DNA from: Kutzneria buriramensis
GTDB taxonomy: Bacteria; Actinomycetota; Actinomycetes; Mycobacteriales; Pseudonocardiaceae
Direction of reading: 5' to 3'
NCBI RefSeq assembly: GCF_003387475.1
Contig: NZ_QUNO01000003.1
Span: 620,001 to 684,000 of the forward strand
DNA length: 64,000 bases
Shown here: piece by piece, positions 1 to 64,000 of the stretch
Layout of the letters: each line of letters begins with the position of its first letter
How positions within the stretch are numbered: position 1 is the stretch's first letter
Notes under the pieces: model-generated
What the model was told of the DNA's origin: nothing
Databases searched by the model: none
What the model saw: only the letters and a program-made list of their open reading frames with translations
Program-made: the position numbers and the translations under genes

Positions 1-369
1 CAGCACCGGCTCAAGCGCCAACTGGTGCACCTGGCCAGCGGGTTGGCGCTGTGCGGGCTGGTGCTGCTGATGCTGTCGCTGGCGTCGGCGCTGATGCTGA
101 TCCTGGACGTGGTGCTGGGCCAGGAATGGGCCGGCATCCTCACCGCGGCGATCGTCAGCTGGTTTTGCGTGTGGTGGTACATCGTGCCGCTCTGGTTGCG
201 CTGGTGCCGGGGGCAGTCGCCCAGGGTGCGCCGCCGCACGACCCCCGCCCCGCATCCGGTGCGGGGCCAGCGGGTTCGGCCCGGCCAGCACGTCGCGCCC
301 GGTCACCTGACGCCCGGTCCCGTCCCGCCGGGCCACCACGGCCAGCACACGCTGCCCGGGCAGCGCTGA
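1..369 (+). CDS. DUF6328-like membrane protein, C-terminal part (cut by window edge)
   Basis: The reading frame is open from base 1, so the true start lies left of the window. The visible part begins QHRLKRQLVHLASG and carries two hydrophobic segments (about residues 12-33 and 40-58). A basic, Pro/Gly/His-rich tail of about 55 residues follows. The charged cytoplasmic stretch followed by two helices with FDVVLG-like spacing resembles the end of the DUF6328 family, which are small multi-pass membrane proteins of unknown function. The match is from memory of the family, so it is tentative. The gene converges on the LAL regulator, and a strong hairpin separates the two. Confidence 0.55.
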   Translation, partial: QHRLKRQLVHLASGLALCGLVLLMLSLASALMLILDVVLGQEWAGILTAAIVSWFCVWWYIVPLWLRWCRGQSPRVRRRTTPAPHPVRGQRVRPGQHVAPGHLTPGPVPPGHHGQHTLPGQR

Positions 370-459
370 GACCACCCGAATCCGCTCGCCCGAAACCCCG
401 ACCCGCGCGGCGGTGCTGCGGCGCGGCCCCGCCGTCGCGCGATGTTCGGGCAAGCGGAG

Positions 460-501
460 CCGGTGCCGGCCAGGTCAAGCCTCCGACCTGGCCGGCGCCG
501 G
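460..501. terminator. Hairpin terminator between convergent genes
   Basis: Arms 460-476 and 485-501 pair over 17 bases with one mismatch (a G-U pair in one RNA) around an 8-base loop. It lies between the stop of the membrane-protein gene and the stop of the LAL regulator and could serve both strands. Confidence 0.7.
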
Positions 502-513
502 TGTGTCGTCGTG

Positions 514-3207
514 TCAGCCCGATGCCGCCTGCCGCAGGCTCGCCTCGCGGGCGATGTCCGTACGGGTGCGCACCTGCAACTTGGCCAGGATGTGCGAGAC
601 GTGCGTGGTCACGGTGCGGCGCGACACGAACAGCCGCTCGGCGATCTGCGGGTTGGACAGGCCGGCCACCACCAGCTGGGCCACGGTCGCCTCGGCCGGG
701 GTGAGGCTGTCCCATCCGGTCTTGGCCCGGCGGTGCTTGACCTTCGGCCCACGGCGCAGGCCCAGCCCACGCAGCGACGACTGCGCCCGCGCCAGCTGCC
801 ACTCGGCGCCGAGTTCGGCGTACAGGTCCAGCGCCCGGGACGCGGCCGCCCGCGCCGAGCTCGATTGTCCATTGTGGACGAACGCGGTCGCCGCCGCCTC
901 CAACGCCTTGGCCCGGGCCAGCGGCAGTCCGCACTCCCGGTACGCGGTTGCGGCGTGCAGCAGCTCCTCGCCGTCCCCGTCGACGAGGCCGCGGCAGTAC
1001 GCGGCGGCCCCGATCCGGTGCCTCACCTCGGAATCGGCGGCGAGCGCGACGACCCGCTCGGTCGTCGTCCGCGCGGTGTCGAGATCGCCGACGGCCATCG
1101 CGAGCCGGACGATCTCCGGCAGCACGTCGTCCTCGGCCGAGCCGCGCAACGCGGCCAGCGCGTCGGCCGGCCGTCCGGCCTGTTCCAGCTCCAGGCCGGT
1201 GAGCAGCACCAGTTGCAGCACGGACCGTTCGCCCAGCTGCGCACCGCTGGCACGGGCGATGTCCAGGTGCCGCGCGGCGGCCACGTGATCGCCGCGGTGC
1301 AGCTGGATCAGCGCCGCGATGCCGTGGTCGCAGGCCGCGACCACTGGGTTCTTCAACTCGTCGGCGACCAGGTCCACGTCCACCAGCGCGTCGTCCCAGC
1401 AGCCCGAGTCGTACGACAGTTGTACGAGGGCGCTCTGCGCCTGCGCCAGCCGGACCGTGTTGCCGACGTGCTCGGCCAGCTGACGGACGTCCCGGGCGGC
1501 TGCCACCGCCTCGTCGCAGCGGTCGACGCCGCCCAGCGCCACCGCGCGGTTGATCCGCAGCAGCAGGCTCAACTCGGCGGTCGCGCCGTCCCGGCCGATC
1601 ACCCGCACCGCGTGGTCGAGCAGCTCCAGCGCGGCCGACATGTTGCCGCGCCCGATGAGCACGATGCTCCGCACGTGCAGCGACCAGCCGACGACCCACT
1701 CGTCGCCGGGCGCGGCGTCGGCGGCGTCGAGGGCGGCCTTCTCGGCCGCGTCGGCATCGCCGAGATTCCAGTGCGCACGGGCGGTCAGCACCAGCAGTCG
1801 CGCGCGGACGCGGCCGGTGGTCTCCGGATCCGACAGCGCGCGGTCGAGCTCGACCAGCGACTGCGCGACCCGGCCGCTCATGCTCCGGCACTGCAACAGA
1901 ATGTGGTGCAGCCACACGATCTGCACCGGGTCGGCGGACAGCGCGAGCGCCCGGGTGGCGATCTGCTCGGCCTCGTCGAAGTCGCCGGTCTTGTAGAGGG
2001 CGTCGGCGAACCGGCTGGCCAGCGACAGCCGCCGGGGACCCCAGCGCGGCGCGCCCAGCACCCGACGGAGCAGGTCCACGGCCGCCGACGGGGACTGGCC
2101 GATGAGCGCGCCGGCGTTGTCGCACAACCATTCCACGGTCCAGTCGTCGTGGCCGGACGACACCAGCAGCTGCTTGGCGACCCGCTCCACGGGCGCGCCG
2201 GCGTCGGCCAGCAGCCGCGCCGCCTCGAGGTGCCAGGCGGCGCGCACCGGCGGCGACATCCGCTCGTACAGCGCGGACCGCACGAGCCCGTGCCGGAAGG
2301 ACAGGCCGTCGCCGGACTCGACGAGCACGCCGGCGGCGATGGCCTCGTCCAGCGCGGGCAGCAGCTCCACCACCGACCGGCCGAGGACCACGCCCAGGTC
2401 GGCCACGGAGAACACGACGCCGATCAGGGTGGCGGCGCGCAGCACGTGCCTGGTCTGCTCGGACAGAAAGTCCAGCCGGTGGTCGATGGCGGCGGCCAGC
2501 GAGCCCGGCCGGGCCGCGCCGCCCGCCACCGCGGTGACGAGTTCCGTTGCGTACAAGGGGTTTCCGGCCGCGCCCTCGGCGTGGGTGAGCAACTCGCCCG
2601 ACGGCTGCGCGCCGACCAGCGCGGCGACGAGCTCGCCGATCGCGTCCGCGGGCAGCGGACCGAGGCTGACCTGGCCGTCGGCGCCGAGCTGCCGCCACAG
2701 CAAGGCCAGGTCGTCCCGCACCGGGACCGGCCGCAGCGTGCCGATCAGCAGCAGTGGCAGCTGGTCCACGAGCTTCACCAGCCGGCTGACCACCGTGACG
2801 GTGACCTTGTCGGCCCACTGGAGGTCATCGAGCGCAAGCACCACCGGGCCGTCGGCGCACAGCTCCTCGACCATGCCGAGCACGCGTTCCGCCGCCACCG
2901 CGGTCGGGTCGACGACGGTGGGCACCTCGCCCCGCAGCAGCCGCAGCACCGCCTGCCCCTCGTCGGAGCGCTCCGCCCGCAACGCCTCCAGCAGCGGCAA
3001 CAGGGGCAGCAGCTGCCCCAACTCGTCGCCCGCGCCCCAGAACACGCGGCTGCCGTTGTCCAGGGCGGCGTCGCACACCGCGCGCAGCAGGGTCGTCTTG
3101 CCGATGCCGGGCTCGCCGTCGACGAGCGTCACGCCGCCACGGCCACCGGCGAGTTCACGCACTCGGGCGGTCAGCCGGGCCAGCTCGCGACTCCGCCCGA
3201 TCAGCAT
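514..3207 (-). CDS. Large ATP-binding LuxR-family transcriptional regulator (LAL)
   Basis: This is a protein of about 897 residues. The N-terminus MLIGRSRELARL leads into a STAND-type ATPase with Walker A GEPGIGKTT (about residues 31-39) and Walker B VVLALDDLQWAD (about residue 120). A long helical, TPR-like middle follows. The last 63 residues form a LuxR-type helix-turn-helix (LTPAEATVAQLVVAGLSNPQ...). Size and order are typical of LAL/MalT-like activators, which hydrolyse ATP, oligomerise after sensing a ligand and activate transcription. The start is the ATG at 3207, because the protein then begins exactly at the family N-terminus; an upstream TTG at 3243 would add 12 atypical residues. 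It is divergent from a small secreted-peptide gene, which is the obvious candidate target. The ligand is unknown. Confidence 0.9.
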   Translation of the reverse strand: MLIGRSRELARLTARVRELAGGRGGVTLVDGEPGIGKTTLLRAVCDAALDNGSRVFWGAGDELGQLLPLLPLLEALRAERSDEGQAVLRLLRGEVPTVVDPTAVAAERVLGMVEELCADGPVVLALDDLQWADKVTVTVVSRLVKLVDQLPLLLIGTLRPVPVRDDLALLWRQLGADGQVSLGPLPADAIGELVAALVGAQPSGELLTHAEGAAGNPLYATELVTAVAGGAARPGSLAAAIDHRLDFLSEQTRHVLRAATLIGVVFSVADLGVVLGRSVVELLPALDEAIAAGVLVESGDGLSFRHGLVRSALYERMSPPVRAAWHLEAARLLADAGAPVERVAKQLLVSSGHDDWTVEWLCDNAGALIGQSPSAAVDLLRRVLGAPRWGPRRLSLASRFADALYKTGDFDEAEQIATRALALSADPVQIVWLHHILLQCRSMSGRVAQSLVELDRALSDPETTGRVRARLLVLTARAHWNLGDADAAEKAALDAADAAPGDEWVVGWSLHVRSIVLIGRGNMSAALELLDHAVRVIGRDGATAELSLLLRINRAVALGGVDRCDEAVAAARDVRQLAEHVGNTVRLAQAQSALVQLSYDSGCWDDALVDVDLVADELKNPVVAACDHGIAALIQLHRGDHVAAARHLDIARASGAQLGERSVLQLVLLTGLELEQAGRPADALAALRGSAEDDVLPEIVRLAMAVGDLDTARTTTERVVALAADSEVRHRIGAAAYCRGLVDGDGEELLHAATAYRECGLPLARAKALEAAATAFVHNGQSSSARAAASRALDLYAELGAEWQLARAQSSLRGLGLRRGPKVKHRRAKTGWDSLTPAEATVAQLVVAGLSNPQIAERLFVSRRTVTTHVSHILAKLQVRTRTDIAREASLRQAASG
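867..879. repeat. GTCCA-N3-YGGAC palindrome, copy 1
   Basis: GTCCATTGTGGAC lies inside the LAL gene, where it uses codons (AAT, GGA, CAA) otherwise rare in this window. It is one of at least eight copies of the same 13-base palindrome. Confidence 0.5.
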
Positions 3208-3403
3208 GCGCGCCAGAATACAACAAAAACGCGAGTTGAACAAGGCATTTCATTTATCAGAACTATTCGAGGTGAACGCCGGGCGACACAATTGCTGCCG
3301 ACTGTTCACGCCCCGCTGGTTCGAGCGTCACGCGACTACTGCCACCCTTAGCGATGAATCGCGCACCACCTGTGTACTGATTTGTAATCACCACGGAGGA
3401 ACA

Positions 3404-3535
3404 ATGCGCTTCACCATGGCCGTCGTGGCGCTCGCGCTCGCCATCTTCGCTGGTGCAGGTGCTGTCGCCGCCGCGGCGACGACGCACCAGGCCGCCGTTT
3501 CCGCGGCGCCCGCCATCGGCACCCCGTACGACTAG
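3404..3535 (+). CDS. Small secreted peptide (43 residues)
   Basis: The ATG at 3404 follows a strong ribosome binding site (GGAGGA at 3395-3400, 3 bases before the start). The product begins MRFTMAVVALALAIFAG and looks like a signal peptide running to about residue 25, with AAAA near a probable cleavage site. The predicted mature part is only about 18 residues (TTHQAAVSAAPAIGTPYD). No family is recognised. It is transcribed divergently from the LAL regulator across an unusually A+T-rich gap (3208-3403). It could be an exported signal or a small envelope peptide; function is not shown. The good Shine-Dalgarno and signal-peptide architecture support that it is real. Confidence 0.7.
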   Translation: MRFTMAVVALALAIFAGAGAVAAAATTHQAAVSAAPAIGTPYD

Positions 3536-3544
3536 TCGGTGAAT

Positions 3545-4804
3545 TCAACCACGATCTTTCGACGTTGTGCGCCCCAGCAATGACGCTGGGCGAACGGCCG
3601 CGCCGCCGAATCGGGAACGTGCCGAGTCGGCGGCCTGGTCCGCTTCCCGCCAGCCCCGCTCGGGCGCGTCGATGAGCAGTTGTTCACCGATCTCGGACGC
3701 CTGCGCCAATTGCTCCACCCGTACGCCGATCAGCCGAACGGCGCCATACGGAACGTTCTCGAGGAGTAGTTTCACGGCGGCTTGATAGACCTCCTGGGTG
3801 ACATCCGTGGCCACCGGCAGGGTGCGCGATCGCGTGATGGTGGTGAAGTCCTCGAACCGCACCTTGATCGACACGGTCCGGCCGCGCAGCCCCCGCGCCC
3901 GCAGCGTCGTCGCGGTCCGCTCGGACAGGTGCAGCAGCTCCCGCTTGAGCAGCTCCCGGTCGTGGTGGTCGACCTCGAACGTCTCCTCGGCGCCGATGGA
4001 CTTCTCCGCCGAGTCCGGCACCACCGGCCGCGAGTCGAACCCGTTGGCCAGCGCGTACAGGTGATCGGCCGCCGCCACCCCGACCACGCGCCGCAGCCGC
4101 GTCACCGGCGCGGCCGCCACGTCTCCGACGGTCTTCAGGTCGATCCGGTCCAGCGCCTCGGCGGTGCGGCCGCCGACGCCCCACAGCGCCGACACCGGCA
4201 GCGGGTGCAGGAACTCCAGCATCTGTGGCTTGGGCACCACCACCATGCCGTCCGGCTTGGCCAGGCCCGAGGCCAGCTTGGCGACGAACTTGGTGGACGC
4301 CACTCCGACCGAGCAGTTCACCCCGGTCCCGGCCAGCACGTCCTCGCGCAGCTTCGCGCCGATCCGCGACGGCGTCGTGCGCAGCCGCCGCAGCGCGCCG
4401 GAGACGTCCAGGAACGCCTCGTCCAGGCTGAGCGGCTCGACCAGCGGCGTGATCTCCCGGAACAGGTTCATGACCGTGCGGGACGCCTCGGTGTACAGGG
4501 AGAAGGTTGGCGGGATGAACACCGCGTGCGGGCACAGCCGGCGGGCGCGCGTGGTCGGCATCGCCGAGCGCACGCCGAAGCCGCGGGCGATGTAGTTGGC
4601 CGACGACACCACGCCCCGGTTGCCGGTGCCGCCGACGATCACCGGTTTGTCCCTCAGCTCCGGCCGCTCCCGGATCTCCACCGACGCGTAGAAGGCGTCC
4701 ATGTCGACGTGCAGGATCGGGCAGCCGTCGTCGTCCGGCCACACGGTGTCCGAGACTCGGAACCGCTCCACCAGGCCGCGCGGCAGGTTCCCGCTGCGCC
4801 CCAT
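3545..4804 (-). CDS. dinB: DNA polymerase IV (Y-family translesion polymerase)
   Basis: The 419-residue protein has the Y-family hallmarks: DMDAFYASVE near residue 37 with the first catalytic Asp, SLDEAFLDV with the catalytic Asp-Glu pair around residue 135, then helix-hairpin-helix and little-finger regions. It copies damaged templates and causes error-prone bypass. The start is the ATG at 4804 (MGRSGNLPRGLVERF), matching usual actinobacterial DinB N-termini; the open frame upstream does not look like DinB. A near-perfect SOS box lies 12 bases upstream, so LexA control is likely. It is a single-gene unit, divergent from the sedolisin gene. Confidence 0.95.
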   Translation of the reverse strand: MGRSGNLPRGLVERFRVSDTVWPDDDGCPILHVDMDAFYASVEIRERPELRDKPVIVGGTGNRGVVSSANYIARGFGVRSAMPTTRARRLCPHAVFIPPTFSLYTEASRTVMNLFREITPLVEPLSLDEAFLDVSGALRRLRTTPSRIGAKLREDVLAGTGVNCSVGVASTKFVAKLASGLAKPDGMVVVPKPQMLEFLHPLPVSALWGVGGRTAEALDRIDLKTVGDVAAAPVTRLRRVVGVAAADHLYALANGFDSRPVVPDSAEKSIGAEETFEVDHHDRELLKRELLHLSERTATTLRARGLRGRTVSIKVRFEDFTTITRSRTLPVATDVTQEVYQAAVKLLLENVPYGAVRLIGVRVEQLAQASEIGEQLLIDAPERGWREADQAADSARSRFGGAAVRPASLLGRTTSKDRG

Positions 4805-4816
4805 TGCCCACACCCC

Positions 4817-4832
4817 TCGATCACACGTTCGA
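4817..4832. promoter_or_regulatory. LexA (SOS) box upstream of dinB
   Basis: TCGATC-ACAC-GTTCGA differs at one position from the actinobacterial SOS consensus TCGAAC-N4-GTTCGA. It lies 12 bases before the dinB start and downstream of a TAGACT hexamer (minus strand, 4846-4851) that could be the -10. Confidence 0.65.
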
Positions 4833-4980
4833 CGTTGTCGCGCCGAGTCTAGCGTCGGGGACTGACAAAAACGCAGGTCGTAACTGTGAGTGCCAACAGT
4901 CGTTTGGCGGAGTGTCACCCGTGAGGGCGACACGAGACGATCCAGTTTCGGTACGTGACGCGAGTCACCTAGGAGGCGGA

Positions 4981-6225
4981 ATGTCACCCTGCGGCAGATC
5001 CCGATTCCTCGCAGTCCTCGCGCTGGCCGCCGCCGCGCTGATACCCCTGTCCTTCGCCGCGCCCGTCGCGCAGGCGGCCCCGCTGCTCTCCGGCGGCCTG
5101 GTCGACCTGGGCTGCGCCACGGCGAGCCACGCTCACTTCCACTGCCTGGGCAAGGCGATCAAGTCGCCCAACGGCCCCGGCCCGATGACCGTGACCACCC
5201 CCGTCGGCCTCGCGCCGGCCGACATCCAGTCCGCCTACGGCCTCGCCGGCAAGACCTCCGGCGGCCGCACCGTGGCCATCGTGGACGCCATGGACGCGCC
5301 CACCGCCGAGGCCGACCTCGCCGTGTTCCGCAGCAAGCGCGGGCTGGCCCCGTGCACCACGGCCAACGGCTGCTTCAAGAAGGTCAACCAGAACGGCGCC
5401 ACCAGCCCGCTGCCGGCCGGCGACTACGGCTGGGCCGAGGAGATCAGCCTCGACCTGGACGCCGTCTCCTCGACCTGCCCCGACTGCCACATCCTGCTGG
5501 TGGAGGCCAGTTCCGCGGACACCGACCCGCTGATGACCGCGGTGGACACCGCCGCCAACACCCCCGGCGTGGTGGCCATCTCCAACAGCTACGGCGGCGC
5601 CGAGGACGGCACCATCACCGCCGCCGACGTGCACCTCAACCACCCCGGCATCGCCGTCACGGCGTCGTCCGGCGACTCCGGCTACGGCGTCAGCTGGCCG
5701 GCCTCCTCGCCGTACGTCACCGCGGTCGGCGGCACCACGCTGACCAAGGCCGCCGGCACCCCGCGCGGCTGGACCGAGAAGACCTGGTCCGGGGCCGGCA
5801 GCGGTTGCTCGACGATCGAGCCCAAGCCGGCGTGGCAGCACGACACCGGCTGTGCCAACCGCACCGTCGCCGACGTCTCCGCCGACGCCGACCCGGCGTC
5901 CGGCCTGGGCATCTACGACACGTACAACAGCTGCGGCACCAGCTCGTTCTGCGACTTCCTGATCGCGCTGGGCCTGGCCCAGGGCGCCGACGGCTGGGTG
6001 CAGGTCGGCGGCACCAGCCTGTCGTCGCCGATCATCGCCAGCGTGTACGCGCTGGCCGGCACCTCGGTCAACGCCGGCTCGTACCCGTACGCGCACACGT
6101 CCGGGCTCAACGACGTGACCACCGGCAACAACGGCAGTTGCGGCGGCACGTACCTGTGCACCGCGGGCCCCGGTTACGACGGGCCGACCGGCCTGGGCAC
6201 CCCGAACGGGACGTCCGGGTTCTGA
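4981..6225 (+). CDS. Secreted sedolisin-type (S53) serine peptidase without kumamolisin pro-domain
   Basis: The ATG at 4981 follows AGGAGGCGGA. Residues 1-31 form a signal peptide ending AQAAP. The catalytic domain carries the sedolisin set: Glu/Asp in WAEEISLDLDAV, the oxyanion Asp in SSGDSGYG, the nucleophile Ser in GGTSLSSP, and a C-terminal Ca-site-like YDGPTGLGTPNG. At 414 residues it is short for the family. Only about 70 residues precede the catalytic core, so the usual pro-kumamolisin activation domain is missing. Several closely spaced Cys pairs (CTTANGC, CPDC, CGTSSFC, CGGTYLC) suggest disulfides. The likely role is extracellular acid protein degradation. It converges on the methyltransferase with a shared hairpin. 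Confidence 0.85.
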   Translation: MSPCGRSRFLAVLALAAAALIPLSFAAPVAQAAPLLSGGLVDLGCATASHAHFHCLGKAIKSPNGPGPMTVTTPVGLAPADIQSAYGLAGKTSGGRTVAIVDAMDAPTAEADLAVFRSKRGLAPCTTANGCFKKVNQNGATSPLPAGDYGWAEEISLDLDAVSSTCPDCHILLVEASSADTDPLMTAVDTAANTPGVVAISNSYGGAEDGTITAADVHLNHPGIAVTASSGDSGYGVSWPASSPYVTAVGGTTLTKAAGTPRGWTEKTWSGAGSGCSTIEPKPAWQHDTGCANRTVADVSADADPASGLGIYDTYNSCGTSSFCDFLIALGLAQGADGWVQVGGTSLSSPIIASVYALAGTSVNAGSYPYAHTSGLNDVTTGNNGSCGGTYLCTAGPGYDGPTGLGTPNGTSGF

Positions 6226-6235
6226 CGCGGGCTGT

Positions 6236-6262
6236 GCCCGCCGGCCGTCACGGCCGGCGGGC
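6236..6262. terminator. Bidirectional hairpin terminator
   Basis: Perfect 13-base arms (6236-6248 and 6250-6262) flank a single base. It starts 11 bases after the sedolisin stop and contains the stop codon of the convergent methyltransferase. Confidence 0.75.
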
Positions 6263-6967
6263 CAGCGCGTGCAGCCGGGACGCCACGTCCCGCAGCGGCG
6301 GCTGCGTCGCCGCCGCCACCTCCAACTGCGCCAACGCCTCCGCCGTGCCCGGGCTGCCCTCCAGGACCGCGCCCGGCACCAGGTCCGAGACCACGCCGTA
6401 GCCCTGGAGCAGCTCCACGTCCAGGCCCGCGGCGCTCAGCGCCGTGCGCAGGGTGTCCACATCGAACCGGCGCTTGAGCGTGTCGCCGGGCAGCTGGCCC
6501 TCCGGGTCGTCCAGCAGCTGCCGGGCGTCCACCAGCCGGCCGGCCAGCACCCGGTTGATCAGCGCCGCATAACGGTTCGCCACCAACACGGACACCGCGC
6601 CGCCCGGGGCGGCCGCACCGGCCAGCTGGGACAGTGCCGCCGCGAGGTCGTCCACGACCTCCAGCACCCCGTGGCCCAGCACCAGGTCCGCGCCGCCGGC
6701 CGGGACCAGTTCGGACAGCGCGTCGCTGTCGCCCTGGACCGCCGTGACCTGCTCGGCCACACCGGCCTCGGCCGCCCGGCGCTGGAGCGTGGCCAGCGCG
6801 TTCGGGCTCGGATCGACCACCGTGACCAGGCAGCCGGCCGCGGCCAGCGGCACGGCCCACATGCCGGAACCGCCGCCCACGTCCAGCACGCGGGGCGGCT
6901 CGGCGTGGCGGCGGCGCACCGCGGCCAGCTCGGTGTCGAGCGCCAGACGGACGGCATCGGGTCGCAT
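6248..6967 (-). CDS. Class I SAM-dependent methyltransferase
   Basis: A 239-residue protein with a Rossmann SAM-binding motif VLDVGGGSGMWAVPLA near residue 26, followed by acidic VVDPS at strand 2 and LVLGHGVLEVVDD at motif post-II. This is the UbiE/Methyltransf_11 type, and the substrate is not deducible. Start ATG 6967. A TAGACT hexamer sits 7 bases upstream of it (6975-6980), so the mRNA is probably leaderless. It is divergent from parA with a gap of only 68 bases, so the two promoters lie back to back. Confidence 0.85.
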   Translation of the reverse strand: MRPDAVRLALDTELAAVRRRHAEPPRVLDVGGGSGMWAVPLAAAGCLVTVVDPSPNALATLQRRAAEAGVAEQVTAVQGDSDALSELVPAGGADLVLGHGVLEVVDDLAAALSQLAGAAAPGGAVSVLVANRYAALINRVLAGRLVDARQLLDDPEGQLPGDTLKRRFDVDTLRTALSAAGLDVELLQGYGVVSDLVPGAVLEGSPGTAEALAQLEVAAATQPPLRDVASRLHALARRP

Positions 6968-6974
6968 GGGCCCG

Positions 6975-6980
6975 AGTCTA
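6975..6980 (-). promoter_or_regulatory. -10 element for leaderless methyltransferase mRNA
   Basis: TAGACT on the minus strand lies 7 bases before the ATG. No Shine-Dalgarno intervenes. Confidence 0.5.
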
Positions 6981-7023
6981 TGGGTGTGCCGGTGTCGTGA
7001 TCTGCGCGGCTTGTCGGAGACCG

Positions 7024-7029
7024 TAGGCT
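7024..7029 (+). promoter_or_regulatory. -10 element for leaderless parA mRNA
   Basis: TAGGCT lies exactly 6 bases before the GTG at 7036, putting the transcription start on the start codon. Confidence 0.5.
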
Positions 7030-7035
7030 GCCCGT

Positions 7036-7971
7036 GTGCATACGGTTGCGGTGTTGAGCCTCAAGGGCGGTGTCGGCAAGACCACGGTTGCCCTGGGCCT
7101 GGCCTCGGCGGCGCTGCGCCGGGGTGTGCGCACCCTGGTGGTGGACCTGGACCCGCAGTGCAACTCGACGGCCACACTGGAGCCGGCCGAGACCGAGGCC
7201 ACCCTGTTCCACGTGCTCCAGAAGCCGACCCTGGAGGTCGTGCGCGCGGCGATCGCGCCCAGCGGCTGGGGCGAGGGCGTGGACGTGCTGGTCGGCGCCG
7301 AGGAGGTCGAGGGGCTCAACCACCCCGACCCCGGCACCAACAAGCTCAGCCGGCTGGAGAAGGCGCTGGCCACCGTGCACGACATGCTGGAGGAGGACGA
7401 GCAGCCGTACCAGCTGGTGCTGCTGGACTGCCCGCCCTCGCTGGGCCAGCTCACCCGGTCCGCGCTGGTCGCCGCCGACCGAGCGCTGCTCGTCACCGAG
7501 CCGACGATGTTCGCGGTGTCGGGCGTGCAGCGGGCGTTCGAGGCCGTGCAGGCCGAGCGGGAGGAGCACAACCCCGACCTCCAGCCGCTCGGCGTGGTCG
7601 TCAACCGGGTGCGGCCACGGTCGCACGAGCACCAGTTCCGCATCGACGAGCTGCGGGACATCTTCGGGCCGCTGGTGATGCCGGTCGCGCTGCCCGACCG
7701 GCTCGCCGTGCAGCAGGCCCAGGGCGCGTGCATGCCGATCCACATGTGGAACACGCCCGGCGCGCGGGAAGTGGCCCTGGCGTTCAACCTGCTGCTGGCG
7801 CGGGTGCTCCGGTCAAGCCGGAGGCGGACCCGCTCGGTCTTCGCCCAGGCCGAGGAGGAGGCCGTCGAAGAGGTCGAAACCGTGGAGGAGCAGACCGTCG
7901 AGGCCCCTGGGCCGGCCGCCGAGCCGGGCCCCGTCGGCCGGCCGCAGTTCATGGAACCGCACCTGCCCTGA
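7036..7971 (+). CDS. ParA/Soj-family ATPase (orphan)
   Basis: The 311-residue protein starts MHTVAVLSLKGGVGKTT, a deviant Walker A with the signature Lys. It continues with LVVDLDPQCNST (A' motif) and LVLLDCPPSLG (Walker B), the standard ParA/MinD fold. A Glu/Pro-rich tail of about 50 residues follows the ATPase domain. ParA ATPases position DNA or protein cargo. No parB or centromere-like repeat is nearby, so this is an orphan member rather than the chromosomal partition gene. The stop is one base from the start of the downstream glycosylase, so the two are co-transcribed. Confidence 0.85.
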   Translation: MHTVAVLSLKGGVGKTTVALGLASAALRRGVRTLVVDLDPQCNSTATLEPAETEATLFHVLQKPTLEVVRAAIAPSGWGEGVDVLVGAEEVEGLNHPDPGTNKLSRLEKALATVHDMLEEDEQPYQLVLLDCPPSLGQLTRSALVAADRALLVTEPTMFAVSGVQRAFEAVQAEREEHNPDLQPLGVVVNRVRPRSHEHQFRIDELRDIFGPLVMPVALPDRLAVQQAQGACMPIHMWNTPGAREVALAFNLLLARVLRSSRRRTRSVFAQAEEEAVEEVETVEEQTVEAPGPAAEPGPVGRPQFMEPHLP

Positions 7972-7972
7972 C

Positions 7973-8770
7973 ATGCCCGAAGGGGACACGGTCTTCCTCA
8001 CCGCGCACCGGCTGCACGACGCACTCGCCGGCAACACGTTGACGCGCGGGGAGATCCGCCACCCCTCTCTGTCCACAGTGGACCTCGCCGGCCGGGTCGT
8101 CGCCGGAGTCGGCTCCGTCGGCAAGCACATCCTCACCCGCCTCGAGGACGGCCTCAGCCTGCACAGCCATCTGCGGATGGACGGCAGCTGGCACCTCTAC
8201 CGCCCCGGCGAGTCCTGGCGCCGGCCGTCCCACCAGATCCGGGCCATTCTGTCCACTTCGGACCGTGTCGCCGTCGGATTCCTGTTGCACGATCTGGAGT
8301 TGCTGCCGACCGCCGAGGAGTCTCGGCTGGTCGGCCACCTGGGACCCGATCTCCTGCACCCCGACTGGGACGCCGACATGGCCGCGGAGGCCACCCGCCG
8401 GCTGGCCGCCGACCCGTCCCGCCAGATCGGGTTGGCGCTGCTCGACCAGCGGGTGATGGCCGGGGTCGGCAACCTGTACAAGGCCGAGGTCTGCTTCCTG
8501 CTCGGCGTCTCTCCCTGGTCCCCGGTGTCCGCCGCCGACCCCGCCCGCGCCGTCGCCCTGAGCCACAAGCTGTTGCTGCGCAACGCCTGGCGTCCCGAGC
8601 AGTCGACCACCGGCGAACTGGCCCGGGGCCGGCAGCACTTCGTCTACGAACGCCAGGGCAAGCGGTGCCTGCGGTGCGGCCACACCATCGTCCGGGCCGT
8701 CCAGGGCAGCGGCCTCCAGCAGCGCCCGACCTGGTACTGCCCGCACTGCCAGCCGGGGCCCACCTCCTGA
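7973..8770 (+). CDS. nei: Endonuclease VIII-type DNA glycosylase/AP lyase (Nei/Fpg family)
   Basis: This 265-residue base-excision enzyme begins MPEGDTV: the N-terminal Pro2 (after Met removal) is the Schiff-base nucleophile and Glu3 the general acid. The MPEGDTV form is typical of actinobacterial Nei2 rather than MutM (MPELPEV). A C-terminal zinc finger is intact (CLRCG ... YCPHC). It excises oxidised pyrimidines and cuts the abasic site. It follows parA by one base. Two copies of the GTCCA-N3-YGGAC palindrome (8071, 8251) lie in its 5' third and force rare ACA and ACT codons. Confidence 0.88.
   Translation: MPEGDTVFLTAHRLHDALAGNTLTRGEIRHPSLSTVDLAGRVVAGVGSVGKHILTRLEDGLSLHSHLRMDGSWHLYRPGESWRRPSHQIRAILSTSDRVAVGFLLHDLELLPTAEESRLVGHLGPDLLHPDWDADMAAEATRRLAADPSRQIGLALLDQRVMAGVGNLYKAEVCFLLGVSPWSPVSAADPARAVALSHKLLLRNAWRPEQSTTGELARGRQHFVYERQGKRCLRCGHTIVRAVQGSGLQQRPTWYCPHCQPGPTS
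8071..8083. repeat. GTCCA-N3-YGGAC palindrome, copy 2
   Basis: GTCCACAGTGGAC lies in the nei coding region. Confidence 0.5.
8251..8263. repeat. GTCCA-N3-YGGAC palindrome, copy 3
   Basis: GTCCACTTCGGAC lies in the nei coding region, 180 bases after copy 2. Confidence 0.45.
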
Positions 8771-8792
8771 GCACGGGAAACCAGGTCACGAA

Positions 8793-8805
8793 GTCCACAA
8801 TGGAC
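8793..8805. repeat. GTCCA-N3-YGGAC palindrome, copy 4 (intergenic)
   Basis: GTCCACAATGGAC lies 22 bases after the nei stop, outside any gene. Confidence 0.5.
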
Positions 8806-9034
8806 GGTATTTGTCTCCCCTGGGCGGCAACGATTGTGTGCCTCCCGGTTCTCAGCGTATCCACATGTATCCACCGCCGCCGCGTGTACTCTTGACGTCA
8901 CGGGGGATCTTTCCTGCACGGCCGATGACCACGGGGGTGACCGGCCGGAGGTCCGCGACACGAGTTCGCACACGCACGCCGATGACGCGCGCCCTGGGGG
9001 AGGGCGTCGTCGGCGCACGGTTCTAGGGGGTTCC

Positions 9035-10510
9035 GTGACGACGCAACATGGTTTCGAGGTCCGCGGTCTGGACGTGCCCCGCGGCGCGGCGCCGCCGACG
9101 GGTCGGTTCGGCCGGATGTTCCCGACGCTGCCCGGGCGCCCGCCGACGGGCCTGGAGATGGCGGAGCGGTTCGGCCTGCCGGGCGGGCTGATGGACGGCG
9201 GCGACACGACCAGCCAGCAGGACAGCCCCACGCTGGACGCGGGCTTCACGTTCCTGGGCCAGTTCATCGACCACAACATCACCTTCGACGTGACCGGCAA
9301 CCTGGGCCGGCAGGTCGACCCGGAGGCGACGACCAACTTCCGGCCGCCGATGCTGGACCTCGACCACCTGTACGGCTCGGGCCCGTTCGCGAGCCCGCTG
9401 CTGTACGACACCGATTCGCACAACACGAAGCTGGTGCTGTCGCCGGACGGCGTCGACCTGGGCCGCACCGCCGCCGGGGTGGCGCTGATCGGCGACCCCC
9501 GCAACGACGAGAACCTGCTGCTCAACCAGACCCACCTGGCGTTCATCAAGTTCCACAACCGGGTGGTGGACGGGCTGCGCGACGGCGAGATCACCGACGT
9601 GTTCGGCAACCGGTTCCCGCCGCCGCCCGCGGACGACCCGAACCCGCCGGCCAACGCGTCGATCGCCGACCTGCTGAGCGTGCGCACCTACTGGGACGAC
9701 CTGTTCGCGGCGGCGCAGCAGATCGTACGCTGGCACTACCAGTGGATCATCGTGCACGAGTACCTGCCGCTGGTCTGCGGCCAGGACGCGGTGGACCGGA
9801 TCGACCGGCACGGCCTGCGGTTCTTCGATCCGGGCGGCCACCCGTTCATCCCGGTGGAGTTCGCGGTGGCGGCGTTCCGCTTCATGCACCCGACGATCCG
9901 CTCCGACTACGCCGTCAACGACAAGTTCACGCTGCCGCTGTTCCCGTCGGACTTCACCGAGCCCGCCCCGACGGATCCGCAGCAGCGCACCGACCTGCGC
10001 GGCGGCCCGGTGGCCCCGGAGTTCGCGCTGGACTTCCGGCACTTCTACACGATCGACGGCTCGCGGCCGCAGCGAGCCAAGCGGATCGAGGCGAAGCTGA
10101 ACGTGCGGCTGCTCGACCTGCCGCCGATCACGGACGTGCCGGTGGAGATCGGCCGCCAGCTGCGCTCGCTGGTGGTGCGCAACCTGCTGCGCAGCGAGGT
10201 GCAGCAACTGCCGTCCGGCCAGGACATCAGCCGCAAGATCGGCCAGGTGCCGCTGACCGACGCCGAACTGGCCACCACCGGGCCGATCTACCTCTGGTAC
10301 TACATCCTCAAGGAGGCGGAGGTCCGCCACGGCGGCGGCCGGCTCGGCGCGGTCGGCGGCCTGATCGTCAGCGAGGTGCTGGTGGGCCTGCTCGACGCCG
10401 ACCCGACCTCGTACCGCTCCACGTACCCGATCTGGACGCCGACGCTGGCCGACAGCGAGGGCCGGTTCGGCATGGCCCAACTGCTCCGCTTCGCGGGTGT
10501 GGTGGAGTGA
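9035..10510 (+). CDS. Animal-type heme peroxidase (peroxinectin-like)
   Basis: A 491-residue protein with the animal heme peroxidase fold. The distal His lies in LGQFIDHNITFD (about residue 80). The catalytic Arg and heme-linked Glu lie in GDPRNDENLL. The proximal His is in AFRFMHPTIRSDY (about residue 285). These are the residues used by myeloperoxidase-like enzymes to oxidise halides or organic donors with hydrogen peroxide. No signal peptide is visible. The GTG at 9035 is chosen because TAGGGGG lies 4 bases upstream; open frame exists upstream but is not peroxidase-like. The preceding 264 bases (8771-9034) hold no gene. Its stop overlaps the start of a 32-codon ORF. Confidence 0.88.
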   Translation: MTTQHGFEVRGLDVPRGAAPPTGRFGRMFPTLPGRPPTGLEMAERFGLPGGLMDGGDTTSQQDSPTLDAGFTFLGQFIDHNITFDVTGNLGRQVDPEATTNFRPPMLDLDHLYGSGPFASPLLYDTDSHNTKLVLSPDGVDLGRTAAGVALIGDPRNDENLLLNQTHLAFIKFHNRVVDGLRDGEITDVFGNRFPPPPADDPNPPANASIADLLSVRTYWDDLFAAAQQIVRWHYQWIIVHEYLPLVCGQDAVDRIDRHGLRFFDPGGHPFIPVEFAVAAFRFMHPTIRSDYAVNDKFTLPLFPSDFTEPAPTDPQQRTDLRGGPVAPEFALDFRHFYTIDGSRPQRAKRIEAKLNVRLLDLPPITDVPVEIGRQLRSLVVRNLLRSEVQQLPSGQDISRKIGQVPLTDAELATTGPIYLWYYILKEAEVRHGGGRLGAVGGLIVSEVLVGLLDADPTSYRSTYPIWTPTLADSEGRFGMAQLLRFAGVVE

Positions 10511-10608
10511 TGTCCCGGGAGCTGTTGTTCGCGCCGTTCGGCTTCCGGCTCGACGACTACGGCCGGCTGGACGTGCCGGCCGGCGCGCAGGGCATGGCGG
10601 TCGACTGA
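10510..10608 (+). CDS. Translationally coupled 32-residue peptide after the peroxidase
   Basis: An ATG overlaps the peroxidase stop (TGATG arrangement) and opens a 32-codon ORF beginning MSRELLFAPFGFRLDDYG and ending AQGMAVD. Codon bias looks like that of neighbouring genes. No family is recognised. Coupling implies it would be made with the peroxidase. It could equally be a remnant of a longer partner. A hairpin follows immediately. Confidence 0.4.
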   Translation: MSRELLFAPFGFRLDDYGRLDVPAGAQGMAVD

Positions 10609-10615
10609 AGGGCCT

Positions 10616-10653
10616 CGGGGGGCGAGGTTTGCCACCACTGGCCTCGCCTCCCC
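10616..10653 (+). terminator. Hairpin after the peroxidase unit
   Basis: GGGGGGCGAGG (about 10617-10627) pairs with CCTCGCCTCCCC (10642-10653) with one bulged base, between the peroxidase unit and the next gene. Confidence 0.5.
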
Positions 10654-10694
10654 GCTGCTACGGTGATCTGATCGCCGTGATGAGGGGTGACCGC

Positions 10695-11108
10695 ATGGAC
10701 CCGATCATGACCACGATCGCCGCCGCGCTGGCCAAGGAAGCCGTCACTTCCGGCAAGCAGGCACTGGGCAAACTCCTCGAACGGGTGAAGGAGCGGTTCG
10801 CGAAGGACCCCGGCTCGGAGATCGTGCTGGCCTCCGCGCAGGAGAACCCGGACGACACCAAGTGGGTCGACGCGCTGGCCAGGGTGTTGGACCGGACGGG
10901 TGAAGCGGATCCGGAGTTCGCGGCGGAGCTGCGAGAGCTGTGGGCGGCGGCCAAGCCGGAGGTCCACTCCGTCGAGCAGACCGCGAGCGGTCACGGCGTG
11001 AACAACTCCAACTCCATCAGCGGCAAGGTCATCGGCAACGTCGTGCAGGCCTACAAGATCACCGGCGATATACACGGCACGGCCGGGACTGATCAGCCGA
11101 GCTGGTGA
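10695..11108 (+). CDS. Small helical protein with C-terminal RHIM-like amyloid signalling motif
   Basis: The 137-residue product starts at the ATG at 10695 (GAGGGGTGA 6-13 bases upstream); the in-frame ATG 10680 and GTG 10677 are alternatives. Residues 1-95 are predicted mostly helical, with no recognised fold. Residues 103-128 read N-N-S-NSISGKVIGNVVQA and continue to an ITGDIHG end. This is the Gly/Val/Gln-rich pattern of bacterial RHIM-like amyloid signalling motifs (BASS3-type). Such motifs couple a sensor to an effector by templated fibril formation. The same motif opens the HSP90-like protein at 36.7 kb. A TACGGT hexamer at 10659-10664 could be its -10. Its end overlaps the convergent TPR gene by 16 bases. 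Function is inferred from the motif only. Confidence 0.7.
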   Translation: MDPIMTTIAAALAKEAVTSGKQALGKLLERVKERFAKDPGSEIVLASAQENPDDTKWVDALARVLDRTGEADPEFAAELRELWAAAKPEVHSVEQTASGHGVNNSNSISGKVIGNVVQAYKITGDIHGTAGTDQPSW

Positions 11109-12286
11109 AGTCGTTGGCGGGCAACGGTTTCGCGAGGATGCTCCAGCACGTGCAGGATGGCGTGCGCCCGGCCGGCCTCGTCCCGCGCCACGGCGCGGTC
11201 GCCGAGCCGCTCGTGGGCCTGGCTGAGCAGGCCGCGCACCACCGCCTCCGGCACCATCCGGTGCATCTCCACCATCACCCGTAACGCCCGGGCCAGCTCG
11301 GCGGCGGCCTTGGCCGGCTCGCCGGCACGCAGGAAGGTCTCGCCGACACTGGTCAGCACCAGCGCCTCGTGGTAGCGGTCCTCCTTGTCCTGCACGTGTT
11401 TCAACGCCGTGCCGAGGTCGGCGAACGCCTCGTCGTGACGGCCGAGCGCGGCCAGGATCCGGGCGCGGAGGTGGCTGAGCAACCGGTCGTGCGGGGCAAG
11501 GGCGGCCGCCCGCTCGACGCAAGCCAGCGCCTCGTCGTACTCGCCGAGGCCGTAGTGCGCCAGCGCGAGCGACTCCAGGTCGGTGGCCAGTCCCTGCTGG
11601 TGGTCGGGCGGTTCAACGGCTATGGCAGCGGTGAATTCCTCCTTGGCGGCGGCGAAATCGTCCAGCTCGCAGTGGCGCAATCCCAGCTGGCAGCGCATCC
11701 GGGCCTCGGCCCGCCGGTCGCCGCGGCGGATCGCCGCCCGCACCGCGATCTCGTCCACCGCCTTCCAGTCCGCGTACAGCGCGCGGTGGAAGTGCAGGCC
11801 CCACAACGCCTCCGCCAGCGCCAGCACCGCATCGTCCATTTCGGACTCGTACGCGGCCGTGGCCACCTGCACGAAGTTGGCCCGGTCCGGCTCCAGCCAG
11901 TCCATCGCCTCGCTCTCGTCGCCGGGAAAGGCCGGCACGTGCGCGTATCGAGGGCTCAGCCGCCACCGGTGCGGCGAGATCACCTTGTCCGCGGCGGTCG
12001 CACGGTCCACGTGCCACCAGACGATCGACGTCAGGGCAGCCAGCCGGTCGGCGTTGCTGTCGGTGCGGTCCGACTGCTGCAAGGCATGTCCGTGCGCCAG
12101 CGCGCTGTACGAGTAGCGGCCGCCGTGCGCCGCCCGCAGCAGCCCGGCTTCCTCCAGCGTGCCGAGCAGGTTCTCGCCCTGCGGGTCGAGCGCGCCGGCC
12201 AGCCTTCCGTCGAAGTCGGCGCCGGGGTGCATGGCGAGCAGCCGGTACAGGCGGGCGGCGGCGGGCGGCAGGCTCAGGTACGACAC
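11093..12286 (-). CDS. Winged-helix/TPR protein (NB-ARC-less STAND-like sensor)
   Basis: A protein of about 397 residues. The start YLSLPPAAARLYRLLAMHPGADFDG is the winged-helix that normally follows NB-ARC in AfsR-like proteins. TPR-type repeats then run to the end, for example AHYGLGEYDEALACVERAAAL and ALGRHDEAFADLGTAL. The NB-ARC ATPase itself is absent. The GTG at 12286 is chosen because the protein then begins at the domain boundary; GTGs at 12349, 12370 and 12391 are alternatives. It converges on, and overlaps, the gene with the RHIM-like motif, and it is divergent from pyrD. A role as sensor for that neighbour is plausible but unproven. Confidence 0.75.
   Translation of the reverse strand: MSYLSLPPAAARLYRLLAMHPGADFDGRLAGALDPQGENLLGTLEEAGLLRAAHGGRYSYSALAHGHALQQSDRTDSNADRLAALTSIVWWHVDRATAADKVISPHRWRLSPRYAHVPAFPGDESEAMDWLEPDRANFVQVATAAYESEMDDAVLALAEALWGLHFHRALYADWKAVDEIAVRAAIRRGDRRAEARMRCQLGLRHCELDDFAAAKEEFTAAIAVEPPDHQQGLATDLESLALAHYGLGEYDEALACVERAAALAPHDRLLSHLRARILAALGRHDEAFADLGTALKHVQDKEDRYHEALVLTSVGETFLRAGEPAKAAAELARALRVMVEMHRMVPEAVVRGLLSQAHERLGDRAVARDEAGRAHAILHVLEHPRETVARQRLHQLG
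11834..11846. repeat. GTCCA-N3-YGGAC palindrome, copy 5
   Basis: GTCCATTTCGGAC lies inside the winged-helix/TPR gene. Confidence 0.45.
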
Positions 12287-12401
12287 CCCGACAGTCTGCG
12301 CTCCCCCGACCGAGGCGATCGACCCTTCTGAAAAGGTCTGCTGCGTCACAGCACCGGAGGCGGTGTCCACGGGCCGCCCGTGACCAGGCACGATAGGAGC
12401 C

Positions 12402-13421
12402 GTGGTGTACAAGCAACTGGTCCGCAGGACGCTGTTCCGGTTCGGTGGGGGCGACCCCGAGGTGGCCCACGAGCGCACGATGGGCGTGTTGCGCCGGGTC
12501 GGCGCGATGCCGCCGGTGCTGTCGGCGCTGCGCGCCCGGTACGCGGTGGTGGCGCCGCGGACCGTGTTCGGCGTGCGCTTCCCCAACCCGGTGGGGCTGG
12601 CCGCCGGCATGGACAAGGACGGCGTCGCCCTGCCGGCGTGGCCGGCGCTCGGCTTCGGCTTCGTCGAGGTCGGCACCGTCACCCGGCACGCCCAGCCGGG
12701 TAACGACCGGCCGCGGCTGTTCCGGCTGCCGGACAGCGAGGCCGTGATCAATCGGATGGGCTTCAACAACCGGGGCGCGCAAGCGCTTGCGGACCGGCTT
12801 GACCGGCTCGGGCCGCTGCCCGTGCCGCTGGGCGTCAGCCTCGGCAAGTCCAAGGTGACGCCGGTGGAGCAGGCCGTCGAGGACTACCGGCACTCGATGC
12901 GGGTGCTCGGCCGGCACGGCGACTACTTCGCCGTGAACATCAGCTCCCCCAACACGCCGGGCCTGCGGTCGCTTCAGGACCGGGCCGCGCTGAACGAGCT
13001 GCTGGCCGGCGTCCAGGACGAGAACTCCGACCGCAAGCCGCTGCTGGTGAAGATCGCCCCCGACCTGACCGACAGCGCCATCGGCGAGCTGCTGGAGGTC
13101 TGCGGCGAGCACGAGATCAGCGGCGTGATCGCCACCAACACCACGCTGTCCCGGGACGGCCTGGCGGCGTCCGACCAGGGCCGGGCGGGCGAGGCCGGCG
13201 GGCTGTCCGGACGGCCGCTGGCCGCCCGCGCGCTGGAGGTGGTTCGCCTGGTGCACAAGGAGACCGGCGGCCGGCTGCCGATCATCGGCGTGGGCGGCGT
13301 GTTCGACCCGGACTCGGCGCAGCGGATGATCGACGCCGGCGCCGACCTGGTGCAGGTCTACACCGGCTTCATCTACGAGGGCCCCGGCCTCATCCGCAAG
13401 ATCAACCGTTCCCTGCGCTGA
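12402..13421 (+). CDS. pyrD: Dihydroorotate dehydrogenase, quinone-dependent (class 2)
   Basis: The 339-residue enzyme oxidises dihydroorotate to orotate in pyrimidine synthesis, passing electrons through FMN to quinone. The class 2 features are an N-terminal membrane-associating helix region (about residues 1-50), [18 protein letters not shown], and [14 protein letters not shown] with the catalytic Ser. The C-terminal FMN-phosphate loop is IIGVGGV. Start GTG 12402 after TAGGAG. It is a single gene with a strong terminator immediately after the stop. Confidence 0.95.
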
Positions 13422-13427
13422 ACATGC

Positions 13428-13467
13428 GTGTGGCGCCTGCCCCGGGAGAGTCGGGCAGGCGCCACAC
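13428..13467. terminator. Strong bidirectional terminator between pyrD and sedolisin
   Basis: A perfect 15-base stem (13428-13442 with 13453-13467) has a 10-base loop. It lies between two convergent stops. Confidence 0.85.
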
Positions 13468-13481
13468 GGTCAGGCGATGCG

Positions 13482-15467
13482 TCAGATCAGGCCCAGGAAC
13501 AGCAGGCCGTTGGGCGTGCCCAGACCGGTGACGTTGTCGTAACCGCGAGCGGTCTGGATCGTCTGGTCGGGGTTGTTGAACGAACGGACCGTGCGAACGA
13601 AGCCGTTCGAGTCGTCGATGCCGTTGGCGTAGTCGACGCGCACCTCACCGGCGCCGGTGATCGGCTTGACGTCGGTCACCGCCGGGGTGTGCGACAGCGC
13701 CTTGTACAGCCACGGGTTGATGAACCCGTGCCGGCCGCCGAACTGGTCGGCGACGGCCATCAGGCCGGCCATCAGGGGCGACGCGAGGCTGGTGCCGCCG
13801 ATGCGGTACTCGCCGTACTTGACGCTGCCGTCCGGGAAGGTCTGCGTGAGGCCGATCAGCATGCCGGTGGTCGGGTCGGCGTCCATCGAGATGTCCGGCA
13901 CGACACGGCCGCGGGCGTTGCCGGTCTGGTTCTGCTTGGCCAGCGCGTCCGGCACGACACCCTTCTGGTAGTTCGGCTCCGGGAACAGCACCGAGGTGCC
14001 GCCGCCCGCGCCGTACAGCCATTTGCCCGGCGCGGCCGGGGCCCAGGCGCCGTTGGTGAGCGTGGACTTGCCGGTGGACCAGCCGGTCTCCAGCACCTTG
14101 TCGCCGTCGCGGCCGATGCCGAGGCTGGTGCCGCCGACCGCGGTCACCCACGGGCTGGATGCCGAGAAGTCCGCCGACGGCTTGGGCAGCGCGTGGCTCT
14201 CGTCGCCGCTGTCGCCGGAGGAGAAGTACAGGCCGATGCCCTCGGCGGCGGCCTGGGTGGCGATCGACTCGAACGCCTTCACCTCGTCGGCCGGGATGTC
14301 CTCACCCTGGTCGCCGTAGGAGTTGGAGACGATCTGGGCCAGGTTGCCGGCCACGATCCGGTTCAGCGCCGCGTCCAGCGAGGAGCAGTCCGCGCCACCC
14401 ACGTAGAGGATGTTCGCAGCGGGCGCCATGGCGTGGACGGCCTCGACGTCCAGACTCTGCTCGCCGTACCAGCCGGAGGCGTCGCACTGCGACGGGTCCT
14501 CGGAGCCGGGGGTGGGCGGGTAGACGAACTGGCTGTACTGCGACTGCTTGAGCGGGTGCGCCGGGTCGTTGCGCTTGGCGTACTCGGCGGCGTCCTGGTA
14601 CAGCGTCGGCGAACCGAACGCGTCCACGATCGCCACCGTGGTGCCACGGCCGTCGAGGCCGAAACGACCGGCCACGTCGAGCTGGTCGGCCGCACGCAGC
14701 TGGCCCGGGGTGTAGCCGCACACGGCGTAGGGCAGCTGCTTGCCGCCGTAGGCCGGGTCGGTGGTGTCGGTCTTCTGCCCGAAGTAGTCCGAGCACGGCC
14801 GCGCGTTCACGAACGCGGCGGGCGGCGGCGCGACCGCCGGCGAGGCGGCCTTCGGCTGCGCGACGGCGTTCGGCGCGGCGTCACCGGCGGCGCCCACGTG
14901 CTGGGGCTTGAGCAGCGCGGTGGCCTGGTCGATGTTGACGATGCCGGAGACCAGCGACGCGACCGAGTTCGGCACCGACAGCGGGCGGTCCTGCGAACGC
15001 AGGGTCTTGCCCTTGACGCTGTACTCGCCCAGCTGGACGCCGAAGGCCTTCTGGACCTGGTCCACCGAGCCCGAGGCCTCGATGTAGGCGTTGTTGGACG
15101 GCACCGAGCCGGCGGTGAAGCCGGCGGAGGTGAGCCAGTTGCGGACCGCGCCGACCGTGGCTGCGGTGGGCGCGAAGCGGGAACGCACCTGGTCGGCGGT
15201 GAGGAAGTGCTTGTACGACGCGCTGGTCGGGTCGGACACGGCGGCCGCCGCGGCCTCCAGCCCGGCCTGGTCGGCGAGCTTCAGGTACACCCGGAAGGTC
15301 ACGTTGCTCGCCGCGGCGGCGGTGCCGACCTTGGCGTTGGGGGTGGCCCACACCGGGTGCGAGTCCGGGATCTCGGACTGCCCCGCCGCGGCGGCCGACG
15401 GCACGAGGCTGGTCATGCCGGCCCCGGCCATCGTCAGCGCGAGCAGGAACGCTGGAGTTCTTCGCAC
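13482..15467 (-). CDS. Secreted sedolisin (S53) with pro-kumamolisin activation domain
   Basis: The 661-residue pre-pro-enzyme starts at the GTG at 15467 (AAGGGG 7 bases upstream), giving signal peptide VRRTPAFLLALTMAGAG...AAAAG. Residues about 45-190 form the Pro-kuma_activ domain (SASYKHFLTADQVRSRFAPT). The catalytic domain has Glu/Asp in WYGEQSLDVEAVH, the oxyanion Asp in SSGDSGDE and Ser in GGTSLASPLMAG. The C-terminal NVTGLGTPNG belongs to the Ca site. The product is exported and self-activated at acid pH. A GC-rich hairpin in the 5' leader precedes the ribosome binding site. This is a different subtype from the shorter S53 peptidase at 4981. Confidence 0.92.
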   Translation of the reverse strand: MRRTPAFLLALTMAGAGMTSLVPSAAAAGQSEIPDSHPVWATPNAKVGTAAAASNVTFRVYLKLADQAGLEAAAAAVSDPTSASYKHFLTADQVRSRFAPTAATVGAVRNWLTSAGFTAGSVPSNNAYIEASGSVDQVQKAFGVQLGEYSVKGKTLRSQDRPLSVPNSVASLVSGIVNIDQATALLKPQHVGAAGDAAPNAVAQPKAASPAVAPPPAAFVNARPCSDYFGQKTDTTDPAYGGKQLPYAVCGYTPGQLRAADQLDVAGRFGLDGRGTTVAIVDAFGSPTLYQDAAEYAKRNDPAHPLKQSQYSQFVYPPTPGSEDPSQCDASGWYGEQSLDVEAVHAMAPAANILYVGGADCSSLDAALNRIVAGNLAQIVSNSYGDQGEDIPADEVKAFESIATQAAAEGIGLYFSSGDSGDESHALPKPSADFSASSPWVTAVGGTSLGIGRDGDKVLETGWSTGKSTLTNGAWAPAAPGKWLYGAGGGTSVLFPEPNYQKGVVPDALAKQNQTGNARGRVVPDISMDADPTTGMLIGLTQTFPDGSVKYGEYRIGGTSLASPLMAGLMAVADQFGGRHGFINPWLYKALSHTPAVTDVKPITGAGEVRVDYANGIDDSNGFVRTVRSFNNPDQTIQTARGYDNVTGLGTPNGLLFLGLI

Positions 15468-15489
15468 GAAAACGCCCCTTCTCCAAGAA

Positions 15490-15509
15490 CCCGCGGCAAA
15501 AGCCGCGGG
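15490..15509 (-). promoter_or_regulatory. 5'-leader hairpin of the sedolisin mRNA
   Basis: CCCGCGGC and GCCGCGGG (8 bp) flank a four-base loop, 22 bases upstream of the GTG start and just ahead of the GGAGAAGGGG region. It could influence mRNA stability or translation. Confidence 0.4.
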
Positions 15510-15646
15510 ACGGAAATCAACCCCCGGGCGGAATGGGTTCCCGCGGCCCACCCAACACGGGACGCCAGGAAGGCTAACCCTGAGGGGAACCTGAGGAGAA
15601 CAGGGAGATTTTCAATGTGATCGCGGTTTTTAACAGAACCAATCGA

Positions 15647-16900
15647 TCAGCCGCGAGCGGCCCTCAGCGTTCGGAGCAGGGGGTGCCCGACCACGATGAG
15701 CAGCGAACCCCAGGCGATGCCCCCGAGCGCGACGCCTCCGACGGACACGGTCAGATTGCCGACGCCGGCCACCAGTGCGGCGCCCGCGATCATCAGGTTC
15801 ACGGGATTGAGGAGATCGACCCGGTTGTCCAACCAGATGCGCACGCCCACCAACGCGATCAAGCCGTAGAGCAGAACCATCGCGCCGCCGAGAACGCCGG
15901 CCGGCATGGTGTTGAGCAGCGTCCCGAATTTCGGGCAGAAAGACAGCACTATCGCCCCTGCCCCGGCGACCACGTAGGCGGCGGTCGAGTAGACCTTGGT
16001 GGCGGTCATCACGCCGATGTTCTCGGCGTACGTGGTGGTGCCGGAGCCGCCGCCGAGCCCGGCCAGGGCCGTGGACAGGCCGTTGGCGATCAGCGCGTCG
16101 CCGACGCTGCCGTCCAGGTCACGGCCGGTCACCGCGGCGACCGCCTTGACGTGCCCGACGTTCTCCGCGACCAACACGACCACTACCGGCAGCACCGCGA
16201 GCACCACGTTGGGCCGCAGCTCCGGCCCCGTCAGCTGGGGAAAGCCGAACCAGGCGGCGTTGGCCACCTCGCCCAGCCGACCGGCGTCCAGCCCGCCGGT
16301 CACCGCGGCGACCAGCCACCCGACGAGCATGCCGATCAGCACCGACGCGCGGGACAGCAGGCCGCGGCCGAGCACGCCGCAGAGCAGGATGACGGCCAGC
16401 GTGATCACGCCGAGCCAGGGTTGGTCCTGGAAGTTGCGGGTGGCGGTCGGCGCGAGGTTGAGCCCGATCAGCATCACGACGGCGCCGGTGACCACCGGCG
16501 GCATGAGCGACTCCAGCAGCCGCACGCCGAGCGCCTTGACGGCGATGCCGACGAACACCAGCAGCAGACCCGCGGCGAGCACGCCGCCGAGCTGCGCCGC
16601 CAGGCCGTCCATCCGGGAGGCGGCCAGCGGGGAGATGAACGCGAACGAGGAGCCGAGGTAGCTGGGCACCCGGTTGCGGGTGAGCACCAGGAACATGAGC
16701 GTGCCCACGCCGGAGAACAGCAGCGTGGTGGCGACCGGGAAGCCGGTGCTGGCCGGTACGAGAACGGTGGCGCCGAACATGGCCGCGACGTGCTGGAGGC
16801 CGAAACCCGCGGTCAGCGGCCAGCTCAGCCGCTCCTCGGGGGCCACCACCTCGCCGTCCGTCACACGACGCCCGTCGCCGTGCACGGTCCACAACGCCAC
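15647..16900 (-). CDS. Uracil/xanthine permease of the NCS2 family (UraA-like)
   Basis: This multi-pass transporter has 417 residues from the GTG at 16900 (GGGGAGG 5-11 bases upstream). NCS2 signatures include TTYAENIGVMTATKVYST, which aligns with the UraA GENIGV loop carrying the substrate-binding Glu, and AENVGHVKAV. It imports uracil, possibly xanthine, with protons or Na+. The preceding 229 bases (16901-17129) contain small inverted repeats, including GCCCAAGGGCCTGGGC, but no leader structure I can name. Confidence 0.88.
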   Translation of the reverse strand: MALWTVHGDGRRVTDGEVVAPEERLSWPLTAGFGLQHVAAMFGATVLVPASTGFPVATTLLFSGVGTLMFLVLTRNRVPSYLGSSFAFISPLAASRMDGLAAQLGGVLAAGLLLVFVGIAVKALGVRLLESLMPPVVTGAVVMLIGLNLAPTATRNFQDQPWLGVITLAVILLCGVLGRGLLSRASVLIGMLVGWLVAAVTGGLDAGRLGEVANAAWFGFPQLTGPELRPNVVLAVLPVVVVLVAENVGHVKAVAAVTGRDLDGSVGDALIANGLSTALAGLGGGSGTTTYAENIGVMTATKVYSTAAYVVAGAGAIVLSFCPKFGTLLNTMPAGVLGGAMVLLYGLIALVGVRIWLDNRVDLLNPVNLMIAGAALVAGVGNLTVSVGGVALGGIAWGSLLIVVGHPLLRTLRAARG

Positions 16901-17129
16901 GTCGACCTCCCCGAGGGTCTGGCCTGCCCAAGGGCCTGGGCTACGCTGCCTCGCCCGATCCTGCCACGGCGGGTAGTGGTCTCGGCTAGGTAACGAACTG
17001 ATAATCACACATTTGCCTGAAGAATCTCCGCCGGCACGCACAATGTGCCAACAAATCAGTCACGTGCGGTCACCAGTCACGGGATAGTGGCCACCCCTGA
17101 GCCCGAACGGCGCAGCAGGACGGCACCGA

Positions 17130-17948
17130 TCAGCGGAAGTCGTCCGAACCGGACAGTTCACGCAGCGCCGAGGCCAGCCCGGACAGCCGGTCGCTGGCGT
17201 CGAGCAGCGCGTCGTTGGGCGTGACGGAGCCGCTGGCGATGACCGCCTGGCCGGCGGTGCCGATCAGCGCGAGATAGCCGTCGAGGCCCTCGTCGAGGCG
17301 GCGGCGCAGGTCGGCGACGCCCTGGTCGAGCGGGCCGCGCTGGGACAGCGGCGCGAGGTCCCGGGCCCGTTCCACGGCGGACAGCTGGGCGGCGACGGCG
17401 CGCAGCGCGGTCGCGGCCTCGGTGGCGGATTCCTGCGCGTGGGCCAGCGATTGGGCCGGCAGCGGGGCGAGGCCGCCGGGACGCGGCGTGCCCAGCTGGA
17501 CCAGCAGCTCGGCGAGGCCGGCCTCGGCCTCGGCCAGCCGGCGCATCGGCTCGCGGGCGGCGGACCCGGCCGCGGGCAGCCGGACCGGCGGCGGCATGGC
17601 GGCCGGCAGCGGCTGGCGGTGCAGCGCGACCAGCTTGCGCACGGATCCGGTGGTGCAGAAGGCGAACACGGCGGTCACGGCCATCGCGGTGATGCCGTTG
17701 AAGGACAGCAGCGAGTTGCCGGCCGCGTCGATGCCGATCCAGAGGCCGCCGAGGGCGGTGGTGCCGGTCCACGCGGCGGTGGACCGCTTGGCCCGGCGAC
17801 GGCGACGCAGCAGCTTGGCGCGGGGGTCGCGCCAGCTCGCCACCTTGGTGCGGACGGAATCGGCGACCGGACCACGCAGCTGCTCGCCGACCGTTTGACC
17901 GAGCCTGATCAGCTCGCCCAGGTCGCGCCTGCGCGGTCCGGCCGCCAT
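17130..17948 (-). CDS. pspM: Phage-shock envelope-stress protein PspM-like
   Basis: The 272-residue protein has a basic N-terminus, two adjacent hydrophobic helices (about residues 58-78 and 84-105) and a long helical cytoplasmic part. It is the last gene of clgR-(unknown)-pspA-pspM, the actinobacterial arrangement in which the membrane protein next to pspA links PspA to the membrane. The sequence itself is poorly conserved, so the call depends partly on position. Start ATG 17948, 24 bases after the pspA stop. Confidence 0.75.
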   Translation of the reverse strand: MAAGPRRRDLGELIRLGQTVGEQLRGPVADSVRTKVASWRDPRAKLLRRRRRAKRSTAAWTGTTALGGLWIGIDAAGNSLLSFNGITAMAVTAVFAFCTTGSVRKLVALHRQPLPAAMPPPVRLPAAGSAAREPMRRLAEAEAGLAELLVQLGTPRPGGLAPLPAQSLAHAQESATEAATALRAVAAQLSAVERARDLAPLSQRGPLDQGVADLRRRLDEGLDGYLALIGTAGQAVIASGSVTPNDALLDASDRLSGLASALRELSGSDDFR

Positions 17949-17972
17949 CGCCCTACTCCCCCGTCATGCCGC

Positions 17973-18809
17973 TCAGGACTGCTGCTTCTCCTGCTGCACC
18001 CGCGCGGCGATCTCCTGCTGGATGCTGGCCGTCGCCGGGCTGACCGCGGGCGTCGAGGCGCCGCCGGTGACCTCGCCGGCCACCGAGCCGCCGCGCAGCG
18101 AGGCGCGGATCTGCTCCAGCCGGGCGTTGCCGGCCATCTCCGTGGTGGACGCCTGGACCTCCAGCATGCGGCCCTGCACCGAGTTGCTGGCCAGCTCGGC
18201 CGAGCCCAGCGCGGTGGAGTACCGCTTCTCGATCTTGTCGCGGACCTCGTCCAGCGACGGCACGTTGCCGGGGGCGGCCAGCTCGCTCATCTGGTTGAGC
18301 GACTTGGACACCTGCTCCTGCATCTTGGCCTGCTCCAGCTGGCTGAGCAGCTTGGTGCGCTCGGCCAGCTTCTGCTGGAGCATCATCGCGTTGCGCTCGA
18401 CGGCCGTCTTCGCCTGCCCGGCCGCCTGGAGGGCCTGGTCGTGCAGGGTCTTGAGGTCCTCGATGTTCTGCTCGGCCGTCACGAGCTGCGTGGCGAAGGA
18501 CTGCGCCGCCTGCTCGAACTGCTGCGCCTTGGCCTCGTCGCCCTTGGACCGGGACTCGTCGGCGAGCACCAGCGACTGGCGCGCCGAGGCCTGGAGCTTC
18601 TCCACCTCGCCCAGCTGCCGGTTCAGCTTCATCTCCAGCTGCCGCTGGTTGCCGATGACGGCCGCGGCCTGCTGGGAGAGCGCCTGGTGCTGCTTCTGGG
18701 CCTCCTCGATGGCCTGTTGGATCTGCACCTTCGGATCGGCGTTCTCGTCAATCTTGGCGGAGAACGCCGCCATCAGGTACTTCCAAGCCTTCACGAAAGG
18801 GTTGGCCAT
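17973..18809 (-). CDS. pspA: PspA/IM30 family envelope-stress protein
   Basis: The 278-residue protein is almost wholly coiled coil. It begins [27 protein letters not shown], the amphipathic helix typical of PspA/Vipp1 (ESCRT-III-like), and continues with heptad-rich helices to about residue 225. The tail is flexible, Ala/Gln-rich. It forms membrane-bound assemblies that protect the envelope. Start ATG 18809 after GGCGGAGGAG. It is co-directional with clgR upstream and pspM downstream, so ClgR-dependent induction is likely. Confidence 0.92.
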
Positions 18810-18936
18810 CTCCTCCGCCTGCCTTCTGCTTACTCCTGGATGTGCGCGAACGCCGCGACCAGGCCAACGAGCCGGTGGCGGTGCGGGTTCCATCGTGTCA
18901 GGTGAGCTGGGCCGCTACCACCGACCCCGCCGAATA

Positions 18937-19515
18937 TCAGGGTGGGCCCTGAGCGGGAACCCCGGGCAGCTCCCGGGCCAGCACCCTGACCTGAGCCAGG
19001 GCGGCGCGCAGTTCCACCAGCTCAGCGGCCGGATTCGGACCGTCGGGGTGGCCCGAATCACGAACTCGTTCCAACCCGGTGACGCACGCGTGCAGGCGTG
19101 TCGTCAGCGCGTCGCGGGTCGCGCGCAGTCGCTCCGCGGTAGCCAGACGATCACTCACCGCACGATAGGCCTCGGTCATCGGCGGTCCGCCGGACTCGTC
19201 GGCGAGGCGGGCGGCCAACTGGTCACGGGTCCGGCGCAGGCGCGCGGCGTGCAGCGCCGCCAGCGTCCGGTTGATCGCGTCGATGTCGGCCGCCGCGGCG
19301 CGCATCTCAACCAGCACGCCGACGGCGTCCTCGGTGTGCAGCTGTTCGACCGCCACCACGGCGCGGTCCACCCATTCGACGTCGAGCCGGCGCTCCCGGA
19401 CCGGCGGGCCCGTCCGGGCGACGGGCCTGCGCCTGGTCAGCACCAGCAGCGATCCGGCGGCGACGGCCAGCAGCACCACGACCACCAGCAGCGCCACCAG
19501 CTCGAACTCGTCCAG
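18937..19515 (-). CDS. Unknown single-pass membrane protein between clgR and pspA
   Basis: About 192 residues. An N-terminal transmembrane helix (VALLVVVVLLAVAAGSLLVL) is followed by basic residues and a long Arg/Ala/Glu-rich helical cytoplasmic part. No family is recognised. GGGAGGAGG (19525-19533) sits 9 bases before an in-frame CTG at 19515 that would give L-D-E-F-E-L before the helix. The GTG at 19497 is 27 bases from that ribosome binding site, which is too far. I therefore prefer the CTG start; the GTG gives 186 residues. Its place in the psp/clgR unit suggests envelope stress. Confidence 0.7.
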   Translation of the reverse strand: MDEFELVALLVVVVLLAVAAGSLLVLTRRRPVARTGPPVRERRLDVEWVDRAVVAVEQLHTEDAVGVLVEMRAAAADIDAINRTLAALHAARLRRTRDQLAARLADESGGPPMTEAYRAVSDRLATAERLRATRDALTTRLHACVTGLERVRDSGHPDGPNPAAELVELRAALAQVRVLARELPGVPAQGPP

Positions 19516-19536
19516 GGTGGAGCGCCTCCTCCCGTG

Positions 19537-19965
19537 CTACGCGGCGACCACGACCTCTCCCCGCGGCGGGGTCAGGGTGGGCAGCCGGTGGGTGAGCACC
19601 GGTTGGAGCCGGATGTCGCTGAGCTTGTCCCCCACGGACTCGGACAGCAGGCGGCCGCCCTCGTACGGGGCGTCGGCGTGCTCCCGCGACTTCACGGCGT
19701 CGTCCGCGGTCGGCGCGTTGGCCACCGCGGCCAGCGCGCTCATGTCGGAGGCGACTGTGTGCAGGAGATCGGCCATCGGCAGGTCCAGCGCGTCGCAGAT
19801 GGCGGCCAGCAGCTCGCTGGAGGCCTCCTTGCGACCGCGCTCCACCTCGGACAGGTAGCCCAGGCTGACCCGTGCCGAGCGGGACACCTCACGCAGCGTG
19901 CGGTGTTGGGTGGTGCGGGTGTGGCGAAGCCGATCACCGATCGCCTCGCGAAGCAGCACAGTCAT
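19537..19965 (-). CDS. clgR: ClgR-type XRE transcriptional activator of clp/psp genes
   Basis: The 142-residue protein has an N-terminal helix-turn-helix ([30 protein letters not shown], residues about 22-52) characteristic of ClgR, which activates protease (clp) and phage-shock genes. The C-terminus [11 protein letters not shown] ends in hydrophobic Val-Ala-Ala, as in ClgR proteins degraded by ClpP. Start ATG 19965 after GGAAGGAGG. A ClgR-box-like sequence lies 79 bases upstream, suggesting self-activation. The downstream genes are the unknown membrane gene, pspA and pspM. Confidence 0.92.
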
Positions 19966-20043
19966 CGCGCGCCTCCTTCCAGCCGGGCCCGTACCGACCA
20001 CGTTACCCAGACGGCACCCCCGCTGGCACCGACTTCTCACCAC

Positions 20044-20060
20044 GTACGCCCAAGGCGAAC
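20044..20060 (-). promoter_or_regulatory. ClgR-box-like operator upstream of clgR
   Basis: On the minus strand GTTCGC-CTTGG-GCGTAC fits the known actinobacterial ClgR pattern GTTCGC-N5-GCG, with a one-mismatch palindromic extension. The rest of 19966-20348 holds no gene that I can support; it contains this operator and the upstream region of the DUF2142 gene. Confidence 0.5.
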
Positions 20061-20348
20061 GAGTGAAAGGTCCCGGATGTTCCCCGGGCCACGGTGACCG
20101 GCCAAGATCTCCGACAGGCCGTTGACCAGCGCTCGAGCGGCTCCAGGTCCATTCTCCCGCGATCTTGGCAACGCGTCGCGGTGCGCTCCGGTTCACCACA
20201 CGATCGAGCGGCTCGCCACACTTCGAGACGGGCGATTCGGGCAAGGCCGGCTACCCGCTGTTCACCTGTCGCCGCGCCGAAAGCCGCGCGGACCGCCGTT
20301 TCGCGGACCGCTGCGGGGGTGAACGGCGCATACTCTACGATCCCTGGC

Positions 20349-21887
20349 GTGTCGGAGGCTCTCCTCGCACGGGATGAAGCCGGCGAATCCACCGTCGTCA
20401 CCTCGGTGCCGACCACGTCGCGATCTCGCCTGGTCCCGGTGCTGATCTTTCTCGGTTTCGCGCTGCTCGGCGCGGCGTGGGCGATGGCCCAGCCGTGGGA
20501 CGGCGCGCCGGACGAACGCGCCCACATGGTGCGCGCCGTCGGCGTCGTCAGCGGGCAGATCGCGCCGGACGGTTGGACCGCCGTCGGTCCGGTCACCCAG
20601 CACGTGCCTTCGGAGCTGAAGTTCGACGCCTGCTTCGCGTTCGACCCCTCGAAGTCGGCCGCGTGCCTCTACGACAAGCAGCCGATCCACGGCCAGATGG
20701 TCAACGAGACCACCGCTGCCGGCCGCTACCAGCCGCTGTACTACGCGCTGGTCGGCTGGCCGCTGAGCTGGATGCCGGACAACCTCGGCCTCACGCTGTC
20801 CCGGCTGATCGGCGTGCTGCTGTCGGCCGGTTTCGTCGGGTTCGCCGCGCTGGCCGTGGTCCGCTGGGTGCGCCGCCCGCTCATGCTGGCCGGCCTGCTG
20901 CTCGCGGTCACGCCGGAGGCGCTGAGCGTCATCGGCGAGATCAACCCCAACGGCCTGGAGATCGCCTCCGCGGTCGCGATGTGGGCGGCGCTGATACCGC
21001 TGGTCTTCGAGGACGGGCCGATCGACCGTCGGCTGGTGTGGCTGGCCGGCGTCGCCGCGGCCGTGCTCGCCCTGGTGCGCCCGAACGGCCCGCTGGAGGT
21101 CGCCGAGGCCGCCGTCGCGGTGCTGCTGTTCGCCGGCGGGACGCGGCTCAAGCGCTTGTTCACCAGCAAGAAGGTGTGGGCCCTGATCGTCGGCGTCGGC
21201 GTGGCCGGGGTCGCCTCGGGCGTGTGGACACTGGTGCTGAAGGCCAACGAGCTGCTCGCCGTCGGCGGGCACAACTGGACGTACGCCCAGGCCCTGCGGG
21301 TCGTGATCGCCGACCGGCTGCCCGGCTACGTCGAGGGCATGATCGGCTACTTCGGCTACCTGGACACGGAACTGCCCGCCACCTTCTACTTCGTGTGGCT
21401 GGCGGTGACCGGTTTCATCGTGCTGACCGCGATGGTGGTCGGCTCGCGGGCCGACCGGTGGCGAATGATCCTCACCGTGGCGGTCACGTTCGTGCCGATC
21501 GCCGCCGGCGACGTCCTCACCGTGCACTCGCTCGGCATGATCATGCAGGGCCGCTACATCCTGCCGGTGTCCGCCGGCATCGTGCTGATGGCCACGCACA
21601 TCATCAGCCGCAGCGGCGCGGTCAGCGCCCGTCACCAGCGGGCCGCCGTCGGGTTCGTGGCCGGGGTAGTGGCGTTCGAGCAGTTGTGGGCGCTGATGTA
21701 CGCGATGATCCGGTTCCAGCACGGGCTGAACAGCGAGATCCCGCTGATGAATCCCCTCGACGGCCCCTGGCATCCGGTGATCGGATCGCCGGCGACGCTG
21801 GCGCTCGGCGTCGTGGGGGTGGCCGTGCTGCTCGTCGCCGTGCGGACGGCTAAGTTCACCGACGCAACGGCAATCCCGACGAGGTAG
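20349..21887 (+). CDS. DUF2142-family polytopic membrane protein (glycosyltransferase-like)
   Basis: About 512 residues with roughly 10-12 hydrophobic helices. The motif WDGAPDERAHMVRA after the first helix matches the acidic first periplasmic loop of DUF2142 proteins, which resemble GT-C glycosyltransferases acting on polyprenyl-linked sugars. ARYQPLYY-type residues (AGRYQPLYYALVGWPL) follow. The start is set at the GTG at 20349, leaving a short cytoplasmic tail; no clear ribosome binding site is visible. The GtrA gene starts 7 bases after its stop, so the pair probably handles an envelope glycan. Confidence 0.8.
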   Translation: MSEALLARDEAGESTVVTSVPTTSRSRLVPVLIFLGFALLGAAWAMAQPWDGAPDERAHMVRAVGVVSGQIAPDGWTAVGPVTQHVPSELKFDACFAFDPSKSAACLYDKQPIHGQMVNETTAAGRYQPLYYALVGWPLSWMPDNLGLTLSRLIGVLLSAGFVGFAALAVVRWVRRPLMLAGLLLAVTPEALSVIGEINPNGLEIASAVAMWAALIPLVFEDGPIDRRLVWLAGVAAAVLALVRPNGPLEVAEAAVAVLLFAGGTRLKRLFTSKKVWALIVGVGVAGVASGVWTLVLKANELLAVGGHNWTYAQALRVVIADRLPGYVEGMIGYFGYLDTELPATFYFVWLAVTGFIVLTAMVVGSRADRWRMILTVAVTFVPIAAGDVLTVHSLGMIMQGRYILPVSAGIVLMATHIISRSGAVSARHQRAAVGFVAGVVAFEQLWALMYAMIRFQHGLNSEIPLMNPLDGPWHPVIGSPATLALGVVGVAVLLVAVRTAKFTDATAIPTR

Positions 21888-21894
21888 GGGACAA

Positions 21895-22329
21895 ATGATG
21901 GATCTCGTCGCAGAGCGGGGACAACCGGACGAAACGCCACCGAACTTCGTGGTCCGGTTGGCCAAGCACAGCTTCGTGCGCTTCCTGGTCGTCGGCGGGC
22001 TGAGCGCGGGCGTCGACACCGGCGTGGTCTTCGTGCTGCACGGCCTGCTGGGCGTCGATCCCCAGCCGGCCAAGATGGTGTCGACCGTGGTGGCGTTCTT
22101 CTTCAACTTCACGCTCAACCGCATGTGGTCGTTCGGCAGCAGCCTGCCGGCCGGCAAGCAGCTCGTCTACTACGGCATCCTCGCGGTCGCCAACTGGGGC
22201 TTCGGCGTGATCGTGTTCCCCTGGCTGGTCTCGCTCGGCGTCCAGTACGTGATCGCCAACCTGCTCACCATCGGCGTCGCGTCGATACTGAACTACATCG
22301 GCTACCGGTACTGGGTGTTCAGGAAGTAG
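21895..22329 (+). CDS. GtrA-family membrane protein (lipid-linked sugar flippase-like)
   Basis: The 144-residue protein has four transmembrane segments and the GtrA-like FVRFLVVGGLSAGVDTGVVFVL, FFFNFTLNRMWSF and LNYIGYRYWVF motifs. GtrA proteins are thought to move undecaprenyl-phosphate-linked sugars across the membrane. Start ATG 21895 after GGTAGGGGA, coupled to the DUF2142 gene. Its 3' end overlaps the convergent cinA gene by 11 bases. Confidence 0.85.
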   Translation: MMDLVAERGQPDETPPNFVVRLAKHSFVRFLVVGGLSAGVDTGVVFVLHGLLGVDPQPAKMVSTVVAFFFNFTLNRMWSFGSSLPAGKQLVYYGILAVANWGFGVIVFPWLVSLGVQYVIANLLTIGVASILNYIGYRYWVFRK

Positions 22330-22786
22330 CCGGCAGCGCGGCCCGCAGCAGGTCCAGCACGGCCGTCACGCTGTCGGCCCGGACCTGGTGCCGGTCACCG
22401 GCCAGGCTCAGCCGGCGCACCTCGACGCCGGCCGGGCCGGCGACCGCCACGTACACGGTTCCCGGTGCGACCCCGTCCTGCGGGTCGGGGCCGGCGACGC
22501 CGGTCAATCCCAGGCCCCAGGTCGCCTCGCAGCGGTCGCGGGCGCCCCGGGCCAGCTGCGCCGCCACATCCGGGTGCACCGCCCCGTGCTCGGCCAGCAG
22601 CCCCGCGTCCACGCCGGCGAGCTTCGCCTTCAGCTCCGTCGCGTACACGATCAGGCCGCCGCGCACGACCGCGCTGGACCCCGGCACCGACGTCAGCTCC
22701 GCCGCCACCAGGCCGGCGGTCAGCGACTCCGCCGTCGCCACCGTGTGCCCCAGGCGTCGCAGCCGGGCCACCAGGTCGGCCGTCAC
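22319..22786 (-). CDS. cinA: CinA C-terminal domain protein (nicotinamide-nucleotide amidohydrolase)
   Basis: This 155-residue stand-alone CinA C-terminal domain has TAESLTAGLVAAELTSVPGSS, YATELKAKL and GLTGVAGPDPQDGVAPGTVYVA. It deamidates NMN to NaMN for pyridine nucleotide recycling. The N-terminal molybdopterin-binding half is absent, as in many actinobacteria. The GTG start overlaps the pgsA stop (GTGA). It belongs to the rimO-pgsA-cinA unit. Confidence 0.9.
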   Translation of the reverse strand: MTADLVARLRRLGHTVATAESLTAGLVAAELTSVPGSSAVVRGGLIVYATELKAKLAGVDAGLLAEHGAVHPDVAAQLARGARDRCEATWGLGLTGVAGPDPQDGVAPGTVYVAVAGPAGVEVRRLSLAGDRHQVRADSVTAVLDLLRAALPATS

Positions 22787-23376
22787 GGCGCCACGGAGCG
22801 GCGGGCCACCGCGCGCAGCCGGAACGCCCTGAGCACGTAGTCCACGCCCGTCACCACCGTCAGCAGGATCGCGATACCCATCGTCACCCAGCGGACGAAC
22901 AGCAGCCACGGCGGCAGCGGCAGCAGGTAGAAGCCGATCGCCACGATCTGCATCAGCGTCTTGGCCTTGCCGCCGCGGCTGGCCGGGATCACGCCGAAGC
23001 GGATCACCCAGAACCGGAGCAGGGTGACGCCCAGCTCGCGGACCGCGATCACGATCGTCACCCACCACGGCAGGTCGCCCAGGATCGACAGGCCGACCAG
23101 GGCGGACCCGGTCAGCGCCTTGTCCGCGATCGGGTCGGCGATCTTGCCGAAGTCGGTGACCAGGCCGTGCTTGCGGGCCAGGTCGCCGTCGATCCGGTCG
23201 GTGATCGAGGCCAGCACGAACAGCCCGAACGCGACCAGCCGCCACAGCAGGTCGGTGCCACCGCCGGTGAACAGGGCGAGCAGGAAGAACGGCACGATGA
23301 CCAGCCGCGACACGGTCAACACGTTGGCGATGTTGACCAGCGGCACGGCTCTGGGCTCCTCGCCCGGGGAGCTCAT
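22783..23376 (-). CDS. pgsA: CDP-diacylglycerol-glycerol-3-phosphate 3-phosphatidyltransferase
   Basis: The 197-residue membrane enzyme carries the CDP-alcohol phosphotransferase signature D-G-x2-A-R-x8-G-x3-D-x3-D as [20 protein letters not shown] plus IAD (about residues 62-85). It makes phosphatidylglycerol phosphate, the PG/cardiolipin precursor. About six transmembrane helices are visible. The ATG start overlaps the rimO stop (ATGA) and its stop overlaps the cinA start. Confidence 0.93.
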
Positions 23377-24794
23377 CGCGGCAGCACTTCGATCGGGCGA
23401 ACGATGAGGTCCACCCCCTCGCTGTCGGTCACCTCGGCCCGGACCAGGTCGCCGACCTTCAGGCCGTCGGCGTCGAGGACCACGCACTCGCCGTCGACTT
23501 CCGGCGCCTGATGGGCGGCCCGGCCGACGCAGTCGCTGTCGTCATCCTCCTCGTGCTCGACGAGGACCACCACCTGCTCGCCGATCCGGTCCTCCGCGCG
23601 CTGCGCCGTCAGCTCCTCGACCAGGGCCGAGAAGCGGGCCACCCGCTCGGCGATGGTGTCCGCGTCCAGCTTGCCGTCCAGGGTCAGCGCCTCGGTGCCG
23701 TCCTCGTCGGAGTAGCCGAACACGCCCACCGCGTCCAGGCGGCCCTCGGTGAGGAAGCGCTCCAGCTCGGCCAGGTCGTGCTCGGTCTCGCCGGGGAAGC
23801 CGACGATGACGTTGGTGCGGATGCCGGCCGTGGGGCTCAGGTCGCGGATCTGCTTGATCAGGTCCAGGAAGGAGTCGGTCGAGCCGAACCGGCGCATCCG
23901 GCGCAGCACCGCCTCGCTGGAGTGCTGGAAGGACAGGTCGAAGTAGTCGGCCACGCCCGGCGTCGTCGCGATCGCGCGGACCAGGCCGGGGCGGGTCTCG
24001 GCGGGCTGGAGGTAGGAGACACGGACGCGGTCGATGCCCGGCACCTGGGCCAGGCTGGGGATCAGCGTCTCCAGGGCCCGGACGTCGCCGAGGTCCTTGC
24101 CGTACGAGGTGGAGTTCTCGCTGACCAGGAACACCTCGCGGACGCCCTGCGTGGCCAGCCAGGCCGCCTCGCCCAGGATCTCCTCCGCGCTGCGGGAGAC
24201 GAAGGCGCCGCGGAAGCTCGGGATCGCGCAGAAGGAGCAGCGCCGGTCGCAGCCCGAGGCGATCTTCAGCGGGGCCACCGGCGCCTTGTCCAGGCGGGTG
24301 CGCAGCACCTGCGGGCCCCAGGCCGTGCCGTGGCCCGGCAGGGCCACCTCCGGCGCCTTCTGCGGTCGCTGGACCGGGCTGATCGGCAGCAGCGTGCGGC
24401 GGTCCACCGGCTTGTGCGATTCGACCGTGCGGCCCTGGAGCACGTCGTCCAGCCGCTCGCCCAGGTTCGGGTAGTGGTCGAAGCCCAGCACCGCGTCGGC
24501 CTCCGGCAGGCTCTCCGCCAGCTCCGCGCCGTAGCGCTCGGCCAGGCAGCCCACCGCCACCACCTTCGCCCCGGAGTCCGACGCCGCCAGCAGCGTGTCC
24601 ACCGAGTCCTTCTTCGCCGACTCCACGAAGCCGCAGGTGTTGACCAGCACGACGTCCGCGCCGCCCTCGTCGGGGTCGACCAGCTGCCAGCCGTCGGCCG
24701 TCAGCCGCCCGGCCATCTCCTCGGAGTCGACCTCATTGCGGGCGCAGCCGAGAGTGAGCAGGGCGACACGGCGGGACGTGGAGGGGGAAGACAC
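23373..24794 (-). CDS. rimO: Ribosomal protein S12 Asp methylthiotransferase
   Basis: The 473-residue radical-SAM enzyme has UPF0004 N-terminal cysteines ([30 protein letters not shown]). The radical SAM cluster motif CDRRCSFC lies about residue 178, and a C-terminal TRAM domain is present. It methylthiolates S12 Asp88. The start is a GTG at 24794, with TACCCT seven bases upstream, so the mRNA is probably leaderless. It is first in the rimO-pgsA-cinA unit. Confidence 0.95.
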
Positions 24795-24801
24795 GTGCTC
24801 A

Positions 24802-24807
24802 AGGGTA
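24802..24807 (-). promoter_or_regulatory. -10 element for leaderless rimO mRNA
   Basis: TACCCT on the minus strand lies 7 bases before the GTG start. Confidence 0.45.
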
Positions 24808-24812
24808 TCCGG

Positions 24813-25103
24813 TCACTCCTCGGGCTGGATCTCGACGACCTGGTCGCCGGCGACGCGGACGGCCTGGTGGGCGGTCCAGGAGCCGTCGGGGCCGGTGACG
24901 TCGAGGGTGACGTGCAGCAGGTCGCCGTCGGCCCGGATGTCCTGGACGGTGAAGCGGACGCCCTGGTCGAGCAGGCCCTGGTACCAGGCGATCACCTCGT
25001 CGCGGGTGCGGCAGCTCTCGCCCCAGCGGGCGTCGGGGTGCAGCAGCTCGGCGAACCGGGCGGGGTCGGCGGAGTCGAGGGCGGCCCGGATGCGGTCGAT
25101 CAC
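24813..25103 (-). CDS. SnoaL/NTF2-like small protein
   Basis: A 96-residue protein beginning VIDRIRAALDSADPARFAELLHPDARWGESC, with TRDEVIAWYQGLLDQG. This is the helix-then-cone pattern of the NTF2/SnoaL fold. Such proteins are hydrolases, isomerases or ligand-binding proteins; no substrate is indicated. The GTG start overlaps the stop of the upstream winged-helix gene (GTGA), so translation is coupled. Confidence 0.75.
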   Translation of the reverse strand: MIDRIRAALDSADPARFAELLHPDARWGESCRTRDEVIAWYQGLLDQGVRFTVQDIRADGDLLHVTLDVTGPDGSWTAHQAVRVAGDQVVEIQPEE

Positions 25104-26224
25104 GAGGAGAGCCTCCGTTCGAGCGGGGTGCGGAACCGGGGAGTGACGCGGACGTCGCCGAGCACGGCGGCGAGGCGGTCGACCTCGGCGGAGATGGCGC
25201 GAGCGGCGGCGCGAGGCACGTCGGCGACGGCCTCCCACGCCAGCGAGCCGTCGGCACGCTGCGCCCAGCCGCCGACCACTCGGCCGTCCCACCACACGGT
25301 GGGCCCGATGTTGCCGGTCCGGTCGAACAGCGGCGACGGGTCGGCGGGCAGGTACCAGGACCGCTCCTGCCAGCCCATGGGCGCGGGGTCGAGGGCGGGC
25401 AGCAGGGCGGCCCACGGCTCGACGTCCGGGATCACGAGATCCGGTGGGGCGAAGGCAGCTGCGCCGTCCTCCAGCACGACGGGTGAGGCGTCGACGAGGG
25501 CCTTGCGGACGTCGGTCAGCGTCCAGCCGGTCCACCACTTGATGTCGGCGGCGGTCGCGGGCCCGTAGCGGTCGAGCCATCGCCGGACCAGCTCGGCCTT
25601 GGCATCGGGGACGTCCTCGAACGGCACGGCCGGCGCCCACCGGAACTGGCTGCTGGTCCACCCGCCACGGGGCCGGGACCGCCGGATCGAGCCCTCGGCG
25701 GCGAGCACCCGGATCACCCGGGTGCCGATGCTCTGCGTTGCCTCGTAAGGCTTTCCGACGGCCACGGCGATCTGTTCCCGCAGCTCGGGGACGTCGAGGC
25801 CGAGGTCGGCGGCGGTGGCCTCGCCCCGGGCGGCCAGCGCGGAAATTGTCGACTTCTCGACTCGGGCCAGCCAGGCCGCCGAGTAGCCGGCGTCGGCGAG
25901 GAACTTGACCAGACCGGCCCGCTCACGGGCGGCGATGGCCCGGCCGGTGGAGGACCAGACGACCGGCGCGAGGTCGTCGGCGACGGCGAACATGGTCCGC
26001 CGCATCGCCAGCATCCGGTGCATCGAGGAGTACAACGCCTGCTCGACGGCGGCGACGGACGGCTCCCGAAGCCGCGCGAACACCGACAGGAACACGGTGG
26101 CGGCGTCGGTGGCGTGCAGGGCGAGGACGGCGTCGGCGACCTCGGCGACGGTGTCGCCGCGCCGGGCCAGCAGCTGGCGGGCCCCGAGCAGGGCCCGCCG
26201 CTGCCGATCGGTGATACGTCTCAC
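25100..26224 (-). CDS. AlkZ-like winged-helix DNA-binding protein (HTH_42)
   Basis: A 374-residue protein of the winged-helix family that contains AlkZ-type DNA glycosylases. It starts VRRITDRQRRALLGARQLL, the tandem winged-helix opening. VVWDGRVVGGWAQR near the C-terminal third is the typical beta-barrel strand. At the usual catalytic QxQ region (after about 45 residues) it reads LALHATDAATVFLSVFAR, so the glutamines are replaced. The protein may recognise a different lesion or be non-catalytic. Start GTG 26224, chosen at the family N-terminus. Coupled to the SnoaL-like gene. Confidence 0.8.
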   Translation of the reverse strand: MRRITDRQRRALLGARQLLARRGDTVAEVADAVLALHATDAATVFLSVFARLREPSVAAVEQALYSSMHRMLAMRRTMFAVADDLAPVVWSSTGRAIAARERAGLVKFLADAGYSAAWLARVEKSTISALAARGEATAADLGLDVPELREQIAVAVGKPYEATQSIGTRVIRVLAAEGSIRRSRPRGGWTSSQFRWAPAVPFEDVPDAKAELVRRWLDRYGPATAADIKWWTGWTLTDVRKALVDASPVVLEDGAAAFAPPDLVIPDVEPWAALLPALDPAPMGWQERSWYLPADPSPLFDRTGNIGPTVWWDGRVVGGWAQRADGSLAWEAVADVPRAAARAISAEVDRLAAVLGDVRVTPRFRTPLERRLSS

Positions 26225-26240
26225 CCGGACAGCATGGCGG

Positions 26241-29200
26241 TCAGCTGACCGCCTGCACGACAACCGTCGAGCGACCGACGACCGTGCCGTCCTCCAGCAC
26301 GAGCGCCAACTCGCCGCGGAGCACCCGCCCGGCGCCGGGCTGCGCGCCGGCGGTGACCGCGCCGGTGACCGTCCACGAGCCGCCGGACGACCGAAGCGCG
26401 TTGCTGTCGTTGACGGTCACGGTGCCCAGCGACGGCGCCACGTAGGTGTCGCTGTAGTCGTAGGCGGTCGTGCCGCCCGGCACGGCGAAGCCGTCGATCT
26501 CCACCTGCCAGTGTCCGGCGGCCGGGTTCTTGATCGTGACCTGCTCCTCGGCGGTCGGGCCGCCGCTGCTGCCGGCCTGCACACAGCTGCCGCCGGTGCA
26601 GTCGTAGACGACCATGTCGAGGTCCGCGCCGCCGGCGGCCGGGTTGCCGATCTTCGCCGTGAACGTGGTCGCGCCGGCCGGCACCGTCACGTCGAACTTC
26701 TGCTTCGCGCCCTCGGCGATGGACGGCCGGGAGATCGCCGAACTGCCCAGCGTCCCGCCGGTCAGCCGGCCGGTGAACGCCGCCAGCTGGTTGGCCACCG
26801 TGTAGCTACGGGCCACCGGCGTGCCGATCGTCGCCGACGCGATGGTGTCCGGGTCCGGGCTGATCTTGGCGCCGATCAGCGAGGTGGTCAGCGTGAACGG
26901 CACGACCGCCGCGTCGGAGGTCCGCCGCGACTCGACGGTGATCTCCCACACGCCCGGCATCGGGTTGACGACGGTGCGGCTGGTCGGCGTCCCACCGGCG
27001 CAGCCGGCGCCCGCGTCGGGCAGGTAGCAGTTGGTGGATGTGTTGGAGTCCAACGGAACGCCGGTGGGATCGTTGCGCAGGAACCGGATCTGGCCGGTGC
27101 TCGCGGCGAGGTCCACCTTGAGCGCGGACGCCCCGGCCGGCACCTTGACGAACACGCTGGTGCTCTCGTTCCGGCTGCTCTTCCCCTTGCTGGACAACGA
27201 ATAGCCGTTGGCCGCGGTGAAGTCCTGGGCGGCGATCACCGTGTTCAGGCTGACCAGGTTCGTGCCGGACACCTTGAGCAGCGCGGAATGCACGCCGACG
27301 GTGCGCGGATCGACCTTGACGTCGAAGGACACCGGCTTGTTCAGCGGCAGCACCACGGAGCCCGCGGACCTGAACGTGCCGTCGTCGCCGGTCCACTGCA
27401 CGTCGTAGCGGACGTTGCGGTCGGGACCGCTGGTGCGGGTCAGCGTGTACGTGCGGGTGTACGCCTTACCGACGGCCACGCCCTCGCGGTCGTAGATGCC
27501 GACGCCCTGCCCCGGCGTCTTCAACTGGCTGCTGAGCACGGTGTTCACCGGCACGCTGGCCGTCACCGAAACCGGGGAGACGTTGTCCTGCAAGCGATGG
27601 AACGCTCGCGGCACATCGATCAGGCCGGCGCCCTGCTCGTACGCGCCGACACCGGACACGAACCTCGCGGTGGACTTGATCGCCTCACGCAGCGACGCCA
27701 CCGGCGGCCGCTGGCCGTGATGGGTCGCCTTGTACGCGCCGATGAGCAGCGCGGCAGCGCCAGTGGCCTGCGGGGCGGCCATCGAGGTGCCCTGCAACAT
27801 GCCGTACCCGTTGGGCAGCGGATACGTCCCGACGACCGGGCTGCCCGGCTGCCACGGCGGAATCGTGGAGACGGCCGCGCCCGGCGCGACGATGTCCGGC
27901 TTGAAACCGCCGTCCTCACGGGGACCGCGGGACGAGAACGGGTGCAGGCCCAGCTTCGCGGCCGTCACGGAACCGTAGTTGGAGAGCCAGGTCGCGTCGG
28001 TGATGGACGAGCCGACGCTGATCGCGTCGGTGGCCACGGACGGGTCGCCGACGGTGTTCACGCCCGCGCCGCTGTTGCCGGCCGAGATGAACAGCTGCAC
28101 GTTGTACTCGGCGATGGTCCGGTTGTAGAGGTCGGCGCGCGCGTTGTTGCCGTCGTTGAGCGCCGGCAGGCCGCCGATGGAGATGTTGATGGCGTCGGCG
28201 CCGTTGCGGGCGGCGTAGAGCAGGCCGTCGATCAGGCCGCTGTTCGTGCACGAGGACGTGGTCAGGCAGACCTTGACCGCCATCAGCTTCGCGCCCGGCG
28301 CCGCGCCGGCCATCTTGCCGCCGAACAGCGAGTTCGCGGCGACGATGCCGGAGACGTGGGTGCCGTGCTCCGCGCCGGCGATGCCGATGTTCACGTAGGC
28401 GGTGTCGTTGCCGTTGTAGTTGGAGAGGTTCGTCTGCACCACGAACGCCACCGGTCCGAAGTGCCCGACGTCCTGCTTGTAGCGGTAGTCGATCATCGGG
28501 GCGTTGTTGGTGAAGTCGCCGTCCCCGTCGACGTCGACCCGCACCTCCTTGGTCGTCACGTCCTGGAGCACGCCGAAGACGTCGGTCTTGTCGCCGTCGC
28601 GGTTCAGGTCGCCGCCCAACTCGCCGGCGGCGAGGTCGCCGGCGGTCTCGGCCAGCGTGGCGAAGGTGTACAGGCCGCCGGTGGCGGGGGCGGTCCAGTT
28701 GCGGCCGGCGGCGGTGAACTTGCCGGTGTAGCGGGTCTTCGACATCGCGACCCACGTGCCGTCGCCGGACGAGGTCGGGCTGTTCGCGTCGAACCAGTCG
28801 ACGATCTTACGCTCGCCGGTGGTCGTCTTGGCCAGTGACGGCGTGTCCAGGTCGATGCCGGAATCGAGGACCGCGACCGTCGTGCCGCGGCCGTCCCACT
28901 GCGGCGCCTGCAGCGCGAACTGCGCCGCGCCCGTGTCGCCGGTCGGCATGTACGGGTTGATCCGCGGGGTGTCCTTGCCCGGCGGCTTCTGCGGCAGCGG
29001 CGCCGCGGACCCCTCCGGCTTCGGGTCGTCCAGCTTGATCAGGCCGTCCACGTCCACGGATTTCACGGCGCCCAGCTGGGCCGCCTTCTCCGCCTTGTCG
29101 CGCGGCACCTCGACCTTGAGGTAGTCCACGTCCTTCGCGGCGGTCTCGACCCTGCCGCCGAGGTCGCGCAGCTGCTGCGCGGCCTGATCGGTGCGGCCGC

Positions 29201-29408
29201 GCTCGGCGGCCACCACCAGCGTGACCGTCGGCTTGCCTTGGCGTTCCGCCTCGGCGACCAGTTCCCGGTCGTGCTTGTCGAGCTGCTTGGCCGAGCTCGG
29301 CGGGGTGTCGTCCGCGCTGGCAGCAGGGGTGGCCAACGTGAAGACGCCCGCTCCGAGCACGCCGGCGATGGCCAGCGCCCCGACTCGGCGTCTGAGGTGT
29401 GCGGTCAC
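26241..29408 (-). CDS. Secreted S8 subtilisin-like serine peptidase, large multidomain
   Basis: 1055 residues from the GTG at 29408 (GGAAGGG about 10 bases upstream). Signal peptide to about residue 33 (ATPAASADD). A pro-region with Inhibitor_I9-like VVAAERGRTDQAAQQLRDLGG follows. The catalytic triad is Asp in AVLDSGIDLDT (about residue 186), His in EHGTHVSGIVA (about 353) and Ser in GTSMAAPQATG (about 540), with the oxyanion Asn in SAGNSG. A large insert lies between Asp and His. The C-terminal half is built of beta-sandwich/pre-peptidase-like modules. It is an extracellular protease with substrate-binding or anchoring modules. Confidence 0.93.
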   Translation of the reverse strand: MTAHLRRRVGALAIAGVLGAGVFTLATPAASADDTPPSSAKQLDKHDRELVAEAERQGKPTVTLVVAAERGRTDQAAQQLRDLGGRVETAAKDVDYLKVEVPRDKAEKAAQLGAVKSVDVDGLIKLDDPKPEGSAAPLPQKPPGKDTPRINPYMPTGDTGAAQFALQAPQWDGRGTTVAVLDSGIDLDTPSLAKTTTGERKIVDWFDANSPTSSGDGTWVAMSKTRYTGKFTAAGRNWTAPATGGLYTFATLAETAGDLAAGELGGDLNRDGDKTDVFGVLQDVTTKEVRVDVDGDGDFTNNAPMIDYRYKQDVGHFGPVAFVVQTNLSNYNGNDTAYVNIGIAGAEHGTHVSGIVAANSLFGGKMAGAAPGAKLMAVKVCLTTSSCTNSGLIDGLLYAARNGADAINISIGGLPALNDGNNARADLYNRTIAEYNVQLFISAGNSGAGVNTVGDPSVATDAISVGSSITDATWLSNYGSVTAAKLGLHPFSSRGPREDGGFKPDIVAPGAAVSTIPPWQPGSPVVGTYPLPNGYGMLQGTSMAAPQATGAAALLIGAYKATHHGQRPPVASLREAIKSTARFVSGVGAYEQGAGLIDVPRAFHRLQDNVSPVSVTASVPVNTVLSSQLKTPGQGVGIYDREGVAVGKAYTRTYTLTRTSGPDRNVRYDVQWTGDDGTFRSAGSVVLPLNKPVSFDVKVDPRTVGVHSALLKVSGTNLVSLNTVIAAQDFTAANGYSLSSKGKSSRNESTSVFVKVPAGASALKVDLAASTGQIRFLRNDPTGVPLDSNTSTNCYLPDAGAGCAGGTPTSRTVVNPMPGVWEITVESRRTSDAAVVPFTLTTSLIGAKISPDPDTIASATIGTPVARSYTVANQLAAFTGRLTGGTLGSSAISRPSIAEGAKQKFDVTVPAGATTFTAKIGNPAAGGADLDMVVYDCTGGSCVQAGSSGGPTAEEQVTIKNPAAGHWQVEIDGFAVPGGTTAYDYSDTYVAPSLGTVTVNDSNALRSSGGSWTVTGAVTAGAQPGAGRVLRGELALVLEDGTVVGRSTVVVQAVS

Positions 29409-29540
29409 AGGGGTAATCCCTTCCTGGAGGACAACGCCCCCGAAGCACACCTTTCGACCATTGACCGGACAATCGGACATAAAGAGCATCTTCCGCCGAT
29501 CGTCGTGAACTGATCGGCCGAATGGTGCCGGTCGACACGA

Positions 29541-30299
29541 TCAGATGTCGCCCAGCCACTCCACCGCCCGGCGCAGCGGATCACCGGTACCCTCGTCGGG
29601 CTCGATCGCCGACTCGTGGCGGCGGCCGCGGCGATCGACCGCCACCGACGTGGTGATCGCCAGCGCCGAGCCGTCGGAGAGTCGGCAGAGGACATTGCCG
29701 GTGGGCACGCCGGCGGTCGCGGCGCCGAAGGACCGGGTCAGCGGCCGGCCTCGGAACGCCACCACGACGCCCTCCGCGGAGCTCGCCGTGCGCCCGTCGT
29801 GCAGAACCGCGACGGGCAGATCCGTGAGGTCGACGGCCTGGGTGCGGTTGCCGAAGCGCACACGCTCGCCGGTTCTTCTTTCGTACGAGAGGAAATCCGC
29901 GTCACCGAGCAGCGGATCCACCACGGCGAGCATCGGCCGGATGTTGCCGCCGGTGTTGCCCCGCAGATCGACGACCCAGGCCCTCGCCGGACGTCGCAGC
30001 ACCTCGCGACCAACCCGCGCGTAGTCGCCGCCCTCGCCTCTCACGCCCGGCAGCCGCAGCACACCAACGCCCTTCACGACCTCACCGCTCGGCAACTCCC
30101 CTTGCGCGCGCATACCGGCGCCGACCAGTCTGCTGTGCCGGTCGCCCAGCGACGCGAACGCCAGCCGCAGCGCCTCGCGGAGCGTGCCGCCGCTGCTCAT
30201 GACGGCCAACGCGGCGTCGGTCACCGACTCCCAGTCGACACGGTCCGCGTAGTACGCCCGCGTCCGCAGCAGCTCGAGCGCCTCCTCGACCGGGCTCAC
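29541..30299 (-). CDS. S41-family (tail-specific-like) peptidase
   Basis: A 252-residue protein with the S41 core: VVDLRGNTGGNIRPML, VAVLHDGRTASSAEGVVVAFRGR containing the candidate nucleophile Ser, and SFGAATAGVPTGN. No PDZ domain and no signal peptide are visible, so it is smaller than classic C-terminal processing peptidases. The start GTG overlaps the stop of the giant AAA+ gene (GTGA), so the two proteins are made together. A chaperone-protease pairing is possible but inferred only from coupling. Confidence 0.8.
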   Translation of the reverse strand: MSPVEEALELLRTRAYYADRVDWESVTDAALAVMSSGGTLREALRLAFASLGDRHSRLVGAGMRAQGELPSGEVVKGVGVLRLPGVRGEGGDYARVGREVLRRPARAWVVDLRGNTGGNIRPMLAVVDPLLGDADFLSYERRTGERVRFGNRTQAVDLTDLPVAVLHDGRTASSAEGVVVAFRGRPLTRSFGAATAGVPTGNVLCRLSDGSALAITTSVAVDRRGRRHESAIEPDEGTGDPLRRAVEWLGDI

Positions 30300-33200
30300 G
30301 CCGGCAGGTCGACGGCGTGCAGGGTCTGCAACTCCTCGTCGGGCAGCGCGTCGAGGTCGACGTCCGGACCACCAAGACGGACGGCCTGCCGGGCGATGGT
30401 CCGCTCCAGCAGGCCCCGCGCCGAGCGGCCGTTGGCGAAGCCGACGCCCCGGTCGATGGCGGCGATCGCGGCCGGCAGGGCGGCGCGCAGGTCGTCGGCG
30501 AGCAGGTAGCTCTGGCTCCTGGCCATCGCCTCGAAGATGCCGGTCAGCTCCTCGTTGCTGTAGTCGGGGAAGTTCACGGTCGCCCCGAACCGCGACCGCA
30601 GGCCGGAGTTGGCGTCCAGGAAGCGGTCCATGTCGGCGGGGTAGCCGGCGGCGATCACGAGCAGGTCGTCGCGGTGATTCTCCATCTGCACAAGGATTTC
30701 GGCGATAGCCTCCGGGCCGTAGTCGCCCTGCGTGGCGCCGACGAGCGTGTACGCCTCGTCGATGAACAGCACGCCGCCGATGGCCTTCTCACAGACGGCA
30801 CGGGTCTTGGTCGCGGTCTGCCCGAGGTACTCGGCGATCAGGTCGGGACGGCTGGTTTCCACGAGGTGCCCGGACGACAGCACGCCCATCTCCCGGAACA
30901 GCTGGGCGATCAGCCGCGCCACGGTCGTCTTGGCGGTGCCCGGATTGCCCGTGAACACCAGATGCCGGCTGCGTGGCGCGACCTTGAGCCCGGCCGACCG
31001 GCGGCGCGCGTCCACCCGGGTTTCGGCGACGAGCGTGTGCACTTGCTCCTTCACCGGTGCCAGCCCGATCATGCCGTCCAGTTCGGCGAGCAAGTCGGCG
31101 AGGCTACGCCGCTTGCCGCCGTCGCCCTGCTGCACGCCACTGTCTTCGGGCGCCGGCAAATCCGCTGCCACCAACAGGTTCAGCACCGAGGCGTCGACGT
31201 TTCCGGCGGCGGCGAGCCGTCCGGACTGCTTGGTGATGGTCGCCTCCAGCAGCTGCCGCGAGGACCGTCCGTTGGCGAAGCCGCGGCCGCGCGGGATGCG
31301 TGTGATCCGTTGCGGCAGCGCGGAAAGCAGGTCCTCGGCGAGGCGATAACCCTGGCCCTGGGCCATGACCTCGAAGATCCGCGCCAGTTCCTCGTTGCTG
31401 TAGTCCGGGAACTCGACACGGTTGGCGAAACGGGATCGGAGGCCGGGGTTGGCCTCCATGAAGTCGTCCATCTCCTTGGGGTAGCCGGCCGCGATCACGA
31501 TCAGGTCGTCACGGTGGTTCTCCATCTGCACCAACAACTCCGCGACCGCTTCGGGCCCGTAATCGCCCTGAGTGCCACTGACCAGCGTGTACGCCTCGTC
31601 GACGAACAGCACGCCGCCCATCGCGCTCTCGCACACCGCGCGAGTCTTCGGCGCGGTCTGGCCGAGGTACTCGGCGACGAGGTCGGACCGCTGCGCCTCG
31701 ACGACGTGACCCGAGCTGACCACGCCGAGCTCGCGGTAGATCTGGGCGATCAGCCTGGCCACGGTTGTCTTGGCGGTGCCGGGATTGCCGGTGAACACCA
31801 GATGCCGGCTGCGCTCCGCGGTCTTCATCCCGGCGGCGCGCCGCTTGCTGTCGATGTCCATCTCGGCGACCATCGCCTTCACCCGCTGCTTCACGGGTTC
31901 CAGCCCGATCATTGTGTCCAATTCGGACAGTAGCTCCGGCAAGGTCTTGCGCCGGCCGCCACTTCCCTGCGACACACCGGCCTCGTCCGGCGCGGGCAGG
32001 TCGGCGGCGGTCAGGGCGTTCAACGTCGCCGCATCGGCCTGACCGGCCCCGGCCAGCCGCGCCGCCTGCTGGGTAAGCGTCGCCTCCAGCAGTTGCCGCG
32101 CCGACCGGCCGTTGGCGAAGCCGCGGCCACGCGGGATCAGCCGGATCCGGTCCGGCAGCGCCGCGACCAGGTCACCGGACGCGGTGTAGCCCTGGTCGTG
32201 CGCCATCGCCAGGAAGATCTTCGCCAGTTCCTCGTTGCTGTAGTCGGGGAACTCCACGCGGTTGGCGAATCGCGAGCGCAGGCCGGGGTTGGCCTCCATG
32301 AAGTCGTCCATCAGCTTCGGGTAGCCGGCGACGATCACGATCATGTCGGCGCGATGGTTCTCCATCTGCACCAACAGTTCCGCCACCGCCTCGCCGCCGA
32401 AGTCGCCTTGCTTGTCGCTGACCAGCGTGTACGCCTCGTCGACGAACAGGATGCCGCCCAGGGCGTCCTCGCAGACGGCGCGGGTCTTCGGCGCGGTCTG
32501 GCCGGTGTACTCGGCGACCAGGTCCGACCGCTGCGCCTCGATCACGTGCCCGGAGGTGACGACGCCGAGCTCGCGGTAGATCTCGCCGATCAACCGTGCC
32601 ACGGTGGTCTTCGCGGTGCCGGGATTGCCCGTGAACACCAGGTGCCGGCTGCGCGGCGAGATCGGCAACCCCTGCTGACGACGCTGGCGGTCGATGTCCA
32701 TCTCCGCGACCATCGAGCGCACCCGGCGCTTCACCGGCTCCAGGCCGATCATCTTGTCCAACTCGGACAGCAGCTCAGGCAGATTCCGTTGCCTGCCAAC
32801 GGCTCCCATCCGCACGCCGGTGTCGCCCGGAGCCGGGATGTCCGCGGCGACCAGGCGGTTCAGGGACGCCACGTCCGCGTTCGGGTTGGCGGCCAGCCGC
32901 GCCGACTGCCGGCTGATCGTCGCCTCCAGCAGCTGCCGCGCCGACCGTCCGTTGGCGAAACCCTTGCCACGGTTGACCCGGCTCATCCGCACCGGCAGCG
33001 CGGCCAGCAGGTCCGGACCCAGCTCATAGCCCTGTGCCTTGGCCATCAGCTGGAAGATCCGGGCCAGTTCCTCGTTGCTGTAGTCCGGGAACTCGATCCG
33101 GGTCTGGAATCGCGAGCGCAGGCCGGGGTTGGAGTCGAGGAACGTGCTCATCTCCCGCGGATAGCCGGCGACGATGACGATCAGGTCGTCGCGATGGTTC

Positions 33201-35176
33201 TCCATCTGCGCGAGGAGTTCGGCGACCGCCTCGGGGCCGTAGTCCTCGTCGCCGCCCTGCACCAGGTTGTAGGCCTCGTCGATGAACAGCACGCCGCCGT
33301 AGGCCTGCTCGATCAGCTTGCGCGTCTTGCCGGACGTCTCGCCGATGTACTCGCCGACGAGGTCGGCCCGCATGCACTCGACGAGCTGACCGCCGGCGAG
33401 CACACCCAGCTCCCGGTACAGCTCGGCGATCACGCGGGCCATGGTGGTCTTCGCCGTGCCGGGGTTGCCGGTGAAGACGAGGTGCCGGCTGCGCTGCGGG
33501 ATCGGCAGGCCGGCGGCGCGACGGCGCTCGTCCACCTGAAGCTCCGACACCAGCGCGTTGACCTGGCGTTTCACCGAGTCCAGGCCGACCATGCCGTTCA
33601 GCTCGGCCAGCAGCTCGGCGGCGGACTTGCGGTCGCTGTTGCCGGCCGCCTTGCGCAGCTCCTCCAGGTCCGGCACGTCGATGCGCACCATGCCAGGCAT
33701 GGCGCTGCGCATGATCGCGCTCTGGCAGGCGGTCTCGATCACCGCCTCGACCCGGCGGGCGCCGCCCATCGTGCGGTGTGCGCGGCCGCCGGTGATCAGG
33801 TCGGCCATGCCGGCGCGGGCCTGCGGCGTCATCGACGCCTGGCGCTCCGCGGCCAGGACGTCGAGCAGCACCTCGGCGGCGGCCCGCTGTTCGAAGTCCG
33901 GCAGGTGGTAGACGAGCGCGCGCTGCGCCACCGCCGGCGCCGCGTCGGTGAGCTGCTTGAGGAACGCCGGCGTGCCGGCCAGCACCAGCACCGAGCACTC
34001 GTCCTGGTCGTGCGCGACGTCCACGATGATGTCGATCATGCTGCCGCGCTCGCCCGCGTCGGCCAGCAGCGCGTCGGCATTCTCGATCATCAGCACCGGC
34101 GTCTTCTTGAACTCCGCCGTCAGCGCCGCCCGCGTCACCGCTTCGAGTGATTTCTCCTGTTCCTTCGCCGACAGGATCAGGCTCGCCGCGGTCTTGATCA
34201 CCGGCTCGCTCTCGGAGATCGCCTCCGTCACCTTCATGAAGGGGGCGAACGAGCGCACCAGGCGGCGCTGGCCGCTGTGCTGCTGGCCGATCAGCAGGAT
34301 GACCGGGTTGGCCTGGCCGGCGGTGTTCTCCGCGTGCCGGATGCCGTCCGCCCACATGATCACGCGCTTGGCCTTCTCGAAGAAGGCCGCCACGGGTTCG
34401 CCGGTGCGCACGAAGTGGCCGCCGCCGTAGAGCGGCTCGGCCACCGCGGCGGGACCTTGTGGCTGCTGCGGCAACGAAGGCGGACCTTGTTGCGGCAGCG
34501 GCGGCGGTCCCTGCTGGGGAAGCGGTGGCGGGCTTTGCTGGGGCAGCGGCGGGGGCGCCTGCTGTGGCACCGGCTGGAACTGCTGCGTCGGCTGCGCGTT
34601 GGGCGGCGGCTGGAAGGCTTGCGGCGCCGGGAATTGCGGCTGCTGCGGGAACGGCTGTGATGCCGGCTGCTGCGGATAGAGCGATCCCGGCTGCGGAAAC
34701 GGTTGCGACACCGGCGCTTCCGGGTAGGGCGACCCCGGCTGCTGCGTCGGCTGAGACGCCGGCACCGCCGGGTACGGCGACCCCGGCTGCTGCATCGGCT
34801 GAGACGCCGGCACCGCCGGGTACGGCGAGCCTGGCTGCTCCGGATACAGCGAGCCGGCCTGCGGCATCGGCCGGGGCACCGGCTGTGGCATCTGCGGCTG
34901 GGCCACGGGCTGCGACGCCGGCTGCGGCATGGGCTGTGACATCGGTTGCTGCGGCGCCGCGCTGCCCGGCAGCTGCGACGGCCGGGCCGTCGCGCGGAAG
35001 CCCGGGTCCATCGGCGGGGACATCGCCCGCCACTGCCCCACTCCGCGCCACCACAGCCACGGCTGGCCCGGGTTGAGCAGCCACCACGCGCCGTCCGGTG
35101 TGGTCAGGACGGTCGTGCGGCCCATCGCGGCCCCGCGCTCGGCCTCCGCGAACGGGTCCCAACCCGCGCCCGTCAT
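30296..35176 (-). CDS. Giant protein with four tandem CbxX/CfqX-type AAA+ ATPase modules
   Basis: 1626 residues. Residues 1-60 have Trp-rich PDGAWWLLNPGQPWLWW. Residues about 75-255 are Pro/Gln-rich with tandem QQPGSPYPAVPASQP and PPLPQQG repeats. Residues about 265-500 form a degenerate AAA domain lacking the Walker Lys (GQQHSGQRRL). Four near-identical AAA+ modules follow with about 280-residue periodicity; each has RSRHLVFTGNPGTAKTT (Walker A near residues 569, 849, 1129, 1409), FIDEAY/FVDEAY (Walker B) and NPGLRSRF or a variant. The modules belong to the CbxX/CfqX (SpoVK, EccA-like) group. Start ATG 35176 after GGAGGGGGA. It is coupled to the S41 peptidase. The substrate is unknown. Confidence 0.88.
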   Translation of the reverse strand: MTGAGWDPFAEAERGAAMGRTTVLTTPDGAWWLLNPGQPWLWWRGVGQWRAMSPPMDPGFRATARPSQLPGSAAPQQPMSQPMPQPASQPVAQPQMPQPVPRPMPQAGSLYPEQPGSPYPAVPASQPMQQPGSPYPAVPASQPTQQPGSPYPEAPVSQPFPQPGSLYPQQPASQPFPQQPQFPAPQAFQPPPNAQPTQQFQPVPQQAPPPLPQQSPPPLPQQGPPPLPQQGPPSLPQQPQGPAAVAEPLYGGGHFVRTGEPVAAFFEKAKRVIMWADGIRHAENTAGQANPVILLIGQQHSGQRRLVRSFAPFMKVTEAISESEPVIKTAASLILSAKEQEKSLEAVTRAALTAEFKKTPVLMIENADALLADAGERGSMIDIIVDVAHDQDECSVLVLAGTPAFLKQLTDAAPAVAQRALVYHLPDFEQRAAAEVLLDVLAAERQASMTPQARAGMADLITGGRAHRTMGGARRVEAVIETACQSAIMRSAMPGMVRIDVPDLEELRKAAGNSDRKSAAELLAELNGMVGLDSVKRQVNALVSELQVDERRRAAGLPIPQRSRHLVFTGNPGTAKTTMARVIAELYRELGVLAGGQLVECMRADLVGEYIGETSGKTRKLIEQAYGGVLFIDEAYNLVQGGDEDYGPEAVAELLAQMENHRDDLIVIVAGYPREMSTFLDSNPGLRSRFQTRIEFPDYSNEELARIFQLMAKAQGYELGPDLLAALPVRMSRVNRGKGFANGRSARQLLEATISRQSARLAANPNADVASLNRLVAADIPAPGDTGVRMGAVGRQRNLPELLSELDKMIGLEPVKRRVRSMVAEMDIDRQRRQQGLPISPRSRHLVFTGNPGTAKTTVARLIGEIYRELGVVTSGHVIEAQRSDLVAEYTGQTAPKTRAVCEDALGGILFVDEAYTLVSDKQGDFGGEAVAELLVQMENHRADMIVIVAGYPKLMDDFMEANPGLRSRFANRVEFPDYSNEELAKIFLAMAHDQGYTASGDLVAALPDRIRLIPRGRGFANGRSARQLLEATLTQQAARLAGAGQADAATLNALTAADLPAPDEAGVSQGSGGRRKTLPELLSELDTMIGLEPVKQRVKAMVAEMDIDSKRRAAGMKTAERSRHLVFTGNPGTAKTTVARLIAQIYRELGVVSSGHVVEAQRSDLVAEYLGQTAPKTRAVCESAMGGVLFVDEAYTLVSGTQGDYGPEAVAELLVQMENHRDDLIVIAAGYPKEMDDFMEANPGLRSRFANRVEFPDYSNEELARIFEVMAQGQGYRLAEDLLSALPQRITRIPRGRGFANGRSSRQLLEATITKQSGRLAAAGNVDASVLNLLVAADLPAPEDSGVQQGDGGKRRSLADLLAELDGMIGLAPVKEQVHTLVAETRVDARRRSAGLKVAPRSRHLVFTGNPGTAKTTVARLIAQLFREMGVLSSGHLVETSRPDLIAEYLGQTATKTRAVCEKAIGGVLFIDEAYTLVGATQGDYGPEAIAEILVQMENHRDDLLVIAAGYPADMDRFLDANSGLRSRFGATVNFPDYSNEELTGIFEAMARSQSYLLADDLRAALPAAIAAIDRGVGFANGRSARGLLERTIARQAVRLGGPDVDLDALPDEELQTLHAVDLPA
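31916..31928. repeat. GTCCA-N3-YGGAC palindrome, copy 6
   Basis: GTCCAATTCGGAC lies in the third AAA+ module. The related site in the second module is copy 7 at 32756. Confidence 0.4.
32756..32768. repeat. GTCCA-N3-YGGAC palindrome, copy 7
   Basis: GTCCAACTCGGAC is paralogous in position to copy 6, so these two are not independent. Confidence 0.35.
34470..34880 (-). repeat. Pro/Gln-rich coding repeats in the AAA+ protein
   Basis: Tandem in-frame repeats encode QQPGSPYPAVPASQP-like units (about 34720-34840) and PPLPQQG-like units (about 34480-34560), forming a disordered linker. Confidence 0.7.
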
Positions 35177-35260
35177 CGCTCCCCCTCCGCAGCCTGTGTT
35201 CGCCTGGCAGCTTACGGTGGCGGCCGTTCACCGGGGCGCTGGCGTGCGGGCGTGACCGAC

Positions 35261-35266
35261 TAGGTT
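35261..35266 (+). promoter_or_regulatory. -10 element for leaderless argA mRNA
   Basis: TAGGTT lies exactly 6 bases before the GTG start at 35273. Confidence 0.5.
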
Positions 35267-35272
35267 GACGAC

Positions 35273-35776
35273 GTGGACAACGGTCTTCTCGTGCGGCGGG
35301 CTCGCATCGCCGACGTGCGCGCGATCAAGGCGCTCGTCGACCATTACGCGGGCAAGGTGTTGCTGGCCAAACAGCTGGTCACGCTGTACGAGTCCGTGCA
35401 GGAGTTCTGGGTGGCCGAGCTCGACGGCAAGCTCGTCGGCTGCGGGGCGCTGCACGTGCTCTGGGAGGACCTGGCCGAGATCCGCACCGTCGCCGTCGAC
35501 CCGCTGACGTCCGGGCGCGGCATCGGGCACGCCATCGTCGGCCGGCTCGTGGAGCTCGCCCGGGAGCTGGGCCTGGCGCGGATCTTCGTGCTCACCTTCG
35601 AGACGCAGTTCTTCAGCCGGCACGGCTTCGTGGAGATCGAGGGCACCCCGGTGTCGCCCGAGGTGTACGACGAGATGCTGCGCTCGTTCGACGAGGGCGT
35701 CGCCGAGTTCCTCGACCTCACGTACGTGAAGCCGAACACGCTCGGGAACAGCCGAATGTTGCTGCAACTCTTCTAA
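35273..35776 (+). CDS. argA: Amino-acid N-acetyltransferase (actinobacterial ArgA-type GNAT)
   Basis: A 167-residue single-domain GNAT with IRTVAVDPLTSGRGIGHAIVGRLVELAREL (acetyl-CoA-binding V/I-x-P and R-G-x-G-x-G/A loop) and FFSRHGFVEI. Its position near ftsK and pgsA matches the mycobacterial ArgA-type enzyme that acetylates L-glutamate or glutamine at the first step of arginine synthesis. Start GTG 35273, leaderless. The stop lies inside a 24-base inverted repeat that may be the operator of the next gene. Confidence 0.85.
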   Translation: MDNGLLVRRARIADVRAIKALVDHYAGKVLLAKQLVTLYESVQEFWVAELDGKLVGCGALHVLWEDLAEIRTVAVDPLTSGRGIGHAIVGRLVELARELGLARIFVLTFETQFFSRHGFVEIEGTPVSPEVYDEMLRSFDEGVAEFLDLTYVKPNTLGNSRMLLQLF

Positions 35777-35791
35777 TTACAACTAGAAGAG
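35768..35791. promoter_or_regulatory. Inverted repeat upstream of the merR gene (candidate operator)
   Basis: CTCTTCTA-ATTACAAC-TAGAAGAG has perfect 8-base arms around an 8-base spacer. It overlaps the argA stop and lies immediately before a TTGACC hexamer (35794-35799) that could be a -35. An A+T-rich operator in a G+C-rich setting suggests autoregulation by the MerR-like protein. Confidence 0.5.
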
Positions 35792-35829
35792 TATTGACCG
35801 GACGAGTCCGGGCACGCGAGGATCGTCGT

Positions 35830-36630
35830 GTGTCCGTGGAGGAGCTCGCTGCCGAGGTCGGCCTGCCGACCAGCACGATCCGCATGTACCAGACCAAGGG
35901 TCTGCTGCATGCGCCGCGACGCGTCGGCCGCACCGCCCGCTACGACGCCAGTCACGTGCAGCGGCTCCGGCTCGTGCAGCGGCTCCAGGACCGGGGCTTC
36001 TCCCTGCCCGCCATCGCGCAGCTGCTCGCCGCCCGGGACCGCGGCGACACCGTCGCCGACGTCCTCGGGCTCGCCCCCGACGGTCCCGAGGACTGGATTC
36101 CCATCGGCATCAACGAGATCCGCGCGCTGGTGTCCGTACGGGAGCTGCGACCGTCGCTGCTGCGCCGGGCCACCCAGCTCGGTCTCGTCAAGTGGCGGCA
36201 CGGCCGGCCGCACACCCGCCGCTGGGCCCTCGAGAGCGGCTCCCGCCTCTGCCAGCTCACCATCGGGCCGCAGGAGGTGCTCGGCCAGTACGAGCGTCTG
36301 CGCGAGGCCACCGACCGCGTCGCCGCCGACTTCGTCGACGTCTTCCAGCGGCACGTGTGGCCGTCCATCGCCGAGACCAGCGGGCAGGCCGACCAGCTCG
36401 ACCAGGTCCGGTCGCTGCTGATCGAGCTCACCAGCACCGCCGAGAGCGTCGTCGTCGGCGCGCTGCGGGAGTCCATTCGCGACGCCACCGAGCAGTTCGC
36501 CGCCACCCACGGGCTGCTCGAGGACGACCCCGCCTGGCTCGCCGAGCCCGTGCCGGCCATCGCCGAGCGGCTCACCGAGCCCGGCGGCGAGGAGCCCGAC
36601 ATCGAGGGATTCCTCGCCGGCGAGGACTAG
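35830..36630 (+). CDS. MerR-family transcriptional regulator
   Basis: 266 residues from the GTG at 35830. The N-terminal winged HTH is SVEELAAEVGLPTSTIRMYQTKGLLHAPRRVGRTARYDASHVQRLRLVQRLQDRGFSLPAI, the MerR DNA-binding domain. The rest is a helical effector domain with no Cys cluster, so metal sensing is unlikely. An upstream TTG at 35794 would add 12 residues, but that TTG falls in a possible -35, and GAGGAT sits close to 35830. The inverted repeat upstream suggests self-control. A strong hairpin starts at its stop codon. Confidence 0.85.
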   Translation: MSVEELAAEVGLPTSTIRMYQTKGLLHAPRRVGRTARYDASHVQRLRLVQRLQDRGFSLPAIAQLLAARDRGDTVADVLGLAPDGPEDWIPIGINEIRALVSVRELRPSLLRRATQLGLVKWRHGRPHTRRWALESGSRLCQLTIGPQEVLGQYERLREATDRVAADFVDVFQRHVWPSIAETSGQADQLDQVRSLLIELTSTAESVVVGALRESIRDATEQFAATHGLLEDDPAWLAEPVPAIAERLTEPGGEEPDIEGFLAGED

Positions 36631-36677
36631 CGGCTGGGCGCGCCGTAACCAGGGGGTGCGGCGCGCCCAGCCGCTAG
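36627..36677 (+). terminator. Perfect 19-bp hairpin after merR
   Basis: Arms 36627-36645 and 36659-36677 are perfectly complementary with a 13-base loop. The left arm contains the merR stop codon. The right arm runs into the -10 hexamer of the next gene. Confidence 0.8.
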
Positions 36678-36680
36678 TCT
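36675..36680 (+). promoter_or_regulatory. -10 element for leaderless HSP90-like gene
   Basis: TAGTCT lies exactly 6 bases before the ATG at 36687. Its first three bases are the end of the merR terminator stem. Confidence 0.5.
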
Positions 36681-36686
36681 CGTCGG

Positions 36687-38936
36687 ATGGCCAGCGGTGG
36701 CAACGACAACTCGATCTCCGGGCACGTCTCCAACGCCGTGCAGGCACACACGGTGTACGGGGGCATCCACCAGTACGCATCGCCGCAGGCCGCCCCGCCG
36801 CCGACCGATCCATGGGGCCGGCTGGTCCACGACTCCAAGGCCTGGCAGCCCTCGCACGACCGCTCCCCCGCCATCGCTGTCGCCGGCCAACTGGCCGCGC
36901 TGAATCCCGCTCTTCCCGCCGAGGACCGCTGGCTCGACGACTCCTTCGTCACGCGCTTCTCCCAGAGCGTTGACTGGGTCGTCAACAGACTCAGCGAGGA
37001 GTACATGTTCAGCCAGGCCGAGGCGACCCTGCTCGCACTGATTCCGCTGCTGCACGAAGTAGTGTGGCGGCGCGCCGCTGAGAGAAGGTTGCCCGCCGTT
37101 CCCGACAAGGAGCTGGCAAAGGTCGACAGCCGGCTTGCCGCCCGAATGAAGGAGCACGAAGAGATCCGATGGTGGCTGCGGCACCGCTGGCTGTGGCTCG
37201 AGGCCGACGTGCTCGCCACCGACGCGATCAACACCGTGCTCGAGGAGATCGACGGGTTGGAGGAGTTCAAGTCCGAGCGGGCGGCAGTACTCCTGCAAGG
37301 CCTTCGCCTTGACACGCACCAACTCTGCGAGGGGTCGCGGATCAACGAACTGAACGAGCAGCAGACGATCCACGGCGGAACCGGCGACGAGCAACCACTC
37401 AGTCTTCCGCTCCTCAGCCTCGTCCTCGCCATCGCGTATCGCAAGACGATCGACACGACCGACCTGTCCAGCGTCATCACATGGCACGGTCCGACGGTGC
37501 TCGACCATCTACACGAAACCGTGTCAGCGGTGTTCTGGCAGGTCCATGCCGGCTGCCTGCTGCCGTTCGCGAAATGTCATCACGCCGCCGTTGCCGCGGC
37601 ACTACACGAACACACAAACCACCTCGACGAGTTCCTGCACGCCGTTCGCCGCGCCGCAGAGGACCCCACCGTCCTCCATCCCCTGCGACGACTGCCGGGG
37701 CGTGCCATCGGCGGCAGCATCCGCGCCGCCAAGGGGCCGGACGGCAAGGAGGCGTTCAGCGGCTGGAGCCGGTTCACCATCGACGAGGAGCGGCTGCGGG
37801 AGCTGGTGATGGGCGTTCAGCTCTACCACGACCGGAGTCTGGCGATTCGTGAGATGTACCAGAACGCTCTCGACGCATGCCGCTACCGCCGGGCGCGGGA
37901 GATGTACCTGGACGCGACCACCGACGACCGCGAGTCGCGTTGGATCGGTCAGATCGCCTTCAAGCAGGGTGTCGACGCCTCTGGCCCCTACCTCGACTGC
38001 GTCGACAACGGCATCGGCATGGGCCACGCGGAACTTGTCGGTGCCTTCGCCCAGGCCGGTGCCCGCTTCGCCGACCTCGACGAGTTCCGGCGTGAGCAGG
38101 TGGAGTGGTCACGCGCGAACCCGCCGATCGAGCTGCACCCGAACAGCCGCTTCGGCATCGGCGTGCACAGCTACTTCATGCTGGCCAACGAGATCACCGT
38201 CACCACGTGCCGCATGGACAGGAAAACCGGGCACGCGGGCGCGGAGCTGACCGTCAAGATCATCGGTCCCGGTCAGCTCTTCGAGATCAAAGAGACCGCT
38301 GAACGGGGAACCATCGGCACCAAGGTCCGCCTGCACCTAAACCGCAGTCTTCCCGAATCCTGCGTCGCCATTCTGACCCGCCTGCTGGCCGTCGCGGAGT
38401 TTGAGACCACCGCCGAGGACGGGGAGCTCAACCAGCGGTGGGATCCTGGCATCTTCAAGCCCCGTGAAGGATTTCGCGATGACGGCGGTTACAACGCACA
38501 CGGAGAAACCGCATCCACCACCGGCGGCCAGGTTCTCTGGTGCGAGAAAGGCGGTGGCCTACTTATCGACGGTCTGCACGTCACACCCAAATCGGACGAT
38601 CCGACGTACGAGGAACTGGGTACGCTCGTCAATCTGACGGGCCGCGAGGCACCATCCCCGTCGACAGATCGAAAGGAGATCCTGGAACACGTCGGCCCTC
38701 GCGTCACCAAATTACAGAAGGCCGCACTCGCCTACCTCGCCGACTCAAAACTCCTCCTTTCGAAAGATTGGATAGACCGCCTCGGGCGACAAAACCCCCA
38801 ACTCGCGGATCTTATTACCGACCACTACCCCGAACATCGCCGATTTTCTGAAGACCGCACGATCGCCCCCAAATTCGGGCGACAGCTCACCAAAACATCC
38901 GTGCATGACACCATACTGGACCATATACTACTCTGA
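36687..38936 (+). CDS. Conflict-system protein: RHIM-like motif + inactive-HD-like region + HSP90-type ATPase
   Basis: 749 residues. Residues 6-28 read NDNSISGHVSNAVQA and continue to a YGGIH end, a RHIM-like amyloid signalling motif. A Pro/Ala linker follows. A helical region (about 75-340, with LIPLLHEVVWRR) resembles the inactive HD domains described in prokaryotic conflict systems. From about residue 370 a GHKL/HSP90 ATPase has all nucleotide-binding boxes: EMYQNALDACRYRR (N box), DCVDNGIGM (G1) and SRFGIGVHSYFM (G2). The stop TGA at 38934 is followed in the same frame by the wHTH-repeat ORF. G+C falls toward the 3' end and a TTA codon occurs (38712). It is probably a defence or self/non-self response protein. 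Confidence 0.8.
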   Translation: MASGGNDNSISGHVSNAVQAHTVYGGIHQYASPQAAPPPTDPWGRLVHDSKAWQPSHDRSPAIAVAGQLAALNPALPAEDRWLDDSFVTRFSQSVDWVVNRLSEEYMFSQAEATLLALIPLLHEVVWRRAAERRLPAVPDKELAKVDSRLAARMKEHEEIRWWLRHRWLWLEADVLATDAINTVLEEIDGLEEFKSERAAVLLQGLRLDTHQLCEGSRINELNEQQTIHGGTGDEQPLSLPLLSLVLAIAYRKTIDTTDLSSVITWHGPTVLDHLHETVSAVFWQVHAGCLLPFAKCHHAAVAAALHEHTNHLDEFLHAVRRAAEDPTVLHPLRRLPGRAIGGSIRAAKGPDGKEAFSGWSRFTIDEERLRELVMGVQLYHDRSLAIREMYQNALDACRYRRAREMYLDATTDDRESRWIGQIAFKQGVDASGPYLDCVDNGIGMGHAELVGAFAQAGARFADLDEFRREQVEWSRANPPIELHPNSRFGIGVHSYFMLANEITVTTCRMDRKTGHAGAELTVKIIGPGQLFEIKETAERGTIGTKVRLHLNRSLPESCVAILTRLLAVAEFETTAEDGELNQRWDPGIFKPREGFRDDGGYNAHGETASTTGGQVLWCEKGGGLLIDGLHVTPKSDDPTYEELGTLVNLTGREAPSPSTDRKEILEHVGPRVTKLQKAALAYLADSKLLLSKDWIDRLGRQNPQLADLITDHYPEHRRFSEDRTIAPKFGRQLTKTSVHDTILDHILL

Positions 38937-38975
38937 CGACTGCTCGCAAACGGCGATCCGGACAGCCTTGCCGCA

Positions 38976-40070
38976 TTGGCACCGGACGCCATGCCGGCCG
39001 GCACACTTCTCCAACCAAGACCGTCCGACGCATTTCTCCTCGGCAGCCCCAACTGGCGGTCAACGAAGCAACTGAGGACGCCGGGACACATCGTCTCCAC
39101 TGCCGAGAAGTTCGGAAGGTCAGCCCAGGAGATCGCCTTACGCTTGAGCAAGCTGGGTATCGAAGGTATTGAAGCCGGGCTGTACTCAAACGACCACTGG
39201 CGCACATACCGAGCCGAAATAGCCCTACTCGCCACCACCGATCCCCACTCGACCGGCTGGCACCCACAGTCCGAGGTCATGCCGTATCACCACCTCGCAA
39301 CAACGGCAAGAAGGATACAACTCCCCCTGGCCGACGCGATCAAAGTGGCGGAACACTATGACATCAGGGTGTCACCACCACCACCAGATGGCCCAATTAA
39401 GGCCAGCAATTCGATCGGCGACGTGATTGCCGCAGCACGTCACATGGGTGTCGGACTGGATAAATTCGTCACGTACACCGGGGAGATCAAGTTTGCAGAC
39501 CGCATAGATAACCTACTCCTGGAGGACATCGATGACACAAACAAGCCGATCGCCCTGGGACACCTGCACTACATCGCCCAAGAGCTCGATCTCGACATCG
39601 ACGAAGTCACACAGTACGTAGTAAACGTAGGATTGACACCTCCAAACGTTCGCAGGGAGTTGTCGACCGACGACCTGGAACTCATCAGCGTCGACCTGGA
39701 CGGCCGCGGCCCCTGGCTCGACACCAGACTACCGGTTCAGCCGCACCATTTGATCAAAGCCTACGCAGATTTGTACCTGCCACCCGAGCAAGTGGTCGCC
39801 AGGCTCACGAGCCTAGGCTTCAGAATGGCATTCGCAGAGCTACCCGATCTCACCGGCTTCCCCGATCTGACACTGCTTCGCCAGGCTTCCACAGGTCTTT
39901 ATCTAGATCCGGACAAGCCGGTCACGTTGGCCCATCTGGTACACGCCAGCCGTCGTCGCTCCGAACCAATCACCGACGTAGCGGAACGGTTGCAGAAGCT
40001 GGGCATGAAGGTGCCGGACCTGGCCACGACCGTCAGAAACGCCATGGCCAGGGTTCCGCGCGAGAACTGA
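38976..40070 (+). CDS. Array of winged-HTH-like repeats, in frame with the HSP90-like gene across one TGA
   Basis: The frame is open from 38937, directly after the HSP90-like stop; 38976 (TTG) is the first possible start and 38991 the first ATG. Neither has a ribosome binding site. The product (about 364 residues) has about six repeats of one shape, such as HIVSTAEKFGRSAQEIALRLSKLGIE, HHLATTARRIQLPLADAIKVAEHYDI and HLIKAYADLYLPPEQVVARLTSLGF. These resemble the wHTH repeats that accompany HSP90/iHD conflict proteins. Bases are clearly A+T-richer than the flanks (line 39481-39540 is about 48% G+C) and a TTA codon lies at 39138. It is most likely the C-terminal part of one protein, split by a nonsense codon or expressed by read-through. 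Confidence 0.65.
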   Translation: MAPDAMPAGTLLQPRPSDAFLLGSPNWRSTKQLRTPGHIVSTAEKFGRSAQEIALRLSKLGIEGIEAGLYSNDHWRTYRAEIALLATTDPHSTGWHPQSEVMPYHHLATTARRIQLPLADAIKVAEHYDIRVSPPPPDGPIKASNSIGDVIAAARHMGVGLDKFVTYTGEIKFADRIDNLLLEDIDDTNKPIALGHLHYIAQELDLDIDEVTQYVVNVGLTPPNVRRELSTDDLELISVDLDGRGPWLDTRLPVQPHHLIKAYADLYLPPEQVVARLTSLGFRMAFAELPDLTGFPDLTLLRQASTGLYLDPDKPVTLAHLVHASRRRSEPITDVAERLQKLGMKVPDLATTVRNAMARVPREN

Positions 40071-40073
40071 GGG

Positions 40074-42509
40074 TTACTCCTCTTCCTCGGGGTCGTCGCC
40101 GGGGACGCCGCCGCCGCGGATGGTGTACAGGACGGAGTCGAGTTCGTCGGGCTTGATGAGGACCTCGCGGGCCTTGGAGCCCTCGGAGGGGCCGACGACG
40201 CCGCGGGTCTCGAGGAGGTCCATGAGGCGGCCGGCCTTGGCGAAGCCCACGCGGAGCTTGCGCTGGAGCATGGACGTGGAGCCGAACTGGCTGGTGACGA
40301 TGAGCTCCGTGGCCTGCACGAGGAGGTCGAGGTCGTCGCCGATGTCGGCGTCGATCTCCTTCTTCTCGGCGGACTTCGCCGAGGTGACGCCGTCGGTGTA
40401 GTCGGGCTGGGCCTGCTCCCGGGTGAAGGCCACGATGTTGTTGATCTCGTCGTCGCCGACGTAGGCGCCCTGGATGCGGACGGGCTTCGCCGCCCCCATG
40501 GGCAGGAACAGGCCGTCGCCCATGCCGATGAGCTTCTCGGCGCCGGGCTGGTCGAGGATGACGCGGGAGTCGGTCAGCGACGACGTGGCGAAGGCCAGCC
40601 GGGACGGCACGTTGGTCTTGATGAGGCCGGTGACGACGTCCACCGACGGCCGCTGGGTGGCGAGCACCAGGTGGATGCCGGCGGCGCGGGCCTTCTGGGT
40701 GATGCGGACGATGGCGTCCTCGACGTCGCGGGGCGCGGTCATCATGAGGTCGGCGAGCTCGTCGACGATGGCGAGAATGTAGGGCCGCGGCCGGTATTCG
40801 CGCTCGGAGCCGGGCGGCGCGGTGATCTCGCCGGACCGCACCTTGCGGTTGAAGTCGTCGATGTGCCGGACCTTGTTGACCTGCATGTCCTGGTACCGCT
40901 GCTCCATCTCCTCCACCAGCCAGGCCAGCGCGGCGGCGGCCTTCTTCGGCTGGGTGATGATGGGCGTGATCAGGTGCGGAATGCCCTCGTACGGCGTGAG
41001 TTCGACCATCTTCGGGTCGATCAGGATCATCCGGCACTCGTCGGGCGTGGCCCGCGCCAGCAGCGACACCAGCATCGAGTTGACGAAGCTCGACTTGCCG
41101 GAGCCGGTGGAGCCGGCGACCAGCAGGTGCGGCATCTTCGCCAGGTTCGCGGTCACGAAGTGACCCTCGATGTCCTTGCCCAGACCGACGATCAGCGGGT
41201 GCTGGTCCTGCACGGTGCTGGGCGCCTTCAGGACGTCGCTGAGCCGGACCATCTCGCGGTCGCTGTTGGGCACCTCGATGCCCACGGCGGACTTGCCGGG
41301 GATCGGCGCGAGCAGCCGCACGTTGTCGGTGGCGGCGGCGTACGCGATGTTCTTGGTCAGGGCGGTGATCTTCTCGACCTTCACGCCCGGCCCGAGCTCG
41401 ACCTCGTACCGGGTGACGGTCGGGCCGCGGGTGAAGCCGGTGACCTGCGCGTCGATGGAGAACTGCTCCAGCACGCCGGTGATGGCCTCGATCATGGAGT
41501 CGTTGGCCCGGCTACGCGACTTCGGCGGATCCCCGGCCTGGAGCATGTCCAGCGACGGCAAGGTGTAGTCGCCCTCGACGGCTCGTGGCGCGACAGGCTT
41601 CTCTGCCGCGGCGGGGGCCTTGCGCGGCGCGGCGGGCTTGGCCACGGGCCGGGCGACCGGTTCGGGCTCGTCGGTCGGAAGTTCCAGCTGCTGCGGCGCT
41701 TCCTCGGCGTCGGCGGCCTGACGGCGTCGCGACGGCCGCCGCAGCCGCACAGCCGAGCTGTCCTTCTCGGTGACGTCGTCGGTGGGTGTGGCCTCCGAAG
41801 CCGACGGCGACGTCGAAGTCGACGGCGTGGCCGACTGGTCGACCAGCGCACGGAGTCGGTTCGGCACCTCGCGAATGGGCGTGCCGGTGAGCAGCAGCAC
41901 GCCGTACACGGCGACGAGTCCGAGCAGCGGCACGGCAACCCAGCCGGTGAGGCCCTGGGCGAGGAAATGCCCGGCGAGCCAACCGAGCGCGCCGCCGGCG
42001 TCGCCGCTCTCGGAGGCGAGTTCGGGCGCGCCGAGGAACAGGTGCAGCAGGCCGAGCACGGACAGTCCGAGCAGCACCATGCCGAAGACGATGCGGGGCC
42101 GCGCCTCGGGCAGCGGGTCGGACCGCATCAGCACGACGCCGATGAACAGCAGCACCAGCGGCAGCACGTAGGCGGCGGCGCCGATGACGCTGCGCACCGC
42201 CATGTCCAGCCAGCCGCCGACGGGGCCGCCGGCGTGCCACCAGACGCCCGCGGCGAAGATCACGCCGAGCCCGATCATCACCATCGCCAGGCCGTCCCGG
42301 CGGTGCGCGGGGTCGAGCTCCTTGGTCCGCCCGACCGCGCGGGCGATGCCGCCGAGGCCCTTGGCCACGACGCCCCAACTCGCCTTCGCCGGGCTGGCGG
42401 CGGGCTTCCGTGCCGCCGCCTTGCCCCGGGGCTTGGTCGCGGGACGGGGCTTGGACGTGCTTCTCCCGCGCGTGGGGGTCCGCTTCGAAGTCGTCGTCCG
42501 GCCTGCCAT
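40074..42509 (-). CDS. ftsK: DNA translocase FtsK
   Basis: 811 residues. The N-terminus is basic and Lys/Pro/Ala-rich (1-50). Four or five transmembrane helices follow (about 70-200), then an acidic linker. The FtsK/SpoIIIE motor has Walker A VAGSTGSGKSSFVNSMLVS (about residue 463), Walker B YILAIVDELADLMM and TQRPSVDVVTG. The C-terminal gamma winged helix (STSMLQRKLRVGFAKAGRLMDLLE) recognises KOPS. It pumps chromosomes through the septum. Start ATG 42509, leaderless. It converges on the wHTH ORF with 3 bases between stops. Confidence 0.96.
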   Translation of the reverse strand: MAGRTTTSKRTPTRGRSTSKPRPATKPRGKAAARKPAASPAKASWGVVAKGLGGIARAVGRTKELDPAHRRDGLAMVMIGLGVIFAAGVWWHAGGPVGGWLDMAVRSVIGAAAYVLPLVLLFIGVVLMRSDPLPEARPRIVFGMVLLGLSVLGLLHLFLGAPELASESGDAGGALGWLAGHFLAQGLTGWVAVPLLGLVAVYGVLLLTGTPIREVPNRLRALVDQSATPSTSTSPSASEATPTDDVTEKDSSAVRLRRPSRRRQAADAEEAPQQLELPTDEPEPVARPVAKPAAPRKAPAAAEKPVAPRAVEGDYTLPSLDMLQAGDPPKSRSRANDSMIEAITGVLEQFSIDAQVTGFTRGPTVTRYEVELGPGVKVEKITALTKNIAYAAATDNVRLLAPIPGKSAVGIEVPNSDREMVRLSDVLKAPSTVQDQHPLIVGLGKDIEGHFVTANLAKMPHLLVAGSTGSGKSSFVNSMLVSLLARATPDECRMILIDPKMVELTPYEGIPHLITPIITQPKKAAAALAWLVEEMEQRYQDMQVNKVRHIDDFNRKVRSGEITAPPGSEREYRPRPYILAIVDELADLMMTAPRDVEDAIVRITQKARAAGIHLVLATQRPSVDVVTGLIKTNVPSRLAFATSSLTDSRVILDQPGAEKLIGMGDGLFLPMGAAKPVRIQGAYVGDDEINNIVAFTREQAQPDYTDGVTSAKSAEKKEIDADIGDDLDLLVQATELIVTSQFGSTSMLQRKLRVGFAKAGRLMDLLETRGVVGPSEGSKAREVLIKPDELDSVLYTIRGGGVPGDDPEEEE

Positions 42510-42515
42510 GCCCCT

Positions 42516-42521
42516 ACGGTA
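42516..42521 (-). promoter_or_regulatory. -10 element for leaderless ftsK mRNA
   Basis: TACCGT on the minus strand lies exactly 6 bases before the ATG. Confidence 0.5.
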
Positions 42522-42581
42522 GCCCTTTCACTTCCGTCACATACGTCACGGCAGCGCAACTCGCTGATCGAGACTGGCCCC

Positions 42582-43496
42582 GTGACCACCGCACGTGTCC
42601 GCGCCACCCTGGCCAGCCTGCTCTCCGCGATCACCTTCGGCTTCTCCGGGCTGCCGGCCAAGGTGGCCTACGACGCCGGCTTCACGCCGCTCCAGGTCAC
42701 GGCCGTCCGCATCGTGCTGACGGCGCTCGTGCTGCTCGCCTTCGTCGCCCCGTTCACCGGCCTGCCGAGGCCGGCGTCGTGGCGGCTCGTGCTCGGCTAC
42801 GCCCTGCTCGGCGTGATCGGCAGCCCGCTGCTGTACTTCGTGGCGGTCTCCCGCATCCCGGTCGGCGTGGCGATGGTGCTGGAGTTCCTCGCCCCGGTGC
42901 TGGTCGCGCTGTGGATCCGGTTCGTGCGGCGCACCCGCCTGCCCGCCTCGATGTGGGTCGGCACCGTGCTGGCGCTGGTCGGGTTGGCGATGATCGCCCA
43001 GCTCTTCGACGGGGTGCGGTTCGACCTGGTCGGCACGCTCGCCGGGCTCGGCGCGGCGGTGGGCACGGCCGCGTACTACCTGATCGGCGAGCACGCCGCC
43101 AAGGACGGCGACCCGCTGGCGCTGACCACCGGCGGCATGGTGGTCGGCGCGGTGCTGATCAGCCTGGTCAGCCCGCCGTGGGCGCTGCCGTGGCACGCCA
43201 TGACGACACCCACGGTGATCGGCCCGGTGTGGCTGGGCCTGGTGCTGTTGGCGCTGGTCAGCACGGCTTTCGCGTACGTCGCCGGGGTCGTGGCGCTGCG
43301 ACACCTGCCGTCGGCCGCGGCGTCCGTGCTGGGGCTGGTGGAGCCGCTCGTCGCCACGCTGGCGGCGTGGTGGGTGCTGGGCCAGGTGCTGACCTGGGGT
43401 CAGGTCGTCGGGGCCGTCGTGCTGTTGGCCGGCGCCGCCATCGTGCAGGTCGCCGCCGGCCGTCGCATCGAGCCGGACACCCCGCCGGCGCTGTGA
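42582..43496 (+). CDS. EamA-family drug/metabolite exporter
   Basis: A 304-residue protein with ten transmembrane helices in two EamA halves (SLLSAITFGFSGLPAKVAYDAG ... and TLAGLGAAVGTAAYYLIGEHAA ...). The second half ends with LPSAAASVLGLVEPLVATLAAWWVLGQ, the RhtA-like signature. RhtA-type members export threonine, homoserine or other small metabolites. Start GTG 42582, with GAGACT 6 bases upstream fitting the leaderless pattern weakly. It is divergent from ftsK and convergent with rnj, 4 bases apart. Confidence 0.85.
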   Translation: MTTARVRATLASLLSAITFGFSGLPAKVAYDAGFTPLQVTAVRIVLTALVLLAFVAPFTGLPRPASWRLVLGYALLGVIGSPLLYFVAVSRIPVGVAMVLEFLAPVLVALWIRFVRRTRLPASMWVGTVLALVGLAMIAQLFDGVRFDLVGTLAGLGAAVGTAAYYLIGEHAAKDGDPLALTTGGMVVGAVLISLVSPPWALPWHAMTTPTVIGPVWLGLVLLALVSTAFAYVAGVVALRHLPSAAASVLGLVEPLVATLAAWWVLGQVLTWGQVVGAVVLLAGAAIVQVAAGRRIEPDTPPAL

Positions 43497-43500
43497 GAAC

Positions 43501-45198
43501 TCAGACCGGGATCACCGTGGGGATGATCATCGGCCGGCGGCGGTAGGACTCGGCGACCCAGCGGCCGACGACGCGGCGCACGGCCTGGGCGATGCGGTGC
43601 GTGTCGGTGATGCCCTCGGCCTCGGTCCGCGACAGCTCCATCTCCACCAGCGGCACGACCTGGTCCAGGGCCTTGGGATCGTCGGAGAAGCCGCGGCCGG
43701 AGATGGTCGGCGGCGCGACGGCCCGGCCACTAGCGGTGTCCACGGCGACGGTGATGCTGATGAAGCCGCCCTCGCCGAGGATGAGCCGGTCGGACAGGGT
43801 GGACTCACCGACGTCGCCGACCGACAGGCCGTCCACGTAGACGTGCCCGACCTCGACCCGCCCGGAGATGGCGGCCTTGCCGTCGACCAGGTCGACGACG
43901 ACGCCGTCCTCGGCGATGACCACCTGCTCGGCGGCGACGCCGGTGCGGATGGCCAGCTCGGCGTTGGCCCGCAGGTGCTTCCACTCGCCGTGCACGGGCA
44001 TCACGTTGCTGGGCCGCACCGCGTTGTACAGGAACAGCAGCTCACCGGCGGCGGCGTGGCCGGACACGTGCACCTTGGCGTTGCCCTGGTGCACCACGTG
44101 CGCGCCTAGCCGGACGAGGCCGTTGACGACGCCGAACACGGCGGTCTCGTTGCCGGGGATCATGGAGCTGGCCAGCACGACGGTGTCGCCGGAGCGGATG
44201 GAGATCTGCCGGTGCTCGCCGCGGGCCATCCGGGACAGCGCCGACAGCGGCTCGCCCTGCGACCCGGTGGACACGAACAAGACCTCGTCCTCGGGCATCA
44301 GCATCGCGGCGTCGAGGTCGACGAGCAGCCCGTCCGGCACGTGCAGCAGCCCCAGGTCGGCGGCGATGCCCATGTTGCGGACCATGGACCGGCCGACGAG
44401 CGCGATCCGGCGGCCGTGCTTCACCGCGACGTCGAGGATCTGCTGCACCCGGTGCACGTGGCTGGCGAAACAGGCCACGATGACCCGCTGCGTCGCCTTG
44501 CCGATGACCTGGTCCAGCACCGGCCCGATCTCCCGCTCGGGGGTGACGAAGCCGGGCACCTCGGCGTTGGTGGAGTCGACCAGGAACAGGTCGACGCCCT
44601 CGTCACCGAGCCGGTGGAAGCCGGCCAGGTCGGTGAGCCGGTTGTCCAGCGGCAGCTGGTCGAGCTTGATGTCGCCGGTGTGCAGGACCAGGCCGGCCGC
44701 GGTGCGGATGGCGATCGCGATGGCGTCCGGGATGGAGTGGTTGACGGCGAAGTACTCCAGCTCGAACGGCCCGTGCTGGGTGCGCTCGCCCTCGGCCACC
44801 TCGACCAGCACGGGCGAGAGCCGGTGCTCCTTGCACTTGGCGGCCAGCAGCGCGAGCGTGAACTTGGAGCCGATGACCGGCACATCGGGGCGGCTGCGCA
44901 GGAGGAACGGCGCGGCGCCGATGTGGTCCTCGTGGCCGTGCGTGAGCACGATGGCCTCGATGTCGTCCAGGCGGTCCTCGATGGCGCGGAAGTCCGGCAG
45001 GATCAGGTCGACGCCGGGCTGCATGTCCTCGGGGAACAGCACGCCGCAGTCGACGATGAGCAGCCGGCCGGCGTGCTCGAACACGGTCATGTTTCGGCCG
45101 ACCTCGCCGATTCCGCCCAGCGCGACGATGCGCAGGCCGCCGTCGGCCAGCGGGGGCGGGTTGTTGCTCGGACGAGAGGGAATGATCACGTCGGTCAT
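43501..45198 (-). CDS. rnj: Ribonuclease J
   Basis: A 565-residue metallo-beta-lactamase/beta-CASP nuclease. VLTHGHEDHIGAAPFLL supplies the zinc ligands, with later HTGDIKLDQ and the beta-CASP region STNAEVPGF; the C-terminal RNase J domain contains PVHGEWKHLRANAELA. It has 5' exonuclease and endonuclease activity in mRNA decay and rRNA maturation. The ATG start overlaps the dapA stop (ATGA), giving the conserved dapA-rnj pair. Confidence 0.95.
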   Translation of the reverse strand: MTDVIIPSRPSNNPPPLADGGLRIVALGGIGEVGRNMTVFEHAGRLLIVDCGVLFPEDMQPGVDLILPDFRAIEDRLDDIEAIVLTHGHEDHIGAAPFLLRSRPDVPVIGSKFTLALLAAKCKEHRLSPVLVEVAEGERTQHGPFELEYFAVNHSIPDAIAIAIRTAAGLVLHTGDIKLDQLPLDNRLTDLAGFHRLGDEGVDLFLVDSTNAEVPGFVTPEREIGPVLDQVIGKATQRVIVACFASHVHRVQQILDVAVKHGRRIALVGRSMVRNMGIAADLGLLHVPDGLLVDLDAAMLMPEDEVLFVSTGSQGEPLSALSRMARGEHRQISIRSGDTVVLASSMIPGNETAVFGVVNGLVRLGAHVVHQGNAKVHVSGHAAAGELLFLYNAVRPSNVMPVHGEWKHLRANAELAIRTGVAAEQVVIAEDGVVVDLVDGKAAISGRVEVGHVYVDGLSVGDVGESTLSDRLILGEGGFISITVAVDTASGRAVAPPTISGRGFSDDPKALDQVVPLVEMELSRTEAEGITDTHRIAQAVRRVVGRWVAESYRRRPMIIPTVIPV

Positions 45199-46106
45199 GC
45201 GGCCACCTCCAGGCCCAGCGAGCGCAGCACATCGGCGAGCATGGCGGTCTGCTCCGCGGTGGCCGGCACCAGCGGCAGCCTCGGCTCGCCGACGTCGATG
45301 CCGGTCAGCCGCAGCGCGGTCTTGGCGAAGATCACGCCGCCGATCGCGGCCATCGCGCGGTGCAGCGGCAGCAGCTCGTTGTGCACGGCCCGAGCGCCGG
45401 CCAGGTCGTCGGCCTCCACGGCCTCGACCATGGCGCGCAGTCGGTGGCCGACGACGTGCCCGATGACGCTGACCATGCCGACGGCGCCGACGGACAGCCA
45501 CGGCAGGTTCAGCGGGTCGTCGCCGGAGTACAGCGCGAGATCCGTGCCGGAGATCACCTCGCTGCCGGCCAGCAGGTCGCCCTTGGCGTCCTTGACGGCC
45601 ACGATGCGCGGGTGGTCGGCGAGCTGGCGGATGGTGTCCACCTCGATCGGCACCACCGCGCGCGCCGGGATGTCGTACAGCATCACGGGCAGGCCGGTGG
45701 CGTCGGCGACGGCCCGGAAGTGGGCGTAGACACCGGCCTGCGGCGGCCGCGAGTAGTACGGCGTCACCGACAGGATGCCGTGCGCGCCGGCCTTCTCGAT
45801 CAGCTGCACCTGACGCACCGAGTGCGCGGTGTCGTAGCTGCCGGCGCCGGAGACCACGGTCGCGCGGTCGCCGACGGCGTCCACCACGGCCCGCACCAGC
45901 TCGGCCTTCTCGCCCTCGGTGGTGGTCGGCGACTCGCCGGTGGTGCCGTTGACCACGAGCCCGTCATGCCCGAGGTCCACCAGCCGGGCCGCCAACTCCT
46001 GGGCTTTGTCCAGGTCGAGCGCGCCGTCCCGGTCGAACGGTGTGATCATGGCGGTGAGCACCCGGCCGAAGGGCCGTCCTGGTGCGCTGGTGGGACTCCC
46101 GGTCAT
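45195..46106 (-). CDS. dapA: 4-hydroxy-tetrahydrodipicolinate synthase
   Basis: 303 residues from the ATG at 46106 (a TTG at 46112 is possible). DHDPS motifs are GLVVNGTTGESPTTT, SVTPYYSRP with the catalytic Tyr, and IVAVKDAKGDL with the Schiff-base Lys. It condenses pyruvate with aspartate semialdehyde in lysine/diaminopimelate synthesis. TAGCGT sits 7 bases upstream of the ATG, so the mRNA is probably leaderless. It heads the dapA-rnj unit. Confidence 0.95.
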   Translation of the reverse strand: MTGSPTSAPGRPFGRVLTAMITPFDRDGALDLDKAQELAARLVDLGHDGLVVNGTTGESPTTTEGEKAELVRAVVDAVGDRATVVSGAGSYDTAHSVRQVQLIEKAGAHGILSVTPYYSRPPQAGVYAHFRAVADATGLPVMLYDIPARAVVPIEVDTIRQLADHPRIVAVKDAKGDLLAGSEVISGTDLALYSGDDPLNLPWLSVGAVGMVSVIGHVVGHRLRAMVEAVEADDLAGARAVHNELLPLHRAMAAIGGVIFAKTALRLTGIDVGEPRLPLVPATAEQTAMLADVLRSLGLEVAA

Positions 46107-46113
46107 GGCCAAG

Positions 46114-46119
46114 ACGCTA
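46114..46119 (-). promoter_or_regulatory. -10 element for leaderless dapA mRNA
   Basis: TAGCGT on the minus strand lies 7 bases before the ATG. Confidence 0.45.
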
Positions 46120-46171
46120 CCCGGTCAGGTCACGGACCAGCATCGCGAGGCCTTGGAGCCCTCCGACCCGG

Positions 46172-46330
46172 TCGCGAGGCCCCGCCGATGCTTCGCACGG
46201 TTGCTGGATTTCGATCGGCCGCCACCCACCGCACCCACCACCGAGCCCGATGCGGCTGATCGAAATCCAGCAAGGGCGAGGCCCCGGCCCCAAGGGGCCG
46301 AGCCGCGACGCCGAAGGCGGCGCCAAACAC
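46172..46330 (-). repeat. REP-like palindromic element, copy A
   Basis: Core arms TTGCTGGATTTCGATC (46201-46216) and GATCGAAATCCAGCAA (46258-46273) are perfect 16-base inverted repeats with a 41-base spacer. Flanking similarity to copy B (for example the CGCCTTCGGCG hairpin and GCATCGGCG segment) extends over about 150 bases in inverted orientation. It lies in the gap between dapA and the TIGR03085 gene. Short ORFs crossing it are not genes. Confidence 0.8.
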
Positions 46331-46334
46331 ACAG

Positions 46335-46961
46335 TCACACGCCGCGATCGAGGCCCTTGACCCGTGCCACCGCGGTCTGCTCGCCGTCGAACTCCAGGCG
46401 CACCTGGTCCCGTCCGGACAGGAACAGCACGAGCTCACCGGGCTCGCCGGTGATCGTCACGGTGTTCGGGCCGCGCTTGGCGACGACCTCGCTCCCGTTG
46501 GGACGGCGCAGGATCACGCCGACGGGGCTGTTGCGGAAGGTCAGCTTGCTGCTGCGGGACAGCATCTTCCACAGCGCGGCGTCGCGCACCGGCTCCGGGG
46601 CCCGCGGCTCCCAGTCGGGCTGGGCCCGCCGCAGGTCCTCCAGGTGCACGAACATCTCGACGGTGTTGGCGAGCTCGTCGAAGCCGGGGATGGCGAACAC
46701 CGACAGCGCCGGCGGGCCGCTGCGCACCAGGTCGATCAGCTGCGGCCACGGCTTCTCGGCGTAGGAGTCCTGCACCCGCTGGGTGTGCGGGGCGAACGCC
46801 TTGAGCACGATGCCCGGCGAGGCGTCGATGCGCCGCTCCCGGACGGCCAGGTGCGCGGCCAGGTCGCGGGCGGTCCAGCCCTCGCACAGGGTCGGGGCGT
46901 CCGGCCCCAGGTCCTCGAACGCCTCGCAGATCAGCCGGCGTTCCTCGCTCGCCACGCCCAT
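46335..46961 (-). CDS. TIGR03085-family metal-binding protein (DinB-like/mycothiol-dependent fold)
   Basis: A 208-residue protein. ERRLICEAFEDLGPDAPTLCEGWTARDLAAHLAVRERRIDASPG is the helical N-terminus of the actinobacterial TIGR03085 group, related to mycothiol-dependent maleylpyruvate isomerase and DinB-fold metalloenzymes. Candidate metal His residues lie in AAHLAVRE and EMFVHLEDLRR. The function is unknown. Start ATG 46961, 3 bases after the thyX stop, so it is likely co-transcribed with thyX. Confidence 0.85.
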   Translation of the reverse strand: MGVASEERRLICEAFEDLGPDAPTLCEGWTARDLAAHLAVRERRIDASPGIVLKAFAPHTQRVQDSYAEKPWPQLIDLVRSGPPALSVFAIPGFDELANTVEMFVHLEDLRRAQPDWEPRAPEPVRDAALWKMLSRSSKLTFRNSPVGVILRRPNGSEVVAKRGPNTVTITGEPGELVLFLSGRDQVRLEFDGEQTAVARVKGLDRGV

Positions 46962-46964
46962 CGG

Positions 46965-47717
46965 TCAGCCCTCGGTCACGAACGGGCTGGAGGCCACCTC
47001 GGTGCCGTCGCCCAGCGTGGAGATGACGAAGTCCTCGAACACGTTCGCGGCGACCTTCTTGAGCTGGCGCAAGCACTCGATGGCCAGCGCGCGGATCTCC
47101 ACGTCGGCGCCCTCGGTGGCGCGCATGGCGACGAAGTGCCGCCAGGCCCGGTAGTTGCCGGTGACCACGATGCGGGTCTCGGTGGCGTTGGGCAGCACCG
47201 CGCGGGCGGCCTGCCGGGCCTGCTTGCGCCGCAGCGTGCCGCTGGGCACGTCGGCGAACTTCTTCTCCAGGCCCTCCAGCAGCTCGTTGTAGGCCTTGAC
47301 GCTGGCCTCGGCCGCCTCGACGAACTTGGCGTGCAGCTCCGGGTCGTTGGCGATGACGTCAGGCTCGACCATGGCTGCGTCGCGCTCGGGCACGTAGCGC
47401 TGGGACAGCTGCGAGTACGAGAAGTGCCGGTGCCGGATCAGCTCGTGGGTCAGCGACCGGGACAGCCCGCTCAGGTAGAAGCTGACCGTGCCGTGCTCCA
47501 GCACGGACAGGTGGCCGATCTCGATGATGTGCCGCAGGTAGCCGGCGTTGGTGGCGGTCCTGGGGTTCGGCTTGGACCACGACTGGTAGCAGGCGCGGCC
47601 GGCGAACTCGGCGAGCGCCTCGCCGCCGTCACCGTCGGTGGACCAGGGCACGTCCGCCGGCGGGAAGAACTCCGTCTTGGCGATGAGCTGCACCTTCAGC
47701 GGCACCGTCTCGGTCAC
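46965..47717 (-). CDS. thyX: FAD-dependent thymidylate synthase
   Basis: A 250-residue enzyme with the ThyX signature [17 protein letters not shown] (RHRx7S), [25 protein letters not shown], and [28 protein letters not shown]. It makes dTMP from dUMP using methylene-THF, FAD and NADPH. Start GTG 47717 with GGAG 10 bases upstream. A TACGCT hexamer at 47755-47760 (minus) may be its -10, placing one TGACGTCA-like palindrome at its -35 region. Confidence 0.95.
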
Positions 47718-47774
47718 GAGTTGTGTCTCCTACTCCCCGGTGGCGATTCACCCGAGCGTAGACGACCGTGACCG

Positions 47775-47847
47775 TGACATCATGGCGACACCACCACTGA
47801 CGTCACAACCCTTGACTGACGTCACGAGTGATGTCAGAGTGACGTCA
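47775..47847. promoter_or_regulatory. Array of five TGACGTCA-type palindromes (operator)
   Basis: TGACGTCA occurs at 47798-47805, 47817-47824 and 47840-47847. One-mismatch copies are TGACATCA (47775-47782) and TGATGTCA (47829-47836). They overlay the promoter of the RHH gene (TTGACT at 47812-47817, 17-base spacer, CAGAGT at 47835-47840). The last site covers the start codon, so binding would block transcription. The leftmost copies may also touch the divergent thyX promoter. Confidence 0.75.
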
Positions 47848-48455
47848 TGGATCTCACGCCGTACATCGCAACGTTGCGCGAGGACCTCACGACCGCCGCC
47901 GCAGCCGGGGACGACCAGACCCGCCGCACCGCAGCCGTGCTGTCCGCCGCGCTGGAGCCGGCCGTCCGGCTGGCCATCATGAACGCGCTGTCGGACCTCG
48001 CCGCCGAGGTCACCGCGTCGCTCGACGACCACGTCGTCAGCCTGCGGCTGGACGGCCGGGACGTGAACGTGGTGGTCACCTCCACCGCGCCGGCCGACGA
48101 GCCCACCGCCGAGGACACCGCCGCGAGCGCCGCCTTCATCGGCGACCCGACCGGCGACATCAGCCGCATCACGGTCCGGCTCATGGAGGAGCTGAAGGCC
48201 AAGGCCGAGCAGGCCGCCTCCGCGCAGGGGCAGTCGCTGAACGCCTTCGTGGCGCAGGCCGTGCAGGGGGCGCTGAACAACCAGCACCGGGGCGGGCGCG
48301 GCCGGGGCCGCAACCGCGGCCAGTGGTGGGACGACAACCGGAACTGGGGCGGCCACGGCGGGGGCCGCGGCTGGCCGGGATGGAACGACCAGGGCCCGGG
48401 CCAGGGACGCGGCGGCCAGGGCGGCTCGCGCGTCAGCGGCTGGGTCGAGGGCTGA
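47847..48455 (+). CDS. Ribbon-helix-helix (HicB/Arc-like) DNA-binding protein with Gly/Arg-rich tail
   Basis: 202 residues. The N-terminal 90 form a helical plus beta domain of unknown type. Residues about 110-148 (DISRITVRLMEELKAKAEQAASAQGQSLNAFVAQAVQGAL) are a ribbon-helix-helix motif like those in HicB antitoxins. The last 50 residues are RGG-like (GRGRGRNRGQWW, GGHGGGRG), often nucleic-acid binding. The ATG at 47847 is 6 bases after CAGAGT, so the mRNA is leaderless. The TGACGTCA array over its promoter implies autorepression. No toxin gene is adjacent; a DUF4097 gene follows by 12 bases. Confidence 0.8.
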   Translation: MDLTPYIATLREDLTTAAAAGDDQTRRTAAVLSAALEPAVRLAIMNALSDLAAEVTASLDDHVVSLRLDGRDVNVVVTSTAPADEPTAEDTAASAAFIGDPTGDISRITVRLMEELKAKAEQAASAQGQSLNAFVAQAVQGALNNQHRGGRGRGRNRGQWWDDNRNWGGHGGGRGWPGWNDQGPGQGRGGQGGSRVSGWVEG

Positions 48456-48467
48456 GGGGTGGAGACG

Positions 48468-49373
48468 ATGACCGAGACCGAGAGCGCACCCGGCGAGGAC
48501 GGCTGGTTCGTCCGCGAGGAGGAGTTCGAGGCGTCCGGCCCGATCGAGATCGACGTCGCGATCGGCGCCGGCCGGATCGAGGTGCGGCTGACCGAGCGCA
48601 CCGGCGTGCGGGTGACCGTGCGGCACGACGCGGACGCCGCCGACCAGTGGGTGCCGGGGCTGTCCGGGCTGATCAACTGGGTCAGCGGCCAGTTCGGCAC
48701 GCCGGCCGAGGGCTCGCCGGACGACGCCGTGCGGCAGACCCGGATCGACCTGACCGCGAGCCGCCTGGTGGTGGCCTCGCCGAAGCCGCTGCCGATGCGC
48801 GCCGTGCCGCTGGCGATCGTGATCGAGGCGCCCAACGGCTCGCACGTGGAGTCCAAGAGCGGCTCCGCGTCGCTGGTCACCACCGGGTCGGCCGGCCGGC
48901 TGAACGTGATCAGCGGCACCGGTGACGTCAGCGTCGACCGCGCCGACGGCGTCGCCAGCGTCAACAGCGGCTCGGCGGCCGTCCGCCTCGGCCCGATGAT
49001 GGGCGGCGTCCGGGTGAAGTCCGGCTCCGGCGACATCGAGGTGTCGTCAGTCGGCGGCCGCAGCGCCCTGTTCACCGGCAGCGGCGACGTGTGGCTGGGG
49101 GCCGTGCAGTCCGACGTCATGGTGCGCACCGGCACCGGTGACGTCACCGTGGCCGATGCCGCCTGCGGCGCCATCGAGCTCGTCACCGGCAGCGGGGAGC
49201 TTCGGGTGGCGGTGCGGTCCGGCACCGCCGCCCAGGTCGACCTGGTGTCGCATGCCGGCCAGGCGCGCAGCGAGCTGGACGTGTCGTCCACGCCGCCGGC
49301 CCAGGAGCCCAAGCTCACCATCCGGGGACGCACCGGTTCCGGCAACGCGGTGATCACCACCGCGGTCGGCTGA
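48468..49373 (+). CDS. DUF4097-family beta-helix protein
   Basis: A 301-residue protein. After EEFEASGPIEIDVAIGAGRIEVRL it has repeated SGSGDIEVSS, GTGDVSVDRADG and SGSGELRV strands, the DUF4097 right-handed beta-repeat. No signal peptide or membrane helix is visible, so it is predicted cytoplasmic. The ATG at 48468 follows GAGGGGTGGAG; a GTG at 48459 is an alternative. Co-transcribed with the RHH gene 12 bases upstream, a pairing that suggests a common stress function, not known. Confidence 0.85.
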   Translation: MTETESAPGEDGWFVREEEFEASGPIEIDVAIGAGRIEVRLTERTGVRVTVRHDADAADQWVPGLSGLINWVSGQFGTPAEGSPDDAVRQTRIDLTASRLVVASPKPLPMRAVPLAIVIEAPNGSHVESKSGSASLVTTGSAGRLNVISGTGDVSVDRADGVASVNSGSAAVRLGPMMGGVRVKSGSGDIEVSSVGGRSALFTGSGDVWLGAVQSDVMVRTGTGDVTVADAACGAIELVTGSGELRVAVRSGTAAQVDLVSHAGQARSELDVSSTPPAQEPKLTIRGRTGSGNAVITTAVG

Positions 49374-49390
49374 CCGGCGCTGGGGGTGAC

Positions 49391-49555
49391 GGGGTACGGC
49401 TTCCACCGGGGGGAGGTGGAAGGCGTACCCCGCCCAGGCTCCCGGGGCCGCCCAACCTCCGTGGGGCGGTCCCGGGCCGCATCCCCTCCCCAGCCCGTCC
49501 ATCGTGCGGGGAGGGGATTCCCGGGTGCCAGGGAGTCGGCACCCAGACACCCGGG
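49391..49555. terminator. Cluster of four consecutive hairpins between convergent genes
   Basis: Hairpin 1 pairs 49391-49407 with 49415-49431 (17 bp, one mismatch). Hairpin 2 pairs 49441-49453 with 49464-49476 (13 bp, one mismatch). Hairpin 3 pairs 49481-49491 with 49508-49518 (11 bp). Hairpin 4 pairs 49520-49529 with 49538-49555 in alternative ways. They fill nearly all of the gap between the DUF4097 gene and the YcaQ-like gene. At least one should terminate transcription. Confidence 0.7.
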
Positions 49556-49587
49556 ATTTGTGCGGCCCGACCGCATTGAGTGGGGGG

Positions 49588-50796
49588 TCAGACCAGGGCG
49601 CCCAGGCGGGGCGCCAGATCACCCCGCTTCCCGACGACGACGCCGTCCAGGCCGAGCCAGTCGGCCATCAGCCGCAGCTCCTCGGCGAGTTCGTGCGCCA
49701 CGTGCGCGTGATCGACGCCGATCTCCGCGAAGGCGCCCGGCACCCGCAGCACGCCGGCGGCGCGGTCGGCCTTGAGGTCGACGCGGGCCACCAGGTCCTC
49801 GCCGAGCAGGAACGGGAACACGTAGTAGCCGTGCACCCGCTTCGGCTCCGGGACGTAGATCTCGATGCGGTAGAAGAAGTCGAACAGCCGCTCCGTGCGG
49901 TCCCGCTCCCAGATCAGCGGATCGAACGGGCAGAGCAGCGCCCGCGCCTCGACTCGCCGCGGCGTGCGCGCATCGACGTGCCGATACGCCTGGTGCCGCC
50001 ACCCGTCCACCGTGACGGGCTCCAACACGCCCTCCTCCACCAGATCCGCCACCGCCTGCTGCGACCGCGACGGCTTGAGCCGGTAGTAGTCACGGAGATC
50101 GGGCTCGGTCGCGACGCCCAGCGCCGCGGCCGACTTCGCGATCAGCTGCCGGGCCGCGTCCTCCCCCGAGATCTCCGGCGCCGAGTAGACCTCCGGCGGC
50201 AGCACCCGCTCCGTCAGGTCGTAGTAGCGCTCGAAGCCCCGGCGCGTGCCGGTGGTCAGCTCCCCCGTGGCGAACAGGTACTCGCAGGTCCGCTTCACGT
50301 CCGACCGGTTCCACCAGCCGCCGCGCGCCTTCTCCCGCGCCACTTTCAGGCCCAGCTCGTCCTCCAGCGCGCCGGCGGTGATCGGGCCGAGGTCCTTCAC
50401 CGCCGTCAGCACCTCCTCGGCCAGCCGCTCCCCGCCCGCGCTCTGCCAGTACGCGTTCGGGTGTTCCTTGTGCGCACGCATTCGCCACCGCAGCAGCGGC
50501 CAGTCCGCCACCGGGATCAGGCACGCCACGTGCGCCCAGTACTCGACGAGCATCCGCGGCCGCCGCGTGCTGTGCGACCACGCCGCCTCGTCCAGCAGGC
50601 CCGCCGGGTAGTTGCCGAGCCGGCTGAACAGCGGGGCGTAGTGGGCGCGCACCGCGACGTTCACCGAGTCCAGCTGGAGCACCTGCGTCCGGGCGAGCAC
50701 CCCCTGGAGGTGTCGCCTGGTCACCGCGCCGTTGGGCCGCGCCTGGGCGAACCCCTGCGCGGCGAGAGCGGTCCGCCGGGCCGCCAAGTGAGACAT
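49588..50796 (-). CDS. YcaQ/AlkX-like winged-helix DNA glycosylase family protein
   Basis: 402 residues from the ATG at 50796 (MSHLAARRTALAAQGFAQ). LARTQVLQLDSVNVAVRAHYAPLFSRLG holds the QxD catalytic motif (QLD) of the YcaQ/AlkX class, which unhooks DNA interstrand crosslinks. YWAHVACLIPVADWPLLRWRM and CPFDPLIWERDRTERLFDFFYRIEIYVP are further family blocks. The frame continues upstream through a REP-like repeat, which is not coding. It is divergent from a GNAT gene. Confidence 0.88.
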   Translation of the reverse strand: MSHLAARRTALAAQGFAQARPNGAVTRRHLQGVLARTQVLQLDSVNVAVRAHYAPLFSRLGNYPAGLLDEAAWSHSTRRPRMLVEYWAHVACLIPVADWPLLRWRMRAHKEHPNAYWQSAGGERLAEEVLTAVKDLGPITAGALEDELGLKVAREKARGGWWNRSDVKRTCEYLFATGELTTGTRRGFERYYDLTERVLPPEVYSAPEISGEDAARQLIAKSAAALGVATEPDLRDYYRLKPSRSQQAVADLVEEGVLEPVTVDGWRHQAYRHVDARTPRRVEARALLCPFDPLIWERDRTERLFDFFYRIEIYVPEPKRVHGYYVFPFLLGEDLVARVDLKADRAAGVLRVPGAFAEIGVDHAHVAHELAEELRLMADWLGLDGVVVGKRGDLAPRLGALV

Positions 50797-50829
50797 CTTG
50801 AGCACCCGAAAGATGCTGCCACGCACCCC

Positions 50830-50990
50830 TGACAGTTTCTTTGGCCCCGCCTTCGGCGGGGCGGTTCGGCCGCTCTGATCCGGTGCCTTCGCTTGCTGGA
50901 TTTCGATCGCGCGCGTCCGCCTGGGTGGTGGGGCGCGTCGGACGGCGCACGATCGAAATCCAGCAACCGCTCCAGGCACCGGCGCGGCCT
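50830..50990 (+). repeat. REP-like palindromic element, copy B
   Basis: Arms 50893-50908 and 50951-50966 are identical to those of copy A (TTGCTGGATTTCGATC and its complement), with a 42-base spacer. A CCCCGCC-TTC-GGCGGGG hairpin (50845-50861) corresponds to the flank of copy A. It sits in the gap between two divergent genes. Confidence 0.8.
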
Positions 50991-51028
50991 CACGGGACAC
51001 CACCGACCGGGGCGCCTGCGCCGGCCGC

Positions 51029-51034
51029 TAGGTT
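51029..51034 (+). promoter_or_regulatory. -10 element for leaderless GNAT mRNA
   Basis: TAGGTT lies exactly 6 bases before the GTG start at 51041. Confidence 0.5.
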
Positions 51035-51040
51035 TTCTCC

Positions 51041-51595
51041 GTGGCTGAAGCGTCTGTCCGACCTGCCGTGCTCGCCGACGTCGAGGAGATCGCGCGGATC
51101 CAGCGCGACACCTGGCGCACCGCCTACCGGGATCTCCTGCCGGCGGAGGTGCTGGCGGGGCTCGACCCGGTGGACGCGGTCCGGGAGCTGGTGGAGCAGG
51201 GCACGGCGACGGTGCACGTTGCGACCGAGGGCGAGTGGACGGTGGGCTTCTGCGTGGTGGGCCCGGCCCCGGACAGCGAGGTCGCGGAGGCGGACGGCAC
51301 GCTGCCGGCGGACGCGGACACCACCGGGCTGGTGGCGACGCTGCTGGTGGAACCCCGCTGGGGCAGGCGGGGCCACGGCGGCCGGCTGCTCGCGGCGGCG
51401 GCGGAAACGCTGCGCAACGGAGGCGCGACACGGGGCGTGAGCTGGGTGCCGGAGGCGGACCGCGCGTCGCTGGGCTTCTACCGCTCGGTGGGCTGGGAAA
51501 CCGACGGCGTGGTGCGCACGTTGGACGCCGGTGGCCGGCCGCTGCGCGAGGCCCGCGTGACCGGTCCCGTCGACCTGAAACTGATCAATTCCTGA
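51041..51595 (+). CDS. GNAT-family N-acetyltransferase
   Basis: A 184-residue protein. VRPAVLADVEEIARIQRDTWRTAYRDLLP is the common GNAT start, followed by ATLLVEPRWGRRGHGGRLLAAAAETLR (acetyl-CoA pyrophosphate loop R-R-G-H-G-G) and ADRASLGFYRSVGWETDG. The substrate is unknown. Start GTG 51041, leaderless. Monocistronic; the next gene begins 72 bases later with its own ribosome binding site. Confidence 0.88.
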   Translation: MAEASVRPAVLADVEEIARIQRDTWRTAYRDLLPAEVLAGLDPVDAVRELVEQGTATVHVATEGEWTVGFCVVGPAPDSEVAEADGTLPADADTTGLVATLLVEPRWGRRGHGGRLLAAAAETLRNGGATRGVSWVPEADRASLGFYRSVGWETDGVVRTLDAGGRPLREARVTGPVDLKLINS

Positions 51596-51667
51596 ACCCG
51601 GGACAACCCCCGAGGCGTCAACGGAGTCGTACCCCCCGAACAGTCGGGATTGGGGAAGGACAACCGA

Positions 51668-53293
51668 GTGCGCCTCATCGACTACCCGCGGCGGAACAAG
51701 CGGGGCATCCGCCGCTGGCTGCCCTCGTGGAAGCTCGTGCTGGGCACCTCGATGACCGTGGTGGTCGGCCTGGTCGCCGGCTTCTTCGTGGCGGTGGCCA
51801 CGGTCCAGATCCCCGAGCCCAACAAGGATGCGTTGCAGCAGGCCACGATCTTCACCTACGCCGACGCGTCCACCCAGATCACGCACGTCGGCGTGAACCG
51901 CCGGCCGGTCACCTTCGAGCAGATCCCGCTGGTGGTGCGGCAGGCCGTGCTCGCCGCCGAGGACCGCACCTTTTACAGCGACCCGGGCGTCTCCCCGATG
52001 GGCCTGTTGCGGGCCCTCAAGAACGACGTCACCAGCAGCGGCGACGGCAACCTCCAGGGCGGCTCGACGATCACCCAGCAGTTCGTCAAGAACTACTACC
52101 TCACCCAGCAGCAGACGCTGTCCCGCAAGCTGAACGAGGTGCTGGTCTCGATCAAACTGGACCAGGTGAAGTCCAAGGACGCCATCCTGGTCGACTACCT
52201 GAACACCATCTTCTTCGCCCGCGGCGCCTACGGCATCGAATCGGCCTCGCTGGCGTACTTCGGCGTCGACATCACGCAGCTGACCGACCCGGCCAAGGCC
52301 GCCTACATCGCGGCGATCATCCAGTCGCCGTACTACTACGCGACCGCGGACAAGGACCCGAAGGCCGCGAAGGCGTTGCAGGACAGGTGGAAGTACGTGC
52401 TGGACGGCATGGTCGCCGAGCACGAGATCTCCGCGCAGCAGCGGGCCTCGATGCAGTTCCCGACGCCGGTCAAGTACGAGCCGGACGACATGGGCGGCAT
52501 GAACGGCTACATGGTCGACGCGGCGATGCAGAACTTGGACCGCCTGCACGCTCAGGATCCGAACGTGCCGGACTCCAACACCGTGGCCCGCGGCGGTTAC
52601 ACCGTGGTGACCACGTTCCGTCAGGACTACATGCAGGCGGCGCAGAAGGCCGCGAGCGACCAACTGTCCAAATTGGACTCCAGCAGGCCGGCCGACCAGA
52701 ACGTCCACATCGGACTGGCCTCGGTCGACGACAAGACCGGTGCGGTGCTGGGCTTCTACGGCGGGCCGGACTACCTCAAGCAGGCCTTCAACGACGCCTT
52801 CTCCGCCGCCGGCCCGCTCGGCGACGACGTGGAGAGCTTCCTGCGCAAGGCCATTCCGGCCGATCACTACCAGGACACCGGCTTCGACTTCATCCCCGGC
52901 ACCAAGGCGCTGGCCACCACGCCGCTGCGGGCGGCGTCGGCGCTGAGCTCCGTGGACAACTTCGGCCGGTACAACCAGCCGTTCGAGGTCTCCGAGATCA
53001 TGCAGAACGGCGAGGTCATCTGGCGGGCCCAGCCCAACACGATCGACCTCTACGGCGAGGACGCCACGATCGCGCCGGTCGCCCAGCGCAAGTACGCCGG
53101 GGTCAGCGGCACCGACGTGCCCAAGTGGTGGGCGTGGAACCTGCTGGACTACAACAACGTGACCACCGCGATCAACATGTTCGCCGTGCCGGCCGACGGC
53201 AAGGGCAACAAGGCCCTGATCGGCATGACCGGCGGCGCGTCGGAGAACCTGGCCGGGGTCCTGAACGAGTACTTCGAGGCGACCCAGAGGTAG
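51668..53293 (+). CDS. GT51 peptidoglycan glycosyltransferase with degenerate transpeptidase domain
   Basis: 541 residues. One N-terminal membrane anchor (KLVLGTSMTVVVGLVAGFFVAV). The GT51 domain is intact: VLAAEDRTFYSDPGVSPMGLLRA with the catalytic Glu, and GGSTITQQFVKNYYL. The region corresponding to the penicillin-binding domain (about 350-541) keeps traces such as GTKALATTPLRAASALSSVDNFGRYNQP. It lacks the SxxK, SxN and KTG motifs, so it should not bind beta-lactams or crosslink. It probably polymerises glycan only. Start GTG 51668 after GGGGAAGGA. Confidence 0.85.
   Translation: MRLIDYPRRNKRGIRRWLPSWKLVLGTSMTVVVGLVAGFFVAVATVQIPEPNKDALQQATIFTYADASTQITHVGVNRRPVTFEQIPLVVRQAVLAAEDRTFYSDPGVSPMGLLRALKNDVTSSGDGNLQGGSTITQQFVKNYYLTQQQTLSRKLNEVLVSIKLDQVKSKDAILVDYLNTIFFARGAYGIESASLAYFGVDITQLTDPAKAAYIAAIIQSPYYYATADKDPKAAKALQDRWKYVLDGMVAEHEISAQQRASMQFPTPVKYEPDDMGGMNGYMVDAAMQNLDRLHAQDPNVPDSNTVARGGYTVVTTFRQDYMQAAQKAASDQLSKLDSSRPADQNVHIGLASVDDKTGAVLGFYGGPDYLKQAFNDAFSAAGPLGDDVESFLRKAIPADHYQDTGFDFIPGTKALATTPLRAASALSSVDNFGRYNQPFEVSEIMQNGEVIWRAQPNTIDLYGEDATIAPVAQRKYAGVSGTDVPKWWAWNLLDYNNVTTAINMFAVPADGKGNKALIGMTGGASENLAGVLNEYFEATQR
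52666..52678. repeat. GTCCA-N3-YGGAC palindrome, copy 8
   Basis: GTCCAAATTGGAC lies in the decayed transpeptidase part of the GT51 gene and uses the rare codons AAA and TTG. Confidence 0.45.
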
Positions 53294-53409
53294 TCCTCCA
53301 GGTGGAGGAAAACCCACCGGGAATGGGCCCGTAGCACGACTCCGATGCCAGCGCGACTCCGGTAACCTCGGTCCGGGAAGTGATCATCCGGTCCGGGGAG
53401 GAAAGCGCC

Positions 53410-53928
53410 GTGCTGCTGTGGCTGCTGCTCTCCCTGGGCGTCGCCGTCGGCTCGGCCCTGTGCCCGCTGATCAGCGTGGAGCTGTTCCTGGTCGGCATGA
53501 TCGCGAACGGGCACCACCCGCCGATCGCGTGCTGGATCCTCGGCGGCGTGGTGGCGGTCGGCCAGGTCGTCGGCAAGCTGCTCTACTTCTTCGCCGCCCG
53601 CGGCCGGATCACGCTGCCGACGTGGTTGCAGCCCAAGGACAAACCCCGCCGCCAGACCTGGTGGACGACCGCGTGGGCCAAGGTCGGCGTGTGGTTCGGG
53701 GCGCTGCGGGCACAGTGCGAGAAGCGTCCCAAGCTGATGATCGCGACCACCGGCGTCAGCTCCGTGGTCGGCATGCCGCCGTTCATGGCGACCACCGTGC
53801 TGGCCGGCGTGGCGCGGATGTCCGTGCTGGTGTTCGTGGGGGTGACCCTGGCCGGCCGGTTCATCCGGTTCACCGCGCTGGCAGCGTCACCGCACCTGTT
53901 GAGCCACGTGCTGCCCCACTTCGCGTGA
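53410..53928 (+). CDS. Small polytopic membrane protein (VTT/YqaA-like, tentative)
   Basis: 172 residues from the GTG at 53410 (GGGGAGGAAA just upstream). About four hydrophobic segments, with ELFLVGMIANGHHPPIACWILGGVVAVGQVVGKLLYFFAARG near the start and GVSSVVGMPPFMATTVLAGVARM later. This Gly/Pro-rich pattern resembles the SNARE-associated (VTT/DedA-like) fold, but the match is weak. Its last 59 bases overlap the 3' end of the convergent ROK gene. Confidence 0.65.
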   Translation: MLLWLLLSLGVAVGSALCPLISVELFLVGMIANGHHPPIACWILGGVVAVGQVVGKLLYFFAARGRITLPTWLQPKDKPRRQTWWTTAWAKVGVWFGALRAQCEKRPKLMIATTGVSSVVGMPPFMATTVLAGVARMSVLVFVGVTLAGRFIRFTALAASPHLLSHVLPHFA

Positions 53929-55033
53929 TCAGGTCCTGGATGCCGACGACGGCGGCGCCGCGCGCCCACTCGTCGAACGGCAGCGGCCGGACCACCAGCT
54001 CGCACGCCGCGGCGGCGCCGAAGGCCTGCGCGGCCAGGGCCTGCCGGATCTGGTCGGCGTACAGGTCGTAGCCGCCGACGGCCTCGCCGGTGAGCACGAT
54101 CCGTTCCGGGCCGACCAAGTTCGCCACCGCCGCCAGCGCCAGCCCGAGGGCGCGACCGGCGCGTTCGAACACGGCGTGCACGGCCGGATCGCCGCTGCGG
54201 CCCAGCGAGATCGCCTCGGCCATGGTCAACTGCCGCCCGACGACCGCCGAGCAGCCGGCCAGCACCACGCGATCCGCCGCGAGCGCCTCGACGCAGCCCC
54301 GCCCGCCGCAGTAGCACTCGGGCCCGTCCACGTCGATCGCCACGTGGCCGAGCTCGCCGGCCGGCAGCAGCACGTCGTTGACGACGAGCCCGCAGCCGAT
54401 GCCGGTGCCGGCCGTGACCAGCGCGAACGAGGACACGCCGACGCCCGCGCCGAACCAGTGCTCGGCGACGGTCAGCGCCCGCACATCGTTCTCGATCAGG
54501 GTCGGCAGGCCGGTGGCGGCCGAGACCAGGTCGGCCAGCGGCACGTCCCGCCAGTTCAGGAACGGCGAGAAGCGCACCATGCCGGTGTCGCGCAGCACGT
54601 CGCCGGACAGCGAGACGCCCAGGCAGGCCACGTCGTGCCCGACGGCCAGCCCACGGCAGACGTCGGCGACGACCTCGATGACGTCGGCGACGGCGGTCGA
54701 GGTCAACGGGCGGTGCACCGCCTCGCGGGTGACGCCGCACAGATCCGTGCGCACCGCGATCACCTCGTCGGCGGTGAGCTTCACGCCGAGGAAGTACGCG
54801 CGCTCGGCCACCACGTGCAGCGGCATCGCCGGGCGGCCCAGCCGGGCCGGCGCGCGGTCGTCGGGGCGCTCGACCAGGTAGCCGGCGTCCACCAGCGGGC
54901 GCACCGCCTTGGTCACCGCCGCGGGCGACAGGCCGGTCCGCGCCGTGACCTCGACACGCGAGATCGGGCCGTGCCGCAGCACCGCGGCGAACACCTGCAC
55001 CGCGGCTGACACGACGTTGACCATAGCAAACAT
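53870..55033 (-). CDS. ROK-family transcriptional regulator/sugar kinase-like protein
   Basis: 387 residues. N-terminal winged HTH (VLRHGPISRVEVTARTGLSPAAVTKAVRPLVDAGYLVE), then the ROK domain with VTAGTGIGCGLVVN, GELGHVAIDVDGPECYCGGRGCVEALAA (ROK zinc site C-x-CGGRGCxE) and IVLTGEAVGG. HTH-bearing ROK proteins are usually repressors of sugar operons released by a sugar. The start ATG 55033 follows GAAGGAAAC. The divergent GH27 galactosidase gene is the likely target. Confidence 0.9.
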   Translation of the reverse strand: MFAMVNVVSAAVQVFAAVLRHGPISRVEVTARTGLSPAAVTKAVRPLVDAGYLVERPDDRAPARLGRPAMPLHVVAERAYFLGVKLTADEVIAVRTDLCGVTREAVHRPLTSTAVADVIEVVADVCRGLAVGHDVACLGVSLSGDVLRDTGMVRFSPFLNWRDVPLADLVSAATGLPTLIENDVRALTVAEHWFGAGVGVSSFALVTAGTGIGCGLVVNDVLLPAGELGHVAIDVDGPECYCGGRGCVEALAADRVVLAGCSAVVGRQLTMAEAISLGRSGDPAVHAVFERAGRALGLALAAVANLVGPERIVLTGEAVGGYDLYADQIRQALAAQAFGAAAACELVVRPLPFDEWARGAAVVGIQDLITRSGAARGSTGAVTLPAR

Positions 55034-55050
55034 TGTTTCCTTCAGAAATT
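55023..55050. promoter_or_regulatory. Candidate ROK operator region
   Basis: AAACA-T-TGTTT (about 55028-55038) covers the ROK start codon, and TTTC-CTTCA-GAAA (about 55036-55048) follows. Both are short A+T-rich inverted repeats in the gap between the ROK and GH27 genes. Weak evidence. Confidence 0.3.
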
Positions 55051-55057
55051 AACAGCC

Positions 55058-55086
55058 TTGACACCCGACCGGTGGCGGAGTTTCAT
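55058..55086 (+). promoter_or_regulatory. Promoter of the GH27 gene
   Basis: TTGACA (55058-55063), a 17-base spacer and TTTCAT (55081-55086) fit a vegetative promoter, 50 bases upstream of the GH27 start. Confidence 0.6.
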
Positions 55087-55136
55087 GCCAGCATCCCGCC
55101 GCCGTGATGAGCCCCTTTCGACAGGAGTGCGCCGCC

Positions 55137-56504
55137 ATGCGCCGTTCCCGTTTGGTCATCCTGCTCGCCGCGCTGCTCACGATGCTGGCCGGGCTCGCGC
55201 CCGCGCAGGCCGCCAGAACCCCGAGCAAACCGCCGGCGCCCACACCGTACCTGGGGTGGAGCAGCTGGAGCCTGCAGTCGACCAAGTACCCCGGGGTGAA
55301 CACCCAGGGCGACTACAGCTGGCTGACCGAGCAGCACGTTCTGGAGCAGGCGCGGGTGATGGCCACCAAGCTCCGCTCGCACGGCTACCAGTACGTCAAC
55401 ATCGACGCCGGCTGGTGGCGCAAGTGGGACTGGAGGCCCGAGTACGACCAGTACGCCCGGCCGCTGACCGACGCCGCACGCTTCCCCGACGGCATGGCCG
55501 CGACTTCCCGCAAGATTCACTCGATGGGCTTGAAGGTCGGTATCTACATGCCGGTGGGCATGGAGAAGGAGGCGTACAACGGCGGCAACTCGCCGATCTA
55601 CGGCGCCCCCGGCTGCTACACGCGTGACGTCGTCTACCCCGACCTGCGCACCACCAACGGCTGGGACAGCTCGTACAAGCTGAACTTCGACAACCCCTGC
55701 GCCGCCAAGTGGATCGGCTCCATCGCGCAGATGTTCGCCAAGTGGGGCGTGGACTTCCTCAAGCTGGACGGCGTCGGTCCGGGCTCGGACAAGTCCGGCC
55801 CCAACTACGACAACACCGCCGACGTCGCCGCCTGGTCCAAGGCCCTGGTGCAGACCGGCCGCGACATCCAGTTCCTGCTCTCCTGGTCGCTGGACCACAA
55901 CTACGTCAGCACGTGGCAGCGGTACAGCAACGGCTGGCGGGTCGACACCGACGTCGAGTGCTACTGCGGCACGCTCGTGACGTGGCAGAACTCGCTGGTC
56001 AAGCGGTTCGACGACGTCGTGCCGTGGGTCGGCGACGCCGGCCCCGGCGGCTGGAACAACCTCGACTCGCTGGACGTCGGCGTCGGCTCCATGGACGGCC
56101 TCAGCAACGACGAGCGCCAGCTGTACATGACGTTGTGGGCGATCGAGGCCGCGCCGCTCTACACCGGCGACGACCTGACCAAGCTCGACTCGTACGGTCT
56201 GTCCCTGCTCACCAACGACGAGGTCATCGCCCAGGACCAGGCCGGTCGCGTGGCCAAGCCCGTTGTCGCGCACACCCCGCAGCAGACCTGGTGGGTGCGC
56301 AACGCCGACGGTTCGTACACGGTGGCACTGTTCAACCTGGACACCTCGCCGGCGACGGTGACCGCCAACTGGTCCGACTTCGGCTTCCACGGCAAGGCCG
56401 AGGTGCGAGACATGTGGTCACACCAGCAGGTCGGCAAGTTCACCAACTCATACAGCGTGAACCTCGCCCCGCACTCGGCGAAGCTGATCAAGGTCTGGCG
56501 ATGA
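55137..56504 (+). CDS. Secreted GH27 alpha-galactosidase-type glycoside hydrolase
   Basis: 455 residues. The signal peptide MRRSRLVILLAALLTMLAGLAPAQA is followed by the GH27 barrel: PYLGWSSWS, YVNIDAGWWRKWD, GLKVGIYMPVG, then VDFLKLDGVG with the nucleophile Asp and GWRVDTDVEC with the acid/base Asp. The C-terminal beta domain ends VNLAPHSAKLIKVWR. It releases terminal alpha-galactosyl (or related) residues outside the cell. The ATG at 55137 has ACAGGAGTG upstream. Probably controlled by the divergent ROK regulator. Confidence 0.92.
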   Translation: MRRSRLVILLAALLTMLAGLAPAQAARTPSKPPAPTPYLGWSSWSLQSTKYPGVNTQGDYSWLTEQHVLEQARVMATKLRSHGYQYVNIDAGWWRKWDWRPEYDQYARPLTDAARFPDGMAATSRKIHSMGLKVGIYMPVGMEKEAYNGGNSPIYGAPGCYTRDVVYPDLRTTNGWDSSYKLNFDNPCAAKWIGSIAQMFAKWGVDFLKLDGVGPGSDKSGPNYDNTADVAAWSKALVQTGRDIQFLLSWSLDHNYVSTWQRYSNGWRVDTDVECYCGTLVTWQNSLVKRFDDVVPWVGDAGPGGWNNLDSLDVGVGSMDGLSNDERQLYMTLWAIEAAPLYTGDDLTKLDSYGLSLLTNDEVIAQDQAGRVAKPVVAHTPQQTWWVRNADGSYTVALFNLDTSPATVTANWSDFGFHGKAEVRDMWSHQQVGKFTNSYSVNLAPHSAKLIKVWR

Positions 56505-56533
56505 CCACCCCCAGCGGCCCGCCCTGGCGCTGA

Positions 56534-56631
56534 ACCCCCGCGAGTCGCGCTCTGGGACACACCGAATGTAAGTCTCAGGCATGTGCCTGAGACTTACATT
56601 CGGTGTGCTTGAGAGCGCGACTCGCGGGGGT
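56534..56631. terminator. 98-base near-perfect hairpin between convergent genes
   Basis: The outer stem pairs 56534-56553 with 56612-56631 (20 bp, perfect). A 4x4 internal loop separates it from an inner stem 56558-56581/56584-56607 (24 bp, perfect) with a two-base turn. It lies between the GH27 stop and the methyltransferase stop, and it would terminate both. Confidence 0.8.
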
Positions 56632-56632
56632 G

Positions 56633-57442
56633 TCAGGGGGTCTTCACGGCTACGCCGCCGAAGAAGAGGTAGCGCTCGGGGTGTTCCTCGGCCTCGCCGT
56701 CATCGGGACGCCACTCGGGGACGTAGACGGCGCCGGGGGCGACCAGGTCGAAATCGCCGAAGAGGGCGGTGATCTGTTTGCGGGACCGGCCTACGGCGGT
56801 GTTGGTGCTGGTCGCGTACAGGTTGACCAGCCCCTCCTCCTCGGCGCGCGGCCGGTGGTCGCCGGTGGCGTGGCTGATGGCGAGCATGCTGCCGGGGGCC
56901 AGCTTGTTGCGGTACTTGGAGATCAGCGGCCCGAGGTCGGCGGGTTCGGGGACGAAGTGCAGGACGGCCAGCATGAGGAGCAGGACGGGGCGGTCGAAGT
57001 CGAGCATCTCGCGGGTGACGGCGTGGCTGAACACCTCGCCGGGCGACCGGAGGTCGACGTCGATCACGGCGGCCTGGGGCACGTCCGCGAGCATCAGCTC
57101 GCTGTGGGCCACGGCGACGGCCTCGTTGTCCACATAGACGGTGCGGCTGTCCTTGCTCGCCTGCAACGCGATCTCGTGCACGTTGCCCGCGGTCGGAATG
57201 CCCGAGCCGATGTCCAGGAACTGCCGGATGCCCCGCTCGGCGGCGAAGCCGACGACCCGGCGCAGGAACTTGCGGTTGGCTCTGCTGGCCGCGGTCACGC
57301 CGGGCAGGACCTCCTCGGCCCGCCGGGCGAACTCGCGGTCGGCGGCGAAGTTGTGGCCGCCGCCCAGGTAAGCGTCGTACACGCGCGCGGCACTCGGCTT
57401 GGTGGTGTCGACCTCGGCCGGTACCCAACTCCGTAATCCCAC
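56633..57442 (-). CDS. SAM-dependent methyltransferase of the Methyltransf_19 (DUF574) family
   Basis: 269 residues from the GTG at 57442 (a GTG at 57502 would add 20). The family start is SWVPAEVDTTKPSAARVYDAYLGGGHNFAADREFA, followed by RQFLDIGSGIPTAGNVHEIA (SAM site), VYVDNEAVAVAHSELML and ISHATGD. This family is abundant in actinomycetes, and its substrates are mostly unknown. I chose the downstream start because family members usually begin just before the PSAARVYD block. It ends inside the long hairpin region. Confidence 0.88.
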   Translation of the reverse strand: MGLRSWVPAEVDTTKPSAARVYDAYLGGGHNFAADREFARRAEEVLPGVTAASRANRKFLRRVVGFAAERGIRQFLDIGSGIPTAGNVHEIALQASKDSRTVYVDNEAVAVAHSELMLADVPQAAVIDVDLRSPGEVFSHAVTREMLDFDRPVLLLMLAVLHFVPEPADLGPLISKYRNKLAPGSMLAISHATGDHRPRAEEEGLVNLYATSTNTAVGRSRKQITALFGDFDLVAPGAVYVPEWRPDDGEAEEHPERYLFFGGVAVKTP

Positions 57443-57494
57443 AGTGGCCCCACGACTCTCTGCCCCCGCGTAGACCTTACCGGAGATCGGCCGA

Positions 57495-60154
<2,660 letters not shown>

Positions 60155-60158
<4 letters not shown>

Positions 60159-62395
60159 TGGGCGGCCGGCTCCGGCTGCCCAGAGGGGACACCGTCGGTC
60201 TTGGGGGCGTCCGCCGCGGCGGCCTCGTCCTCGTTCACGAGGATCAGGCTGATCTTGCCGCGGTTGTCGATGTCGGCGATCTCCACGCGGAGCTTGTCGC
60301 CGACCTTGACCACGTCCTCGACCTTGGCGATGCGCTTGCCGTTGCCCAGCTTGGAGATGTGCACCAGGCCGTCGCGGCCGGGCAGCAGCGACACGAACGC
60401 GCCGAAGGCGGCGGTCTTCACGACCGTGCCCAGGAAGCGCTCGCCCACCTTGGGCAGCTGCGGGTTGGCGATCGCGTTGATCAGGCCGATGGCCGCCTCG
60501 GCCGACGGGCCGTCGGCCGCGCCGACGTAGATCGTGCCGTCGTCCTCGATGGAGATGTCGGCGCCGGTCTGCTCGGTGATCGAGTTGATCATCTTGCCCT
60601 TGGGGCCGATCACCTCGCCGATCTTGTCGACCGGGATGTTGATCGCGGTGACGCGCGGCGCGAACGGGGACATCTCGTCCGGCCGGTCGATGGCCTCCTC
60701 GATGACCTCGAGGATGGTCAGCCGGGCGTCGCGGGCCTGGCCCAGCGCCATGGCCAGCACCTCGGACGGGATGCCGTCCAGCTTGGTGTCCAGCTGGAGC
60801 GCGGTCACGAACTCCTTGGTGCCGGCGACCTTGAAGTCCATGTCGCCGAACGCGTCCTCGGCGCCCAGGATGTCGGTCAGCGCGACGTAGCGGGTCTCGC
60901 CGTCGACCTCGTCGGACACCAGGCCCATGGCGATGCCGGCGACCGGGGCCTTCAGCGGCACACCGGCGTTGAGCAGCGACATGGTGGAGGCGCAGACCGA
61001 GCCCATCGAGGTGGAGCCGTTGGAGCCCAGCGCCTCGGAGACCTGGCGGATCGCGTACGGGAACTCGTCCCGCTTCGGCAGCACCGGCACCAGCGCCCGC
61101 TCGGCCAGCGCGCCGTGGCCGATCTCGCGCCGCTTGGGCGAGCCGACCCGGCCGGTCTCACCGGTGGAGAAGGGCGGGAAGTTGTAGTGGTGCAGGTAGC
61201 GCTTGTGCGTCTCCGGGGACAGCGAGTCGATCTGCTGCTCCATGCGCAGCATGTTCAGCGTGGTGACGCCCAGGATCTGGGTCTCGCCACGCTCGAACAG
61301 CGCCGAGCCGTGCGCCCGCGGCACGAGGGCCACCTCGGCGGACAGCTGCCGGATGTCGGTCAGGCCGCGGCCGTCGATGCGGATCTTGTCGCGCAGCACG
61401 CGCTGGCGGACCAGCTTCTTGGTCAGCGACCGGAACGCGGCGCCGATCTCCTTCTCGCGACCCTCGAACTGGTCGGCCAGCTTCTCCAGCGCCGCGGCCT
61501 TGATCTCGTCCAGCCGGGACTCGCGCTCCTGCTTGCCGGCGATGGTCAGCGCCTGGGCCAGCTCGCCGCTCACCGCGGCCTCGACGGCCTCGAAGGCGTC
61601 CGGCTGGTAGGCCAGGTACTGCGGGAACTCGCCGGTCGGCTTGGCGGCCTTCTCGGCCAGCTCCTGCTGGGCCACGCACAGGGCGCGGATGAACGGCTTG
61701 GCGGCCTCCAGGCCGGAGGCGACGACCTGCTCGTTCGGCGCGCCGGCGCCGCCCGCGATCAGGTCGATCACGTTCTCGGTGGCCTCGGCCTCGACCATCA
61801 TGATCGCGACGTCGTCACCGACGATGCGGCCGGCGACCACCATGTCGAAGGTGGCCCGCTCCAGCAGCTCGTAGGTCGGGAAGGCGACCCACTGGCCGTC
61901 GATCAGGGCGACGCGGACGCCGCCGATCGGGCCGGAGAACGGCAGGCCGGCCAGCTGGGTGGAGGCGGACGCGGCGTTGATCGCGACCACGTCGTACAGG
62001 TCGGCCGGGTTCAGGCTCTGCACGGTGATGACGACCTGGATCTCGTTGCGCAGGCCGTCCACGAAGGACGGGCGCAGCGGGCGGTCGATCAGGCGGCAGG
62101 TGAGGATCGCGTCCGTGGACGGCCGGCCCTCGCGGCGGAAGAAGGCGCCCGGGATGCGGCCGACGGCGTACATCCGCTCCTCGACGTCCACCGTCAGCGG
62201 GAAGAAGTCGAACTGGTCCTTCGGGTGCTTGGACGCCGTGGTGGCGCTCAGCAGCATGGTCTCGTCGTCCAGGTAGGCGACGACGCTGCCGGCGGCCTGG
62301 CGGGCCAGCCGGCCCGTCTCGAAGCGGACGGCGCGCTTGCCGAACGCGCCGTTGTCGATGACGGCGGTGGTCTCGTGGACCTCGAAATCGGTCAT
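60155..62395 (-). CDS. pnp: Polyribonucleotide nucleotidyltransferase (PNPase/GpsI)
   Basis: 746 residues from the ATG at 62395 ([19 protein letters not shown]). Two RNase PH domains ([22 protein letters not shown] in the first; [14 protein letters not shown] and [18 protein letters not shown] in the second), then KH ([25 protein letters not shown]) and S1 ([20 protein letters not shown]). It degrades RNA phosphorolytically. GAGGAGA precedes the start. The long leader after the rpsO terminator contains further inverted repeats, for example around CTTCGATCGAAG. Confidence 0.96.
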
Positions 62396-62569
62396 GTAGT
62401 TGGTTCTCCTCGTCACAGGGAGACGCCCGCGGTCCCTGGCGACGAGGCCGGTCTTCGATCGAAGTCCACGGGATGCTCCCGGGGACCACTACCGAGGACC
62501 GGCGTACCCGTACTCGCCGTGCGCCGCTGGCGCGTGTCCCGATGTTCGTTTGTTGTGGTTACGTGCGGA

Positions 62570-62600
62570 GAGGGGGAGCGGCCGGTGGCCGCTCCCCCTC
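62570..62600 (-). terminator. Terminator between rpsO and pnp
   Basis: A perfect 14-bp stem (62570-62583 with 62587-62600) has a 3-base loop. It starts 6 bases after the rpsO stop in transcription order. Some read-through to pnp is likely, as in the conserved rpsO-pnp arrangement. Confidence 0.8.
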
Positions 62601-62605
62601 GCTGC

Positions 62606-62875
62606 TCATCGACGCAGGCCGAGCCGCTGGATCAGCGACCGGTAACGCTCGATGTCGGTCTTGGTCAGGTAGTTCAACAGCCGGCGGCGGCGGCCGACCA
62701 TCAGCAGCAGGCCACGACGCGAGTGGTGGTCGTGCTTGTGGAAACGCAGGTGCTCGGTGAGGTCGCTGATGCGCTTGCTCAGCAGCGCGATCTGGGCCTC
62801 GGGAGATCCGGTGTCCCCGTCCTTCAAGCCGTACTCGGCGAGGATGGTCTTCTTCTGCTCGGTGGACAGTGCCAC
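62606..62875 (-). CDS. rpsO: 30S ribosomal protein S15
   Basis: An 89-residue protein of normal length: [51 protein letters not shown] and [11 protein letters not shown] are the S15 hallmarks (16S rRNA-binding His/Asp/Ser/Arg). GTG start at 62875 with GAGAGCGAAC upstream. Followed by a strong terminator and then pnp. Confidence 0.97.
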
Positions 62876-62913
62876 TTGTTCGCTCTCATCTCTGTTGCGG
62901 TCGTCCCGTGGGG

Positions 62914-62931
62914 CCCCCTTCGCGAAGGGGG
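62914..62931. terminator. Palindromic hairpin between the RNA-ligase-like gene and rpsO
   Basis: CCCCCTTCG and CGAAGGGGG form a contiguous 18-base palindrome, a probable terminator of the upstream minus-strand gene. Confidence 0.6.
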
Positions 62932-62990
62932 TTGTCGGTACCGGCCGCCACGGACCGCAGCCGGACCCAAACACCGAGGTTAGCAGGTGT

Positions 62991-63494
62991 TCACGGGAGG
63001 CCGCGCAGCAGCACCGCGTCGAGGGCCGAATAGCGGTACCCGTCCGGGGTCCGCTCGCTTCGCATGAGCACCAGCTCGCTCGACGTCCACCAAGGTCCTT
63101 TGTAACCCACAAGGGGGATGGCGTCGAGCGATTTGCGGGGCGACCGGGCGACGGTGAGGTGCGGCACGAACTCGTGCCGCTCGACGTGGACGGAGGTGTG
63201 GTCCCGGACGGCCGCCGCCGCCGCGGCCAGCCCGTCGTCGGCCTCGACGCCGATCCACAGCACCCCGGGGAAGGTGCCGGCCGAGGCCAGCCGGAGCCGG
63301 ATGGGCCGCAGGTCGGCGGCCCGTTCCCGCAGCCAGGCGGCGCGGGCCGCCGGGTCGTCGCCGTCCCCGTGGAAGCAGAGGGTGATGTGCCACTTGTCCC
63401 GGGCGATCCACTGAGGACCGTCGACTGTGGCCAGTGCCGCCGCCAGGTGGTCGAGGGCGGCGGCATCCGGGACGAGGGCGGTGAAAGTTCTCAT
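62991..63494 (-). CDS. 2'-5' RNA ligase-like (2H phosphoesterase) protein
   Basis: A 167-residue protein with two HxT motifs about 80 residues apart: [10 protein letters not shown] and [10 protein letters not shown], the catalytic pair of the 2H phosphoesterase superfamily (ThpR/LigT). The start [10 protein letters not shown] is typical. Such enzymes ligate or cyclise 2'-5' RNA ends; the physiological substrate is unclear. Start ATG 63494. Confidence 0.85.
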
Positions 63495-63526
63495 ACCCGG
63501 TTGAGCGCGAGGCATGAACACAGTTC

Positions 63527-64000
63527 TCAAACTTGTGGGAAGGCTGCTCGGCGGAGCAGCTCCGCGAGCCACGGGTGGCGGTCGCGAACCGTCTCGGCGG
63601 CCTGCGTCAGGTCCTCGGGGCGGGCGACGCGGCGCAGTGCCTGCACGGCGGCGACGTCCGGGCGGCCGTCGTGCACGGGCAGCGCGTCGCGGTCCACCGT
63701 GGGCCGGGATTCCCGCACGTCCTCCAGCGCCTGCTGCATCGACGGCCGGTCTCCCGAGGCCACGCCGGGGGTGAGGATCTTGCGTTCGAGCATGATCAGC
63801 CGGGCCAGCACCGCCGGGTTGCCGATCTTGGCCCGCCGGCCGCTCATCACCTGGCTCAGCATCGGCGCGCTGATGCCCAGCACGTCGGCCAGGTAGGCCT
63901 GGGAGATGTCGAAGGCCACCACGAGCCGGCGCACCCGGTCCCCGAGCGGCTCGCCGTACCACTCACGTTGCAGCGCCAGATTGCGCTGGACGATCTTGTG
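63527..64000 (-). CDS. XRE-like helix-turn-helix protein, start beyond right edge
   Basis: The frame is open to the last base, where it reads HKIVQRNLALQREWYG, so the N-terminus lies outside. About 157 residues are visible. The HTH is VVAFDISQAYLADVLGISAPMLSQVMSGRRAKIGNPAVLARLIMLER. The C-terminal half (DVRESRPTVD..., AETVRDRHPWLAELL) is helical and unassigned. A GTG at 63934 is possible as a start, but upstream residues look coding. Probably a DNA-binding regulator. Confidence 0.75.
   Translation of the reverse strand, partial: HKIVQRNLALQREWYGEPLGDRVRRLVVAFDISQAYLADVLGISAPMLSQVMSGRRAKIGNPAVLARLIMLERKILTPGVASGDRPSMQQALEDVRESRPTVDRDALPVHDGRPDVAAVQALRRVARPEDLTQAAETVRDRHPWLAELLRRAAFPQV

What the first reader, a model, noticed from the sequence alone, without database searches (positions are those of the whole stretch)
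36687..40070. HSP90-like and wHTH-repeat ORFs are one frame broken by a single TGA
The HSP90-like ORF stops at TGA 38934-38936. The very next codon continues an open frame to 40070 in the same register, reading R-LLANGDPDSLAAL before the wHTH-like repeats. The downstream ORF has no ribosome binding site at TTG 38976 or ATG 38991. The stop context is TGA-C, which is known to be leaky. Homologous conflict proteins often carry HSP90 and wHTH parts together. Either a recent nonsense mutation inactivated or split the protein, or read-through produces two forms.
Basis: partly seen in the sequence, partly recalled or inferred. Interest (0 to 1): 0.75.

Follow-up and report, generated by a model that had tools for sequence, protein, structure and literature searches.

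The report
Nonsense-broken HSP90-wHTH immune-type gene
A soil bacterium's large immune-type gene, which is one unbroken protein in its relatives, has been cut in two by a single stop codon that sits where nearly all relatives carry a tryptophan; it is most likely a recently broken gene at a fast-changing spot of the chromosome.

Summary
In detail: one frame from 36687 to 40070, interrupted only by TGA 38934-38936. The halves belong to one known architecture, iHD-CE plus HSP90/GHKL ATPase, then a wHTH array. In 80 of 80 named relatives examined (the best 80 of 239) the junction lies in one frame, and the TGA column is Trp in 76, Arg in 2, unaligned in 2.

A recent nonsense mutation is the best reading: the tail has no second stop and is not accelerated. 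Efficient read-through has no support: no suppressor tRNA, an ordinary tRNA-Trp, and TGA-C ends 13 of 36 likely genes here. Basal read-through would insert Trp and is untested, and so is a sequencing error.

The genome is a Kutzneria. The gene sits between merR and ftsK in four Kutzneria genomes; five flanking proteins are 75-98% identical, the gene about 54%/38%. Family members break often: at least 6 of 39, against 0 of 38 rpoB copies. Ordinary decay in an interesting, little-studied family.

The parts
36687..38933 (+). N-terminal ORF of the broken gene, 749 aa: short N-terminal motif, iHD-CE, HSP90/GHKL ATPase
36705..36782 (+). residues 7-32, short motif (SISGHVSNAVQAHTVYGGIH) shared with N-termini of NB-ARC proteins of the same genome; resembles bacterial amyloid-signalling motifs of the RHIM-like kind (inference)
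36813..37727 (+). iHD-CE domain (PF24401, 1.8e-43; residues 43-347)
37773..38819 (+). HSP90/GHKL ATPase module (residues about 363-711); NCBIfam HtpG partial match to residues 363-554, under its cut-off; profile match to HtpG structures; the 50 Foldseek hits listed (of 728) are HSP90-family entries
38934..38936 (+). premature TGA, in the column of a near-invariant Trp (76 of 80 relatives); in the read-through model it lies in a helix (745-754) that follows a low-confidence linker (730-737)
38937..40067 (+). orphaned C-terminal part, 377 codons: array of wHTH-HSP90_Na-assoc repeats (PF24410, 2.9e-44, 5 stretches)
40068..40070 (+). stop of the full-length frame (TGA)
35794..36630 (+). upstream neighbour: MerR-family regulator, syntenic in the four Kutzneria genomes that carry the gene
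40074..42509 (-). downstream convergent neighbour: FtsK/SpoIIIE, syntenic in the same four genomes

Best explanation
The stretch 36687-40070 is one ancestral gene of about 1127 codons for a single-chain, immune-type regulator: a short N-terminal recruitment motif, an inactive HD domain (iHD-CE), an HSP90-type GHKL ATPase, and a C-terminal array of wHTH domains. In this Kutzneria lineage a single recent nonsense mutation turned a near-invariant Trp, in a helix just after the flexible linker, into TGA. Cells would now make a 749-residue protein without the wHTH array, and the array would be essentially untranslated. By analogy with NLR-type proteins I infer that the wHTH array senses or docks, the GHKL domain is the ATP-driven switch and the N-terminal motif recruits an effector; loss of the array then most likely makes the protein non-functional. 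Shown: domain make-up, fused relatives, the Trp column, the lack of visible decay in the tail. Inferred: immune role, direction of signalling, loss of function.
For: One frame across the junction in 80 of 80 named relatives (the best 80 of 239) and in the three other Kutzneria genomes that carry the gene (frames 1114, 1118 and 1132 aa). The TGA column is Trp in 76 of 80, Arg in 2, unaligned in 2, and Trp in 7 of 7 in a separate alignment, five of whose relatives are also among the 80. Domains; fold. Recent: no further stop in 377 codons, where 0.086-0.109 neutral substitutions per site would give one with 95% chance; in LG+G4 trees the C part of this genome is not accelerated (0.944 from the genus ancestor against 0.867-0.909). 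Breakage of this family is common: at least 6 of 39 genes in the family survey, against 0 of 38 rpoB copies in the same 37 genomes (Fisher two-sided 0.025, or 0.054 without the window gene).
Against: The assembly is a 65-contig draft with no reads to inspect, so a base-calling error is not excluded; errors do occur in these genomes, since ftsK of G001 lies in two frames. The N part, which should still be made, is the part that evolves fast here (0.773 against 0.376-0.380; 34 of 201 otherwise invariant columns changed or missing), so decay or relaxed constraint may have begun before the stop, or the allele may have come from elsewhere. Third-position GC falls from about 38487 on, some 450 bases before the stop. 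The break lies next to a domain boundary, which is where a functional split would also lie.
Confidence: 0.82

Rival explanations
1. Read-through: UGA is decoded by the near-cognate tRNA-Trp in a fraction of passages, which restores the ancestral residue and gives a majority short form and a minority full-length form.
For: The column is Trp in 76 of 80 relatives, so near-cognate decoding would rebuild the ancestral protein; the tail shows no visible decay.
Against: One tRNA-Trp (CCA) found, with a full 5-bp anticodon stem, A9 and G24; the only UCA anticodon among the 54 tRNA matches and the tRNA-Sec match is that of tRNA-Sec. No stop at the site in 80 relatives. TGA-C is the usual stop context of this window (13 of 36), so if it leaked strongly most genes would. 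PMC13092985 (passages read) reports enhanced UGA read-through in E. coli by an expressed tRNA-Trp with a 4-bp stem, which is absent here.
Confidence: 0.07
2. The stop is a sequencing or assembly error and the gene is intact.
For: Draft genome; single-base difference; tail not accelerated; a frame break in a housekeeping gene of another genome of the genus (ftsK of G001).
Against: rpoB is unbroken in 38 of 38 copies of the 37 genomes that carry the family, so breaks from error are not common; the window's contig is long (776,634 bases).
Confidence: 0.08
3. Two functional proteins: the stop has split a fusion into an HSP90-type protein and a separately started wHTH protein.
For: The stop lies just after the linker between the two modules; an AGGAG-like word lies about 12 nt before TTG 39144.
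Against: No start signal seen before the wHTH part at 38976 or 38991; junction in one frame in 80 of 80 relatives; the Trp lost is near-invariant and belongs to a helix after the linker.
Confidence: 0.03
4. Selenocysteine insertion at the TGA.
For: The genome has a tRNA-Sec (79.8 bits); a hairpin starts about 15 nt downstream of the TGA (z -2.26, 5 of 200 shuffles as good).
Against: 0 of 80 relatives have Cys at this column; it is Trp in 76.
Confidence: 0.005

Closest known systems
Pfam iHD-CE (PF24401) / HD-CE (PF24391) with wHTH-HSP90_Na-assoc (PF24410)
   Same: All three families match over their cut-offs in the two halves; 239 relatives by pattern and tblastn, the 80 listed all with actinobacterial names and fused.
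   Different: This copy carries a stop at the junction. I found no paper in the held library that describes the architecture (searches; passages of PMC7159879, PMC3710099, PMC11090510 and PMC8195603).
HtpG / HSP90 chaperones
   Same: GHKL ATPase domain; E389, N393, D396, D440, G442, G490 and G492, which I take for its nucleotide-pocket motifs from recall, are invariant in 42 rows; HtpG, HSP90 and TRAP1 are the best sequence and fold matches.
   Different: Score 49.8 against the HtpG cut-off of 371; sequence match limited to the ATPase region; other domains on both sides.
Bacterial NLR-type amyloid signalosomes (BASS motifs, BELL effectors)
   Same: Short N-terminal motif shared with NB-ARC proteins of the genome, and a small ORF of this window with the motif at its C-terminus.
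   Different: GHKL ATPase in place of a STAND NTPase, wHTH array in place of TPR repeats, and the possible partner is 25 kb away, not adjacent.

Membership tests
iHD-CE + HSP90-like + wHTH-HSP90_Na-assoc architecture | iHD-CE domain over the curated cut-off | tested here: met
   PF24401 149.6 bits, cut-off 27
iHD-CE + HSP90-like + wHTH-HSP90_Na-assoc architecture | GHKL/HSP90-type ATPase | tested here: met
   HtpG structures by profile, 1.3e-07; Foldseek HSP90s, best 1.1e-09, TM-scores low for this long model; motif columns invariant in 42 rows. Pfam HATPase_c_3 alone was below its cut-off (12 against 25 bits)
iHD-CE + HSP90-like + wHTH-HSP90_Na-assoc architecture | wHTH repeats in the same polypeptide | tested here: not met
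   repeats present (PF24410) but behind a stop in this genome; in the same frame in 80 of 80 relatives. So: a broken member
Pseudogene by nonsense mutation | premature stop in a frame that is open in relatives, at a conserved sense column | tested here: met
Pseudogene by nonsense mutation | accumulated further lesions | tested here: not met
   no further stop in 377 codons, C branch not accelerated: a recent break, or still constrained
Programmed read-through gene | stop conserved at the site in relatives | tested here: not met
   the junction is in one open frame in 80 of 80 relatives
Programmed read-through gene | suppressor tRNA or altered tRNA-Trp | tested here: not met
Selenoprotein | Cys or Sec in relatives at the column | tested here: not met
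   Trp 76, Arg 2, unaligned 2 of 80
HtpG/HSP90 chaperone | family score over the NCBIfam cut-off | tested here: not met
   49.8 bits against 371
BASS-type amyloid signalosome sensor | N-terminal motif shared with other sensors | tested here: inconclusive
   own-genome search: E 3.8e-4 and 4.8e-4 for two NB-ARC proteins, 0.02-2.4 for four more; in-house matrix puts 18 of 79 relatives over a 99% shuffle threshold; the published BASS profiles were not available
BASS-type amyloid signalosome sensor | STAND NTPase core with an adjacent effector gene | tested here: not met
   GHKL core; neighbours are MerR and FtsK
BASS-type amyloid signalosome sensor | motif forms amyloid | not testable with these tools
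   needs a peptide assay

The most novel reading that the evidence does not exclude
The UGA is a regulatory leak: near-cognate tRNA-Trp rebuilds the ancestral residue at low rate, so that the cell makes mostly a sensorless short form and a little full-length form of an HSP90-driven, NLR-like receptor that signals through a RHIM-like N-terminal motif to small effectors such as the one at 10497-11108. This would be a receptor whose sensitivity is set by stop-codon leakage.
Probability: 0.04. Interest if true: 0.75.

Novelty: new member of a known kind. Interest (0 to 1): 0.36.

Why it matters
As a broken gene it is ordinary. It matters as a clean example that two ORFs are one gene, and it points to an actinobacterial family with HSP90-type switch, wHTH array and NLR-like layout that diverges quickly between conserved neighbours and is lost repeatedly by stops, frameshifts, deletions and an integrative element. 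That is the pattern expected of costly immune genes (inference). I found no functional study of it in the held library.

Tried and rejected
Rejected: selenocysteine (tRNA-Sec is present, but the column is Trp in 76 and Cys in 0 of 80); a UCA suppressor or 4-bp-stem tRNA-Trp; independent start for the wHTH ORF. Negative searches: PADLOC, both halves, no match up to E 0.1; plasmids, C part only, no match at 1e-5.

Led nowhere: the single-sequence genome-contig scan with the C part (23 pattern matches, none a relative); folding the C part alone (mean pLDDT 42.9, not used); a search for the Pfam names (one search listed unrelated uses of the letters). One search failed half-way (empty hmmsearch output) and that part was repeated; one search failed after the first locus and its work was redone; the iqtree step failed and was redone.

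Weak points in my own tests: the small matrix was trained on seven own-genome hits that the window motif had itself found (six before an NB-ARC domain, one not), so the window gene's score is circular, and one training row (L249) was set in the wrong register; the count over relatives is not circular. The 79 relatives there are the frames over 1000 codons of the 80 loci, L220 dropped. Of the 41 relatives in alignment A2 38 carry the DHxxLxR-like pattern by which I mostly chose them, so the Trp count that I quote is the one over all 80, not the 41 of 41. The 80 loci and the 39 family genes overlap (several are the same genes). 'Broken' in the 39 was judged from frame length and tblastn of the short-framed ones only, so small late breaks may be missed. 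One search scored only 2 candidates per genome, so paralogues may be missing. Rates come from 8 sequences.
Full report
Observation. The frame from ATG 36687 runs 749 codons to TGA 38934-38936 and continues in the same register for 377 codons to TGA 40068-40070. The downstream frame is not chance: 0 of 3000 Markov sequences were open and the other five frames of the stretch hold 6-16 stops. I see no ribosome-binding word before TTG 38976 or ATG 38991.

What the parts are. The first 749 residues match iHD-CE (1.8e-43) and HD-CE (1.6e-16) of Pfam; the 377-residue part matches wHTH-HSP90_Na-assoc with five stretches (2.9e-44). Residues 363-554 match HtpG partially (1.8e-13, 49.8 bits against a cut-off of 371); a profile of 42 sequences finds HtpG structures (1.3e-07; 13 distinct sequences at E 0.01, HSP90-family by name), and the 50 Foldseek hits listed of 728 are HSP90, Hsc82, TRAP1, GRP94 or HtpG entries, with low TM-scores for this long model. 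The read-through model (mean pLDDT 83.8, pTM 0.74) has a low-confidence linker at 730-737 and then a helix at 745-754, in which residue 750, the stop, lies. So the stop removes the wHTH array and leaves the ATPase side.

Homologues. The genomes nearest to the window's are Kutzneria (G004 and G003 match the contig lengths and places of Kutzneria sp. CA-103260 and Kutzneria sp. 744). A scan of species genomes with two patterns from the N part found 239 relatives; the best 80 were kept. In 80 of 80 one frame holds both HSP90 and wHTH matches. At least three of these have a break elsewhere: L220 (TAG within the ATPase), L184 (frame change within the wHTH array) and probably L174 (frame change in the array, near a contig end). 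The column of the TGA is Trp in 76 of 80, Arg in two Frankia loci (L210, L211) and not aligned in L195 and L226. The stop thus replaced a near-invariant Trp, mostly in a DHxxLWR setting.

Age and selection. With LG+G4 trees from 8 sequences, the distance of this genome from the Kutzneria ancestor is 0.773 for the N part, against 0.376-0.380 in the other three, and 0.944 for the C part, against 0.867-0.909. The part behind the stop is therefore not accelerated; the part before it is, which my reading did not predict. This genome kept 167 of 201 N columns that are invariant in the other seven sequences (the others keep 0.90-0.98) and 23 of 29 C columns (others 0.72-1.0). Without selection, 0.086-0.109 substitutions per site would give a further stop with 95% chance, and about 0.02 with 50%. 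The break is recent, or the tail is still constrained. Third-position GC is 0.80 (N) and 0.69 (C), against 0.90-0.95 in three flanking genes and 0.81-0.90 in two intact relatives, and it drops about 450 bases before the stop. This points to a foreign or relaxed allele, not to decay that starts at the stop.

Locus. In four Kutzneria genomes the gene lies between merR and ftsK. Between this genome and the three other carriers, MerR is 88-92%, the FtsK C-terminal part 95-96%, RNase J 95-98%, the AAA protein 87-90% and a small ORF next to merR 75-83% identical, while the gene is 54-55% (N) and 38-39% (C) identical. The other three are 76-82% and 55-76% alike. A replaced or very fast allele fits both. 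Of the seven genomes of the genus searched, G002, G005 and G006 have no match (C part at 1e-10; N part at 1e-20). G002 has merR and ftsK (92%) and, between them, 12-19-residue matches to about residues 91-110 and to the last residues of the relatives' protein, in the right order and orientation, which look like a deletion scar (E 0.002-0.04, weak).

Breakage in the family. Of 39 genes of the family survey (390 genomes), at least 6 are broken: this one, G083:C5 (TAG), G183 and G166 (frame changes), G066 (frame changes and deletions) and G226. In G226 an integrase, a RepSA (5e-103) and an FtsK-like gene follow the HSP90 half to the contig end, and the wHTH half starts 5 kb into another contig; a 13-base word is shared near both breakpoints, no longer than the longest in 100 shuffles (13), so the element, not the word, is the evidence, and that the two contigs belong together is inference. 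rpoB, an essential control for assembly error, is unbroken in 38 of 38 copies of the 37 carrier genomes; Fisher two-sided 0.025, or 0.054 when the window gene, which was chosen for being broken, is left out. rpoB controls for error, not for dispensability, and one of the 37 genomes does show a frame break in another housekeeping gene (ftsK of G001).

Read-through. The genome gives 54 tRNA matches at E 0.01, 53 over the cut-off; ARAGORN on stretches that cover all 54 and the tRNA-Sec match finds one tRNA-Trp (CCA), and UCA only in tRNA-Sec. The tRNA-Trp has a five-pair anticodon stem, A9 and G24, so it is not the 4-bp-stem kind that PMC13092985 (passages read) reports to raise UGA decoding in E. 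coli. TGA-C ends 13 of 36 likely genes in the window. Nothing marks this stop as leaky beyond the ordinary. Since near-cognate decoding by tRNA-Trp would give the ancestral residue, a trace of full-length protein is plausible (inference).

Function. The working of the intact protein is inferred: N-terminal motif for recruitment, GHKL switch, wHTH array for sensing or docking. The motif is shared with N-terminal parts of six proteins of the genome that hold an NB-ARC domain over its cut-off (E of the motif match 3.8e-4 and 4.8e-4 for two, 0.02-2.4 for four) and, at the C-terminus, with a small ORF of this window (10497-11108; E 0.17). Over 79 relatives, 18 exceed a 99% shuffle threshold with a matrix of seven own-genome segments. 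Sensor-N and effector-C placement is how bacterial amyloid signalling motifs are described in PMC7889193 and PMC8086366 (passages read). This is a lead, not a result.

Verdict. It is a broken member of a known architecture; the breakage is ordinary, the family and its unstable locus are more interesting than the stop.

Noticed in passing
window 10497-11108 (+): Small ORF (no Pfam match) whose C-terminus carries the same motif (SISGKVIGNVVQAYKITGDIHG) as the N-terminus of the HSP90-type protein and of NB-ARC proteins of the genome; possible effector of an amyloid-type signalling pair.
   Followed up: partly
L086 7443-13041 and L032 1-5129 (genome G226): An integrative element (integrase, RepSA/pSAM2, FtsK-like) appears to have inserted into a relative of this gene at about residue 690 (window numbering, by eye), with the two halves on two contigs.
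   Followed up: partly
L244 3000-4100 (Kutzneria G002): Gene missing between ftsK and merR, with short matches that look like a deletion scar, and an ORF of about 120 residues that resembles a RelE/ParE-type toxin (resemblance recalled, not tested).
   Followed up: partly
window 36625-36679: Inverted repeat, arms of 26 bases at 92% complementarity, that overlaps the merR stop and ends 7 bases before the ATG of the HSP90-type gene; likely merR terminator, which leaves little room for a leader.
   Followed up: partly
window 38487-40067: Third-position GC is 0.62-0.77 in 300-base blocks of this part of the gene, against 0.90-0.95 in three flanking genes; possible foreign segment or relaxed allele.
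   Followed up: partly
L023 11154-13741 (Kutzneria G001): ftsK lies in two overlapping frames (595 and 389 codons), probably an assembly error in that genome.
   Followed up: no
window 30296-35176 (-): 1626-residue protein with four AAA and four AAA-lid stretches (PF00004, PF17866), close to merR; in G003 it falls into several overlapping matches, so its repeats may differ between Kutzneria genomes.
   Followed up: no
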